IMG/VR virus record: IMGVR_UViG_3300046007_008245 | Location: 1 to 40,785 of that record | Source of the DNA: a virus | DNA: 40,785 bases | Strand: one strand, 5' to 3' | Part shown: positions 1 to 40,785 of the stretch, piece after piece | How positions within the stretch are numbered: position 1 is the first letter of the stretch | How the letters are laid out: each line of letters opens with the position of its first letter | Notes under the pieces: generated by a model | Seen by the model: the letters and a program-made list of their open reading frames with translations, nothing else | Databases searched by the model: none | What the model was told of the DNA's origin: nothing | Made by a program: the position numbers and the translations under genes

Positions 1-126
1 GGCTGGTACCTCAGCGAGATTACCAACGTCACCGCCAAGCAGAGCAAGAAAGGCGGCTTGAACTTTACCTACGAGTTCAAAGTTGTTGACGAAAACACGC
101 CGATGAATGGTCGCTATGGTTACCGG
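1..126. repeat. Terminal direct repeat, left copy
   Basis: Identical over 126 bases to 40659-40784; base 127 is A while 40785, the last base of the window, is T. Because the repeat lies inside a coding frame that continues across it, it most likely reflects an assembler overlap of a circular or circularly permuted genome. A short physical terminal repeat cannot be excluded from sequence alone. Confidence 0.9.
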
Positions 127-345
127 ATTATTCCGTCGGAATATCCTGGCCTGCATTTTCCGATCATTTCTGCGGCGATGAAGATTTCGACGGATTCGAT
201 CGAGATGGGCGGCTTCGACACCGACACTTTGATCGGTAAGCGTCTCTTTGTTAAGTACGAGGAGGAAGTTAATCCTACTAACCAGCAGGTTAACTCCGGC
301 GTTCCTACCGCTTATTCTCCGGAAGATAAAGTTCCGGTCAACTAA
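1..345 (+). CDS. Putative ssDNA-binding protein, DUF669-like (3' part)
   Basis: This is the C-terminal part of a gene that begins with ATG at 40602; reading frame 1 is open from base 1 and continues the right-end gene exactly. Joined, the protein is about 133 residues starting MPILNITQEDTNRL. It has the compact beta-rich look of phage DUF669-type proteins (GWYLSEI near the start, a central KKGGLNFTYEFKV strand, then GRYGYRI). Such proteins usually sit beside the phage RecA-like ATPase and polymerase and are thought to bind single-stranded DNA. That is also the context here: the ATPase is just upstream across the junction and the polymerase lies downstream. Family assignment is by eye; an unrelated small replication protein is possible. 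Confidence 0.6.
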   Translation, partial: GWYLSEITNVTAKQSKKGGLNFTYEFKVVDENTPMNGRYGYRIIPSEYPGLHFPIISAAMKISTDSIEMGGFDTDTLIGKRLFVKYEEEVNPTNQQVNSGVPTAYSPEDKVPVN

Positions 346-347
346 CT

Positions 348-353
348 AGGAGG
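348..353 (+). promoter_or_regulatory. Shine-Dalgarno separated from its start codon by a hairpin
   Basis: AGGAGG at 348-353 directly abuts ATG 354, which is too close to serve it. If the hairpin at 356-373 folds, the distance to ATG 381 falls to 9 nt (bases 354-355 plus 374-380), an ideal spacing. This is why ATG 381 was chosen as the start of the next gene. Confidence 0.5.
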
Positions 354-355
354 AT

Positions 356-380
356 GGGGCGCTTCGGCGCCCCTATTTTT
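356..380 (+). terminator. Rho-independent terminator-like hairpin
   Basis: A perfect 7-bp stem GGGGCGC/GCGCCCC with a stable TTCG tetraloop (356-373) is followed by TATTTTT. It lies just after the SSB-like gene and just before ATG 381, so it can act as a partial terminator, as a structure in the next gene's ribosome site, or as both. Confidence 0.75.
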
Positions 381-701
381 ATGACTAGATCGCCTCTTTA
401 TGACGCAATTCATTATCATGGCGAACCTGAGAATCGCCCTAAAAGAACTAAAGTAGCTAATGTACCGAAGCGCGGTAATCAAGAAGAACTTTTTGCGCAC
501 CTAACTTTTATAGACGAGCCGACGCTAGAAGACTTTACAACGCTCTCTTCATTGAAAGGTGGCGCCGCATTTATAGCGAGAGTTATTGGACTCTCCCTGG
601 GAACCGTTCAACAAATGAAATACGTTGGTTACACGACGCGGTATTGGCACAGATACTTGGAGGCTAGAAGTGTTGAGCGTGCTAGAAATAAAGTATCCTG
701 A
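381..701 (+). CDS. Hypothetical protein with HTH-like segment, 106 aa
   Basis: I do not recognise the family. The protein starts MTRSPLYDAIHYHGEPENR, has a basic stretch (RPKRTKVANVPKRG), and carries a helix-turn-helix-like run in its second half (AFIARVIGLSLGTVQQM). An in-frame ATG at 354 exists, but its SD abuts it and the extra nine codons are read through the hairpin; ATG 381 is preferred. It lies between the SSB-like gene and the polymerase cluster, and overlaps the next gene by 32 bases. A DNA-binding or regulatory role is only inferred from the HTH-like pattern. Confidence 0.6.
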   Translation: MTRSPLYDAIHYHGEPENRPKRTKVANVPKRGNQEELFAHLTFIDEPTLEDFTTLSSLKGGAAFIARVIGLSLGTVQQMKYVGYTTRYWHRYLEARSVERARNKVS

Positions 702-981
702 TAGCGTCGCTCTAGATCTCAAAGAACTAGCTGAGTTTCGCATGTTCTTGCAGCGCATGATGGACCGACGCGTTGTAGGATTCTTGCGGTATGGCCATGC
801 AACTTCTAGGCAGAAGTATCTGACGAGGTTAAAGAAAGAACTCAAAGCGTATGAGCAACATGGCAATTACGAGCAATTAATTAACATCGCAAACTATGCG
901 GCGCTTGAAGGCATGGCTCCACAGCATCTAAAATTCCACTTCGATCCGACAGTACTTTCAGTAACTAGGATTGAAGAATAA
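670..981 (+). CDS. Hypothetical protein, 103 aa, GTG start
   Basis: Unrecognised. The start is set at GTG 670 because GGAGG (659-663) lies 6 nt upstream, whereas the more upstream in-frame start at 625 has no ribosome site. The protein begins MLSVLEIKYPDS and is mostly helical and charged, with a basic middle (RYGHATSRQKYLTRLKKEL). The start overlaps the end of the preceding gene, suggesting translational coupling within the replication operon. No catalytic motif or membrane segment is visible. Confidence 0.7.
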   Translation: MLSVLEIKYPDSVALDLKELAEFRMFLQRMMDRRVVGFLRYGHATSRQKYLTRLKKELKAYEQHGNYEQLINIANYAALEGMAPQHLKFHFDPTVLSVTRIEE

Positions 982-985
982 TAAC

Positions 986-1052
986 AAGGAGGAACGAGGT
1001 TAAGAAGCTAACGTAACATTCCCGACAGCCCCGTTGCTAACACCAGCGGGGC
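986..1052 (+). other. Intergenic leader: orphan SD and GC-rich hairpin
   Basis: An AAGGAGG at 986-992 has no usable start codon within reach. Downstream, GCCCCG (1028-1033) pairs with CGGGGC (1047-1052) around a 13-nt loop, with no T-run after it. The next gene has its own GGAG. The orphan site may be a standby ribosome site or a remnant of a lost small gene. Confidence 0.45.
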
Positions 1053-1073
1053 GAGCTAATTTATGGAGAACAA

Positions 1074-1391
1074 ATGCTTAAACTAGAAATGCAACTAGCT
1101 GTTGATCCGAAATTCTTCAAGAAGTTGCCTTGGAGAGAACAAGTACAAACTATAAAGAAACTGTTGGACGAAGGAACTACAAAAGAAGACCTTGTAATTC
1201 TGCTCAATACAACTATTCGTTGGGTAAACGACGTTATTTGCGTGGCTAACTACTGGACAATCTGTAAGCACGCAGAATCGTTACAACAAGCAGTGCGTAC
1301 TGCGAATCTAAGAAAGGCGCAAGAAAAGCGCCGTAACATGGAGAAATTAGCAAGTGAAGCTCCTTCAATCACACGGACAATCCTCAGCTAA
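1074..1391 (+). CDS. Hypothetical protein with HTH-like segment, 105 aa
   Basis: Unrecognised. ATG 1074 has GGAG six bases upstream. The protein is helical and basic. Residues ~33-58 look like a helix-turn-helix (GTTKEDLVILLNTTIRWVND), and the C-terminus is a basic helix (LRKAQEKRRNMEKLA). It overlaps the start of the DNA polymerase gene by 38 bases, so the two are probably co-translated. It could be a small DNA-binding accessory or regulator of the replication cluster. It shares the HTH-like plan, but no clear sequence identity, with the gene at 381. Confidence 0.7.
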   Translation: MLKLEMQLAVDPKFFKKLPWREQVQTIKKLLDEGTTKEDLVILLNTTIRWVNDVICVANYWTICKHAESLQQAVRTANLRKAQEKRRNMEKLASEAPSITRTILS

Positions 1392-3777
1392 TGTGATGTT
1401 AGTTGGAGATTATCCAACGCAAAAAGAATATGAAGACGGCAAAGCCTTGATTGGGGGATCTTCGGATCTTCTGTCAAGGCTTTTGGCGTCTGTAGGCATA
1501 TCATTTCAAGCCGCTTGGAAGACAAGTTATTTTAAGGTACCGATTCCTGGTTTTGGTTCGCCCGACCGAAAAGTACAAAACGAAGCCTTGAAACAAGCAA
1601 GGGCAATTGCAAATTGGCGTGAAATCCTTAGCAATGAAATACGTTCCGTTAACCCGAACGTTATTATCGCTCTGGGCGAACTTGCAATGAATAATCTCAC
1701 TGGGCAGACTAAAATTGGCTTGCGGGCTGGTAGTTGGTATCCAACGGCAAGTGACTTTGGATTCGAAGAACCGTTTCGCGTACTTCCAATTCTAGCCCCG
1801 CGGGATATTTACGCAGACTGGAAGCAGTTTACATTAGCCAAAGCGGATCTATCCAAGGTAAAGCCTTATTTGCAAGCAAAACGTCCGATCGTTGAGGACT
1901 ACAGGCTATATATTGTACGCAATCCAAACGCGCTAGCGGAATTCTTTCGTAGAAACGCGCACGAGCCGTTCGTTGTGTTCGATATCGAGACGTACCGTAA
2001 CATTATTACTTGCATTGGCTTTGCGTTCAACGAGAAAGAAGCGATTAGCGTACCATTGCACGATAAAACTATTCCACCGATGGAACGCGCAATGATGTGG
2101 CGACTAGTTTGGGAGCTTCTAGCAAGTAATGTTCCCAAAGTCAACCAAAATATCAAGTTTGACTGGATGCGTTTGCAGCAACACTCCTTTATTGTTAACA
2201 ACATTATCGGAGATACAATGCTGCGAGCGTCAACATTGTATCCAGAGTTCCCGAAAGGACTCGATTTCCTAACGCGAATCTACACAAACATAGGATATTA
2301 CAAGGATGAAGGCAAGGAATACGATCCTAAATTACATGACTTCGATCGTATGCTATTATATAATGCTAAGGATTGTGTTGCTACCCTTAGAGTTTATAAC
2401 GAGCAAGAGAAGGAAATCAAAGAGCTAAAGCTACAAAAGATCAACACGCTACTTCAAAAAGCGTTCTTTGTATATAAGCGTTTGGAGAATCGCGGAATTT
2501 GCATCGACGATTCGATTCGCACTGAGTTGATCGAGAAATACGACTCGCTGATTGCGATGAACGAAGCTACGTTGAATAGCGTAGCAGGGCATAAAGTCAA
2601 TGTCAACTCGCCGCTACAGGTTGGGACGTTAATATATGAAGATCTCAAATGCCCAAAGCGTCTGAAATACAGTTCAGGTAAAACGTCTTACAAAACAGGC
2701 GAAGTAGATCTAGAAGAGTTGTATATTAATGTCATCGAAGACGAAAGCGTGGCCGATGTTCTAAAGAAGATTCTTCTTATTCGCAAGTTGTACAAAATTC
2801 GTCAGTTTCTTGACGCGATTGTGCATCCCGATGGAAAGATGCGAACGTCTTATAGGCTTTCTGGCACCACTTCCGGGCGTACTGCAACGGGAACTTCATC
2901 CGATTATATTCTTGTGGGCGAGCCTGGAAGCTACTCATGGGAAAACATGGGATTAAGTTTCCAGCAGATTCCTAAGCACGGTTTTGAGTTTGGAAACGAG
3001 ACTTATGGCAAAGACATCCGCCGTTGTTACGTACCTTCTCCCGGCTATGAGTTCATCGAAATTGACTTATCTCAGGCCGAGGCTCGCGTCGTAGATGTTC
3101 TTGCAAACGATTACGAATCTCTAGCAGAATACGAGATACTCGACAAGCACTGGAAAATGGCTAAGCTATGTTTTCCAGAGTTGGGAGAATATAACAAGAA
3201 AGACCCCGCACTAGTTCGCAAGCGTCAAATCGGTAAGACTGGAAAACACGCTAGCAACTATGACGAATCGCCTTTCGCGTTTGCAATGCGTATGCACATG
3301 CCCGTACGTGAAGCTACTAAAATTCTTACTGCGATTAGGCAAGGCAACCCTAAAATAGCTAACGTCTTTCACGCAGAAGTACGCAAAGCGTTAGATAATA
3401 CCAGAACGTTACGAACTGGATTCGGGCGTCGGCGCGAGTTTTTCGATCGCATCACGCCAGAAACCTACAAAGAAGCATACGCTTACATTCCACAAGGTAT
3501 GCTAAGCGATCACGTTAAGTTTAATATCCTTTGCAATCTCGAAGAAAATACTAGTGAATTTGCTAGGCCGTTGGTCGAGTGGCATGACTCGATTCTTAGC
3601 GAAGTAAAAATCGGCTATCGCGAACCATACATCCGCGAGTTCAAGCGCCTAGCAGCAACGCCAATTACATTCTTGGAGGGAACTTTTATTCGCGATCACC
3701 CATTAGTCATACCAATTGAAGCTGAAGTTGGAAATAGCTGGTATGACCTGAAGGGGATTTCGATAGATGGCATTTAA
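1354..3777 (+). CDS. Family A DNA polymerase with N-terminal UDG-like domain
   Basis: Replicative polymerase with 3'-5' proofreading. GTG 1354 has GGAG 10 nt upstream; the later GTG 1393 and ATG 1396 lack an SD. Domains in order: residues ~13-180 resemble a uracil-DNA-glycosylase fold (VGDYPTQKEYEDG, NVIIALGELAMNNLTG, LPILAPRDIY). Next is a DnaQ-like exonuclease with D210/E212 (VVFDIETY), NIKFD, and Y336...D340 (YNAKD). Last is the polymerase with motif A D571 (DLSQAEAR), motif B R624...K628...Y636 (RQIGKTGKHASNYD), and motif C H744-D745 (WHDS). All catalytic exonuclease and polymerase aspartates are present. The UDG-like part has no cysteine, so it lacks the Fe-S cluster of family 4/5 enzymes and may not be catalytic. 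The end overlaps the next gene by 11 bases. Confidence 0.95.
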   Translation: MKLLQSHGQSSANVMLVGDYPTQKEYEDGKALIGGSSDLLSRLLASVGISFQAAWKTSYFKVPIPGFGSPDRKVQNEALKQARAIANWREILSNEIRSVNPNVIIALGELAMNNLTGQTKIGLRAGSWYPTASDFGFEEPFRVLPILAPRDIYADWKQFTLAKADLSKVKPYLQAKRPIVEDYRLYIVRNPNALAEFFRRNAHEPFVVFDIETYRNIITCIGFAFNEKEAISVPLHDKTIPPMERAMMWRLVWELLASNVPKVNQNIKFDWMRLQQHSFIVNNIIGDTMLRASTLYPEFPKGLDFLTRIYTNIGYYKDEGKEYDPKLHDFDRMLLYNAKDCVATLRVYNEQEKEIKELKLQKINTLLQKAFFVYKRLENRGICIDDSIRTELIEKYDSLIAMNEATLNSVAGHKVNVNSPLQVGTLIYEDLKCPKRLKYSSGKTSYKTGEVDLEELYINVIEDESVADVLKKILLIRKLYKIRQFLDAIVHPDGKMRTSYRLSGTTSGRTATGTSSDYILVGEPGSYSWENMGLSFQQIPKHGFEFGNETYGKDIRRCYVPSPGYEFIEIDLSQAEARVVDVLANDYESLAEYEILDKHWKMAKLCFPELGEYNKKDPALVRKRQIGKTGKHASNYDESPFAFAMRMHMPVREATKILTAIRQGNPKIANVFHAEVRKALDNTRTLRTGFGRRREFFDRITPETYKEAYAYIPQGMLSDHVKFNILCNLEENTSEFARPLVEWHDSILSEVKIGYREPYIREFKRLAATPITFLEGTFIRDHPLVIPIEAEVGNSWYDLKGISIDGI

Positions 3778-4960
3778 TTACATTGACTACTTCCTTCAGT
3801 ACACGCAAAGTGCCGAATCTCCAACGGACTTTTTCCGTTGGAGCGCTTTGGTAACTTTGGCGGCCGTTGCGCGCGATAGCATTTACCACGAGCATTTGTT
3901 AAAGCGCACCTATCCTAACCTGTATGTTGTGTTATACGCAAAGTCAGGTGCGGCTAGAAAGTCTGTTCCATGCGATATTGCGTACAAGCTAATTCGCGAA
4001 GTTAACAATACGACTTGCATCGCTGGGCGAACGTCGATTCAATATGCGATCAAGAGGCTTAGCGAAGGCTTTACAACGGACCAAGGTGTTGTGATTACTG
4101 GGGCTTCTGGCTTTTTATACTCAGAGGAACTTAGTAGTTTCATCGTGAAAGATGACCATACTATTGACTTGTTAACGACTCTATTTGATTACCATGAAAA
4201 ATGGGAGTCGTCTACAATTACGGGCGATACTAAAAAACTTGAAAACGTTTGTTTAACTCTGCTAGCCGGAACTAACGACGCACTATTCGCCAAGGTCTAC
4301 AACAAAGATGCAGCTTATGGCGGATTATTAGGGAGGACGTTAATTATCAAGGGCGACAAAGCGAGACTAAAAAACTCGCTCATGTACCGCAATGGTGCAG
4401 AATTGTCGCGAGATCCTTTAATAAATCACTTGCGTAAGATATCTAGACTTCGCGGGCCGATGAAGTTCTCCGACGAAGCGGCTGAATACTACGATAAGTG
4501 GTACAATGAAACGGACTTCTTTAAGCACGATAGCGAAACTGGGCTAGAAGCGCGATTGCATACGCATGTGTTAAAAGTAGCAGTCTTGTTGGCTTTGGCG
4601 CAAGAACCAATTCGCATGGAAGTACAACGCGAACACGTTGTTGAAGCAATAGACTTGATTCTGGAATTGTTACCTAACTATAGGTTATTTGGCAATAGCT
4701 CTGGATCTGCGCCAGAAGCAATGCAAACTGCAATGATCTTGCAGGAGTTACTTAGACAACAAGGGCGTCCCGTAACCAGAAAAGCCTTGATTCGTCGTTA
4801 CTTTGGTGAAATAAACATTTCTATGTTTGACTCCATCAAAGCTACGCTAGCTGAGGCAGGGCTAATTGAATTAGAACGTGATAGTATCGGAAATGAGACG
4901 CTGCGAGCGTCGAGCGAGGCAATTGAAACTTACATCAACAAAAGAAAAACCGGTGCTTAG
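3767..4960 (+). CDS. P-loop protein, DUF3987-like primase/helicase-associated
   Basis: The 397-aa protein has an N-terminal helical part containing DFFRWSALVTLAAVARDS, then a P-loop YAKSGAARKS (GAARKS at residues 61-66), the unusual ARKS form seen in DUF3987 proteins. A Walker-B-like strand follows (GFLYSEELSSF), then a TLLAGTNDALF sensor-like segment and LLGRTLI. The C-terminal ~80 residues look like a winged helix (GRPVTRKALIRRYFGEINIS). DUF3987 proteins often replace or accompany primase-helicases in phages and mobile elements. Its place directly behind the polymerase, with an 11-bp overlap, fits a helicase or primase role. No separate primase was seen in the genome. The precise activity is inferred. 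Confidence 0.7.
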   Translation: MAFNYIDYFLQYTQSAESPTDFFRWSALVTLAAVARDSIYHEHLLKRTYPNLYVVLYAKSGAARKSVPCDIAYKLIREVNNTTCIAGRTSIQYAIKRLSEGFTTDQGVVITGASGFLYSEELSSFIVKDDHTIDLLTTLFDYHEKWESSTITGDTKKLENVCLTLLAGTNDALFAKVYNKDAAYGGLLGRTLIIKGDKARLKNSLMYRNGAELSRDPLINHLRKISRLRGPMKFSDEAAEYYDKWYNETDFFKHDSETGLEARLHTHVLKVAVLLALAQEPIRMEVQREHVVEAIDLILELLPNYRLFGNSSGSAPEAMQTAMILQELLRQQGRPVTRKALIRRYFGEINISMFDSIKATLAEAGLIELERDSIGNETLRASSEAIETYINKRKTGA

Positions 4961-5144
4961 GCAAGGTGATACGTATGAGCGCTCCAACAAAGATGGAACA
5001 TTAGCCCGTCGACTAATTTATCGCTTTGACGCGGATTGGGTTTGGTATTATAACGAACGAGGTTGTTGGGGAGCGTCTACGAAAGAGTTTTTAAATTGGT
5101 TACAAAAAGCAAAACTTGTAAAGGATATAAATAACCATGGATAG
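4953..5144 (+). CDS. Hypothetical protein, 63 aa, GTG start
   Basis: Unrecognised small aromatic-rich protein (RFDADWVWYYNERGCWG). Start chosen at GTG 4953, overlapping the preceding stop by 8 bases; the earlier in-frame ATG at 4878 would run 83 bases into the P-loop gene and is less likely. The SD is weak (AAGAAAA). It overlaps the next gene by 8 bases, consistent with a tightly packed operon. Confidence 0.6.
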   Translation: MLRQGDTYERSNKDGTLARRLIYRFDADWVWYYNERGCWGASTKEFLNWLQKAKLVKDINNHG

Positions 5145-5397
5145 CCGCATTACACGCAACCATAATATACTTGACTTATTAGTTTATGGAAAAACTGACT
5201 TACTGGCTTGTGGAAACTGTAGGATATGTCAAAAACATGTTCAATTTCCAGTTAATAAAATGCAGTACGAGTGGTGGAGACGGGGGATGCCTGTGCAGAA
5301 CGCATTTCCTGAGATGAGCGCTGGGAACAGAGAGTTTCTAATATCACGAACCTGCGAAACTTGTTTTGATAAAATGTTTGAGGAGAAAGAAGCATGA
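5137..5397 (+). CDS. Putative small zinc-binding protein, 86 aa
   Basis: Family not recognised. Two cysteine knuckles are visible: C25-G-N-C28-R-I-C31 with H34, and C73-E-T-C76 near the C-terminus. Together they could coordinate one zinc ion across the protein. The region between is aromatic (QYEWWRRGMPVQNAF). ATG 5137 has AAGGAT about 10 nt upstream. It is joined to the next gene by an ATGA overlap. Zinc binding is inferred from cysteine spacing only. Confidence 0.7.
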   Translation: MDSRITRNHNILDLLVYGKTDLLACGNCRICQKHVQFPVNKMQYEWWRRGMPVQNAFPEMSAGNREFLISRTCETCFDKMFEEKEA

Positions 5398-5903
5398 AAA
5401 CAGTCGAAGCAACGATACTAGAGCTTCGTCACGTCTACGACAGTTGGCCTGAATTAAAGATTCCTATCGAGTCCGAGCACGGATATTTCAATTTGAAGAT
5501 GGAGGATTCTCACAAGGAGAGCGTGATGGCGGGAATCGAGGCGTTAAATATCTTACACCGTGCCATTCCTATCCTACGCAATCTAGCAAAAGATACTGAA
5601 AATTCTGGCATTGCGTTGTGGGCTAGCGACACGTTGAGAGAATTACCATTTTGTGAGGATGAAAATCAGAAGCGAGAGTCGATGCAACGCATGTTTAACC
5701 TTACATTTACTACAGAAGATATGCTCACCATCTTGGCGCAAGAAGTAGAGCATCCTGGATCTTTCCTACAAACAATACAAAACGAATTTAGGTGGCACGT
5801 AGGCGAGTGGTGGGGAACCTGGGACGACTGCCATGTAAAAGCAGAGCCGTTTCAGTGGCCATCGGGCCTTAAAGGAATCACAATAACAGCAGTTTTGAGG
5901 TAG
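5394..5903 (+). CDS. Hypothetical protein, 169 aa
   Basis: Unrecognised soluble protein. It starts at ATG 5394 (ATGA overlap with the previous stop, GAGGAG 8 nt upstream). It is mainly alpha-helical, with a hydrophobic heptad-like stretch (GIEALNILHRAIPILRNLA) and a tryptophan-rich end (WHVGEWWGTWDD). No signal peptide, membrane span or catalytic motif is visible. As one of the last sizeable genes before the convergence point it is likely accessory rather than core replication. Confidence 0.7.
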   Translation: MKTVEATILELRHVYDSWPELKIPIESEHGYFNLKMEDSHKESVMAGIEALNILHRAIPILRNLAKDTENSGIALWASDTLRELPFCEDENQKRESMQRMFNLTFTTEDMLTILAQEVEHPGSFLQTIQNEFRWHVGEWWGTWDDCHVKAEPFQWPSGLKGITITAVLR

Positions 5904-5911
5904 AAAAACAA

Positions 5912-5959
5912 ATGAAACGACTACCAGATAACGAACTCGACGCGTGGGGTGCGAAATGA
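5912..5959 (+). CDS. Possible 15-aa leader peptide
   Basis: ATG 5912 opens a 15-codon frame (MKRLPDNELDAWGAK) whose TGA overlaps the ATG of the next gene as ATGA. The overlap suggests coupling, so it could be a leader peptide or a decayed gene. There is no strong SD. Too short for confidence on its own. Confidence 0.3.
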   Translation: MKRLPDNELDAWGAK

Positions 5960-6312
5960 CTCCGATTCACATCGACCAATTGGAAATAGTTGGCTACTGC
6001 GGAAGATTTTCTCCGTCTGATTTACCGTTGACAGTAGTGCCGCTGCTACGGTTTCGGCGCGATCATTCGCGGCACTTTGTTGGACCGTTGCGGTTCAGGG
6101 GCATGTATTTGGTTGACGCCAAGGAGGTGAACAATGACGAATTGCGAAAACTTTTCGTGGATCGTGACATCACTGTATTCAACGTTACGTTTCCGATCAC
6201 GTTCGGGCATCGACTTGAACTGCGCCGAGATTTTACCGCGAGTTACGACTTGGACCCGAGGGGACTTACTGCCGGCGAATCGGCGGATTATTGGGCGGGG
6301 AGGCTGTTATGA
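5956..6312 (+). CDS. Hypothetical protein, 118 aa
   Basis: Unrecognised. Start at ATG 5956, which overlaps the stop of the 15-codon frame; an in-frame GTG at 5944 is the alternative. The protein has a beta-strand pattern (LEIVGYCGRFSP, LTVVPLLRFRRD, PLRFRGMYLVDA) and an arginine-rich character. The end overlaps the next gene as ATGA. No motif identifies a function. Confidence 0.6.
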   Translation: MTPIHIDQLEIVGYCGRFSPSDLPLTVVPLLRFRRDHSRHFVGPLRFRGMYLVDAKEVNNDELRKLFVDRDITVFNVTFPITFGHRLELRRDFTASYDLDPRGLTAGESADYWAGRLL

Positions 6313-6422
6313 GAATTTATGCGCGCCGCAAAACAAACGCCGAGGCCCTGGAGCGGCAGGAGCGGGAGGGGGCAATTAGCCTGCTTCGAAAGTTGATTGA
6401 TGAAGCGCGAAGTGAGAAATAA
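6309..6422 (+). CDS. Small basic/acidic helical protein, 37 aa
   Basis: Starts at ATG 6309 with an ATGA overlap. The sequence (MRIYARRKTNAEALERQERE then a leucine-rich end) predicts a single amphipathic helix. Supported by the overlap and by unbroken codon spacing with its neighbours. Function unknown. Confidence 0.5.
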   Translation: MRIYARRKTNAEALERQEREGAISLLRKLIDEARSEK

Positions 6423-6427
6423 ATAAA

Positions 6428-6607
6428 ATGTCAACAATGGAAATAGTTCGGGATAGAAATGTATTTTATTACTACGAACCCCTAGCCCTTAAGCCAAGTA
6501 TTTGGGACTTGTGGCTACGGAAACAAAAAGAGCGCCCAGGTTCAGGCGCTCTTGAAAAACACAAAAAATTGTTGAAGAAGAAGTTAAAGACTATTCCTGC
6601 ACTTTAG
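6428..6607 (+). CDS. Possible 59-aa protein at the convergence point
   Basis: ATG 6428 opens a frame that reads like a real protein (YYYEPLALKPSIWDLWLRKQ) and ends in a lysine-rich tail. It runs through the terminator of the opposing operon and overlaps the end of the minus-strand ejection-protein gene by 17 bases. There is no clear SD. It may be genuine or a chance frame. Confidence 0.4.
   Translation: MSTMEIVRDRNVFYYYEPLALKPSIWDLWLRKQKERPGSGALEKHKKLLKKKLKTIPAL
6523..6553 (-). terminator. Terminator of the leftward structural operon
   Basis: AAGAGCGCC (6528-6536) pairs perfectly with GGCGCTCTT (6545-6553), a 9-bp stem with an 8-nt loop. On the minus strand the stem runs into TTTTTGTTT, a proper U-tract; on the plus strand it is followed by GAAAAAC. 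So it terminates transcription coming from the structural genes just past the last stop at 6591. Confidence 0.85.
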
Positions 6608-8732
6608 TTGCTTCTCCGGTTTTCGTGTCGTACTCAACTTCTTCACCATTCTGTGACCGAAGAATAATTCGTCCTAGGTTAGCGCCAAGAATAAAATCCC
6701 TAGCCGTTTTGGCAGCCCCAGGACGGCTAGGATTTACAGATAAAAGTCTCGACGCTAGCCTAGCTTTAGCCGGATTCAAAAGAACTTTTTCAGAGAACTT
6801 TGTTAATCCAATTACAGCAGCCACTTTAGTAGCACCGCTACTGAATAATCGGCTAGGATTTCCTGGAAGTTGTGCAAGATCCGAAGCAGCTCCAAGAGCT
6901 GCGTTTGCTTCTTGCGTTTTCAAGGCTAGCAAGCCGATATTAGAAGGATCTCCAGAAATAATTGACTGCCTTTTCGCAAAGTAATTAATTGCTTTTCGTT
7001 GCTCCCCAGTCAGTAGTTGTCTCGCCACCTCCTGCGTTTTTCCTCTCGACCATTCCCGCAAAAGTGCCTGCCCGTTAACTTGCCCGGTTCCCTCGTTAGT
7101 ATATTTCTCCATAAAATTTTGTAAGAATCTACCCGCGGTCAAGTCTTTTCCGGCAATGCTAGCCATTTTTCTAGCCCTGCCAGGAGAGTCGAAAGCACCT
7201 TTCCAAAAGTTTTCAGGAAGCTGTTCGCGTTCGGCTTCCATGAATTGTTTGTTTACTCGGGAAGTAAAAATTTTGAAACGTTTCTGGGATTCGCCAAGGG
7301 CTTCCTGGTATAAGTCTTTAGCTCCAGCCGGCCATAGCATTTCCATAGAATCTAACGTATCTGCATCCAGGCGCTTTTTAAGCTCTCGTAAGATACGACG
7401 TTCGTTCTTAGGAAGAAGTCCAGCTTCGTTCTCATATAACGCTCGATTGATGTTGGCTTGCAAAGCACGAACATCTGCATACGGAAGTATTTTTGCATCG
7501 CTAAATGCCTCAAGTTGTTTTGCTACCTGCTTTAGCGGACCCTGCAAAGCTGGAGAATTGTTAGCCGCTTCAATAGCACTGAGTATGCCTGGAAGCTGTG
7601 ACTTGGCATAATCTCGTACGCCTTCTACGTTAATGGGACCTGCAACATTTTTAATTTCTGGGGCTGGTTTTCCAGGACGTTTTCCGTACGGAGTTACAAT
7701 ATCAGCCCCTGGAATCATTTTTCCGGTAGGAACTGGCCTAGTAAATGCTTGTGCGGTTTCTGCTACTTTATCGAACAAGGCATTTTCAGCAGCCCGCATT
7801 TTTTCGCGCAGTGCGACAGAGCGCTGCATTCCAACACGTCCAGCCTCTTCGCTAGACATCGCGCCGGCAATAGCATTTTTTCCAAAAGTTGTTTTAGTAG
7901 CTCCTGGAGTGGGTTTGCCCAAAGCGGATAATCTCGAAGGAGCAACAGTTAACAAATTCGCTTCGGTAGCTTTTTGTCTAGCGATAGCTTTTTGCGCTGG
8001 AGTAAGCAAGTCTTCGAGCAAAGATTGTCCGGTAACCATACCAACGGTCATTGGAACTTCTTCGGCGCCAGCGTTAATTGCTTCGCGTATCTTTGGCATT
8101 ACATCCAAAGGATTGCCAGCGGTGTCGCGTGGAATTACGATCGAACTACCAAGTAGTCTTTTGTAAATAGCTTCTCTCGTGCCTCCAGCAGTACGAATAT
8201 CACCTAAAAAATTTCCAACGCCACGCCCAGCCGCACCTACAAGTTTTCCTAGTCCGCCAGCCCCAAGCGCCATTCCAGCGTCAAGTAATCCTTGTTGAGT
8301 AGCTTCTCCGGGCGATACTTCTTCAATAGGGCGTGTTAGTGCTTGCCCAGCAATATCGCCCACAGCAGCTCCAACGCCCCCTTTAATTGCATCAGCTAAA
8401 AGTGGAAAACGCTGAGCAACCGCTAAACCACGACCAATGGGAGAAGCTGCGGCGGCCATGCTAAGAATACCAGCTATTGTATTTCTGGGAGTATTTATAC
8501 CAGCTGGATCTAATTGCGCACGTATATCCCCCATATTGCCCCGTAGCGGCCCCGACGCCTCAGCTAGAATTTTTTCACGCGCTGGAATACGCATTGGAGC
8601 GGTAGTAGGCTTAAAGCTAGCCTCTTTTCCGCTCGCAATGGACTCCGGAGCTTTAAGTTCCGTAAAAGCGCCAGAAGCATCTTTAACAAAAATGGTGTTT
8701 CCTACTTTGTAAGTTTCTCTAGGGTCTGCCAT
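6591..8732 (-). CDS. Putative ejection (internal virion) protein, 713 aa
   Basis: Last gene of the structural operon. The N-terminal third is rich in Gly/Ala with hydrophobic runs (NTIAGILSMAAAASPIGRG, GAGGLGKLVGAAGRGVGNFL), and the rest is long helical, charged sequence. This composition and its place behind two other such proteins match the pilot/ejection proteins of short-tailed phages (P22 gp16/gp20 type), which leave the capsid with the DNA and cross the cell envelope. ATG 8732 has GGAG nearby and shares one base with the preceding TAA. No lytic transglycosylase or other peptidoglycan-hydrolase motif was seen. Homology is inferred from position and composition. Confidence 0.65.
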   Translation of the reverse strand: MADPRETYKVGNTIFVKDASGAFTELKAPESIASGKEASFKPTTAPMRIPAREKILAEASGPLRGNMGDIRAQLDPAGINTPRNTIAGILSMAAAASPIGRGLAVAQRFPLLADAIKGGVGAAVGDIAGQALTRPIEEVSPGEATQQGLLDAGMALGAGGLGKLVGAAGRGVGNFLGDIRTAGGTREAIYKRLLGSSIVIPRDTAGNPLDVMPKIREAINAGAEEVPMTVGMVTGQSLLEDLLTPAQKAIARQKATEANLLTVAPSRLSALGKPTPGATKTTFGKNAIAGAMSSEEAGRVGMQRSVALREKMRAAENALFDKVAETAQAFTRPVPTGKMIPGADIVTPYGKRPGKPAPEIKNVAGPINVEGVRDYAKSQLPGILSAIEAANNSPALQGPLKQVAKQLEAFSDAKILPYADVRALQANINRALYENEAGLLPKNERRILRELKKRLDADTLDSMEMLWPAGAKDLYQEALGESQKRFKIFTSRVNKQFMEAEREQLPENFWKGAFDSPGRARKMASIAGKDLTAGRFLQNFMEKYTNEGTGQVNGQALLREWSRGKTQEVARQLLTGEQRKAINYFAKRQSIISGDPSNIGLLALKTQEANAALGAASDLAQLPGNPSRLFSSGATKVAAVIGLTKFSEKVLLNPAKARLASRLLSVNPSRPGAAKTARDFILGANLGRIILRSQNGEEVEYDTKTGEATKVQE

Positions 8733-10081
8733 TATTTGTTCTCCATGAAGAATTCTGCAATTCCGGCTTCTTGAATAATCTTCATTTTTTCAACATCGGA
8801 CAAGCTACGATAACCAGCATTAAAATTTGCGACAAAATCTTTTTTGAGTTCTCTAATCCTGCGTAGATTGTCCGCATCTCGATTGAACCTAGGCGCTTCG
8901 GAGGGAAGAATGCCTAATTGCCGCTCGAAGTCTTTATCCGTAAGAACCCCTCGAACGCCAAGTTGCTTACGCGAATAATCTTCAATTTTAGCTCTTAGAG
9001 AAGCTGCTAGATTGGCGCGCTCGCTGACAAATGGAAGTGTCGAGGTAACTGGACTACGCGCAATTTCCTGGCGTAATCTTTCAGCATCTCTAATAAAAGA
9101 TGCAGTTGCTTGCAATTGACCAATTCCATTGGCTTGAACTCTACTAAGAACTGGAATGCCTTGTTTTTTAAGTTCGTTGGTTACCGTATTGCGAAGAGCG
9201 CTGGGAACTTTACCCATATCTTCCACAGCATATGTTCCGTTTCTAAATAGATCTAAGGTACCTTCGATATCTGCAACCTGTTCACCGGCTTTTCGCGACG
9301 TGCGCAGTCCTTCAGCGAATGAAATAAGATTTTTACGATTGTTCGCGGCGACCTGTTGAACCGCCAACCTATTTGCCTGTCGAGTAGCTTCTAGTGCTGT
9401 CGCCGTTTTCGCTTTAACACCAGCGACTGCAAGATCCTGAGCGCCTTTAAGTTTAATTTCTTCTTGCTTTGCTTCAGACTTAGTTTTAGCTAGCTTAGTC
9501 TCAAATGGTAACTTAGCTTCTGCTTGCGCGCCAGCAATCTTTCCAGCTTTAGTAACTTCTGCTTGAGCGAGTAACCCCTGCTCCATCAATTTGCGACCTA
9601 GCGTTTCTTCATAACCTGGAAATTCTCGAAGATCGAATTGTCCAATTCCAGGAACATCTAAAATTGGTTGATTCACGCGATTAGTTTGAGGCAATGCAAA
9701 TTCTTGCCCAAGTTGCATTGGCGCGGATTGAGGCATAGTTTCCTGCAACGGAAGTTCTTGTGCTGCACTTGGAATAAGTAATTGCTGGGCGATAGGATTC
9801 ATTTGCGGAGCCGCAAGTCCGCCCGGCAAGTTTTCTGTTACCGTTGGAATACGACGTTGCCCACTGGCCAATTGCGAACGAAGCATATTTTCTACTTCGA
9901 AGCGTCGCATAGTTGCAGCGACTTTATCTTCAGCTTCTTGGCGTTTAGTTTGCCGCTCGAATTCTTTGATCTGGCGTTCGCGGTCTTGCGCTGCAATTGT
10001 ATCTTGTTCGCGTTGGCGTTTAAGATTCTGGCCAGCAATAAACGCTTGGATGATGGGACCTGCAAAGTCGTTAATAGCCAT
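8732..10081 (-). CDS. Putative ejection protein, coiled-coil, 449 aa
   Basis: The second of three ejection-type proteins. The N-terminus (MAINDFAGPIIQAFIAGQNL) resembles the start of phage pilot proteins and is followed by a long charged coiled coil (RQREQDTIAAQDRERQIKEF), then a Q/P-rich linker. Further helical repeats follow (AKTKSEAKQEEIKLKGAQ). It is likely packaged inside the head and injected. It abuts the 198-aa protein upstream (2-bp gap) and touches the 713-aa gene downstream, so the three are co-translated. The SD is weak (AAGAGAT). Confidence 0.6.
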   Translation of the reverse strand: MAINDFAGPIIQAFIAGQNLKRQREQDTIAAQDRERQIKEFERQTKRQEAEDKVAATMRRFEVENMLRSQLASGQRRIPTVTENLPGGLAAPQMNPIAQQLLIPSAAQELPLQETMPQSAPMQLGQEFALPQTNRVNQPILDVPGIGQFDLREFPGYEETLGRKLMEQGLLAQAEVTKAGKIAGAQAEAKLPFETKLAKTKSEAKQEEIKLKGAQDLAVAGVKAKTATALEATRQANRLAVQQVAANNRKNLISFAEGLRTSRKAGEQVADIEGTLDLFRNGTYAVEDMGKVPSALRNTVTNELKKQGIPVLSRVQANGIGQLQATASFIRDAERLRQEIARSPVTSTLPFVSERANLAASLRAKIEDYSRKQLGVRGVLTDKDFERQLGILPSEAPRFNRDADNLRRIRELKKDFVANFNAGYRSLSDVEKMKIIQEAGIAEFFMENK

Positions 10082-10083
10082 AG

Positions 10084-10680
10084 TTATCTCTTAAATGCCC
10101 CCTGGCCATACAAAAATGCGGCGAGCGAAGAACCGGAACCCAAAGCACCTCCCAACATATTTCCAGGGGTCGTAGTAGTTCCTGTGCCAGTTTGGCTGCT
10201 AGTTCCTGTTTGAGTAGTTCCGATCGGAAGCGTCGCGAAGAAGCGCGAAAGATCTTGCAGACGGTTAGAGCGAATTTGTTCTTCTTGCATCGGCATTTGA
10301 GCAAGAAAATTAACGAGCTGATTCTGGCGATTGATGTCTCCGCCACCTAACGTATTCAAACCAGCGGTCGTTCGCCCAAGACCACGCGACGTTAACGATT
10401 GCTGAAGTAGCCTACGACGAATGGCTTCAGCATTATTAATGTTTTGAACACCTGCTTCTGTAGCGCCGCGAATAAAGTCCGGCGTAGTCTCGGTAGCGCC
10501 TAGCAGTTGACGTAAAATGTTATTTCTTACGTCAAGTTCAGTCTCCCCGTACACTGGCATACTGCTTTGTGTACTAGACGTATTCTGGCTAGAACTCTGT
10601 TGTGTCGTCTGTTTTCGGTTGGCCGCTGCGCCGCCTAGGGCACCAAGTCCGGCAATGAGTGCTGGAATAAAGAAAGGCAT
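10084..10680 (-). CDS. Putative small ejection protein, 198 aa
   Basis: The N-terminus is hydrophobic with small residues (MPFFIPALIAGLGALGGAAA), followed by a Q/S/T-rich low-complexity stretch, a helical core, and a Thr/Gly-rich tail. This layout (membrane-seeking N-terminus, disordered linker) and its first place in the three-gene set suggest a counterpart of P22 gp7. AGGAGA sits 5 nt upstream of the ATG. The N-terminal segment could be a membrane span or a cleaved leader. The role is inferred from context. Confidence 0.55.
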   Translation of the reverse strand: MPFFIPALIAGLGALGGAAANRKQTTQQSSSQNTSSTQSSMPVYGETELDVRNNILRQLLGATETTPDFIRGATEAGVQNINNAEAIRRRLLQQSLTSRGLGRTTAGLNTLGGGDINRQNQLVNFLAQMPMQEEQIRSNRLQDLSRFFATLPIGTTQTGTSSQTGTGTTTTPGNMLGGALGSGSSLAAFLYGQGAFKR

Positions 10681-10687
10681 TTTTCTC

Positions 10688-12043
10688 CTAAGTTGACAAA
10701 TAAACTGCTACAATGTTTGTGTTTGTATCGACATAACTGGTACCAGTTCCAGTTACTTTTTTAGCTTGTAATTTTGCTGTTTTTGGTTGCCCAGTTACGT
10801 TTATAATCCAACTGCGACTTCCAGTAGATCTTAAAAATATAGTTGAAGCAGTTCCCATGCGGATCAAACCACTTTGTGCGACGCCGTCATAAACCAACTG
10901 CCCCTGAATATCATCATCGTTCAGCGTTTTTGTTCCATCTACGTTGCAATTAATTAACCATTTTCCATTTTTATTTAGACTCACAGACACGCCGGCAACA
11001 TCCGCAAAGGTTGTCGTTAGCGTGAGCAAAGAGCTACAATTAGCATTTAGTTCGCTATTTGTATCTACGCCAGGCAGCGATCCTGTAATTGTTCCAGAGA
11101 AGTCAATATCAACGGCCCACAGCTTTTTAACTCGTTTTGCTGAAGAACCTATGTCTACGGTGTTATTAACAAAAGGAACAAAATTACCAGTAGCTAGTAT
11201 CTCCCATCGACCATCCGTCACGCCGGAAGCATTCGTGGTAATGAACAGGAACTTACCAGCTACTGAGCTACCACTAGGAATTGCTTCTACTTCACATTGA
11301 ATATAACAGGCATTTCTAAAGCTACCGCCATTATACCCTCGGAAAGCTACAATTCCTAAGAAATCTCCGACAGCCACATCCGCTGGAGTTGCTATGGTTC
11401 CACGACCGCGACTAAAAAATTGTCTGACTGCCCCACTCGCCGTAGTGCCAAAAAAATTACCGCTAAAATTGGGATTAGTAGTTTGCCCCGTTAGATTAAT
11501 AGAAGTCCCTGCCCAAATGGTGTTCCATCGCAGCGAAGTATTACCGAGGTCTCCAGCGTTATCAGTCAATGGAATAATGCTTTTATCTAAGCATAACCCA
11601 ATACCAGGGTCTATAAAAGCCCTATAGTTAAGTGCTGGAGTTACACTATCTAACCAACGAATTTGATAGTTTGGGTCTGAGCCGCCAATCGGATTGTCAA
11701 ATCCTACGTTAGTTTTCCATTGCCTAAGGCCATCGGCAGTGTAAAACCAACCATCAACTAAGCGTAGGGATCTAGCGAATCTAACTTCTTCATAGAACAA
11801 ATGAATTAATCGGTGTATGATTTGCCCTTCACTTGGCGTAGCGTCAATGTCGGTAAGATCAAATTGCGAGGTGTTTGTTAAAATCTCTTGACGAATTACT
11901 TGCGTACTTTGCGAGCGTTTTATAAGCGCCCGCACCTCGTCCAATGAAACACCGCTTTGCAAACTGCGAGAAGCGACTTGGTCTAAACGGCGTTCTATGG
12001 AGTTTATTGCTAGCTCTGCGTCCCTAAGAGTTTTTACGATCAT
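10688..12043 (-). CDS. Tail fibre / receptor-binding-like protein, 451 aa
   Basis: The N-terminal ~90 residues are helical. The middle carries two copies of the LG-x3-RW-x3-W motif common in phage tail fibres (DLGNTSLRWNTIWAGTSI and DIGSSAKRVKKLWAVDIDF). The C-terminal ~125 residues form a beta-sandwich-like domain (TTTFADVAGVSVSLNKNGKW... KTAKLQAKKVTG). These motifs are typical of trimeric fibre shafts with a terminal binding head. The start overlaps the hub gene stop as ATGA. Lacks an S74 chaperone domain that I can see. Likely a host-contact protein in addition to the tailspike. Confidence 0.65.
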   Translation of the reverse strand: MIVKTLRDAELAINSIERRLDQVASRSLQSGVSLDEVRALIKRSQSTQVIRQEILTNTSQFDLTDIDATPSEGQIIHRLIHLFYEEVRFARSLRLVDGWFYTADGLRQWKTNVGFDNPIGGSDPNYQIRWLDSVTPALNYRAFIDPGIGLCLDKSIIPLTDNAGDLGNTSLRWNTIWAGTSINLTGQTTNPNFSGNFFGTTASGAVRQFFSRGRGTIATPADVAVGDFLGIVAFRGYNGGSFRNACYIQCEVEAIPSGSSVAGKFLFITTNASGVTDGRWEILATGNFVPFVNNTVDIGSSAKRVKKLWAVDIDFSGTITGSLPGVDTNSELNANCSSLLTLTTTFADVAGVSVSLNKNGKWLINCNVDGTKTLNDDDIQGQLVYDGVAQSGLIRMGTASTIFLRSTGSRSWIINVTGQPKTAKLQAKKVTGTGTSYVDTNTNIVAVYLST

Positions 12044-15000
12044 TGCATTTTAACCCACTTCATAGAAGTTTCTGCACCGCTAAGGGCAACCTGATATTCC
12101 CCATAGACTCTATGAAATTCTTGATTGGCTTGCAGTTCTATCCTGCAAACTTGCCCCATAATAAACTTGGGAAACCGAACTTCATACATGGCCTGAACGT
12201 TGGGCGTTACAACTAGCGTTCCGGAATCTACCAAAGAATCTTGCATAAATACCCGGTAGACAATAGAGCTGCCAGTAGGAATAACACGCAATCTGAAAGC
12301 AAATAGCTTTCCAAGTTTCTTGAACTCTATTGGGCCTAACTGATCGAGTCGTTTTGCAACTGGCAAAACTTCTACGACTTCCGGCTGTAACATACCGTAG
12401 AACTCGAAGCCGCTTCCGGTTAAAGTACCACCAACATCAATTCCAAAAGCATCGGAATCAAAGTAATACAAAACTGTACGTTTCTCTGTTGTATTGAAAA
12501 TAGCGCTGGGATAAGCAACGCCGTCAATAGTCGGAATATACGTTACGTTTTGTCCTTTCGTGTCGATAACTAGTGGAATAGTTCTTATACGTTTGCGAGC
12601 GGCACTACCCCAATTGGTAGAACTAAGCCGCATAAAGCTAGCAAGCGCCGGAAGTTTTTCATAAACACAGTCGTTGTAGTCAGGGCCATAGTATTCAAAA
12701 TCTCCCGTAGAAGCCGTTAAAGTACCTTCGATGTCAATTCCAGTTGCTTCCGTCGCGAACGTATAAATAACTGTTTGCTTTCGCGATGTGTTATAGGTTT
12801 GCGGTGCGAACGTAACACCGTCAACGGATGGGACGAAGACGACGTTATTTCCTTTAGTGTCGATAACAAACGCAAATTGATTGATACGCTTGCGAGAAGA
12901 AGTTCCCAGATTTGTTGCACTAATGCGCTTGAATTTGAGCGAATCAGGTAGTACTTCAACTTCGCGCGGTGTAATGAGTTCATAAAATTCAAATACACCA
13001 CTAGCGCATTCTAACAATCCACCAACGTCAATAGCGCGTTTGTCGGCCGTAAATTGATAGTTGTAAGTCGTCTTGTTACTTGTATTAATCGTGCCAGCTG
13101 GCTCCGCAACACCATCCAGCAACGGAGTAAAGGTTACGCTATTTCCCAGGGTATCAATCACCATGGGGATTTCAGGAATACGTTTGCGCCCTTGAACACC
13201 AAAATTACTTGGTGGAACCCTCAGGGTTGTAACTTGCTCTGGTCGAAGCTCGTATGCAATTGAAATGTTATAGATACGACAGGCTGCGACGTTAGCCCCG
13301 GAAATTTCAAGCTGAAGGCGTTTCTGGACACCCAACGTACTATATATACCGAATGTTTTCTCTTCTCGCCCAGTAAACGTCGCCGTTGTTGTAAAAGAAA
13401 GCGGCGTATTTCCATCGCGGAGGCCACGCAACGTCAATGTTACACTATCGCCACCGGAATCCATATCCACTTTTAGCGTAAAAACGTCTTTGCGATTCTT
13501 GGGACTACCGCCAGTGTCGTATACGGTACGGAGTAAGAAATTCCACTTTGTAGTTTCGTCAATTAACGTTCCGATTTCCATCTGGTGTAGGTATTTATCC
13601 CCAGAAGTTTCGGTCGTATACAAAATAACGCCATCTTCTTCAACGAATAATTGCAGTGGATTATTCGCAGCTACCGCTTGTCTCTGATAACGCCACGTTT
13701 TTGCGCCAAAATCAAACACGCACAAGCAACGTCCTGTAGTAACTTGCTCCATAGATACATACAATTGTCCGCGAGTAATAATCGCAGACGTTGTGTTACC
13801 ATTTTTAGCAAGAACTCGGAACGGATTTAATCCATGGCGAGTGTCACCTTGAAACAGCAAGTCAAGTTCCCGGCTTAGTAATTGCGAATTTGACCCAGTT
13901 AAATAACGCCAACCGTCGCTAGCCAAGTAGAAAAGCGTAGAATCCTCTACGGCAAACGCAGAAGAGATAGGAGCTTGTTTAATGCCAAGGCTAGAAAGAC
14001 TTAAATTGATATCCCCGCCGGCATCAATAGTAGCGTCACCAGCTAATAAATAGATATCTTTGCTCGTGGCAACATAAATAGCGCGTTCAGCTACTTTCGT
14101 AATGAATAAAATTACTTCACTATCTTCGCTAGCTATTTCGATTGTACGGTTAGCGTCGATGAGGCCAGGATTATTCGGAAGCGACAAATAGAGCGCGCGC
14201 GTATCTGCATAGATAGCTCGCTCAAAAAATGGCGAAACAACCGAAATCACGTTATCGGGCGGAAGCGCGACGCCAAAATCTAGCCGCCCGTCCTCGCCTT
14301 GAAGCAAGGCTTCTGTATCTGAAAGCGAGTCGCTAAACGCCGAGTAATTGCAGTAAGAAACTTCGCCCGTTAACGTGCCAAAACTGGTCGAATTGACCGG
14401 AATAGAGAACGTGCTAGTCGATAGCACGGTTACTGCAAAATTACCATTAATGCCAGACCACAAGCCAGTGCCACCGCGAACTGCAATGGTATTGCCATTT
14501 ACAAGTCCGTGAGTTGCTTTTGTGAAAACGGCAGCCGCTGCATTACTAATCCCGGTGGGAAGTTCTCGCGTGAGTTCTTTGATTAGATAGTACCCATCCG
14601 TTTTGTCGGAGGAACGATAAATTCTAACAAAGTTAGCCTGTGCATTGGGCGCGTTTGGCGTAATTAAGTTACTAGAAGCATAAGTAGTAACATCACTGCC
14701 GGCAGTTCCTGGTAACGAATTTTCAACATAAGAACCGGTGTTGCGGCAATCTACCTGAATGTAACTAAAATTCCCCGTTAAAGAGCCTAATGTACCGCCA
14801 GTAAACTGAAAGCCGTTAACAACAGAAGTTTGAGCATCTGTTGCAAAAACCGTAACGCGAATACCTTTAACGGTGGACCAACTTAACGCGTCGTCGCTAC
14901 CTACGCGCTTGAAACTACCTCGTTTTGTTTGAAGCGTGGACCAGACATTTACACCAGAACGAATGCTAGGAACAAAACTAACGCCACTAGTCGAGTTAGT

Positions 15001-15939
15001 TAACCGATCAAGTTCCTCTTGCGTCGCCTCAAACGGAATGAGGTCTGGCGCTTCTGCGTCTGGTGTGATTACTTCGCTAACGCGATTGGTCCATTCGTGC
15101 CAATAGTAATTACTAATATCTTGAGTAGTAGGCGCTGGAATGTTTACGACTGGGGTCTCTAACAAATACTCAATGCGGACTTTGATAAACGAATCGGTAT
15201 TCGAAAGTCTAATCGCAAAGCGAAATAAGTCTTCGTCCGTTCCGGTGCCAGTGTTTAGAGTATTTAGATTTAACGTAGTCGTAGTAAGAATACCACGCTG
15301 CACGGTGCTACGGTACAAGGAACTGCCGCTAACTAAAGCAGCAGTTATCTGAATATAATCCGCGGATTTGTTATACGAAGTACCTTCTACTGGATTCGTA
15401 TCCCACCTAACAAAATTTCCACTCCCATCGCGATCGTCAGCATTTACAAAAGGCGGCGCATTAGACGTTACGCCAATGAACGTAGGCCCAGGAATACCCA
15501 AAGGCCATTGTTCGTCGCCACGATCTTTATATTTCTGTGTTCCAGAAAAGAGTAAATTGTGGCCAAAACAGTTAGACGCCGCAAAGGAGTTAATGCCGCC
15601 GGTAAAGACGGCAAGTCCAAATCCAGTTTCAGCTTTGTTAGTAGGGTCGTAATTGCGGAGAAGTGTTCCGTTCGCTAGCCCAACATAACGTACCTTAGCA
15701 TTGATAGGGTAAGCCGAACCTAACTTATCCTGCAAATTCATGACGGAGCTATAAATAAAACTACCGCCGGAAGCTAAAGGACCGGAGGAAACGAGTTTAG
15801 TTCCGCGACAAAGCGTTAAAATACCTTGCTCGTCCGCGCGCAAGTTATCGGCTCGCAACAATCCTTGCGGCGAGCCGTTAAATTCATCTTGCGATGGACG
15901 CCAAAGTTCTGGCCAGGTTCCACGAATTAATTCAATCAT
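12040..15939 (-). CDS. Large tail hub/nozzle-like protein, 1299 aa, with three C-terminal repeats
   Basis: The largest gene. It starts MIELIRGTWPELWRPSQDEF and continues with beta-strand patterns typical of the beta-propeller 'packaged DNA stabilisation'/nozzle proteins of short-tailed phages (P22 gp10-type, usually about 470 residues). This one is far longer. Its C-terminal third holds three tandem repeats of about 98 residues (starting near residues 909, 1007 and 1106), each with RKRI, VIDTxGNxV, DGV and an (F)EFY ending. They read as added beta-sandwich domains. Its position next to fibre and tailspike genes supports a tail role. Orthology with gp10 is inferred. Confidence 0.6.
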   Translation of the reverse strand: MIELIRGTWPELWRPSQDEFNGSPQGLLRADNLRADEQGILTLCRGTKLVSSGPLASGGSFIYSSVMNLQDKLGSAYPINAKVRYVGLANGTLLRNYDPTNKAETGFGLAVFTGGINSFAASNCFGHNLLFSGTQKYKDRGDEQWPLGIPGPTFIGVTSNAPPFVNADDRDGSGNFVRWDTNPVEGTSYNKSADYIQITAALVSGSSLYRSTVQRGILTTTTLNLNTLNTGTGTDEDLFRFAIRLSNTDSFIKVRIEYLLETPVVNIPAPTTQDISNYYWHEWTNRVSEVITPDAEAPDLIPFEATQEELDRLTNSTSGVSFVPSIRSGVNVWSTLQTKRGSFKRVGSDDALSWSTVKGIRVTVFATDAQTSVVNGFQFTGGTLGSLTGNFSYIQVDCRNTGSYVENSLPGTAGSDVTTYASSNLITPNAPNAQANFVRIYRSSDKTDGYYLIKELTRELPTGISNAAAAVFTKATHGLVNGNTIAVRGGTGLWSGINGNFAVTVLSTSTFSIPVNSTSFGTLTGEVSYCNYSAFSDSLSDTEALLQGEDGRLDFGVALPPDNVISVVSPFFERAIYADTRALYLSLPNNPGLIDANRTIEIASEDSEVILFITKVAERAIYVATSKDIYLLAGDATIDAGGDINLSLSSLGIKQAPISSAFAVEDSTLFYLASDGWRYLTGSNSQLLSRELDLLFQGDTRHGLNPFRVLAKNGNTTSAIITRGQLYVSMEQVTTGRCLCVFDFGAKTWRYQRQAVAANNPLQLFVEEDGVILYTTETSGDKYLHQMEIGTLIDETTKWNFLLRTVYDTGGSPKNRKDVFTLKVDMDSGGDSVTLTLRGLRDGNTPLSFTTTATFTGREEKTFGIYSTLGVQKRLQLEISGANVAACRIYNISIAYELRPEQVTTLRVPPSNFGVQGRKRIPEIPMVIDTLGNSVTFTPLLDGVAEPAGTINTSNKTTYNYQFTADKRAIDVGGLLECASGVFEFYELITPREVEVLPDSLKFKRISATNLGTSSRKRINQFAFVIDTKGNNVVFVPSVDGVTFAPQTYNTSRKQTVIYTFATEATGIDIEGTLTASTGDFEYYGPDYNDCVYEKLPALASFMRLSSTNWGSAARKRIRTIPLVIDTKGQNVTYIPTIDGVAYPSAIFNTTEKRTVLYYFDSDAFGIDVGGTLTGSGFEFYGMLQPEVVEVLPVAKRLDQLGPIEFKKLGKLFAFRLRVIPTGSSIVYRVFMQDSLVDSGTLVVTPNVQAMYEVRFPKFIMGQVCRIELQANQEFHRVYGEYQVALSGAETSMKWVKMQ
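12336..13215 (-). repeat. Three tandem ~98-residue protein repeats
   Basis: On the minus strand the repeats run about 13215-12922, 12921-12625 and 12624-12336. The shared codons for RKR are at 13180-13188, 12886-12894 and 12589-12597, giving periods of 294 and 297 bases. Each copy holds VIDT(L/K)G(N/Q), a DGV turn and an (S/G)xFEFY or FEYY end. DNA identity is moderate, so the duplication is old. Confidence 0.85.
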
Positions 15940-15942
15940 ATT

Positions 15943-17877
15943 TTATTGGAAATACCAACTAGAATCTCGGTAGGTACCGGTAACTGACCGATATTGCGTC
16001 ATGGTTATCGCAGATCCCGGGATGTTACCACCACCACCAAGTTGAAAAGAACCAGCGTCTGGTTTTACTAATGTCACCTGCCGGCCATTCCACGTCGGCG
16101 TAATAGTTGTTACGTTAGTGGAACCTGTAACTGCAATAACACTAGCGAAATCAATGTCAATACTAGCAGCTGAAGCAACCGCGCGAGAGATATTTTCAAC
16201 CCCTGCGTTATCTCCTAGTACGAAATTGCTAAAGGTGGGATTGTCTTGGCGAGCTAACGGCGCATTTACGTTTCCTACGAGATTATTATTTTTAACAAGA
16301 TACCCGGAAATGGTCGGTCCAAGAAATAGAATACCATTTTGCTGTAACGCGGCGCCTGCTCGGCCGGAATTGCCAATGATATTATCTACAATAATTGTAT
16401 TCGCCTGCAAATTATCAGACTGAACGATTATTCCGCTAGCACCAATGTTAGATAAATTGTTATTACAGATAACGTTTCCACTCACAACACAGGCTTTGGG
16501 AACTGAATTAAGGCCACCGAGAACTACGCCACTAGCATTCCAGCCAGAAATAATGTTATCAGTAATTTGCAAACTTTTAACGTCGTTGTCTATTAAGAGG
16601 CCAACACCGAACGGAGAGCCTGATCCGGCGATTCCGCCACTCTGGATTAGGTGATTATTTGAAATTGCTACGTTTTCAAAAACGGCGTTATGTAGCCCTG
16701 CTTTAACATAAACTCCGTAGAAATTGCAACTATCGAAGATATTGTTTCTAATATAAACAAAATTAAGTATTTTTGCTGGATTATTCTCGATCAGAATTCC
16801 AAAATACCCTTTTAGATAGCAGCTCTCGACTGTTACTCCATCTGAAGTTGTGATTTTGATAGTAGCTACTGCATGAGTCTGATTTATATTTTCGGCTACG
16901 TTATGCCAAAAAGCAACACCGCCATTGTCAATTACAACTAGATCCGTGGTAACGAAAGCGTATGAGTTAATTACTATAAATCTGCAGTTCGTTACTATTA
17001 CATTTCCCAGTCCCGTAATTGTTAACAGGTTATATCCGTTTACGCAGCTTAAAAAATCCAGTTGTACCAGACAGGAGCTAGACGCATTTATATAAATTGA
17101 GGAACCGCTGGTATTGTTAATACCAGTTTCAATTGAAAATTGCGAAAGATATAACTCGCCAGGATTGGTTGAACCGTCCCAAGTAATTATATTACCCGTA
17201 GGCATTGCGGCAGGTCTAATTAACTTGGTTGCAATTTGACCTTGCCCAGTAATTCTTACCGTATTCCCTCCGAGGCCATAAAGAAAAATCGGAGCGTAAA
17301 TTGTATGTACTCCGGCAGGGATCGAAACATTTACAGGATTCGTCGTGTATACCGCTTCCTGGATGCCAGCTGTTGCAGAACCGATTTTCCAGCTACCCGT
17401 GTGAGTATTTACAGAAGTGAAGATAATAGTTCCACTGGCCGCTCCGCTAACAGCAGTTCCACCAACGATCTTAACAGCCTCGGGTGTTCCAATACCGTCA
17501 TAGATGTACAAAAAGTGATTTAGATTCGTGCCGTTGACGCCTAGTGGAACCGGACTTAGAGTAAGTGTATTAAGTCCGGGACTAGCCAAGGAGCCAGTAA
17601 CTTCAACCCCACTAGTATATTGAAAAGCAGTATCGCTAGATGATATTGCTGGAAGAGACGCGAATTCATACTGAGGAGCTGTAGTATTAACTTTAGAGCG
17701 TAAATATCGAAGCGGACCTCCAGTAACTACCCCAGTGATATCATCGGTTACAGTGTCCCCGACTAGAACGCCATTCGCAGGAATTGCGTGTGAATCGTTC
17801 CAATTTGTTGCGTTAATTACTCCAGAGGGCGGAGAAACTGGATCTACCGCCGTAGCTTTATGCGTAATGCCAGGCAT
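15943..17877 (-). CDS. Tailspike with right-handed beta-helix, possible depolymerase, 644 aa
   Basis: The N-terminal ~110 residues resemble a virion-anchoring domain (MPGITHKATAVDPVSPPSGV). Residues ~170-560 have the parallel beta-helix signature of pectate-lyase-like folds: regular N/G/V-rich rungs such as NNTSGSSIYINASSS, NVIVTNCRFIVINS, FVYIRNNIFDSCNF, VAISNNHLIQSGG and LQITDNIISGWNASG. A short C-terminal beta domain follows. Many such spikes bind and cleave host surface polysaccharide. Catalytic residues cannot be assigned by eye, so binding without cleavage remains possible. GAGG lies 6-9 nt before ATG 17877. Confidence 0.75.
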   Translation of the reverse strand: MPGITHKATAVDPVSPPSGVINATNWNDSHAIPANGVLVGDTVTDDITGVVTGGPLRYLRSKVNTTAPQYEFASLPAISSSDTAFQYTSGVEVTGSLASPGLNTLTLSPVPLGVNGTNLNHFLYIYDGIGTPEAVKIVGGTAVSGAASGTIIFTSVNTHTGSWKIGSATAGIQEAVYTTNPVNVSIPAGVHTIYAPIFLYGLGGNTVRITGQGQIATKLIRPAAMPTGNIITWDGSTNPGELYLSQFSIETGINNTSGSSIYINASSSCLVQLDFLSCVNGYNLLTITGLGNVIVTNCRFIVINSYAFVTTDLVVIDNGGVAFWHNVAENINQTHAVATIKITTSDGVTVESCYLKGYFGILIENNPAKILNFVYIRNNIFDSCNFYGVYVKAGLHNAVFENVAISNNHLIQSGGIAGSGSPFGVGLLIDNDVKSLQITDNIISGWNASGVVLGGLNSVPKACVVSGNVICNNNLSNIGASGIIVQSDNLQANTIIVDNIIGNSGRAGAALQQNGILFLGPTISGYLVKNNNLVGNVNAPLARQDNPTFSNFVLGDNAGVENISRAVASAASIDIDFASVIAVTGSTNVTTITPTWNGRQVTLVKPDAGSFQLGGGGNIPGSAITMTQYRSVTGTYRDSSWYFQ

Positions 17878-17943
17878 TATTTACCTCGTAATTTTTGAAT
17901 TCTACCATCAATGTAGCTAAAAGTTGCTTTAACACGTCTTGTA

Positions 17944-18153
17944 TCAAATCATGCCTCGCAGCAAATCCCGATTTCCGCCGGAGAGGGCTGCAACCGTAGC
18001 TATAACAACTTTTGAAATCTGCGTCACTCTGGCGCTTCCGCCCGTATTTAATACAGTAATAACAGGCTTGGAAATTTGCGTAACTCTAGCGTTACCGCCA
18101 GCTGAAGATGCAGTAACGACAGGTTTTGCGGTTTGAGTTACTCTAGTAGGCAT
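17944..18153 (-). CDS. Small RVTQ-repeat virion-type protein, 69 aa
   Basis: Nearly the whole protein is three degenerate 19-residue repeats: RVTQTAKPVVTASSAGGNA, RVTQISKPVITVLNTGGSA and RVTQISKVVIATVAALSGG. Similar short VTQ-repeat proteins are common in phage structural blocks, where they are taken to be small beta-strand virion components. Their exact place in the virion is not established. It lies between the LamG-like protein and the tailspike. GGAG is about 11 nt upstream of ATG 18153. Confidence 0.65.
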   Translation of the reverse strand: MPTRVTQTAKPVVTASSAGGNARVTQISKPVITVLNTGGSARVTQISKVVIATVAALSGGNRDLLRGMI

Positions 18154-19161
18154 TTAGGTAGTTCTCCGATACCCCGGTTGCGCTGAGTTAGCATTCGCGA
18201 CCGTCCATGCGGCGGCGGTGGCAGGGTCACGATCCCAGAAAGCACGAAATCGCTGATAACTACTTGTAAGTGCTACTGGAGTACCCGCTGCGTAAGTAGT
18301 TCCTCCAGAACGTAGAAGTTCATCAATGTCATTAGCTCCTGCGTCATCCTTCCGCGCGTCTATTTCTACTCCAACCGCATAAACAGCTGCTCCCGCTGCG
18401 ATGGAACTATTAGGGCAAACAAACAAATCGCTAGAGGGGGCAGAAGCAGCAGAAGTGTATGTAGTATCGCCGTCTGACGGATTGTCTATTTGACATTGCC
18501 AGTTAGTTGCGGCACCATTGGGAGTAAAATTAGTACTAGCGCCTGCACCGTTCGGCTGAACCGTATAAATTCTAGTTTCTGGGGTTCTAGCGTTCGGAGT
18601 ATTTCCAGCTTCGGTATAAACTACCAAATTTGCAAAACGAATCCAGTTACCGGAATTTAATCTCCATTGGTGAACTGTAGGTCCGCCGCTGGTTTCGGTA
18701 TCGACGTTAGAAACCGAATCCACTAATGCTCCGTTAATCCATAATTGGATAGAACCGTCAGAATTTCCTACGTGCAATCGAACTTGCGCGAAGTTCCAGC
18801 TATTGTAAGCGAAAACGGGTCCTGGGCTTGTCTTTACGCCACCCTGATAATTCAAATAGCTGGCTCTAGTTGCGTAGTCAATTCCGATACTAGCGTGATC
18901 GTTAGAGGTGGCATTTTGAAAACTAACCATAGGGTTTGCAAATCCATATGGCCCCGACAGTGCAAAAAAATGAAATTGAAACCAAAAATCATTTATTGGA
19001 GTAGGGAAGATTCTGCCAAATGCTGCCCCCTCGGCGTAGCGGCCGTAACCAAACGGCCCTAAGTTATCGCCGGAAATGCTAAGTCCACCTAACAAATCAA
19101 ACCAGTTAGAGTAAAACCCATTTGTTTCTTTGGCCCAGTTTTCAAAGTCTACTATTGCCAT
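18154..19161 (-). CDS. LamG/concanavalin-like virion protein, 335 aa
   Basis: The first ~200 residues read as a jelly-roll lectin-like domain: FWFQFHFFALSG, GSIQLWINGALVDSVSN, and WIRFANLVVY near its end. These match the LamG/laminin-G-like proteins often found among phage tail or head decoration genes. The last ~130 residues form a second beta-rich domain (FTPNGAATNWQCQIDNPSDG, ending with a fibronectin-like strand pattern). Carbohydrate binding is plausible but inferred. GGAG precedes the ATG by about 8 nt. Confidence 0.6.
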   Translation of the reverse strand: MAIVDFENWAKETNGFYSNWFDLLGGLSISGDNLGPFGYGRYAEGAAFGRIFPTPINDFWFQFHFFALSGPYGFANPMVSFQNATSNDHASIGIDYATRASYLNYQGGVKTSPGPVFAYNSWNFAQVRLHVGNSDGSIQLWINGALVDSVSNVDTETSGGPTVHQWRLNSGNWIRFANLVVYTEAGNTPNARTPETRIYTVQPNGAGASTNFTPNGAATNWQCQIDNPSDGDTTYTSAASAPSSDLFVCPNSSIAAGAAVYAVGVEIDARKDDAGANDIDELLRSGGTTYAAGTPVALTSSYQRFRAFWDRDPATAAAWTVANANSAQPGYRRTT

Positions 19162-19614
19162 TTATGCATTCTCCAAAAAGTAGGAAATCGAAACGGTAGC
19201 CGCGCTAGTCAAATCAACAGTTAAGCCGTCGTTTGCTGCAGCTGTAAAAATATAAGACGGCCATGCGGTAATCAAATTGGCCCCTGATTTACCGCTAGTC
19301 GTATCTAAATCAAGTCTCCAAATTGAAGAACCTGAGCCAGTCGAGCGAAAATTTGCGTTGCAGGTTCCTGCAGCGGTTATTGCATAACCTAGTACGCGGA
19401 TTCTTTTTCCAGCCGTTCCAGCAACTAATTGCTGGGAGCCAGTCGCATTAGATATAGAAACCGAAAGTATCGGCGGCACAGTTCCCCCATTAGGTGCAAA
19501 AACCCAACGTCCAGTTGCAGTTTCGTAAATTAAGGCATAGCCATCGGGTGGGATTCCAGACTGGACTGGAATCCCTGAAATCTTATTTGCATTGCCAGTA
19601 CCAGTAAAAAGCAT
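19162..19614 (-). CDS. Hypothetical beta-rich virion protein, 150 aa
   Basis: Start assigned to ATG 19614, just past the stop of the upstream gene (19619-19621); a start at 19725 would overlap that gene by over 100 bases. It begins MLFTGTGNANKISGIPVQSG, contains a typical virion phrase (DGYALIYETATGRWVF) and ends in beta strands. This N-terminal pattern recurs in phage tail/fibre attachment proteins. Exact role unknown. Confidence 0.6.
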   Translation of the reverse strand: MLFTGTGNANKISGIPVQSGIPPDGYALIYETATGRWVFAPNGGTVPPILSVSISNATGSQQLVAGTAGKRIRVLGYAITAAGTCNANFRSTGSGSSIWRLDLDTTSGKSGANLITAWPSYIFTAAANDGLTVDLTSAATVSISYFLENA

Positions 19615-19618
19615 CTCG

Positions 19619-19981
19619 TCAAGCTCCAGCGTTACGTAAGATAAGCCGTATAACTCTATCCCCTGCTTGATCAACTGGAGTACCTGAGGTACCGGATCGA
19701 ACTCTAATATAGTTAAAACTACCAAAACTCAAAGCATCTAGGCCACCAGCATGATGCGCGGCGGCGGCAGGAATGACAGTCTCATTGCCGGCTTGATCGT
19801 AAAGATTGTGGAAAGTTACTCCATCAATGGATACTCTAAACGTCAAACTTGCCGCTGTCCAAGACGCAGGCATAATAATTCCAATAACGTTCGCTCTACC
19901 AACATTAGCTATACTGCTAAGATGCTGGCCGTTAGCAATGGTAACGTCAACAGTCGGCCAACTATACTGATCTACAGACAT
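19619..19981 (-). CDS. Hypothetical virion protein, 120 aa
   Basis: ATG 19981 has GGAG 6 nt upstream and lies 2 bases past the stop of the adaptor-like gene. An upstream in-frame ATG at 20044 would sit inside that gene with no SD. The protein starts MSVDQYSWPTVDVTIANGQH and reads as a single beta-sandwich (LTFRVSIDGVTFHNLYD, FNYIRVRSGTS). Similar small proteins in phage tail regions are decoration or fibre-associated; not identified further. Confidence 0.6.
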   Translation of the reverse strand: MSVDQYSWPTVDVTIANGQHLSSIANVGRANVIGIIMPASWTAASLTFRVSIDGVTFHNLYDQAGNETVIPAAAAHHAGGLDALSFGSFNYIRVRSGTSGTPVDQAGDRVIRLILRNAGA

Positions 19982-19982
19982 A

Positions 19983-20780
19983 TTATCTCCAGGACTGGGT
20001 TCCAAATTGAGGCGGAAGAACTGCTTTTCCGCGCATATTCTCAAATAGCGAATTTTGTATGCCTAGGCGTTGCCGCTTTGCAACAAAAACTCCACTATTT
20101 ATTGCCTTAAAAATCTCAAGATTAACTTCAAATCGTTTGCGATGCCACTGCGAGGCTTGCAAATCTTGACCAATTCCTTCAATACCAAAGGCTTTAGCTA
20201 AAACAGCATCCTTTATCAGGTAACGTCTTACATAAGATGGTACTCGATACACTTGAGTAGAAACATTCGGAAGCCTATAGTACTCAACAATGCAATGAGT
20301 ACTAATAGCACTATCCCAAAGACCACTTGTAGTGGGCGAGATAGCGATTCCTGGGGCTGGGAATAGCTGAATTTTATTCCATGCGTATCCCGAATATGAC
20401 CAATGATAGGGGCGTCCAGTAGTTGCGCCGGAATTATTGGAAGCGACGAAAAAAGCGTCTGAAAATGCACTTGAAAAAGCTCCAAAAAAACTAGCTGCTA
20501 TAATTTCATTTGGATACAGCGCCTGGACTTCTAATTTTGTTAACGGATATATTTTGTAGCCTAACCAAGATATCCGGCGAATGCCAACACAATCGTCTGG
20601 AAGTTGATAAAGTGGATTTCCAGCCCTAATGTCAAGTGCAAGGCGATCGACGATACATGGAATCTGTTTAACAATATCTTGTTCGGCCTCTAATGCCCAA
20701 GATTCTAGCTGGGCGGAAGTCCAAATAGTTCCATTGTCATTCAGATAACGGCGTAAGTAAGTTTCGTACTCAGTAGCCAT
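19983..20780 (-). CDS. Adaptor-like head-tail protein 2, 265 aa
   Basis: The N-terminal helices (YETYLRRYLNDNGTIWTSAQ, LESWALEAEQDIVKQIP) followed by YQLPDDCVGIRRISWLGYKI match the general plan of phage head-tail adaptor proteins: helical N-terminus, beta 'DFxRxxxVxxxGxxL' strand pair, helical C-terminus (VRRYLIKDAVLAKAFG). It overlaps the first adaptor-like gene by 11 bases. Two consecutive adaptors below the portal fit a short-tailed virion. The assignment rests on pattern and position. Confidence 0.6.
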   Translation of the reverse strand: MATEYETYLRRYLNDNGTIWTSAQLESWALEAEQDIVKQIPCIVDRLALDIRAGNPLYQLPDDCVGIRRISWLGYKIYPLTKLEVQALYPNEIIAASFFGAFSSAFSDAFFVASNNSGATTGRPYHWSYSGYAWNKIQLFPAPGIAISPTTSGLWDSAISTHCIVEYYRLPNVSTQVYRVPSYVRRYLIKDAVLAKAFGIEGIGQDLQASQWHRKRFEVNLEIFKAINSGVFVAKRQRLGIQNSLFENMRGKAVLPPQFGTQSWR

Positions 20781-21408
20781 AGCGCATTTCTCGCAAACGA
20801 TAGATTAAAGCAGGTAAAGAACGAACGCGAGTTCTTCGAGCGGCACCTTCTACGCCTTCTAACGCATCTTTCCACATCAATCCGGCTTTATTATATTCTC
20901 GCGCCTGTTCTAGTAGATCGGCAGTTGCATAATGCTCTATGACAGGAGATAAATCGGAAGGAAACGGCAAAGAAGATGAGCTGGTTAACGTTTCTGGACG
21001 AGCTTTATAAAATACTCGCATCGTTCCGTTAGTTGTAGGTGGGCGCGGAACAATCACAATTCTACGGTGGTCTACAGGAGTGAAAAACGCAGGAGGCCCG
21101 TTCCATACTTCCCAATCGTCTCGAATCAAATCGTAGTCGGACAGGATTTGTGGAATGAGCCAGCGATTAATTTGATTGTTGTAGACTTGTGTAACGGAGT
21201 AATAGTCCGCGATTAAAGAGAAAAGATCGTAATAGCCAACGTTAGCCTGAAACGGAACATCAACAAATTTTTCTACTAACCCTGTTTTTGTTATTACTTG
21301 ATCACATCCGTCTTGGATCGCGTCAAGTATGTCAGTGTCCGTGTAGAACGTAATGTTTTGATCGGCTAAGTTACTGCGAATGTCGGCTTGGAGAGTAGAT
21401 ACGAGCAT
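20770..21408 (-). CDS. Adaptor-like head-tail protein 1, 212 aa
   Basis: Begins MLVSTLQADIRSNLADQNIT, then TDTDILDAIQDGCDQVITKT, then a beta section (YYDLFSLIADYYSVTQVYNN) and a helical end (VIEHYATADLLEQAREYNKA). This is the usual layout of phage adaptor proteins that line the portal exit. No SD directly precedes ATG 21408: a terminator-like hairpin and T-run sit immediately upstream, with GGAGG beyond it (21456-21460). Translation may therefore rely on hairpin bridging or on the U-rich leader. Confidence 0.65.
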   Translation of the reverse strand: MLVSTLQADIRSNLADQNITFYTDTDILDAIQDGCDQVITKTGLVEKFVDVPFQANVGYYDLFSLIADYYSVTQVYNNQINRWLIPQILSDYDLIRDDWEVWNGPPAFFTPVDHRRIVIVPRPPTTNGTMRVFYKARPETLTSSSSLPFPSDLSPVIEHYATADLLEQAREYNKAGLMWKDALEGVEGAARRTRVRSLPALIYRLREMRYGY

Positions 21409-21460
21409 AAATAAAAAAAGGGCACAACGAGACTCTATCGCTGTACCCCTTATAACCTCC
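21409..21460 (-). terminator. Terminator-like hairpin inside a ribosome-binding region
   Basis: On the minus strand GGAGG (21460-21456) is followed by an imperfect stem (21451-21438 with 21430-21418, sharing AAGGG/CCCTT, ACA/TGT and CGA/TCG), then TTTTTATTT and ATG 21408. It looks like a rho-independent terminator separating the methyltransferase from the adaptor gene. It also lies between SD and start codon as in the gene at 381. Confidence 0.65.
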
Positions 21461-21491
21461 CCAAAGGAATGAAGAAGATTGCTGTAATAGA

Positions 21492-22019
21492 TTAGAAGTT
21501 GAAGTTAATCTTCGCGGCTTGTTCGTGGCTAAGAAAGGAGCCTTTTTTAGCTTTAATTGTGGTATTCCAAAACTCGTCAGGTTCTGAAGCAACCACAAGA
21601 TCCTTGAAGCCAACCCGCGTTAACTTCGTGGTTACGTATTTTGTATCCATCAACGCAACGTGCGTATCAGCTGGATACAATTGCCGTCCGTAGATCGTCG
21701 CTTCCCAGAAATCTCGTTTGCCATAGAGATTCTCCTGATAGCATTTGACGCAAGTGAGAAATTCTGGGTAGCTAAGATAAAAGAAGCAGTCTGGCTTCAA
21801 AACCCTAGCTACTTCGTAGAAGATCGCCTCGTGTAGAGCTTTCTTCACATGTTCAATTACATGAAACATGTAAACGGCATCGACAGAAGAAGTATCGTAC
21901 GGAAGTGCCTTAGTGAAATCAGCGACTAGATCTGGATTGTTGCTTTCTTCGATATCAATGTTAACACAACCTGGAATCTTGTTCGATCCACAACCAAGAT
22001 TTAACTTGAGGGGAAGCAT
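21492..22019 (-). CDS. Class I SAM-dependent methyltransferase, 175 aa
   Basis: Motif I is LNLGCGSNKIPGCVNIDI (residues 6-23), followed by the acidic strand end VNIDIEES, then DAVYMFHVIEHV and a post-IV region (EVARVLKPDCFFYLSYPEF). This is the layout of small SAM methyltransferases of the kind found in sugar or lipid-carrier modification clusters. The substrate is unknown. It overlaps the glycosyltransferase by 19 bases, so the pair is translated together. Its position between coat and adaptor genes suggests modification of virion glycans or host surface sugar. No DNA-methyltransferase (D/N)PPY motif is present. Confidence 0.8.
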   Translation of the reverse strand: MLPLKLNLGCGSNKIPGCVNIDIEESNNPDLVADFTKALPYDTSSVDAVYMFHVIEHVKKALHEAIFYEVARVLKPDCFFYLSYPEFLTCVKCYQENLYGKRDFWEATIYGRQLYPADTHVALMDTKYVTTKLTRVGFKDLVVASEPDEFWNTTIKAKKGSFLSHEQAAKINFNF

Positions 22020-22714
22020 TTTTCCAAATACTCCTTGCCCCGATCAATCTCAGTTGACGGTTTGTCTTTCTTGTGATATTCGCGAAGCTTTTTTACAGTA
22101 GAAACGTGAGCAACTTCTGGATCAAGAATATGGCCCGTCGGAACTTTTGTATCTACAAAGATAGATACGTGCTCCCCGATTTCGGCCTTTGCTTTGCAAC
22201 AGAAGTAAACGTCTTCGGTGCTTCCAGATACAGTTAAAAAATAAGGCGGCTCAAGCTGCTTCAGGATAGACGTTTTGAGAAGCACCGTTGCAAAGCCAAT
22301 CGCTTGAGCTTCAACAAGACCATTTTCGTCGACATGTTCTTCCCAGTCAGTATAATATGTAAGGTCATAGCCACCGGATTTGGGAAGTTTCTTAAAGAAC
22401 ATTGGAGGAAACCCGCCGCCACGAATAAACGTGAGTGCCATCACAATATCTTTATCGGCTTTTAAGAGAGATTCAAAAGTGTCAGGATGAAGCAACATAT
22501 CATCATCAATAAACATGAGATAGTCGCATTCAAGCTCCAGAGCAACTTTTGCAGCTGCGTTTCGCATGTTATCAATTGACATGCGCGACGGAGGCATAAA
22601 ATAAAACTGGACGTCGGGATGTTTTTTACCAAGCCGATACCAGAATTGACAATGAGAAGAGTAGGCCAAGTGATGAACACTTGTAAGAACGTTTGTGCCA
22701 ATTAGGATTTTCAT
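22001..22714 (-). CDS. Family 2-like glycosyltransferase, 237 aa
   Basis: GT-A fold features: an N-terminal strand MKILIGTNVLTSVHHLAYS, a DDD metal-binding motif (LMFIDDDMLLH, D70-D72), AQAIGFATVLLKTSIL as the acceptor-side strand, and a late acidic TEDVYFC motif typical of the GT2 catalytic base region. A His (GHILDPEVAH) follows. Probable UDP- or other NDP-sugar transferase. Acceptor unknown: a capsid or decoration protein, or a host glycan, are candidates. The start lies 9 nt beyond a strong hairpin whose 5' arm holds the only SD-like sequence. Confidence 0.75.
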   Translation of the reverse strand: MKILIGTNVLTSVHHLAYSSHCQFWYRLGKKHPDVQFYFMPPSRMSIDNMRNAAAKVALELECDYLMFIDDDMLLHPDTFESLLKADKDIVMALTFIRGGGFPPMFFKKLPKSGGYDLTYYTDWEEHVDENGLVEAQAIGFATVLLKTSILKQLEPPYFLTVSGSTEDVYFCCKAKAEIGEHVSIFVDTKVPTGHILDPEVAHVSTVKKLREYHKKDKPSTEIDRGKEYLEKCFPSS

Positions 22715-22723
22715 AAGAATTGT

Positions 22724-22743
22724 GGGGGAGATTTCTCTCCCCC
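22724..22743 (-). promoter_or_regulatory. Hairpin before the glycosyltransferase start
   Basis: GGGGGAGA/TCTCCCCC form a perfect 8-bp stem with a TTTC or GAAA loop, located between the decoration-like gene and ATG 22714. On the minus strand the 5' arm contains GGGGGAG, so folding would sequester the only SD-like sequence. There is no U-run, so attenuation of translation or mRNA end protection fits better than termination. Confidence 0.6.
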
Positions 22744-22746
22744 TAG

Positions 22747-23274
22747 TTACATCGCGCGAACAAAACCACGAATCAGCGTGACATCTGCCAGGCGAGTATC
22801 GTTAGTGCCAGCGGAGCTAGAAACAAGAGTAGTAGCAGAAGCAAAAGTTTGCCCAGCCATTACACCAGCAAGAAACGCACTAGCAGCACCGGTAGCCGAG
22901 AAAGTAAATGCATTCTGGTTAGTCACAACAGACAATAGATTTCCTGCAGCGATTGCCGGCGTAGAACCCCAAGCATCCGTACTAGCGGCGCGAGTTGCAC
23001 GAACTAGACGAATGTTCGAAGCGAAACCGAAAACAATTGCAGGACCAATTGCACCAGCGGGAATTGCAGTACCAGCGACACCAGCGAACATGCTAGTTGC
23101 AAGACCAGCACCACCAGTAGCGGGAAGAACAACATTAACGCCATCGTTCGTTCCGTTAAAAACGAAACACATCGGCGCACCTTCGGGAATAGTTGCCGAT
23201 GTTTCGCCATTTCGGACACGAATAATTGCGTCTTCAGCGGGAGTATCAGTTCCGGTAAGTTGATGAATTCTCAT
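22747..23274 (-). CDS. Putative capsid decoration protein, 175 aa
   Basis: It lies 2 bases after the coat protein gene. The sequence is rich in Ala, Gly, Thr and Val with beta-strand alternation (SATIPEGAPMCFVFNGTNDG, AGTAIPAGAIGPAIVFGFAS). Proteins of this composition directly behind the coat gene are commonly head decoration/cement or DUF2190-like proteins. No cysteine cluster or catalytic motif is visible. The assignment is mainly positional. Confidence 0.55.
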   Translation of the reverse strand: MRIHQLTGTDTPAEDAIIRVRNGETSATIPEGAPMCFVFNGTNDGVNVVLPATGGAGLATSMFAGVAGTAIPAGAIGPAIVFGFASNIRLVRATRAASTDAWGSTPAIAAGNLLSVVTNQNAFTFSATGAASAFLAGVMAGQTFASATTLVSSSAGTNDTRLADVTLIRGFVRAM

Positions 23275-23276
23275 AA

Positions 23277-24356
23277 TTATGCCAGCGAGCGAGCGATATT
23301 ACCCATCACGCCCTGCTTCCTCCGATTGTTGCAAGTCATATTGCCCATCCAAAGAATGTGAGCAACGCGAGCCGTCTGATTGGCTGGTTTAGTAAACGGC
23401 GTGGAAATGAAATTGCTTTCCACGTCGTAACGAACCTTGAGGAAATTTGTGTTCAGGAAAAATGCAGTACCTCGCCCAGTAGAAGAGGTATCGAGATTGT
23501 TATCCGCCACGTTAGGAACGCGCTCGTCCCAAACAACCATAGCGCCGTTGAACATAAAGTTCGGGAACGGATAGTCATTGCGCTCGGGAACTTGCGTCCG
23601 GTAGTATTGCGTATAAGCCGAACGCCACAATTCCCAAGTAAGTTGATCCGTAAGAATAAGATCCGGCTTGCCTCCAGTACCGCGAGAGCAAGCGTTAAAA
23701 ATGCTATCGCAGCGAAGAAGAAAAGCGTTAGCGGTTACAGCAACGCCACCGAAGTTAGATGTCTGATTGCGCCAATAAGTCGAAGTAGACTGATTGATGC
23801 CACCAATTGTCAACGATGCGGCGGGATTATATGCAACCTGCAAAGGAAGCGGATCAATCGCAGTCGCACCATTCAACGGATTGCTAGCGGGAACAACGAG
23901 AGAAGTACCGCCAGTTGCGTAACTTCCCTGCAAAAGAGCCTGAACAAAAGCCTCTTCAATTCCCATTTCAGCCTGCTTAACTTTCGTCTTAAACATCGAC
24001 GCAATGCGAGCACGGCCGACATTAATACGCTCTTCACGACGCGAAATACTAATCGGCGCCGCAAGTTCACGCCAATCATAAAACGCCGCCGTAACACCAT
24101 CCGTAGGATCAGTGCTAAGCGTATCGTAACCGCTATACCACTCCGCCGGCGTAAGTCCGATCATCAAGTTTTCTTGAATCGAGACACCGCCTTCAGCAGA
24201 TTCGTACATCCCCTTTTCTTTCAAACGCATAAAAATAGCGTTCGACTTGGCGATGTTATCTGCCATCTGACTACCATAATTCATGAGCGTTTGCGACAGC
24301 AACGCATCATAAATAATAGTGTTAGAAGTACCACTACCACTGCCGTAACTAGGCAT
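23277..24356 (-). CDS. Major capsid protein, 359 aa
   Basis: HK97-fold coat protein by context and pattern. The N-arm helix (MADNIAKSNAIFMRLKEKGM) leads into EGGVSIQENLMIG, then the E-loop-like YDTLSTDPTDG, and a P-domain with long helix (RARIASMFKTKVKQAEMGIE). The A-domain contains DLILTDQLTWELWRSAYTQY and MVVWDERVP. It follows the scaffold gene and precedes the decoration-like gene, the standard head order. AGGAGC lies before ATG 24356. No protease gene or processing site is apparent. Confidence 0.85.
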   Translation of the reverse strand: MPSYGSGSGTSNTIIYDALLSQTLMNYGSQMADNIAKSNAIFMRLKEKGMYESAEGGVSIQENLMIGLTPAEWYSGYDTLSTDPTDGVTAAFYDWRELAAPISISRREERINVGRARIASMFKTKVKQAEMGIEEAFVQALLQGSYATGGTSLVVPASNPLNGATAIDPLPLQVAYNPAASLTIGGINQSTSTYWRNQTSNFGGVAVTANAFLLRCDSIFNACSRGTGGKPDLILTDQLTWELWRSAYTQYYRTQVPERNDYPFPNFMFNGAMVVWDERVPNVADNNLDTSSTGRGTAFFLNTNFLKVRYDVESNFISTPFTKPANQTARVAHILWMGNMTCNNRRKQGVMGNIARSLA

Positions 24357-24365
24357 AAATGCTCC

Positions 24366-25145
24366 TTAATTTTTGATCTCAGCAAGAGCCATTTCGATAG
24401 CTTCATCAAGTGACAAAGCTGCCGTTGGTTTAGTTGCCGAAGGTCTTACTGCCCTGGACGCTTTAACGTCATTCTTTATGTTTGACTCAGCGCGCTGAGT
24501 TCTTTTTTGCGCAGCGCCAGAAGTAGCGAGGGCGTGCATTTCGGTAAGATACTTTTGATACGTTCCCTTACCCTGATACGGATAAGTTTTCATTTTATCT
24601 AGGATTAAGGACTCGTTCGTCTTGAACCCTTCCAACGAATTATAAGCCCAATCCAGCGCCTTGTCAACCTCTTTTTTTCGAGATTCGAACTCGGCCTGTT
24701 CTAGCTTTGTTTCCAACGGTTTAAGGGCCTGTGACACCTTCAGGTCTAACACTTTTGCTAGCGCGGCCGCTAGTTTGTCGCCCGCGACGAGTTCGAAGTC
24801 ATCCCCAAGCTCTTCCTTGAGAATATCAACAAGTTCAACGGCGATTTCTTTTTTGTCACTTACAGTAGCTTCTTTAATTTCCGAGAGCGTGTAACCCGCG
24901 TTGCGAACCATCTGGTTGATGGTGTCGACGGAAGTTTTTGGATTACTCAGTTGTTTGTAAAGCTGCTTTGCTTTTTCAAGTTGCTCCGCCGTGAACTCCT
25001 CGTCACCAGCTTCTTCCTCAGAATCCTCTTCTTCGGTTTCTTCCGTTTCGGTAGTTTCCTCAGTTACTTCTTCAGTAGATTCAGGGGCTTTTTCTTCCTG
25101 CTCAATCGCATTGTTAACGGCTTCGTCAAGAGTCATTTTGCTCAT
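24366..25145 (-). CDS. Capsid scaffold protein, 259 aa
   Basis: Highly charged and helical: a very acidic N-terminal tract (residues ~15-50), a leucine-rich coiled-coil middle (LKPLETKLEQAEFESRKKEV) and a basic C-terminal part (SGAAQKRTQRAESNIKNDVK). This is the usual profile of an assembly scaffold between portal and coat genes. The N- and C-termini carry similar motifs, LDEAVNNAIEQ and LDEAIEMALAE. Start ATG 25145 overlaps the stop of the 28-aa gene as ATGA; AAGGATC is 7 nt upstream. Confidence 0.85.
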   Translation of the reverse strand: MSKMTLDEAVNNAIEQEEKAPESTEEVTEETTETEETEEEDSEEEAGDEEFTAEQLEKAKQLYKQLSNPKTSVDTINQMVRNAGYTLSEIKEATVSDKKEIAVELVDILKEELGDDFELVAGDKLAAALAKVLDLKVSQALKPLETKLEQAEFESRKKEVDKALDWAYNSLEGFKTNESLILDKMKTYPYQGKGTYQKYLTEMHALATSGAAQKRTQRAESNIKNDVKASRAVRPSATKPTAALSLDEAIEMALAEIKN

Positions 25146-25228
25146 TTTTTAGATCCTTTCATCATTAGTTCGCGCATTTCGTGGCGCTTTTTGGATTTAG
25201 TTTTCTTGTATCCTTTACCACAAGGCAT
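25142..25228 (-). CDS. Small basic peptide between portal and scaffold, 28 aa
   Basis: ATG 25228 is preceded by AAGGAG at a 9-nt spacing, inside the end of the portal gene, and its TGA overlaps the scaffold ATG. The peptide (MPCGKGYKKTKSKKRHEMRE then LMMKGSKK) is about one third lysine. Small lysine-rich peptides at this place occur in other phages. It may bind DNA or the acidic scaffold. The strong ribosome site and the ATGA overlap make it likely real despite its size. Confidence 0.7.
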   Translation of the reverse strand: MPCGKGYKKTKSKKRHEMRELMMKGSKK

Positions 25229-25229
25229 A

Positions 25230-27083
25230 TTATGCGGCTCCTTGCATATCGGTTGGAAGTCCAACTTGATTTTGCATCGTGTTGGTGACTTGTTCCATGT
25301 TTGGCGGTGTAGCGGCCGCCATTGTACGTTGCGATGCCATTTGATTTAACGCATCTTCTGCCTGCGCTTGCTGCCCGAGTTGTGCAACTAGCGCCATTTT
25401 CTGCGCTTCGATAATTACACTCTCGGCACGCACATCTACTTTCTCAGCAAGATGACGAATAAGTTCCGGCGAGAAGGCTAGTTGCGGATACTGATTTAGC
25501 GCGGCTAAGAACTCGAAGAATGCATTTTTTTCGCGTTCATTTTCTATGGGCGAAATAGTCGAAAGCGATACTTCAACATCAAAATCAAAATTCTCGTCTA
25601 AATCGGTTACTGGATCAATTTGCTGGTATACCGCCTGTATATTTTGCATCTCCTGAAACGTACCGGGAGTTTGCGCCGAAACCTTAACCCAGAAAGGTAG
25701 AGTAAGTTTTTCAGCTTGCAACTTAGCGATCTCAGTAATAATCTCATTGATCCAATTCGACGTTTGCGCATTTATACGGGACTCGCGAATTGACGTTCTA
25801 GCGTCAATAATTTTACTTTGAGTTGCAGTCTGGCGATCAGCTTGAAGTCTTTGTTCAGCGCTCGTTCCAGAAACCGTGTTAAAGTCATCGCGAGACGTTG
25901 CCATCGCATTCATGACTTCGGCACCAACAGTCGGTAACGGAACTGGTTGAATTGCTTCAGATAAAGAGCCTACAACGGTTGAACAAGTTCCATCAAAACC
26001 GTCCATCAATTTGTCAATTTCTTCTTCGCTAAGAAACGATCCATCACGAATAATGAACTTGCGCAAGAATCTTTTACGGAACGAACGCAACTGCTCTTTC
26101 GCTTCGTTGTATTCGTCCTGCGCCGACTTCCATTGCGATGCGGGCGGAATCGGGTAGAACGAATCAGGAACTTTAGCTCGACGCGAATAGCGCAAAATTT
26201 TTAATGGACAACGTACAAAGTCAATTGACGCTAAAAGAATGCGCTCAGCGTACGCAATAACGTGACGTTTCTTTGCGCGTAGATCAAAGATATGAAGAAT
26301 TTTAATGCAATCGCCATTAGTGCGGGTTTCAGGCTCTTCTTCGTCGGCTAGACCACCGACAAAATCGCTGCTAACGGCATTGGCGTAGAGGACATTGTCT
26401 AGTTTGTTCTTGAATGCCGGAACTGCTTTAAGGTCGGAAATTCTCTGATATTCCCAATAGCCGCACCAATCGTTATTTTCGAGTTTCCAGCGCGAGTTAC
26501 CACAAATGCGAAAACGCCTCGGATTAATGTTCCGGACGTAAATGTTTTCGTAGTCAGGAAGAGTTTTTGCGTCGGCTAACGTATAGTCGTTGGTCGAATC
26601 AATTTCTGTATTGTTATCGCTTGCTAAAATTGGACGAGGCGCTTTTGGATTGACAATCCAACTCGCATCGTAACCAACTTCGACAATGCCAAAGCGAAAT
26701 TGCGCGTCAATAATGCCTTGTTCTACGACGCCTGTGAAATCATTATTAGGGTCGGCTAGAAATTGATTGCACGCATCTTCCCGTAACTTAGCTTGAGAAT
26801 ACGCCTTATCAGGATTCCAGTCGGTTTTGCTTGGTTTTGGCTTAAAAACCGCCTTGGGGTTAATAAACGCCATTCCCGGCAGCTTCGCTTCGATAGTTGC
26901 ATAGATTAAGTTAGCTACATAAGGCTCTGCATTAGGTGGAACGTTATCCCATTGCGCACCTTCGTAGTAATCCGCCATTTGCCGGCAACGAAAATTTGCT
27001 TCCCAACGCTCAAAATACTCGCGCGTGTTATCGAAACGAGTCGCCCACGCCGTCGCTATGTCTTCGGACTTAACCTTGGCCAT
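25230..27083 (-). CDS. Portal protein, 617 aa
   Basis: Size, position after TerL and sequence pattern fit a portal. It has an N-terminal helix with WATRFDNTREYFERWEANFR, AEPYVANLIYATIEAKLPG, the wing region with PDYENIYVRNINPRRFRICG and DNDWCGYWEYQRISDLK-like segments, the stem-like KSAQDEYNEAKEQLRSFRKR, and a C-terminal helical barrel-like end. The C-terminus is Q/M-rich. It would form the dodecameric DNA channel at one capsid vertex. It overlaps the terminase gene by 14 bases. Confidence 0.85.
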   Translation of the reverse strand: MAKVKSEDIATAWATRFDNTREYFERWEANFRCRQMADYYEGAQWDNVPPNAEPYVANLIYATIEAKLPGMAFINPKAVFKPKPSKTDWNPDKAYSQAKLREDACNQFLADPNNDFTGVVEQGIIDAQFRFGIVEVGYDASWIVNPKAPRPILASDNNTEIDSTNDYTLADAKTLPDYENIYVRNINPRRFRICGNSRWKLENNDWCGYWEYQRISDLKAVPAFKNKLDNVLYANAVSSDFVGGLADEEEPETRTNGDCIKILHIFDLRAKKRHVIAYAERILLASIDFVRCPLKILRYSRRAKVPDSFYPIPPASQWKSAQDEYNEAKEQLRSFRKRFLRKFIIRDGSFLSEEEIDKLMDGFDGTCSTVVGSLSEAIQPVPLPTVGAEVMNAMATSRDDFNTVSGTSAEQRLQADRQTATQSKIIDARTSIRESRINAQTSNWINEIITEIAKLQAEKLTLPFWVKVSAQTPGTFQEMQNIQAVYQQIDPVTDLDENFDFDVEVSLSTISPIENEREKNAFFEFLAALNQYPQLAFSPELIRHLAEKVDVRAESVIIEAQKMALVAQLGQQAQAEDALNQMASQRTMAAATPPNMEQVTNTMQNQVGLPTDMQGAA

Positions 27084-28575
27084 AATGTTTATTAAAATAT
27101 CCTGATTTGTGTAACGCTTTTACCATTTTACGAGCATAGCCCATAGTTCCTGGCTCGTACTTTTTGCGAGGCTCTTTCAAACCTAATGCGTGCGACGCGA
27201 CGTAATAACGAAGCGGATCGTATGCATGATCAGGCACTTTTTTGTCGCGTTCATCGGAAAAAATTGACTTTCCGTTGATAGTATCTAACAAATCACGTTT
27301 TTGCGCTCGAATTTGATAGATAACGTGCTCGACGCCGTCAGAATGCGCACTCGATTTCGCGATAAATAACAACTTCGAACAGCCAATGTCCCCAGTGAAG
27401 GGATTTTTTAACGATGGATCTTTACGAAGCCATTCATTTATGCGATTTCTCGTCGCAAATTCGTTGTTATCGGCCGGATTCCACGCAATTCGCGGCGCGT
27501 CAATGGATGGGTCTACGTATTCGTCCGCAACGCACCAAAAACCACCATGCTTTTGCGACGCTTTCTTAAAAATCGCCGGATCAGCTAAGTTATTTATGTA
27601 GGTTTCGCCCTCACTTAACGCCGAAATTGCACGTCGGTGATGACTAATTAATTGTCCTGGCGAATAGTACTCTCGATAACATACGTGAACTCCCCCAAAA
27701 ACTCCAAACCACAAACAACATGTAGGAGCACTATCGCCATGGTCCATAGCGCGATATAAAGCAGCTTTGGATAAGAAATTTTTAAGCTGTTCTTTAGAAA
27801 CATGAAGCACCGATTCAGGGGGAACGATGTGAATTGAACCTTCGCCAACTCCCCATTTACCTTGAAAAAATCGCGCAACCCATTCGGGATCGCGCGACTT
27901 CATTTGTTCAATAGTATCTGGCGTATACATTGATTCGTCGGTACCCCGCTCGACGTAATCATGTGTACGGTGAAATTTTTCTTTCCACTCAGGCGAATCT
28001 GGATGATATCGACGCCATACCCAGTGAAATTCCACGTCTGGGTTAACAAGTATCATCATGTAACTTGGCGCTTGCGGCCGCCCCAAGGAATCGCGAGGAT
28101 AATCCGGTGTTAGCAGATGCTCTGGAATCTTTGCTTGATCCCAACGCCCGATACGAGCATCCAAAGTTAAATAAACACTTTCGTCAATTTCTTCAGCCTG
28201 ATCTATTAAAACTGAATTAATTTCTAGGCCACGAAGCGACATTTCGTTCACTTCGTCTAAATGCATCCACAAAATAGAAGAGCCATTCTTGAAGATCGTG
28301 ATGCCGTCGATCTCAGAATGGCGCTCTATAAATTCTGATTTTTTACCCTCTGGCAACAATTTGAAGAACGTTGCCATTGTTGTAGATTTAAGCGACTTGA
28401 AAGTCTTACGGGCGATTACGCTTCGATACCCAGGGAACGTCAGGGAGAGGAGTAAGATTTTCTGACATCCTGTATATGATTTGCCGTTGCCATAACCGCC
28501 CGAAAAACACGAATTACGTTTAGTGAAGTTAAAAAAAGTTTCTTGCGCTTCGTTTCTAAACGTAATGTTAAGCAC
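27070..28575 (-). CDS. Terminase large subunit, 501 aa, GTG start
   Basis: DNA-packaging motor. Walker A is GGYGNGKS (residues 26-33); the Walker B strand is SVLIDQAEEI, with D125 and the catalytic-type E128/E129, but Q126 where E is common. The C-terminal nuclease shows RAMDHGDSAPTCCLWFG, and DHAYDPLRYYVAS with the final acidic residue. GTG 28575 has GGAGG at a 7-8-nt spacing supplied by a 22-bp repeat element (28584-28605) shared with the gene at 35817. It overlaps the portal gene. Confidence 0.9.
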   Translation of the reverse strand: MLNITFRNEAQETFFNFTKRNSCFSGGYGNGKSYTGCQKILLLSLTFPGYRSVIARKTFKSLKSTTMATFFKLLPEGKKSEFIERHSEIDGITIFKNGSSILWMHLDEVNEMSLRGLEINSVLIDQAEEIDESVYLTLDARIGRWDQAKIPEHLLTPDYPRDSLGRPQAPSYMMILVNPDVEFHWVWRRYHPDSPEWKEKFHRTHDYVERGTDESMYTPDTIEQMKSRDPEWVARFFQGKWGVGEGSIHIVPPESVLHVSKEQLKNFLSKAALYRAMDHGDSAPTCCLWFGVFGGVHVCYREYYSPGQLISHHRRAISALSEGETYINNLADPAIFKKASQKHGGFWCVADEYVDPSIDAPRIAWNPADNNEFATRNRINEWLRKDPSLKNPFTGDIGCSKLLFIAKSSAHSDGVEHVIYQIRAQKRDLLDTINGKSIFSDERDKKVPDHAYDPLRYYVASHALGLKEPRKKYEPGTMGYARKMVKALHKSGYFNKHYGQG

Positions 28576-28583
28576 TTGTGGGC

Positions 28584-28605
28584 CTCCGCTCGCTTCGCTC
28601 GCTAC
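28584..28605 (-). repeat. 22-bp SD-bearing element, copy 1
   Basis: On the minus strand this reads GTAGCGAGCGAAGCGAGCGG followed by AG, built of a direct repeat AGCGAGCG. It includes the TAG stop of the upstream gene (28602-28604) and supplies the GGAG of the terminase ribosome site. It matches 35787-35808 on the plus strand at 21 of 22 positions. Confidence 0.85.
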
Positions 28606-29027
28606 GAAACGAACAGTTTTTTGAGTTCGGCTTCGGCAGCTTTTGCGACGGCTGGAATGTTAAGAATGTTTTGACCAAAAACGCCGAGAGTGTTGTAAAT
28701 AGAACGAACAACTTCCGTTTTTGGAGTTTTGTCGAGGAAGATAGCGACTTCTGCAAGCCCGTGATAATTACCATTGTAGAACAAGACGTAAATTAGTTCA
28801 GATTTATCAGAGGGGTCCGGAAGTACGAAACCTGCCGGTCCAAGCCCTTCTTGGTTAACGTACACTTCTCCGTAAATTCCCAAATTATTTAGGACTTGCA
28901 TTACGACCATTGCTTGATCGTAAGTAATTGTAGTTTTGCGGCGATCTGGACCGGGCGCGAAACCAGTTTCTTGCGAATCCGTAAAGACGTTATCCCTAAG
29001 GACGTTATCTACAATGACTTTACTCAT
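28602..29027 (-). CDS. Hypothetical protein, 141 aa
   Basis: Start at ATG 29027 (MSKVIVDNVLRDN), with AAGGA 8 nt upstream; an ATG three codons earlier is less well placed. Soluble, mixed alpha/beta (ELIYVLFYNGNYHGLAEVAI), C-terminal helix rich in Ala/Lys. It sits directly before TerL, a position often taken by small subunits or packaging accessories, but no HTH is visible. Function unknown. Confidence 0.65.
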   Translation of the reverse strand: MSKVIVDNVLRDNVFTDSQETGFAPGPDRRKTTITYDQAMVVMQVLNNLGIYGEVYVNQEGLGPAGFVLPDPSDKSELIYVLFYNGNYHGLAEVAIFLDKTPKTEVVRSIYNTLGVFGQNILNIPAVAKAAEAELKKLFVS

Positions 29028-29178
29028 TTTTTGCATCCTTAGCTAAAATTAGTCCAAGGCCAGCAATAACGATGGCCAAATCCTCGGGAGATGTAGCAAT
29101 CTGCGCGAGTTGTCGCTGAGAAATTACCGAAACAATTGCTGCGATTCCAGCAAAAGTAGAACGCCAATTTTTAATCAT
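29020..29178 (-). CDS. Small membrane protein, holin-like, 52 aa
   Basis: ATG 29178 has AGGAG at a 7-nt spacing, better than an upstream in-frame ATG at 29211. Sequence MIKNWRSTFAGIAAIVSVIS carries one hydrophobic segment, and LAIVIAGLGLILA near the C-terminus a second; both ends are charged. Short proteins of this type (two hydrophobic segments, charged tail) occur in phages as holins or holin-like proteins. It overlaps both neighbours by 8 bases. Holin function is inferred. Confidence 0.6.
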   Translation of the reverse strand: MIKNWRSTFAGIAAIVSVISQRQLAQIATSPEDLAIVIAGLGLILAKDAKNE

Positions 29179-29404
29179 TTGAATTCTCCTTGCGTTTGAT
29201 AATTTCTTCAAGATCGACCGCGAATGGTCCTACATGAATGTAGCGAAGACGAAACGTTTCGCAGTATTTTTTACCAATTTCAATCGCTTGTTCTAGGCTA
29301 TTAGCATAGAACGTTACGGTTTGAACGGTTTGCTTATTGTAGCGTAGTGTAAAAATTTCTCGTTCTTGAGAAGTCGTGGGTTGTGCAGGAGTTGGATTAG
29401 CCAT
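29171..29404 (-). CDS. Hypothetical protein, 77 aa
   Basis: Starts at ATG 29404 with AAGGCG 7 nt upstream. The first 15 residues are P/T/Q-rich; the rest has a compact alpha/beta pattern (EIFTLRYNKQTVQTVTFYAN, EQAIEIGKKYCETFRLRYIH). No known motif. It overlaps the previous gene by 8 bases and the next by 8 bases, as expected in a coupled operon. Confidence 0.65.
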   Translation of the reverse strand: MANPTPAQPTTSQEREIFTLRYNKQTVQTVTFYANSLEQAIEIGKKYCETFRLRYIHVGPFAVDLEEIIKRKENSND

Positions 29405-29762
29405 TTGTTCGCCTTGGGTTAAAGATTGCTCCGAGATTTACTTTATCAGAGCTTACAACCACTTGCAAAGTTTGTTGCGGAGTAGGTTGATTAAATTGTG
29501 CGCCGTGAAGTTCAAGAACTTTTAACGCTGCGGTCATACGGACATTGTCTTTCGCTTCGTTCATTACGTTAACGAGCGTTCTAACGGCATTGCGGGTAGT
29601 TCCACCAGCGCGATTTAGTTGCTTACGTACCTTGGTGTTAACGGAATCGCGTTCTTCAGCTTCTTCAATTATATTAGCAGCTTCGAACGGCGCAACTTTT
29701 TCAAGTGAACTTAGATCGTGTACAACTTCCGCGTCGTAATTATCTGCTGATAGGATCGGCAT
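29397..29762 (-). CDS. Hypothetical protein, possible terminase small subunit, 121 aa
   Basis: A helical middle (RNAVRTLVNVMNEAKDNVRM, TAALKVLELHG) is followed by a short extended C-terminal tail with beta character (TLQVVVSSDKVNLGAIF). This arrangement, with helices for DNA binding and a C-terminal strand, and its place a few genes before TerL, resemble small terminase subunits. No classical HTH is clear, so this is a tentative call. SD weak. Confidence 0.5.
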   Translation of the reverse strand: MPILSADNYDAEVVHDLSSLEKVAPFEAANIIEEAEERDSVNTKVRKQLNRAGGTTRNAVRTLVNVMNEAKDNVRMTAALKVLELHGAQFNQPTPQQTLQVVVSSDKVNLGAIFNPRRTNG

Positions 29763-29833
29763 AGCTTTGTAACCGCTTCTGTAGAGGAGAATTTTCTAAT
29801 CGAGTTCGCGCAACGTTTTCGTCGCGAAAAATC

Positions 29834-30088
29834 TCATTTCGATGCTTCAAGGTTGGATACACGACGATCGAGGTATTTAAGCTCTGCTGGGATTGTTCCA
29901 AGGATTTTTTCATTTTGTAACTCTCGGTTTCGTAACTCTTTTATCTCTTGCTTCAACTCTTGAACGTGCGTAACAGTTAACTCTAACTTGCTATGAATTA
30001 GTGAGAACGCGCTGACGATGGTTCCAATCGTCGTTATTATTTGTACCCAAACAGCGAAGGGTATGCCCGCGAATTTAAGGTCATTCAT
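29834..30088 (-). CDS. Membrane-anchored coiled-coil protein, possible spanin/holin, 84 aa
   Basis: First gene of the leftward block. One transmembrane segment at residues ~10-32 (IPFAVWVQIITTIGTIVSAF) is followed by a charged coiled coil (ELTVTHVQELKQEIKELRNR) to the end. This N-in single-pass topology with a long helix is that of inner-membrane spanin subunits, though small phage membrane proteins of other function look similar. No overlapping outer spanin (lipobox) was found. GGGGAG is only 2 nt from the ATG. Confidence 0.55.
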   Translation of the reverse strand: MNDLKFAGIPFAVWVQIITTIGTIVSAFSLIHSKLELTVTHVQELKQEIKELRNRELQNEKILGTIPAELKYLDRRVSNLEASK

Positions 30089-30361
30089 CGCTCCCCGATC
30101 GCCCTTAGGTTAGCACGTTGTGGATCGCGGCGCAATAGGAATTTTATCTTTGTTTTCAACGATTTTGAATTTTGTGCTTGGGACTCTCCGGTGGGGTATA
30201 TACTTAATAGTTTTTCGTTCCCTATTTTACATTTGTATTTATGTGTTTGTTTGTTTGGAGTTTGGAATTTGTTTATTTGTTTTTTTTTGTTCGTTTGTGC
30301 GTGCGTGGGTTTACTATAAGGCTACAGATGCCGGGTCCCATCCAAATTGGGGGATGTCCGG

Positions 30362-30475
30362 TCTATCGTACTACACGTTCTATACGTACTATAGCTATCG
30401 GAAGTACTATACGTACTATACGTACTAGGAATAGTACTAATGAGAGTACTATACGTAACCGAAGTACTATACGTA
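30362..30475. repeat. Degenerate 9-bp minisatellite, unit CTATACGTA
   Basis: Five exact copies of CTATACGTA start at 30380, 30407, 30416, 30449 and 30467. Between them are degenerate units (CTACACGTT, CTATAGCTA, CTAGGAATA, ACCGAAGTA) mostly in the same 9-bp register. The unit contains the palindrome TACGTA. Possible binding array for an initiator or regulator. Confidence 0.85.
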
Positions 30476-30592
30476 CCATGCTAGCGAGAATGGCACGATA
30501 AATGCATATAGCAAATAAATGGCCAATGATAATGATATACCAATATCAATGGACCGTGACGTGCTATGTGCAATCGCATGACCAAAGGCAAT

Positions 30593-30671
<79 letters not shown>

Positions 30672-30710
30672 CGTACAAACCGCTGAATGCAACTCCACAA
30701 ACCTACTTAC

Positions 30711-30724
30711 GTTCCACGTGGAAC
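30711..30724. promoter_or_regulatory. parS-like palindrome
   Basis: GTTCCACGTGGAAC is a perfect 14-bp palindrome, flanked by C and A. It matches the core of bacterial chromosomal parS sites (consensus TGTTNCACGTGAAACA; many sites carry GTTCCAC/GTGGAAC half-sites). A further half-site GTGGAAC is at 30800-30806. No ParB gene is visible in this genome. Confidence 0.65.
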
Positions 30725-30960
30725 AGTCAGAAACACGCGACGATAACGATAATGATAACGCAATATCAACAACAAAAAGCGAACAAACGACGAATAAAGG
30801 TGGAACAAACGGCGAATCGCCTTCAGTGACGCTAAAATCAATTTTAGTTTGCAATTTAGTGGCCAATCGCGCGTATTGCGTCGAAAGGGGATGGGGCATG
30901 GTGAGATAGCGCAAGCGGAAAGCGATCGCAGGACGGGCCGTTTGCACGCGATTGTGACCA

Positions 30961-30991
30961 TGTGGAAATGTTGTGGAAATGTTGTGGAAAA
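30961..30991. repeat. Tandem TTGTGGAAATG repeat
   Basis: Three near-identical 11-bp units, TGTGGAAATG, TTGTGGAAATG and TTGTGGAAAAG, lie in tandem just upstream of the third 22-bp iteron. The GTGGAA core resembles the parS half-site but lacks its last C. Confidence 0.75.
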
Positions 30992-31111
30992 GTACCTTGA
31001 TAATGATAACGCAATATCAATAAGCGGTCGGAGCGATGCGTATATAATAATGATGCGCCGGAGACATTGGCGAAAGTTATGAGGGTATAAAAACTATTCA
31101 TATACTTAACG

Positions 31112-31156
31112 AAAAAAAAAAAAAAACTTGCATCACGGGATGGATAGTGTTAATCT
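31112..31156 (+). promoter_or_regulatory. Candidate early promoter with A-tract UP element
   Basis: A run of 15 A (31112-31126) lies directly upstream of TTGCAT (31128-31133), 17 bases, then TAATCT (31151-31156). Each hexamer matches the sigma70 consensus at about four of six positions with ideal spacing. The A-tract would act as an UP element. It is the only clear promoter for the rightward block's first gene at 31178. Confidence 0.55.
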
Positions 31157-31177
31157 AGTTTCAGTGAGGGACAACCC

Positions 31178-31354
31178 ATGAAAATCGTGATTAGAAAAAA
31201 CAACCGCGCGGAAAGCTACATCGCCACGCTAGACCTACCACTTATGCAACAGCACCATGCGAAGTACCTTTGTACAGAGATAAATCTGCTACTCTGGACT
31301 CTAACGCAAGAGGGATTGACCTCTTGCTTCGCCAAGCTTGAGGAAGGGGAATAA
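31178..31354 (+). CDS. Hypothetical early protein, 58 aa
   Basis: First gene of the rightward block. GAGGG lies 8 nt before ATG 31178. The protein starts MKIVIRKNNRAESYIATLDL and has a helical middle (MQQHHAKYLCTEINLLLWTL). Its TAA overlaps the next ATG by one base. Small first-expressed phage proteins are often host-takeover factors, but nothing here identifies a target. Confidence 0.65.
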   Translation: MKIVIRKNNRAESYIATLDLPLMQQHHAKYLCTEINLLLWTLTQEGLTSCFAKLEEGE

Positions 31355-31539
31355 TGACACCACTTCAGGACATTTTGCAGTACACTTTCAAAAAGTACGG
31401 GATAGAGTACTCTTTCGCTTTAGTTGCAGCGATCGAGTATGGAGTAAAATTAGATCCTGAAAAAGTAAGGAAAGCGTACGGTAGCTGGGCTGTCACGGGA
31501 TTGCGAAAACTTGAAGAACAATTGACAAAGGGAGAATAA
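31354..31539 (+). CDS. Hypothetical early protein, 61 aa
   Basis: Helical small protein (MTPLQDILQYTFKKYGIEYS ... VRKAYGSWAVTGLRKLEEQL). Joined to the previous gene by TAATG; GAGGAAGGGG provides the ribosome site. Not recognised. Likely cotranscribed with its neighbours from the promoter near 31150. Confidence 0.65.
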   Translation: MTPLQDILQYTFKKYGIEYSFALVAAIEYGVKLDPEKVRKAYGSWAVTGLRKLEEQLTKGE

Positions 31540-31540
31540 A

Positions 31541-31783
31541 ATGAGTAGGAACTTTTATCATGTAAGCGATGAGCACATCGCTATCATGACTGAAGCGCAG
31601 TATCAGCGCTGGTATCACGGGGAGTTGACCGCTGAGGATATGGATACCATATCGATATACGGGCCGTTAGTGCACAACGGCAAGCGATTGATGGTCGAGG
31701 TGTCATTGACCGCTGCTTTCGGTATCGAAGAATGGCAAGAGTGCTGGTGGAAGACTCCAGTATTCGGATGGGCGGGACGCTAG
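31541..31783 (+). CDS. Hypothetical early protein, 80 aa
   Basis: Starts MSRNFYHVSDEHIAIMTEAQ, one base after the previous stop, with GGGAG upstream. Tryptophan-rich C-terminus (EEWQECWWKTPVFGWAGR). Not recognised. It ends the first small rightward cluster; the next gene has its own promoter. Confidence 0.65.
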   Translation: MSRNFYHVSDEHIAIMTEAQYQRWYHGELTAEDMDTISIYGPLVHNGKRLMVEVSLTAAFGIEEWQECWWKTPVFGWAGR

Positions 31784-31803
31784 AAAAAAAGTTTCGAGGG
31801 GGA

Positions 31804-31855
31804 TTGACAAGCAAACGACAATCCCCCATAATCAAAGAGTACCCACAAGGTACTC
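31804..31855 (+). promoter_or_regulatory. Strong sigma70 promoter followed by a hairpin
   Basis: TTGACA (31804-31809), 17-bp spacer, CATAAT (31827-31832): eleven of twelve consensus bases. GAGTACC (31837-31843) pairs with GGTACTC (31849-31855) around a 5-nt loop, at or just after the expected start of transcription. The hairpin could protect the mRNA 5' end or be an operator. Confidence 0.85.
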
Positions 31856-31880
31856 CAAACCAAACCAAAAGGATAACCAT

Positions 31881-32345
31881 ATGAAGATCAATAGCATTGA
31901 AGTCAGCCGCAAGGTTGACACCATTTTCGGTAAGCAAGTCGAGAAGACTGCTACCGTAGCCTTCCCGGTTTTTGAGTCGGTGGAAGACCTTTCTAACCGT
32001 TACTCGGAGGAAGCTCTTGTAGCTCTTGTGAATTTCAGTGTCCGTTTGCTGGCACAGCGCCAAGCTAACAATGACCTGAAAGGCGCATCGTCGGGCCTTT
32101 CCGAGTCCGATGCGGCTTCAGTGAAACAAATTCTCCGTTTCGTGAATCAGGCTCGCGAGTTGGACGAAGATCCAATTGCCGCGGCCGAGAAAATCCTCTC
32201 GAAACCGAAGTTTTCCCACTTGCGTGCGATTTTCGAGGGTAGCGGGAGTGGCAAGGTTTCCCTTGACTACAGCGGTACTGAGATGGTTGACGGTGCCGAG
32301 TTGCCCATTCTCCGAGCACCCAAGGAACGCGGGGGTGAGGAATAA
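31881..32345 (+). CDS. Hypothetical protein, strongly expressed single-gene unit, 154 aa
   Basis: Not recognised. It begins MKINSIEVSRKVDTIFGKQV, with an AAGGAT ribosome site. A first beta-like segment (EKTATVAFPVFESVEDLSN) is followed by helices (LVALVNFSVRLLAQRQANND, ASVKQILRFVNQARELD) and a loop-rich C-terminus with GSGSGKVSLDYSG, which looks P-loop-like but lacks the spacing of a true Walker A. It has its own near-consensus promoter and a strong terminator, so it is a monocistronic, probably abundant early protein. Possible roles are DNA binding or host inhibition; these are guesses. Confidence 0.75.
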   Translation: MKINSIEVSRKVDTIFGKQVEKTATVAFPVFESVEDLSNRYSEEALVALVNFSVRLLAQRQANNDLKGASSGLSESDAASVKQILRFVNQARELDEDPIAAAEKILSKPKFSHLRAIFEGSGSGKVSLDYSGTEMVDGAELPILRAPKERGGEE

Positions 32346-32377
32346 CAATCCCCTAGCTAAGTAGTTTTTCGTGCCAT

Positions 32378-32407
32378 AAACCCCCGATTCGTCGGGGGTT
32401 TCTTGCG
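32378..32407 (+). terminator. Strong rho-independent terminator
   Basis: AAACCCCCGA (32378-32387) and TCGGGGGTTT (32392-32401) form a perfect 10-bp stem with a TTCG tetraloop, followed by CTTGCGTTT. It ends the monocistronic unit of the 154-aa gene. Confidence 0.85.
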
Positions 32408-33054
32408 TTTAAGGAACCGGCGCTTATTGATAATGCGTTCTCATCATCGCCCCGCCCTTGCGACTAGTCCGCCCATCCCCAGCAATCCCCTCCAATCCCC
32501 TCCAATCGCCCTACGCTGGCCTGCAAGCGATTCCCGCCCGCCAAAGGTACCCTAGCATACCCCGCAACATCGACGCGCTATAGGTCATTGTACAAGGCCC
32601 GTGGAGCGATCGATACCCTTTCCGATACACTGATACTATCCAATATCCCACAATCGATTCTAGGCCCGTTCCAGCACCAAGAAACACATATCCCAACGCG
32701 CAACTCCCACAAGCTACCGCTACCAGCTACCGCGGATCCACTCCCTCTGCACCCTCAAGTACCTTTGAATCGCCAAGTAAAATCACCGTGTCAAGTAAAA
32801 AAAGCTGCAAAAACACATTTTAATCCAATAATGCAATTAGTTATTAAGGATGTTACTGAAGAGATTTGGAATCCAAACGGGAACCAAGCCGCGAATAGTC
32901 CCCAGTCGAGCCATACCTAATCCAGAAAAGGGGATGAGATGTTTAGCGCAACTCCCTTTGGAATCAATCCTTTGGAGCGAATAAGACTCTGCTATCCCCT
33001 AGCCTAGCGGGGTAACACCATGGGTAGGTATGTCTGCAAGGGGAGAGTTGATAC

Positions 33055-33182
33055 TTCCTTACCAGAAAAAAGGATTAAGGAAGTGGTAGTATAAGAGATT
33101 AATATATTAAAATATATGAATATATATATAACTAAAAAAACAAGTACTTCTACTATACTTAACTTTTTTTACTGGTAAGGAA
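33055..33182. repeat. Inverted repeat flanking an AT-rich segment
   Basis: TTCCTTACCAG (33055-33065) is the exact reverse complement of CTGGTAAGGAA (33172-33182), each followed inward by an A or T run. Between them, 33098-33133 is almost purely A/T (ATATATTAAAATATATG, ATATATATATAAC). The layout fits a DNA-unwinding element or an operator pair. Confidence 0.75.
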
Positions 33183-33261
33183 CTCTCATTTGCAGCTACC
33201 TCGCACCCATACCCATGCCGTGACCTCCCGAGGATAGGGGGTAACAGCTACCCTATCCCGC

Positions 33262-33286
33262 TAACCCCTTGATTCCAGAGGGGTTA
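33262..33286. promoter_or_regulatory. Hairpin TAACCCC/GGGGTTA
   Basis: A perfect 7-bp stem (33262-33268 with 33280-33286) and an 11-nt loop, about 30 bp upstream of the -35 box at 33315. No U-run follows; it could be an operator or terminator remnant. Confidence 0.45.
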
Positions 33287-33314
33287 AGCCAAACAATCTT
33301 CCCCCTTTTTAGGC

Positions 33315-33343
33315 TTGACTATGGATTGACCCAGGACTATACT
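33315..33343 (+). promoter_or_regulatory. Sigma70 promoter for the 253-aa and helicase genes
   Basis: TTGACT (33315-33320), 17-bp spacer, TATACT (33338-33343), ten of twelve consensus bases. The gene starts at 33390, giving a short leader of about 40 nt. Confidence 0.8.
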
Positions 33344-33389
33344 AGTAGGTGCCGATACTCCAAACCTAGAGAGACACTATAACCTACTT

Positions 33390-34151
33390 ATGAGACTATG
33401 TGAATTCAACGAATGTGAAGGGGAAACCATCCCATTCTCTAAGTATTGTAAAACTCATCACGATAATATAGTGAGTGAGATGAAACGAGTCCGTAAAGAA
33501 AACTCGCAGAAAGAAGAAATAGAGCGCAAGCACGATTTTAGTACGCTTAAAGAAGCAAATATAGCAGGCCATATTCGTTCAATTCGCTTAGAGATAGGCG
33601 ATAGCGTACGTATTGACGGTGAACAATTAGCTGCTAACATGCTTGGCGCAATGCCAACACTAAATCAAGCGGATAGACTTAAAATTATTATGTCTGCTCA
33701 AGATATGATGCAACATAATTTTAAGGAAAAACCAGAGTTGCTAGAGTTACTTGCAATTGAGCAGTTTTTCCAAACGTGTTTAGAGATTAGCAAATCTCTA
33801 GTACAACTCAAGAAAACTAAACTGGGCATTCAAACTAAGGATGCAATTATTAAGGCTAGCGTCGAATCGAAAGAACGGGAGCGTAAGGTTAAAACCAAGC
33901 AATCACTAGACAACATCAAAGTAACCAAAGGCAATGGAGAAAAGGTATTCTCCCACACTGCACTCGATTTAGTTAAGGATGTTTTCTACGTTAGCGAAGC
34001 ATTGGATAAAGATTCAGCCAAGCTAATGAAAAAGCTATGTGATCGCATCCTAGTTTCAAGTGAACTGGATGCGTTAGATAAAGCTACAATGGTCGAATTG
34101 TTCAATAAACCATTGTTTGTTCCATTAAAGAAGTTTATCACGTTCAAATAA
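33390..34151 (+). CDS. Hypothetical protein with N-terminal zinc-knuckle, 253 aa
   Basis: N-terminal residues hold C4, C9, C20, H23 and H24 (MRLCEFNECEGETIPFSKYC then KTHH), a C-x4-C-x10-C-x2-HH arrangement that can bind zinc and is seen in phage proteins with HNH-like or zinc-ribbon starts. The remainder is helical and rich in Lys/Glu (SVESKERERKVKTKQSLDNI), with no nuclease motif. It is transcribed from the promoter at 33315 and ends before a terminator. A DNA- or host-protein-binding role is possible; not identified. Confidence 0.75.
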   Translation: MRLCEFNECEGETIPFSKYCKTHHDNIVSEMKRVRKENSQKEEIERKHDFSTLKEANIAGHIRSIRLEIGDSVRIDGEQLAANMLGAMPTLNQADRLKIIMSAQDMMQHNFKEKPELLELLAIEQFFQTCLEISKSLVQLKKTKLGIQTKDAIIKASVESKERERKVKTKQSLDNIKVTKGNGEKVFSHTALDLVKDVFYVSEALDKDSAKLMKKLCDRILVSSELDALDKATMVELFNKPLFVPLKKFITFK

Positions 34152-34174
34152 CTTCTCCCACAATTGAATTCTAG

Positions 34175-34212
34175 ATGGCGCGGCGTGCAATGCATTCCGC
34201 GCCATTACTTTT
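34175..34212 (+). terminator. Rho-independent terminator
   Basis: ATGGCGCGG (34175-34183) pairs perfectly with CCGCGCCAT (34197-34205), followed by TACTTTTTG. Located 23 bases after the stop of the 253-aa gene and only 21 bases before ATG 34227, so it may attenuate rather than fully stop transcription into the helicase gene. Confidence 0.8.
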
Positions 34213-34226
34213 TGTAGCGATACCTT

Positions 34227-35783
34227 ATGACACACTGTAACTCATGCAAGAAACTGCAATCTATCGCAGAAACTAAAGTAGTCTATGGCAAATCATTGCA
34301 CAAACTAGCTTGTGGACATCTCGTTCCAGTATTGAACATAACGCAAGCAACTCCAATCATCGAAGAACCAATCATCGAAGAGATTATTCCAGACAATTGG
34401 CGTAAAGCATATGCATATCAACGTGACGGCGTGCTATGGGCCGAAGCTAACGGAATTCGTTGTCTCATTGCAGACGAGCCGGGATTAGGTAAGACGGTGC
34501 AAGCGTTGCTATTGCTTGATCGTAATTACGTCAAGTTAACACCAACGCTAATCATTGTTCCAGCCGCATTAACTTTGCAATGGTATCGTTTCTGCAATAC
34601 GTGGCTATCGTCGCATAACCTTAAAGTTAAGCCTATTATGCACGTTGGCGAGGGTTTTGAGATTATGCCAGATGAAAACATTGTCATCATCTCAAGCGCT
34701 TTAATCGCGCATCCCAAAACACTCAAGTCAATTAAAGAATACGGATTTAAGTGTATTATTGCAGACGAATCTCACCATTTCAAGTCTGAGAAAGCGTCTC
34801 GTACACAAGCGTTCGTTGAAATATGCGAAGCTATTGAGCACGTTATTTTATTAAGCGGTACTCCACTAGTTAACAACGTCATGGAGTATTACACTACGCT
34901 CAAAGTACTAAACAACTCGCATTGGTACAATCGCTACAATCTTGCGAGACTTTGCGATACGGATTCCAAAGGTAAATTACTGGGAATCCGCGAATACAAC
35001 CGCCAGTGGTTCTTCGAGCGGATTAGTAAGTATGTAATTCGCCGGCAGAAAAAAGACCATCTCAAGGATTTACCATCGTTTCGTCGCGACAAAACGTTTC
35101 TCAATTCCGACGATAAATTGTATGTCAAAACGTACAATATGTATGCAGACTTGATCGAAGACTGTATTACTAAAAATGACTTCTCGCAAGTCATTGGCAT
35201 TCTAGCAAAGATTCGTCACATTACCGGATTAGTTAAAATCAAAGCCGTCTACGAGAAAGTTATCGAACTAATCGAGGGTACCGATGGCAAGATTTGCATT
35301 GGCGTGCATCACCAATCCGTTGCAACGCGATTGATTGATATGCTAACAGCATATGCCAATGAAGTAGGCGACGATTCGTTGATTCCATTATCCATGAATA
35401 GTTCGCAGAGTGTTTTTGAGAAACAAGCTGTCGAAGATAAGTTTAGAAATGAGAAGCGTATTCTCGTCGCGTCGATTCTTGCAACCGCTGAAGGTCGTAA
35501 CATGCAGTTCTGTAATCAAGTCATCATTGCAGAACGCGAGTGGAATCCAGCCAAAGAAGAACAATTCGAACAACGTTTCTGGCGCAATGGTCAAACGCTT
35601 CCTGTTACCGCTGAGTATTTTATGGTAAAAAACACTCTCGATGAATGGTTAGACGAGATTGTAGATATGAAGCGTGAGGTTGTTAACAGTGGCGCAGACG
35701 AAAACATTGCTATTAATTACGATCTTATGCGCGTACTTGCCGGACGTATCACCAATACACGTTTGAGAGTTGCGGGCGTGTAG
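34227..35783 (+). CDS. SNF2-type superfamily 2 helicase, 518 aa
   Basis: ATP-dependent DNA translocase. An N-terminal zinc-knuckle (C4-x2-C7, C29-G-H31) is followed by the Q-like YAYQRDGVLWAEANG. Motif I is IADEPGLGKT (81-90), motif II is ADESHHF (179-185, DESH variant of DEAH), motif III is LLSGTPLVNN, and motif VI is QRFWRNGQ (449-456). Phage SNF2 proteins are thought to act in replication or recombination, or to displace bound proteins. No SD is visible before ATG 34227; a terminator sits directly upstream. The Walker lysine (K89) and arginine finger region are intact. Confidence 0.9.
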   Translation: MTHCNSCKKLQSIAETKVVYGKSLHKLACGHLVPVLNITQATPIIEEPIIEEIIPDNWRKAYAYQRDGVLWAEANGIRCLIADEPGLGKTVQALLLLDRNYVKLTPTLIIVPAALTLQWYRFCNTWLSSHNLKVKPIMHVGEGFEIMPDENIVIISSALIAHPKTLKSIKEYGFKCIIADESHHFKSEKASRTQAFVEICEAIEHVILLSGTPLVNNVMEYYTTLKVLNNSHWYNRYNLARLCDTDSKGKLLGIREYNRQWFFERISKYVIRRQKKDHLKDLPSFRRDKTFLNSDDKLYVKTYNMYADLIEDCITKNDFSQVIGILAKIRHITGLVKIKAVYEKVIELIEGTDGKICIGVHHQSVATRLIDMLTAYANEVGDDSLIPLSMNSSQSVFEKQAVEDKFRNEKRILVASILATAEGRNMQFCNQVIIAEREWNPAKEEQFEQRFWRNGQTLPVTAEYFMVKNTLDEWLDEIVDMKREVVNSGADENIAINYDLMRVLAGRITNTRLRVAGV

Positions 35784-35786
35784 GAC

Positions 35787-35808
35787 GTAGCGAGCGCAGC
35801 GAGCGGAG
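35787..35808 (+). repeat. 22-bp SD-bearing element, copy 2
   Basis: GTAGCGAGCGCAGCGAGCGG followed by AG, with one mismatch to the minus-strand copy at 28584-28605. It provides GGAG upstream of ATG 35817, and both copies are followed shortly by ACAAGT. Confidence 0.85.
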
Positions 35809-35816
35809 ACAAGTTA

Positions 35817-35945
35817 ATGCAGATATTTCTAATGTTGTGGTTAACCCTAGTTATCGGAATAGTATGTTTAGCGTTCTTACTATACCAAATACATCCATTA
35901 CTTGGATTAATTTGTATATTATTCGCGTTTCGTGCTTGTAAGTAG
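35817..35945 (+). CDS. Small hydrophobic membrane protein, 42 aa
   Basis: ATG 35817 has GGAG at a 9-nt spacing from the 22-bp element. The sequence is almost wholly hydrophobic: a first span MLWLTLVIGIVCLAFLLY, a short turn QIHP, and a second LLGLICILFAF ending in RACK. This is a two-span hairpin, typical of small phage membrane proteins. Holin, antiholin or superinfection-exclusion roles are possible; none is proven. Confidence 0.65.
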   Translation: MQIFLMLWLTLVIGIVCLAFLLYQIHPLLGLICILFAFRACK

Positions 35946-35958
35946 GCTCATAGAATCC

Positions 35959-35991
35959 ATAACAAACAACAAATAACAAACAACGAATAAC
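35959..35991. repeat. Tandem 14-bp repeat
   Basis: ATAACAAACAAC occurs at 35959-35970 and 35973-35984 and begins a third time at 35987 (14-bp period). ACAACAAAT (35966-35974) also pairs with ATTTGTTGT (35997-36005). It sits in the leader of the gene at 36026; possibly an operator or an unstructured, ribosome-friendly leader. Confidence 0.6.
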
Positions 35992-36025
35992 TTTACATTT
36001 GTTGTGGATTCAATTGAGGTTATTT

Positions 36026-36454
36026 ATGCAAACATTTCTTCCATTCTCTGATTTTGAAGCATCGCTCATGACGCTAGATTATCGTCGCCTAGGTAAACAA
36101 CGCGTCGAAGCATTGCAAATTATTAACTCGCTAGTCGATCCGAATTATGGTTACAAACATCATCCGGTGAAAGCTATGTGGGAAGATTTTATTCCTGCGC
36201 TTAAGTATTATTGTAACCTTTCCATTTTACTATGGGAATCCAAAGGTTACCAAAATAATATGATGTTGTATGACGTCCCAGAGACTGTGGAAATTCCATA
36301 TTTCTCGGCGGAATTATACCTCTCGCATCGCTCCAATCTTATTCGCAAAAACCCATTGCATTATAGTAAGTTTTTTCCTGGTACTCCAGACAATTTACCA
36401 TATGAATGGGTCAAACCAATCGCATCTTACAAAATCAAAACGAGGTTATATTAA
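36026..36454 (+). CDS. Pyrimidine-dimer glycosylase-like / MSMEG_6728-family protein, 142 aa
   Basis: Start ATG 36026 with GAGG 7 nt upstream (MQTFLPFSDFEASL). The N-terminus with LDYRRLGKQRVEALQIINSL and HHPVKAMWEDFIPALKYYCN matches the family annotated as MSMEG_6728 or Pyr_excise, related to T4 endonuclease V. Members carry RxLGKQR-E and HP-x2-MW signatures, both visible. The family is presumed to act in DNA repair of UV damage, but most members are uncharacterised. The stop overlaps the next ATG (TAATG). Confidence 0.7.
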   Translation: MQTFLPFSDFEASLMTLDYRRLGKQRVEALQIINSLVDPNYGYKHHPVKAMWEDFIPALKYYCNLSILLWESKGYQNNMMLYDVPETVEIPYFSAELYLSHRSNLIRKNPLHYSKFFPGTPDNLPYEWVKPIASYKIKTRLY

Positions 36455-36909
36455 TGACGCAAGAAGAGCGGATTAAAAACGCAGAAACTTTAATTAAATA
36501 CATGCGAAAGTTTCCAAAGGTATTTAATATGGAGCACATTGCAATATCAACTAATCCAGAAGGAGAAACTTGTACTCTTTCTGCCCGCGAAGCTCGGCAA
36601 GCAATTGAAACTAACGAGTGTGGTTCTAGTTGTTGCATTGCAGGCTATATTGGCGCTTTAATAGCAGAGGAAATTCACTATAAAAGTGTCACAACATTAG
36701 ATGTTAGACATTATCTAGACCTAGATCTTGACCTGACTTATGCGCTCTTCTTTCCGGGAGTAATGTACGGTCGAAGGCAGCAACACCATTTTCCTAAGCG
36801 CCATACCATTACTTCGAGCGATGTAAAAGTAGCGGCCGAAGCAATCAGAATCGCAGTTAATTTACAAAATGAGCGTGACAACGCGGAGAAGCAAAACGAT
36901 GACGATTAA
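36454..36909 (+). CDS. CCIAGY-motif protein A, paralogue pair, 151 aa
   Basis: ATG 36454 has GAGG 8 nt upstream. The protein begins MTQEERIKNAETLIKYMRKF, carries ETNECGSSCCIAGYIGALIA in its middle, a hydrophobic-acidic segment DLDLDLTYALFFPGVMYG, and an acidic C-terminus. The CG-x2-C(C)IAG motif recurs in many phage hypothetical proteins of unknown role. It is clearly related to the next gene (same order: KLIKxMRKxP, FNM, CGxxCCIxGY, LCYPG/LFFPG, DVxVA). It probably arose by tandem duplication. The cysteine cluster could bind metal or form a redox site. Confidence 0.75.
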   Translation: MTQEERIKNAETLIKYMRKFPKVFNMEHIAISTNPEGETCTLSAREARQAIETNECGSSCCIAGYIGALIAEEIHYKSVTTLDVRHYLDLDLDLTYALFFPGVMYGRRQQHHFPKRHTITSSDVKVAAEAIRIAVNLQNERDNAEKQNDDD

Positions 36910-37345
36910 ACAACGTACAAAGAACATGAACAAGTTAATTAAGTTCATGCGTAAATACCCGCATTCATTTAACATGGGCTGTGTCGGGTCCATTGTACCA
37001 ACAGCCGAGAATAATGACATAAAATTCTCTATACTCAACTTGTATGAATTTCATGGAGCAATATCCACTAACGCATGTGGAGCAGCGTGTTGTATAATCG
37101 GATACACTAATGCAGTAACAAATGACGGCACGATTAACTCTGGTTTTACTCATGTACATGAGTTCCTTGGAGTGAGTGAAGAGGTAGCAAGGGAGCTTTG
37201 CTATCCAGGTCTAGGCACAAGATTTTATCCAGAGTTAACTTATGACACAAAAGACGTAGAAGTAGCAATTAAATTCATTAAAGAAGTTTGCGAGGAACAA
37301 AATGATTTACAACGAGCAAGAAACATTAACAGAAGAAGGGCGTAG
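36899..37345 (+). CDS. CCIIGY-motif protein B, paralogue pair, 148 aa
   Basis: Start ATG 36899 (MTIKQRTKNMNKLIKFMRKY), with GGAG 10 nt upstream, overlapping the preceding gene by 11 bases. It contains STNACGAACCIIGYTNAVT, then VSEEVARELCYPGLGTRFYP and DVEVAIKFIKEV. Sequence divergence from protein A is large outside the shared motifs. The duplication is therefore old, or both copies were kept for different partners. Function unknown. Confidence 0.75.
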   Translation: MTIKQRTKNMNKLIKFMRKYPHSFNMGCVGSIVPTAENNDIKFSILNLYEFHGAISTNACGAACCIIGYTNAVTNDGTINSGFTHVHEFLGVSEEVARELCYPGLGTRFYPELTYDTKDVEVAIKFIKEVCEEQNDLQRARNINRRRA

Positions 37346-37529
37346 ATTAGACAAGGAAGTATTTAGGGCGTTGATTCCAATTGTGAACAAATACGCAGCA
37401 AACAATTCAACTAGAGAAGTATTCGCTGCAATAGTAAATGTAGCAGCTTGCATAGTTGCGGAAACATCGCTAAAAAAAGCTGTTGCTATGCGAAAAACAA
37501 GGCACAAACAAGCGCAAGAGGAACTCTAA
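37302..37529 (+). CDS. Hypothetical helical protein, 75 aa
   Basis: ATG 37302 with GAGGA upstream, overlapping the previous gene by 44 bases. The protein is helical (FRALIPIVNKYAANNSTREV, FAAIVNVAACIVAETSLKKA) with a basic end (KTRHKQAQ). Its middle helix is amphipathic rather than a clear membrane span. Not recognised. Confidence 0.55.
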   Translation: MIYNEQETLTEEGRRLDKEVFRALIPIVNKYAANNSTREVFAAIVNVAACIVAETSLKKAVAMRKTRHKQAQEEL

Positions 37530-37657
37530 TGGATCTATTTGAAGCCGTAACTGTATTGTTGTGCATATTTGGCGGATTGTTTGTAGTTGAAAAAGTTGTC
37601 CAATGGTTAGAAAAGGAGTTTTGGAACAATGATGATGACATGGGACCAGGCTTTTAA
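37529..37657 (+). CDS. Single-span membrane protein, 42 aa
   Basis: ATG 37529 overlaps the preceding TAA by one base, with GAGGA upstream. One membrane segment (VTVLLCIFGGLFVVEKVV) is followed by an acidic, tryptophan-bearing tail (WLEKEFWNNDDDMGPGF). Topology likely N-out or N-in single-pass; a holin-like or regulatory membrane peptide is possible. Confidence 0.6.
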   Translation: MDLFEAVTVLLCIFGGLFVVEKVVQWLEKEFWNNDDDMGPGF

Positions 37658-37811
37658 GAACATCGACGATGAAGTTGCCCGGATTAGAGCAACAAAAGAA
37701 TTTAAGGAGAGAAATTACGCATGTTTAGCTTACGAAGCAGAAGTTTTACGGAAATCAAAGTCGAATTCAATAGACTCTGGTGTATTTTTCACCATTCTCC
37801 AAGGTCGTTAA
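37629..37811 (+). CDS. Hypothetical protein, 60 aa
   Basis: ATG 37629 (or the next two ATG codons) with AAGGAG about 10 nt upstream. Helical N-terminal half (MTWDQAFKNIDDEVARIRAT). It overlaps the previous gene by 29 bases and is itself overlapped by the zinc-knuckle frame at 37721. Not recognised. Confidence 0.5.
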   Translation: MMMTWDQAFKNIDDEVARIRATKEFKERNYACLAYEAEVLRKSKSNSIDSGVFFTILQGR

Positions 37812-37879
37812 CACGTCCCGTTCGTGGCGAGTATGAATGCTTAGAATGCAATCAGAGATTCAAGACACCGTATGCTTAA
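37721..37879 (+). CDS. Small zinc-knuckle protein, 52 aa
   Basis: ATG 37721 opens MFSLRSRSFTEIKVEFNRLW, then CIFHHSPRSLTRPVRGEYEC and LECNQRFKTPYA. The C-x2-HH ... Y-x-C-x2-C-x-R-(F/Y) arrangement is shared by many tiny phage proteins, which supports it despite overlapping the 60-aa gene in another frame. Probable single zinc site. GGAGAG precedes the ATG by 9 nt. Confidence 0.6.
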   Translation: MFSLRSRSFTEIKVEFNRLWCIFHHSPRSLTRPVRGEYECLECNQRFKTPYA

Positions 37880-37916
37880 TGAACATTTAACAGAACTAGA
37901 CCGTTTGTGGAAGTTG

Positions 37917-37967
37917 TAGAGTATATTTACTGGGCATTTACCAAAGTGCCCAGTGGGCTATACTCTA
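37917..37967 (+). promoter_or_regulatory. Two-tier inverted repeat with embedded promoter
   Basis: Outer arms TAGAGTATA (37917-37925) and TATACTCTA (37959-37967) and inner arms ACTGGGCA (37929-37936) and TGCCCAGT (37947-37954) form a near-symmetrical dyad. A promoter, TTTACC (37937-37942), 16 bp, TATACT (37959-37964), overlaps it. The next gene starts at 37981. It looks like an operator-controlled promoter, or a hairpin at an operon boundary. Confidence 0.65.
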
Positions 37968-37980
37968 GCAAAGGAAAACT

Positions 37981-38193
37981 ATGACCCTAAAATTATTGAC
38001 CCCAGAGCAGTTGAAAGAGACGATATCTGAGGAGCATTTCAACGAATTAGTTGAACGTGCTAGCATGATCGCCGCCGTTTCCGAATTGGAGGGAAATAGG
38101 AGGAACACGGGCCACTATGAACTGTATCGTGCTGCTTTTTGTTTGGGCTATACATTAGCCGTTAAGCACCATATGGATGCAAACGTGCAATGA
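37981..38193 (+). CDS. Hypothetical protein, 70 aa
   Basis: First gene of the recombination/replication cluster. AAGGA lies 7 nt before ATG 37981. It begins MTLKLLTPEQLKETISEEHF, is helical, and ends with an amphipathic helix (YRAAFCLGYTLAVKHHMD). The stop overlaps the nuclease ATG as ATGA, which suggests the two proteins are made together. Not recognised. Confidence 0.65.
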   Translation: MTLKLLTPEQLKETISEEHFNELVERASMIAAVSELEGNRRNTGHYELYRAAFCLGYTLAVKHHMDANVQ

Positions 38194-39011
38194 AAAAAAC
38201 AATCGTGTTCACTTCGCATACGCTAGGGGAGTTCTCGAAGTGCCCCAAAGCGTATGAATTTAGCCAACTTGTACAAATCGAACCGAAAGGTAAAAAGCAA
38301 GCGTTCGTTCGTGGCAAACTTATCGGGCGTTGCTTGGAGATTTACTACAAAGCTAAGCGCAGCAAATATCCTAAGCTCGATTGGCTCGTTAGAACGCTTG
38401 CAAACATCATCGGTGCTTCTCCTGGGCTAGATGATCTTGAACAAGAGAAGCTATCGTTGCGTTTCAGGAGTTATTGCAAGTTCTATGCTACCGAGAACTG
38501 GGAGATTATAGCTGTCGAAGAGTCTTTCTCCAAGATTCTTTACGAAGACGAGAACTATGTCTACGTTTACGAAGGAACCCCTGATATGGTAGTTCGCCTA
38601 AGCAACGGTCAATTAGCTGTAGTAGATCACAAGACTCGTTCCGTCGATAAAGACTTACTCGGGCTTGCTAACCAGCCGTTAGGTTACCTTTGGGCGTGCG
38701 ATACTCAGTGGTTTACTTATAACTATTTTGGGTTGCAAGATACGGGCGACTCTAAAAAGTGGTTCAAGCGGCAATTCGAGCGTTTCAATAAGGTGTTGAT
38801 TGATCGTTGGGTTCGTGATACAATCGAAACCTACCATCGCGCCGTGAAAGCTGCAGAACAAAATAAATTCACGCGTTCGTACAATTGTGATTCAAAGTAC
38901 GGGGCGTGTCAATTTTACAAAATCTGCAACGAGGGAGATGAGACTGGCGAGCAGTTAGTTGTTCGCCAGCATTATCAGATTAAGGACGATACCTATGGAA
39001 GCTGGAAATAA
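38190..39011 (+). CDS. PD-(D/E)XK exonuclease, RecB/Cas4-like with Fe-S cysteines, 273 aa
   Basis: Nuclease core: GTPDMVV (129-135) and LAVVDHKTR with D146 and K148, the paired acid and lysine of the PD-(D/E)XK fold. One cysteine near the N-terminus (C18, SKCPKAYEF) and three near the C-terminus (C233, C240, C246 in YNCDSKYGACQFYKIC) match the spacing logic of the 4Fe-4S cluster in AddB and Cas4 nucleases. The protein probably resects DNA ends for recombination or packaging. It is placed with the ATPase and SSB-like genes. No CRISPR array is present, so Cas4 adaptation is not implied. Confidence 0.85.
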   Translation: MKKTIVFTSHTLGEFSKCPKAYEFSQLVQIEPKGKKQAFVRGKLIGRCLEIYYKAKRSKYPKLDWLVRTLANIIGASPGLDDLEQEKLSLRFRSYCKFYATENWEIIAVEESFSKILYEDENYVYVYEGTPDMVVRLSNGQLAVVDHKTRSVDKDLLGLANQPLGYLWACDTQWFTYNYFGLQDTGDSKKWFKRQFERFNKVLIDRWVRDTIETYHRAVKAAEQNKFTRSYNCDSKYGACQFYKICNEGDETGEQLVVRQHYQIKDDTYGSWK

Positions 39012-39204
39012 AATCTGGACACTCCGTAAGATCGTTCTTCGCGATGGCTACCAAAGCAGTGGATATGCTTGGATACATCTTCCAAGTGAAACTGCTTTTG
39101 TGGTCAAAACCAAGGAATTTGGCGAAACGTTAACTGAAACAATTCAGTATTTGCATGACGCTTTGCTAGCTATCAATTCCGGAGATTGGTACTATGCCGA
39201 GTAA
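38995..39204 (+). CDS. Hypothetical protein, 69 aa
   Basis: Start ATG 38995 (MEAGNKIWTLRKIVLRDGYQ), overlapping the nuclease gene by 17 bases; an in-frame start at 38959 lacks an SD. Beta-strand pattern (GYAWIHLPSETAFVVKTK) and a final helix. Not recognised; co-translated with the recombination cluster. Confidence 0.65.
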   Translation: MEAGNKIWTLRKIVLRDGYQSSGYAWIHLPSETAFVVKTKEFGETLTETIQYLHDALLAINSGDWYYAE

Positions 39205-39511
39205 AAAGCACATTCATACGTACGAGCGTCGCAAAACACCGAAAGGTGCTAACGACAAGCAAGTATATTATCGTTGCTTAGATCCAGAATGTTCGCACCG
39301 TATCGTTCGTGAGGATTTATTTGGAAAGCGCGCGCAATGTCCGTATTGCGGTGATCTTTACATATTGGATCCACGCAAACTTCGCTTGAAACTTCCACAT
39401 TGCGGATGTCGCGGGCTGGAAGCAAAGCCCGAGATTGATACAGACGAATTGATGGAACAAATCCTCAAACTACAACAGGAGAAATTTAACAAAGATGCCC
39501 TTAGTGAGTAG
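39194..39511 (+). CDS. Zinc-ribbon protein, 105 aa
   Basis: Two knuckles are visible: CLDPECSH (residues 28-35) and CPYC (49-52), together a classic zinc ribbon, plus a later HCGC. The N-terminus is basic (MPSKKHIHTYERRKTPKGAN); the C-terminus is an acidic helix (IDTDELMEQILKLQQEKF). It lies between nuclease and ATPase genes with overlaps at both ends. A DNA- or RNA-binding accessory role is likely by analogy. Confidence 0.7.
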   Translation: MPSKKHIHTYERRKTPKGANDKQVYYRCLDPECSHRIVREDLFGKRAQCPYCGDLYILDPRKLRLKLPHCGCRGLEAKPEIDTDELMEQILKLQQEKFNKDALSE

Positions 39512-40322
39512 CCTAGAATCTTCGAATTTGACAGTCGGATTATTTGTTGGTCCGTCCGGGGCTGGAAAGACTTGTGCAATTGCAAGTTATGCCGCGTTAG
39601 GACCGATGTACATTTTTGATTTTGACGGACGCATGGCTGGTATGTTGGGCCAGCGTTCCGTACTTGGCGATCATTTTAAGAACATCGAGTATGATCGCTA
39701 TGATATTAGCAAGGGCTTTCTTGAAGTCGATAAACGCTTAGATGTACTTGTGGCGCAGGCGCAAAACAATTCCCTCAAGTATAAAACCATAGTGTTTGAA
39801 TCACTTCCAACGATGATTAACTCCTTCATGGAAATGGCAGTGCAACTCGAAGGCGTTAAGTCCGCTGGCATTCCGTCGCGTCTAGTTGGTGGCGTTCATA
39901 TGCTGTCGCCGCAACATTACAATTGGGCGTCGCGGGCGTTCCGTGACTTAGTATACAATGGATTACGTCGATTAGTTGGTTGCAACGTCATTGTATCTGG
40001 ATGGACGGTAGATCAATGGGGAAAACGCATCATTAAGAAGAGTGACGGTAGCGAATCCGTCGATGAATACGGTCCCAAGGAAGTTATCGGACGTAAACTA
40101 CTTTTAACCGAAAAGATAGCCGAAGAAGTTCCGGGCTATTTTGACGAAGTATACGAATTTGACAAGCAAGATACGGGATTGCCTTCGCAGCCCACGAAGT
40201 TTGTCTGCAAGTTTCGCAGCTCGATTGCGAAAACCGCGCATGAAAACTATCCTAATTGGATTGATTTCACGAACAAGAGTTTTCACGCGGAATTAAATAA
40301 ACTAACCTCAAAGGAAAAATAG
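39495..40322 (+). CDS. RecA/RAD55-like phage ATPase (AAA_24 type), 275 aa
   Basis: Walker A is GPSGAGKT (residues 19-26), followed by the strand MYIFDFDGRM (38-47), and a second acidic strand YKTIVFESLPTMIN as Walker B equivalent. The family is common in phages next to SSB-like, Cas4/RecB-like nuclease and SNF2 helicase genes, and is thought to act as a recombinase or recombination mediator. All those partners are present here. ATG 39495 overlaps the zinc-ribbon gene by 17 bases; AGGAG is 13 nt upstream. Confidence 0.85.
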   Translation: MPLVSSLESSNLTVGLFVGPSGAGKTCAIASYAALGPMYIFDFDGRMAGMLGQRSVLGDHFKNIEYDRYDISKGFLEVDKRLDVLVAQAQNNSLKYKTIVFESLPTMINSFMEMAVQLEGVKSAGIPSRLVGGVHMLSPQHYNWASRAFRDLVYNGLRRLVGCNVIVSGWTVDQWGKRIIKKSDGSESVDEYGPKEVIGRKLLLTEKIAEEVPGYFDEVYEFDKQDTGLPSQPTKFVCKFRSSIAKTAHENYPNWIDFTNKSFHAELNKLTSKEK

Positions 40323-40323
40323 C

Positions 40324-40536
40324 ATGACTCAAGAACAAAACGCTTTGTTACAACGCGCTGGGTACTTTGACATCGTTCCTACACTCTCGTGCTCTGAAGA
40401 GTTTATCGACGACAATCCGATAGAACGCGACGATATCTTGGAAGACTTCATCGAGGATGAAGATGAAGATGAAGATGAAGACGAAGACGATGAAGACTTT
40501 TTTGCTGATGACGACGAGGATGAAACCATCGGCTAA
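40324..40536 (+). CDS. Highly acidic protein, 70 aa
   Basis: Residues ~28-70 are almost wholly Asp/Glu (DDILEDFIEDEDEDEDEDED and beyond), encoded in part by a tandem GATGAA hexamer repeat (40456-40480). The N-terminal 25 residues are ordinary (MTQEQNALLQRAGYFDIVPT). Located between the ATPase and the SSB-like gene. The tail resembles the acidic tips of SSB and T7 gp2.5, or DNA-mimic proteins. AAGGA lies 8 nt upstream. Confidence 0.75.
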   Translation: MTQEQNALLQRAGYFDIVPTLSCSEEFIDDNPIERDDILEDFIEDEDEDEDEDEDDEDFFADDDEDETIG

Positions 40537-40541
40537 CAATT

Positions 40542-40575
40542 TTCGCTCTGCGGAGCGAATCGCCCGAAAGGGAAC
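40542..40575 (+). promoter_or_regulatory. Intergenic hairpin pair before the SSB-like gene
   Basis: TTCGCTC (40542-40548) pairs with GAGCGAA (40553-40559) around TGCG, followed directly by a small CCC-GAAA-GGG hairpin (40563-40572). There is no U-run. The pair could stabilise or attenuate the SSB-like transcript. Confidence 0.5.
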
Positions 40576-40601
40576 TTTAACTAAAAAGGAAAACAATTAA
40601 A

Positions 40602-40785
40602 ATGCCTATTCTGAACATTACGCAAGAAGATACTAACAGACTGAAGAAGGTTGATCGCGGCTGGTACCTCAGCGAGATTACCAACGTCACCGCCAAGCAG
40701 AGCAAGAAAGGCGGCTTGAACTTTACCTACGAGTTCAAAGTTGTTGACGAAAACACGCCGATGAATGGTCGCTATGGTTACCGGT
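40602..40785 (+). CDS. Putative ssDNA-binding protein, DUF669-like (5' part)
   Basis: ATG 40602 is preceded by AAAAAGGAAAACAATTAAA, a usable SD at a longer spacing. The frame is open to the window end and continues without change at base 1 (see 1-345). The first 19 codons (MPILNITQEDTNRLKKVDR) are unique to this end; the rest duplicates the left terminus. Confidence 0.6.
   Translation, partial: MPILNITQEDTNRLKKVDRGWYLSEITNVTAKQSKKGGLNFTYEFKVVDENTPMNGRYGYR
40659..40784. repeat. Terminal direct repeat, right copy
   Basis: Matches bases 1-126 exactly; see the left copy. Closing the map removes this overlap and restores a single intact SSB-like gene. Confidence 0.9.

What the first reader, a model, noticed from the sequence alone, without database searches (positions are those of the whole stretch)
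21492..22714. Glycosyltransferase and methyltransferase embedded in the head-assembly genes
An overlapping pair with a GT2-like DDD motif and a LNLGCG-type SAM motif sits between coat/decoration and adaptor genes. Being late-expressed with virion proteins, the pair may glycosylate and methylate capsid or decoration proteins, or remodel host surface sugars to block superinfection.
Basis: partly seen in the sequence, partly recalled or inferred. Interest (0 to 1): 0.6.

Follow-up and report, generated by a model that had tools for sequence, protein, structure and literature searches.

The report
Phage capsid-linked sugar and methyl transferases
This virus of bacteria carries, between its shell-decoration gene and its tail-connector genes, a conserved pair of enzymes that most likely attach a sugar to its own shell proteins and then add a methyl group; nearly all related viruses found in environmental samples keep the sugar enzyme in this slot, and most keep both.

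Summary
The - strand encodes a 237-aa glycosyltransferase (GT, 22001-22714) and a 175-aa SAM methyltransferase (MT, 21492-22019), overlapping by 19 nt, between a decoration protein (fold-verified) and two SU10-type adaptors. They are not random cargo. In a coat-protein-based sample, 56 of 60 distinct related contigs carry the GT in this slot and 46 of 60 carry both genes. Catalytic residues are nearly invariant: DxD, ED and C-terminal His in 74-76 of 76 GTs; HxxEH in 63 of 63 MTs. Sixteen relatives also encode a second, fused GT-MT in one reading frame. The GT model (pLDDT 92) is closest to STIV A197, a viral GT thought to glycosylate its coat, and to the collagen galactosyltransferase fold. 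A new feature is a terminator-like hairpin at the decoration-GT junction (41 of 67 relatives, 2.2 expected), which would keep the enzymes scarcer than the shell proteins. Best explanation: the pair puts a methylated O-glycan on virion proteins, most likely the decoration protein, as the unrelated enzymes of Corndog-type mycobacteriophages do. The acceptor and sugar are unproven, and a co-evolution test for the acceptor was inconclusive. I rate it a new variant of a known kind.

The parts
22001..22714 (-). GT-A fold glycosyltransferase, 237 aa (DDD 70-72, TED 166-168, C-terminal His195)
   Evidence: ORF; AF2 model pLDDT 92; PDB fold matches A197 and collagen GTs; near-invariant residues in 76 relatives
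22499..22507 (-). Asp-Asp-Asp (DxD) codons of the GT, predicted metal and nucleotide-sugar site
   Evidence: D70 75/76, D71 72/76, D72 75/76
21492..22019 (-). class I SAM-dependent methyltransferase, 175 aa
   Evidence: Methyltransf_11 above curated cut-off; H53, E56, H57 in 63/63 relatives
21987..22004 (-). LNLGCG SAM-binding motif of the MT
   Evidence: G11 62/63, G9 51/63; lost in relative L018, which reads LNLCSRD
22724..22743 (-). perfect 8-bp GC-rich hairpin GGGGGAGA-GAAA-TCTCCCCC between decoration stop codon and GT start codon (attenuator-like)
   Evidence: -17.3 kcal/mol, z -2.3; terminator-like hairpin at the same junction in 41/67 relatives vs 2.2 expected
21417..21451 (-). strong intrinsic-terminator-like hairpin directly after the MT and before the adaptor genes
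   Evidence: 14 pairs, T-rich tail; found at this junction in few relatives (2 of 18, 1 of 11)
22747..23274 (-). capsid decoration protein, proposed acceptor
   Evidence: AF2 model pLDDT 85; PDB matches HFTV1 Z 11.1, FCWL1 Z 10.1, T1 Z 9.6, lambda gpD Z 6.4
22795..22857 (-). Ser/Thr-rich C-terminal loop of the decoration protein (about residues 140-160), candidate O-glycosylation site (inferred)
   Evidence: conserved S/T columns; S/T fraction 0.31 in 82 GT-bearing relatives vs 0.15 in GT-less L201
23277..24356 (-). major capsid protein, alternative acceptor
   Evidence: PHROG 9953 major head protein E 9e-46
20770..21408 (-). head-tail adaptor, downstream boundary of the cassette
   Evidence: Pfam SU10_adaptor 52 bits
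19983..20780 (-). second SU10-type adaptor
   Evidence: Pfam SU10_adaptor 40.7 bits

Best explanation
The pair is a virion-glycosylation cassette. Shown by sequence and model: the GT is a GT-A fold transferase with intact DxD, ED and C-terminal His motifs, and the MT is a class I SAM methyltransferase. They are coupled (overlapping frames, fused in relatives) and fixed between the decoration and adaptor genes. Inferred: during late expression, coat and decoration protein are made in bulk, while a hairpin at the decoration-GT junction lets only part of the transcription or translation continue into GT-MT, giving catalytic amounts of enzyme. The GT takes a nucleotide-sugar from the host and transfers the sugar to Ser/Thr of a head protein, most likely the exposed Ser/Thr-rich loop of the decoration protein. 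The MT then O-methylates that sugar. The product would be a particle covered in methylated glycans, which could change stability, adsorption, or recognition by surface binders and predators. Confidence for 'acts on virion protein' is about 0.62; for 'the decoration protein is the main acceptor' about 0.35.
For: Retention: 56/60 coat-ascertained contigs have the GT between deco and adaptor and 46/60 have both, while the stretch between MT and adaptor varies from overlap to several kb. Slot conservation at 38-53% identity. Distant GT homologues in the same coat-to-adaptor slot with P22-type coat (L009) and SU10-type coat (MW202496, MW202711). Catalytic residues near-invariant and purifying selection. 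GT+MT fused in 16 loci and GT stop to MT start within -30..+5 nt in 53/69. Best folds: STIV A197 (Z 19.9, 2.4 A over 172 residues), a viral GT proposed to act on its glycosylated coat, plus LH3/COLGALT1, Mnn9 and Mimivirus R699. GT D168 aligns with A197 D151, whose mutation to Glu delays STIV replication. Decoration fold confirmed. Junction hairpin 41/67 vs 2.2 expected, and 1/90 at coat-deco. Precedent: Corndog-type O-MT plus GTs among head genes, with virion glycosylation reported.
Against: No biochemical or mass-spectrometric evidence for any of these phages. Position alone could reflect an insertion-tolerant slot. The co-evolution test did not single out an acceptor: Pearson distances grouped deco, GT and MT, but rank correlations with bootstrap left most differences overlapping zero, and GT tracks the coat at least as well as deco. 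Relatives lacking the MT keep the same loop Ser/Thr content. L201, with neither gene, shows the cassette is not indispensable. Fold similarity does not fix donor or acceptor. L018's MT has lost its glycine motif.
Confidence: 0.62

Rival explanations
1. Host-surface remodelling: GT and MT modify a host glycan (O-antigen, capsule or a lipid-linked sugar) late in infection, blocking superinfection or re-adsorption of progeny to debris.
For: Many phage GTs act on host O-antigen (established knowledge). GT-A/GT2 enzymes of surface polysaccharides, such as TarP and RmlT, are among the lower fold matches.
Against: The window GT model is a single compact domain with no extra membrane part. No flippase or Gtr-like partner and no integrase among the proteins scanned (not every small ORF was scanned). 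The gene is locked into the head module at a fixed slot in most relatives rather than roaming.
Confidence: 0.14
2. The slot is a moron hotspot: the pair is cargo of varied function that persists because the site tolerates insertions.
For: Extra genes of variable number lie between the MT and adaptor in many relatives. L201, L123 and the named relatives with known hosts (Mx8, BUCT555) lack the GT.
Against: GT in 56/60 and GT+MT in 46/60 relatives, while other slot content changes. GT distances correlate with coat distances (Pearson 0.61, 0 of 999 permutations as high). Strong purifying selection.
Confidence: 0.1
3. Modification of another virion part, such as tail fibre or adaptor, rather than capsid or decoration. 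Still virion glycosylation, but with a tail acceptor.
For: A second GT or fused GT-MT lies on the tail side of the adaptors in some relatives, and mycobacteriophages glycosylate both capsid and tail tube.
Against: The head-slot pair has its own conserved position directly behind the decoration gene, and the window itself has a single copy.
Confidence: 0.08
4. DNA hypermodification: the GT glycosylates modified bases in phage DNA and the MT methylates DNA or the base sugar.
For: Weak PHROG 842 (HMC-alpha-glucosyltransferase) match, E 0.003. Viral GTs that modify DNA are known (reference).
Against: No base hydroxylase, hydroxymethylase or other base-precursor gene among the proteins scanned. The MT matches small-molecule and glycan MT families, not DNA MTs. 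The genes lie in the late head module, not with replication genes.
Confidence: 0.05

Closest known systems
Corndog/Firecracker (cluster O mycobacteriophage) O-methyltransferase plus three glycosyltransferases between portal and capsid protease
   Same: GT and O-MT genes embedded among head genes. Proposed in 2015 to modify the capsid, and virion glycosylation was later reported for Che8, Corndog and Myrna.
   Different: No detectable homology: best BLASTP E 0.34 and HMM E 0.005 (4.5 bits) between the window GT and Firecracker gp35, nothing for the MT. The slot differs (portal-protease vs decoration-adaptor), and there is one GT rather than three.
STIV A197 (crenarchaeal virus GT-A glycosyltransferase, PDB 2c0n)
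   Same: Closest solved fold (Z 19.9, 2.4 A, 172 residues, 20% identity). A minimal viral GT, essential, proposed to glycosylate the virus's own coat protein. Catalytic Asp aligned.
   Different: Different virus class and coat fold, and low sequence identity.
Collagen hydroxylysine galactosyltransferase COLGALT1/GLT25D1 and LH3
   Same: GT-A fold of protein O-glycosyltransferases; COLGALT1 gives the best PDB sequence matches (E 5e-5, DxD region only).
   Different: Large multidomain eukaryotic enzymes acting on hydroxylysine; the LH3 match is to residues 296-538, not its whole chain. The acceptor need not be the same.
PHROG 1574 (unknown function)
   Same: The window GT and the distant head-slot GT homologues match it (E 1e-7 to 9e-23).
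   Different: It has no assigned function; this work suggests a virion-associated GT family.
lambda gpD / HFTV1 / T1-type capsid decoration proteins
   Same: Fold of the adjacent decoration protein.
   Different: The window protein has a conserved Ser/Thr-rich C-terminal loop and companion GT-MT genes.

Membership tests
Phage virion-glycosylation cassette (Corndog type) | GT and O-MT genes inside the head/structural gene cluster | tested here: met
Phage virion-glycosylation cassette (Corndog type) | enzymes homologous to Corndog-cluster gp33-gp36 | tested here: not met
   BLASTP best E 0.34; HMM best E 0.005, 4.5 bits. So it works like this system by location and gene content but is not a sequence member.
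Phage virion-glycosylation cassette (Corndog type) | covalent glycan on capsid or tail protein, lost in GT mutants | not testable with these tools
   needs virions
GT-A fold glycosyltransferase | GT-A Rossmann-like fold | tested here: met
   A197 Z 19.9, LH3 Z 18.1, Mnn9 Z 16.1
GT-A fold glycosyltransferase | DxD, xED and C-terminal His motifs | tested here: met
   D70/D72 75/76, E167 74/76, D168 75/76, H195 75/76
Pfam GT2 (PF00535) | score above curated cut-off | tested here: not met
   17.2 bits vs 23.3; it is a GT-A enzyme, not a formal GT2 member
Class I SAM methyltransferase (PF08241) | score above curated cut-off | tested here: met
   35.8 vs 21.2 bits
Class I SAM methyltransferase (PF08241) | glycine-rich motif I | tested here: met
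   LNLGCG in window; G11 in 62/63 relatives, exception L018
gpD-like capsid decoration protein (neighbour gene) | decoration-protein fold | tested here: met
   top matches are all capsid decoration proteins, Z up to 11.1; Foldseek E only 0.003
Gtr-type serotype-converting cassette | membrane flippase GtrA and bactoprenol GT GtrB partners | tested here: inconclusive
   none seen among the proteins scanned; no membrane predictor was run and not all small ORFs were scanned
Phage DNA-glucosylation system | modified-base precursor enzymes in the genome | tested here: inconclusive
   none found in Pfam scans; not every small ORF scanned

The most novel reading that the evidence does not exclude
A deep clade of uncultured tailed phages builds glyco-decorated capsids: a dedicated GT-MT pair adds an O-methylated sugar to a Ser/Thr-rich loop of a gpD-like decoration protein, with enzyme dose set by an attenuator hairpin behind the decoration gene. 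Some of these phages carry a second, fused GT-MT for a tail-side acceptor.
Probability: 0.3. Interest if true: 0.7.

Novelty: new variant of a known kind. Interest (0 to 1): 0.52.

Why it matters
In the papers I could read, phage virion glycosylation is reported for only a few phages, mainly mycobacterial ones. If right, it is a near-universal trait of a broad environmental phage clade, made by an unrelated enzyme pair. It would give a likely function to PHROG 1574 and a testable rule: a GT-MT between decoration and adaptor genes means a glycosylated head. It also offers a small GT-MT pair, some naturally fused, for making glycosylated nanoparticles, and a comparison of head-side and tail-side pairs within one phage.

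Tried and rejected
Co-evolution to identify the acceptor: simple Pearson distance correlations suggested a deco-GT-MT block, but rank correlations with bootstrap did not hold most differences; only the deco-MT, GT-MT and GT-coat partial correlations stayed above zero. I do not use it as support for deco. Loop Ser/Thr content as an acceptor marker: only one complete GT-less relative with the same loop (L201) was found; it is low (0.15, at or below all but 1 of 82), but n is 1, and relatives with and without MT do not differ. The first loop slice was misaligned and is not used. Homology to Corndog-cluster enzymes: none. Host identification: no coat relative in bacterial genome contigs; named phages with similar coats (Mx8, BUCT555, Ruegeria, Rhizobium and others) are at most 30% identical, and the ones I checked lack the GT and MT. 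A conserved terminator after the MT: present in the window, rare in relatives. Defence-system, tRNA and Rfam searches: nothing.

Full report
WHAT IS THERE. The window is a 40,785-base virus record with a late operon on the - strand: terminase 27070-28575, a 617-aa protein in the portal position 25230-27083 (no family hit), a scaffold-like acidic protein 24366-25145 (assigned by position), coat 23277-24356, decoration 22747-23274, GT 22001-22714, MT 21492-22019, two SU10-type adaptors 20770-21408 and 19983-20780, then tail genes. The two ORFs of the finding are real and at the stated coordinates.

IDENTITY OF THE PARTS. The MT passes Pfam Methyltransf_11; the GT is below Pfam cut-offs, so the fold was predicted from a 71-sequence alignment (pLDDT 92.4). 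The model is a GT-A fold. Best solved relatives are A197 of the archaeal virus STIV (Z 19.9, 2.4 A over 172 residues), human LH3 (aligned to residues 296-538), yeast Mnn9, Mimivirus R699 and COLGALT1. Profile search of PDB sequences independently gives COLGALT1 (E 5e-5, DxD region) and A197 (E 0.001). The alignment places A197 Asp151 on window Asp168; the D151E mutation in STIV delays replication, and A197 is described as essential and possibly acting on the glycosylated coat (PMC10551542).

CONSERVATION. Relatives were collected from IMG/VR by GT, MT and coat profiles and annotated with iterated HMMs. To avoid bias from searching with the GT, I counted presence in the coat-ascertained set: 75 distinct clusters, 60 with at least 3 kb downstream of the coat gene; 56 have the GT between decoration and adaptor and 46 have GT and MT. 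One limit: the second coat profile (A7) was largely built from loci first found with the GT. The exceptions are L201 (a 41.8-kb record with no GT), L123, and the distant L132 and L133. Catalytic residues are near-invariant: R51 76/76, D70 75/76, D72 75/76, E167 74/76, D168 75/76, H195 75/76; in the MT, H53, E56 and H57 63/63. Against L017, 30 of 33 changed GT codons are synonymous in the 66 codons available.

GT AND MT ACT TOGETHER. GT stop and MT start lie within -30 to +5 nt in 53 of 69 cases, most often a 4-nt overlap. Sixteen relatives carry a second copy in which GT and MT are one polypeptide (L003:7753-8895; MT domain above Pfam cut-off). Natural fusion is strong evidence for a joint pathway.

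SAME SLOT IN OTHER HEAD MODULES. More distant members of the GT family (PHROG 1574, unknown function) lie between coat and adaptor in L009 (P22-type coat, PF11651, followed by head-tail adaptor Ad3) and between coat and the next virion structural gene in two SU10-coat phages from Manatee Spring, MW202496 and MW202711. Named phages with a related coat but without GT (Mx8, BUCT555, MW202803) show a head gene order without the pair.

A HAIRPIN AT THE DECORATION-GT JUNCTION. Between the decoration stop and the GT start the window has a perfect 8-bp GC-rich hairpin (22743-22724; -17.3 kcal/mol, z -2.3). In relatives, a hairpin followed by a T-rich tail occurs at this junction in 41 of 67 regions against 2.2 expected from shuffles, but in 1 of 90 coat-decoration and 0 of 71 scaffold-coat regions. 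The T-run often ends a few bases before the GT start codon, leaving little room for a separate promoter, so the GT and MT are probably expressed by read-through. This resembles the terminator behind the T7 coat gene (from general knowledge). In the window the tail is weak, and a strong terminator-like hairpin instead follows the MT (21451-21417).

MECHANISM. Shown: fold, motifs, coupling, slot, hairpin. Inferred: host nucleotide-sugar as donor; transfer to Ser/Thr of a head protein; O-methylation of the sugar by the MT; enzymes kept scarce by the hairpin. The decoration protein is the favoured acceptor because it is the adjacent gene, lies on the capsid surface by fold, and has a conserved Ser/Thr-rich C-terminal loop. 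The one complete GT-less relative with the loop, L201, has replaced most of those residues (S/T 0.15; only 1 of 82 GT-bearing relatives is as low). That is n of 1 and a lead only. Distance correlations did not settle deco versus coat.

COMPARISON WITH WHAT IS KNOWN. Cluster O mycobacteriophages carry an O-methyltransferase and three GTs between portal and protease, suggested in 2015 to modify the capsid (PMC4351075); glycosylation of Che8, Corndog and Myrna virions was reported later (Freeman et al. 2023, read here only through PMC12363180, PMC11256854 and PMC11600133). The window enzymes have no detectable homology to the Firecracker versions. So this works like a known system but is not a sequence member of it: a new variant of a known kind.

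LIMITS. No virion exists to assay; sugar, acceptor and linkage are unknown; only contigs in the collections were sampled; hosts are unidentified; the Cell Host Microbe paper itself could not be read.

Noticed in passing
window 22724-22743 (-) and the deco-GT junctions of relatives: Terminator-like hairpin between decoration gene and GT in 41 of 67 relatives (2.2 expected), almost absent from neighbouring junctions.
   Followed up: yes
L003:7753-8895; also L043, L051, L065, L067, L102, L117, L119, L121, L124 and others: A second GT fused to an MT in one ORF in 16 relatives, before or after the adaptor genes; absent from the window.
   Followed up: partly
L018:8377-8919: An MT relative whose glycine-rich SAM motif has decayed (LNLCSRD) while the rest of the family signature is kept: either inactive or an altered cofactor site.
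   Followed up: no
window 1354-3777: Family A DNA polymerase with an N-terminal uracil-DNA glycosylase domain and 3'-5' exonuclease in one protein.
   Followed up: no
window 34227-35783: SNF2-type helicase in the early region.
   Followed up: no
L191:9199-10704, L130:9169-10593, L162:9786-11333: Related coats whose head-slot GT is a longer ORF (475-515 aa); L191 carries a fused MT domain, and these decoration proteins lack the Ser/Thr loop: a possible alternative pairing of GT type and decoration type.
   Followed up: partly

Follow-up and report, generated by a model that had tools for sequence, protein, structure and literature searches.

Results

Organization of the Genome and the Divergent Control Region

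The window, i.e., the whole stretch of DNA analyzed here, comprises the 40,785 bases of a virus record (IMG/VR IMGVR_UViG_3300046007_008245). The record is classed as linear, yet bases 1–126 are duplicated at 40659–40784. Because its ends repeat each other, it probably represents a complete circular genome of about 40.66 kb. A leftward gene block extends from 30088 to 6594 and includes PHROGs matches to the terminase, the major head protein and a tail fibre. A rightward block extends from 31178 via the end of the record to 6309, and its PHROGs matches are a helicase, an exonuclease, a Sak4-like annealing protein, a DNA polymerase and a primase. This replication block also contains a match to a pyrimidine dimer DNA glycosylase at 35999–36451 (PF03013, E 2.2e-16). 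No tRNA was found in the window.

The two blocks are separated by 1,089 bases without any supported gene, in which short overlapping ORFs are present, none of them with a family match. The palindrome under study had been predicted to lie within a non-coding control region, and it is indeed located in this region between the divergent blocks. The features are compiled in Table 1.

Table 1. Features of the control region (positions in the window).
Feature	Position	Strand	Remarks
Divergent non-coding control region	30089..31177	.	Leftward structural versus rightward replication block; PHROGs matches on either side
25-nt repeat, copy 1	30528..30552	+	Starts with GATAATGATA; diverged, 76%
parS-type palindrome GTTCCACGTGGAAC	30711..30724	.	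With flanks CGTTCCACGTGGAACA
25-nt repeat, copy 2	30748..30772	+	GATAATGATAACGCAATATCAACAA; 23 bp from the palindrome
GTGGAAC half-parS	30800..30806	-	L003 reads GGGGAAC
11-bp tandem repeat TGTGGAAATGT	30961..30990	-	2.7 copies; DnaA-box-like; possible origin element
25-nt repeat, copy 3	30999..31023	+	96%

A Palindrome With the Core of Chromosomal parS Sites

It was verified that GTTCCACGTGGAAC is a perfect 14-bp palindrome at the predicted position. It is one of four perfect palindromes of at least 14 bp in the window (the other three begin at 10735, 24485 and 37148), and it holds the window's only CACGTG. Comparison with the 16-bp parS palindrome tGTTNCACGTGNAACa revealed identity at 14 of 14 core positions and at 15 of 16 positions of the full site, with an intact CACGTG core. 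The single mismatch between CGTTCCACGTGGAACA and a perfect 16-bp parS is at the outermost base. With Markov models the exact 14-mer GTTCCACGTGGAAC is expected 0.9e-4 to 1.9e-4 times per 40.8 kb, and the relaxed form GTTNCACGTGNAAC 0.0024 times per window. When up to three mismatches were allowed, two matches were found in the window versus a shuffle mean of 1.21, which is not unusual. It is only the exact match that is remarkable, because looser matching yields ordinary counts.

The 14-bp core is the same as that of the P. aeruginosa sites parS1 to parS4, in agreement with the original prediction of a putative chromosomal-type parS. Through parS, a short DNA address, most bacteria segregate their chromosomes. 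In a study on P. aeruginosa, parS2 and parS3 have the sequence TGTTCCACGTGGAACA, while parS1 and parS4 carry one outermost mismatch and show slightly weaker binding (PMC4368675). The mismatch in the window is at the same position as in parS1 and parS4, but the base is different. In contrast to the chromosomal sites of P. aeruginosa, the window site is on a phage, in a single copy and without a parAB operon.

Conservation in Related Viruses

The one close relative that spans the control region is L003 (IMG/VR 3300044678_001816). It carries the perfect 16-bp parS TGTTCCACGTGGAACA at the same place, in a region that is 92% identical, and is thus identical to parS2 and parS3 of P. aeruginosa over 16 bp. 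Changes between L003 and the window are present on both sides of the 14-bp core, the core itself is unchanged, and the flanks in L003 complete the 16-bp parS. Taken alone, the unchanged 14-mer is weak evidence, because it comes from the comparison with a single relative that is about 92% identical. Two further IMG/VR contigs, L002 and L005, are nearly identical to the window and end before the site.

A second virus, L004, has a terminase that is 85% identical and a homologous control region of 537 nt. The palindrome is absent from it, and the best 14-mer has six mismatches. In a search over the full length of 38 records with related terminases, GTTNCACGTGNAAC was found in L003 only and was absent from L004 and 36 others; seven of the 38 exceed 40 kb, most are fragments, and many may miss the region. 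Among 83 related loci (0.995 Mb) the site was detected in only two, both from the L003 contig, and six control patterns had no match in the same loci. Absence of the palindrome from close relatives would have spoken against the original prediction. The outcome was mixed, as the site is present in L003 and missing from L004 and 36 more records, mostly fragments. The missing palindrome in the searched relatives beyond L003 indicates that one lineage gained the site or that others lost it.

This distribution bears on the explanation that the palindrome arose by chance or is a neutral relic left by a captured piece of host DNA, which would fit its absence from L004 and from the more distantly related records that were searched. 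Against this stand the expectation of about 1e-4 occurrences per genome and the observation that the core was kept in L003 while both sides changed. Including the database results described below, chance or a neutral relic is considered quite unlikely.

Repeats and Half-Sites Around the Palindrome

A GTGGAAC half-site downstream of the palindrome had also been predicted. Such a half-site does exist (Table 1), but it could not be upheld as a part of the site, as it is lost in L003 and as the window contains 12 such matches in total, the two arms of the palindrome included. Half-sites were therefore not counted as belonging to the feature. The "GTGGAA motifs further on" of the original prediction turned out to be the 11-bp tandem repeat, which resembles DnaA boxes and not ParB half-sites. 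On the reverse strand it reads ATTTCCACA, ATTTCCACA and TTTTCCACA, and the third copy is degenerate in L003.

The core GATAATGATA of the 25-nt repeat is present in three copies each in the window, in L003 and in L004 (at 158, 199 and 231 of L004). The control region of L004 is otherwise diverged, yet the three cores remain. The GATAATGATA repeat is likely a control or origin element of the phage itself. The repeat and the palindrome are separable, since L004 has only the core of the former.

Further repeats were observed in the control region. The 9-bp repeats CTATACGTA are located in 30363–30480, with 7.3 copies at 30363–30427 and more after these, and they are nearly the same in L003. A GA-repeat tract (18.5 units, 30593–30629) and an ACACA tract (30646–30672) lie near each other, and the length of the GA tract differs in L003.

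The location between divergent gene blocks and beside three copies of the 25-nt repeat would also be compatible with an operator at which a regulator encoded by the phage controls the divergent promoters, in which case the identity with parS would be coincidental. However, the palindrome occurs once and does not form an operator set, it matches a bacterial centromere motif exactly, and L004 contains the repeat core without it. Together with the large excess of parS, but not of rearranged palindromes, across phage records of many genera (see below), this makes an operator quite unlikely.

Partition and Integration Genes

The absence of a visible ParB or ParA had been claimed, and this holds for the models applied: PF02195 (ParB_N), PF17762 (HTH_ParB) and PF13614 (AAA_31, ParA-type) yielded no match in the window at E values up to 10. 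The same models detected their families in 11, 14 and 14 of 14 control genomes, respectively. The integrase model PF00589 did not match in the window either. The scan with PHROGs or Pfam covered 49 of the 60 called ORFs, and no integrase, repressor or partition family was found among these. By these models, the window does not contain a self-contained ParABS partition system, i.e., parB and parA on the same replicon. Instead, it exhibits the sequence features of the phi29 type, namely a parS on the phage together with no match to a phage ParB and no match to an integrase.

parS Sites in Viral Sequences of IMG/VR

The 16-bp form TGTTCCACGTGGAACA was found in at least 120 IMG/VR stretches, versus one stretch for the rearranged palindrome TTGTCCACGTGGACAA, the one control palindrome that was run. 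The follow-up comprised 80 of the at least 120 stretches. ParB_N (PF02195, E up to 0.001) was detected in one of these 80 listed records, some of which are fragments. About half to three fifths of the sites in the 80 listed loci fall inside called ORFs. Nevertheless, 31 of the first sites per locus were not wholly within an ORF of at least 60 aa, versus 9.9 expected at random positions, and with a limit of 100 aa the numbers were 38 versus 17.8. This excess outside ORFs argues against chance or a neutral relic.

The site itself does not name the host of the window phage, because bacteria of many phyla use the 16-bp parS; it was found in at least 116 bacterial genome stretches from many phyla (80 listed). 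A blastn search of window positions 28000–34000 against phages yielded no match, and a terminase profile search of genome contigs yielded no relative.

parS Sites in Phage Records of INPHARED

The INPHARED collection of 50,697 records, which includes uncultured ones, was searched for exact 16-bp matches with N-padded 30-base blastn queries. Single matches have an E value of 8 and are not significant, so that the weight lies on the comparison with control palindromes. Two control palindromes were found in 0 and 0 records, and a uniform model predicts about 0.5 record per palindrome (2.3 billion bases). In contrast, TGTTCCACGTGGAACA (the C/C form) was present in 58 records, with Pseudomonas first (17). 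TGTTTCACGTGAAACA (the T/T form) was present in 286 records, including phages of Listeria (87), Microbacterium (49), Arthrobacter (29) and Gordonia (25), and TGTTCCACGTGAAACA in 147 records, including phi29 and phages of Pseudomonas (36), Arthrobacter (28) and Bacillus (24). These are redundant counts of records (GenBank plus RefSeq, duplicates and close relatives) and not of independent gains, and the genus counts for TGTTTCACGTGAAACA and TGTTCCACGTGAAACA were drawn from the top ten genera.

All 58 rows were inspected for TGTTCCACGTGGAACA, 60 plus a spread of 60 from the 286 for TGTTTCACGTGAAACA, and 60 of the 147 for TGTTCCACGTGAAACA. The form of the site tends to follow the host, with exceptions both ways. 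The C/C form was found in Microbacterium phage Tyrumbra and Psychrobacillus phage Perkons, and the T/T form in Vibrio phage phi 3 and Roseobacter phage DSS3P8. Among the annotated TGTTCCACGTGGAACA rows, 28 of 49 sites are outside annotated features, and for the annotated Pseudomonas rows this is true for 14 of 16. A check of 12 phage records for ParB_N revealed one match above the cut-off (Stenotrophomonas phage BUCTxx99, at two places) and two weak sub-threshold matches. A PF02195 match was absent from phi29, XD2 and phiPsa374.

Klebsiella phages account for 10 of the 58 TGTTCCACGTGGAACA rows. Eight of their sites are inside an annotated gene, and the other two records have no annotation. The Enterobacteriaceae are reported to lack chromosomal par genes (PMC7022226). 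Some parS occurrences thus need another cause, because Klebsiella phages carry sites although their host family is reported to lack chromosomal par, and this speaks against the reading as a site for host ParB. The eight sites inside genes are in favor of chance or a neutral relic.

Several sites are located in or near a terminal repeat or a genome end. Among the matches listed, the site of phiPsa374 is at 389–404 (of 98287) in the DTR; Vibrio phage phi 3 carries one in its left terminal repeat, and further sites near an end are at 71019 of 73752 in Gordonia phage Woes and at 294 of 107173 in vB_PpS_SYP. Such parS sites at the ends may be on the DNA that enters first. Microviridae/gokushoviruses with genomes of about 5 kb also carry an exact 16-bp parS, often outside annotated genes.

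Contamination with host chromosomes was considered as a source of the IMG/VR matches. It is possible for single contigs, but it fails for phages with named laboratory hosts, and the parS-bearing phages include ones with the hosts P. putida KT2440, B. subtilis, Gordonia terrae 3612 and Arthrobacter ATCC 21022.

Discussion

Host ParB as the Probable Ligand

Taken together, the palindrome in the control region is probably a genuine parS, i.e., a loading site for the chromosomal ParB of the host, on a phage that has no recognizable ParB of its own. The original prediction had proposed that the site may recruit host ParB, and the frequency of parS in phages and the analogy to phi29 make this the best reading of the sequence. 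Upon infection, dimers of host ParB would clamp onto the phage DNA at the site in a CTP-dependent manner. They would then spread across the control region and link the phage DNA to ParA and the nucleoid, and perhaps to SMC. The phage genome could thereby be kept positioned and be inherited by both daughter cells if lysis is slow or deferred, and a damping of the divergent promoters might be a side effect. By analogy, we infer that positioning or partition during a slow or deferred infection would be the benefit for the phage. Titration of host ParB is an unlikely purpose, reasoning from the presence of one site per genome.

Precedents

One of the closest precedents is the Bacillus phage phi29, with its relatives PZA and B103. 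Spo0A suspends the lytic cycle of this virulent phage, and Spo0J, the ParB of the host, entraps its chromosome in the spore, as described in a report (PMC9437464, citing Meijer et al., 2005). Like the window, phi29 has a parS-type sequence, in its case an exact one, and no PF02195 match. It is described as virulent, with Spo0J acting on its genome (PMC9437464). Unlike in the window, the inspected site of phi29 is inside gene 10, and the host is a sporulating bacterium. The site of the window is of the C/C type, occurs once and is located in a control region, and no relation of the window to phi29 was detected.

A mobile element that uses the partition system of another replicon has also been described. 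SGI1 exploits the ParABS system of IncC plasmids through captured copies of parS, and this is reported to stabilize the element (PMC10954446). As proposed for the window, a parS on a mobile element is combined with the ParB and ParA of another replicon; in the case of SGI1, however, these are a plasmid-type parS and a plasmid ParABS and not a chromosomal system. Centromere or ParB functions on phage genomes are reported for the mycobacteriophages RedRock and Miko and the Stenotrophomonas phages DLP3 and DLP5 (PMC7157519, PMC7326821). These phage-plasmids form prophages and have genes for ParB or ParB-domain proteins, joined by one for ParA in RedRock and Miko. In contrast, the window has neither such a match nor an integrase match.

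The behavior of a parS-carrying phage lambda in the presence of CFP-ParB has been studied with a parS/ParB pair that is reportedly of the P1 type. In that study, CFP-ParB gathers within ten minutes of infection, and replication and lysis still occur with CFP-ParB bound (PMC13190303). This case shows that ParB can load on phage DNA as it enters a cell, and that an infection is not necessarily blocked by it.

Host ParB and Gene Control

Host ParB could alternatively be recruited mainly for gene control, i.e., to silence or tune the divergent promoters by spreading from the site and to couple lysis to the cell cycle of the host. This overlaps with the preferred explanation of a parS that loads host ParB, and the degrees of confidence given here are not exclusive. 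The location of the site within a divergent control region would fit such a role, and phages that co-opt host regulators of the cell cycle or of sporulation (CtrA, Spo0A) for lytic deferment have been reported (PMC9437464). However, lambda replicated and lysed with CFP-ParB bound, and in two other phages the site is not in a comparable location: that of KPP25 is flanked by structural genes, and that of phi29 lies within gene 10. Moreover, when 25 half-parS sites of P. aeruginosa were changed, no dominant effect on neighboring transcription is reported in the study, which concerned half-sites and not full parS (PMC10419367). A role mainly in gene control thus appears unlikely, albeit with an appreciable residual chance.

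Wider Occurrence and Significance

For the whole group of phages, the capture of a host centromere site by phages without ParB seems slightly favored as a widespread and repeatedly evolved strategy. The window phage would be one instance of it, and host ParB would serve as a general handle to position, protect or carry over DNA. This joint reading would span phages of Pseudomonas, Stenotrophomonas, Listeria, Arthrobacter and Gordonia as well as Microviridae, far beyond the spore-formers. It would include that the form of the site tends to follow the parS of the host, and that sites frequently lie close to a genome end or outside genes. A survey of parS sites of the host type on phages lacking ParB was not found in the literature searched, which consisted mostly of sources other than subscription papers and bioRxiv preprints. 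The phi29 case is known already, while the breadth across phages of non-sporulating hosts seems to be new.

The idea that host ParB acts on such phages is testable, because laboratory hosts are available for several of those listed. Should host ParB load on such phages, the chromosome segregation machinery would be a common host factor of phages and not a speciality of phi29 in spores. If true, this could account for the persistence of phages that have neither integrase nor partition genes while their hosts divide or starve.
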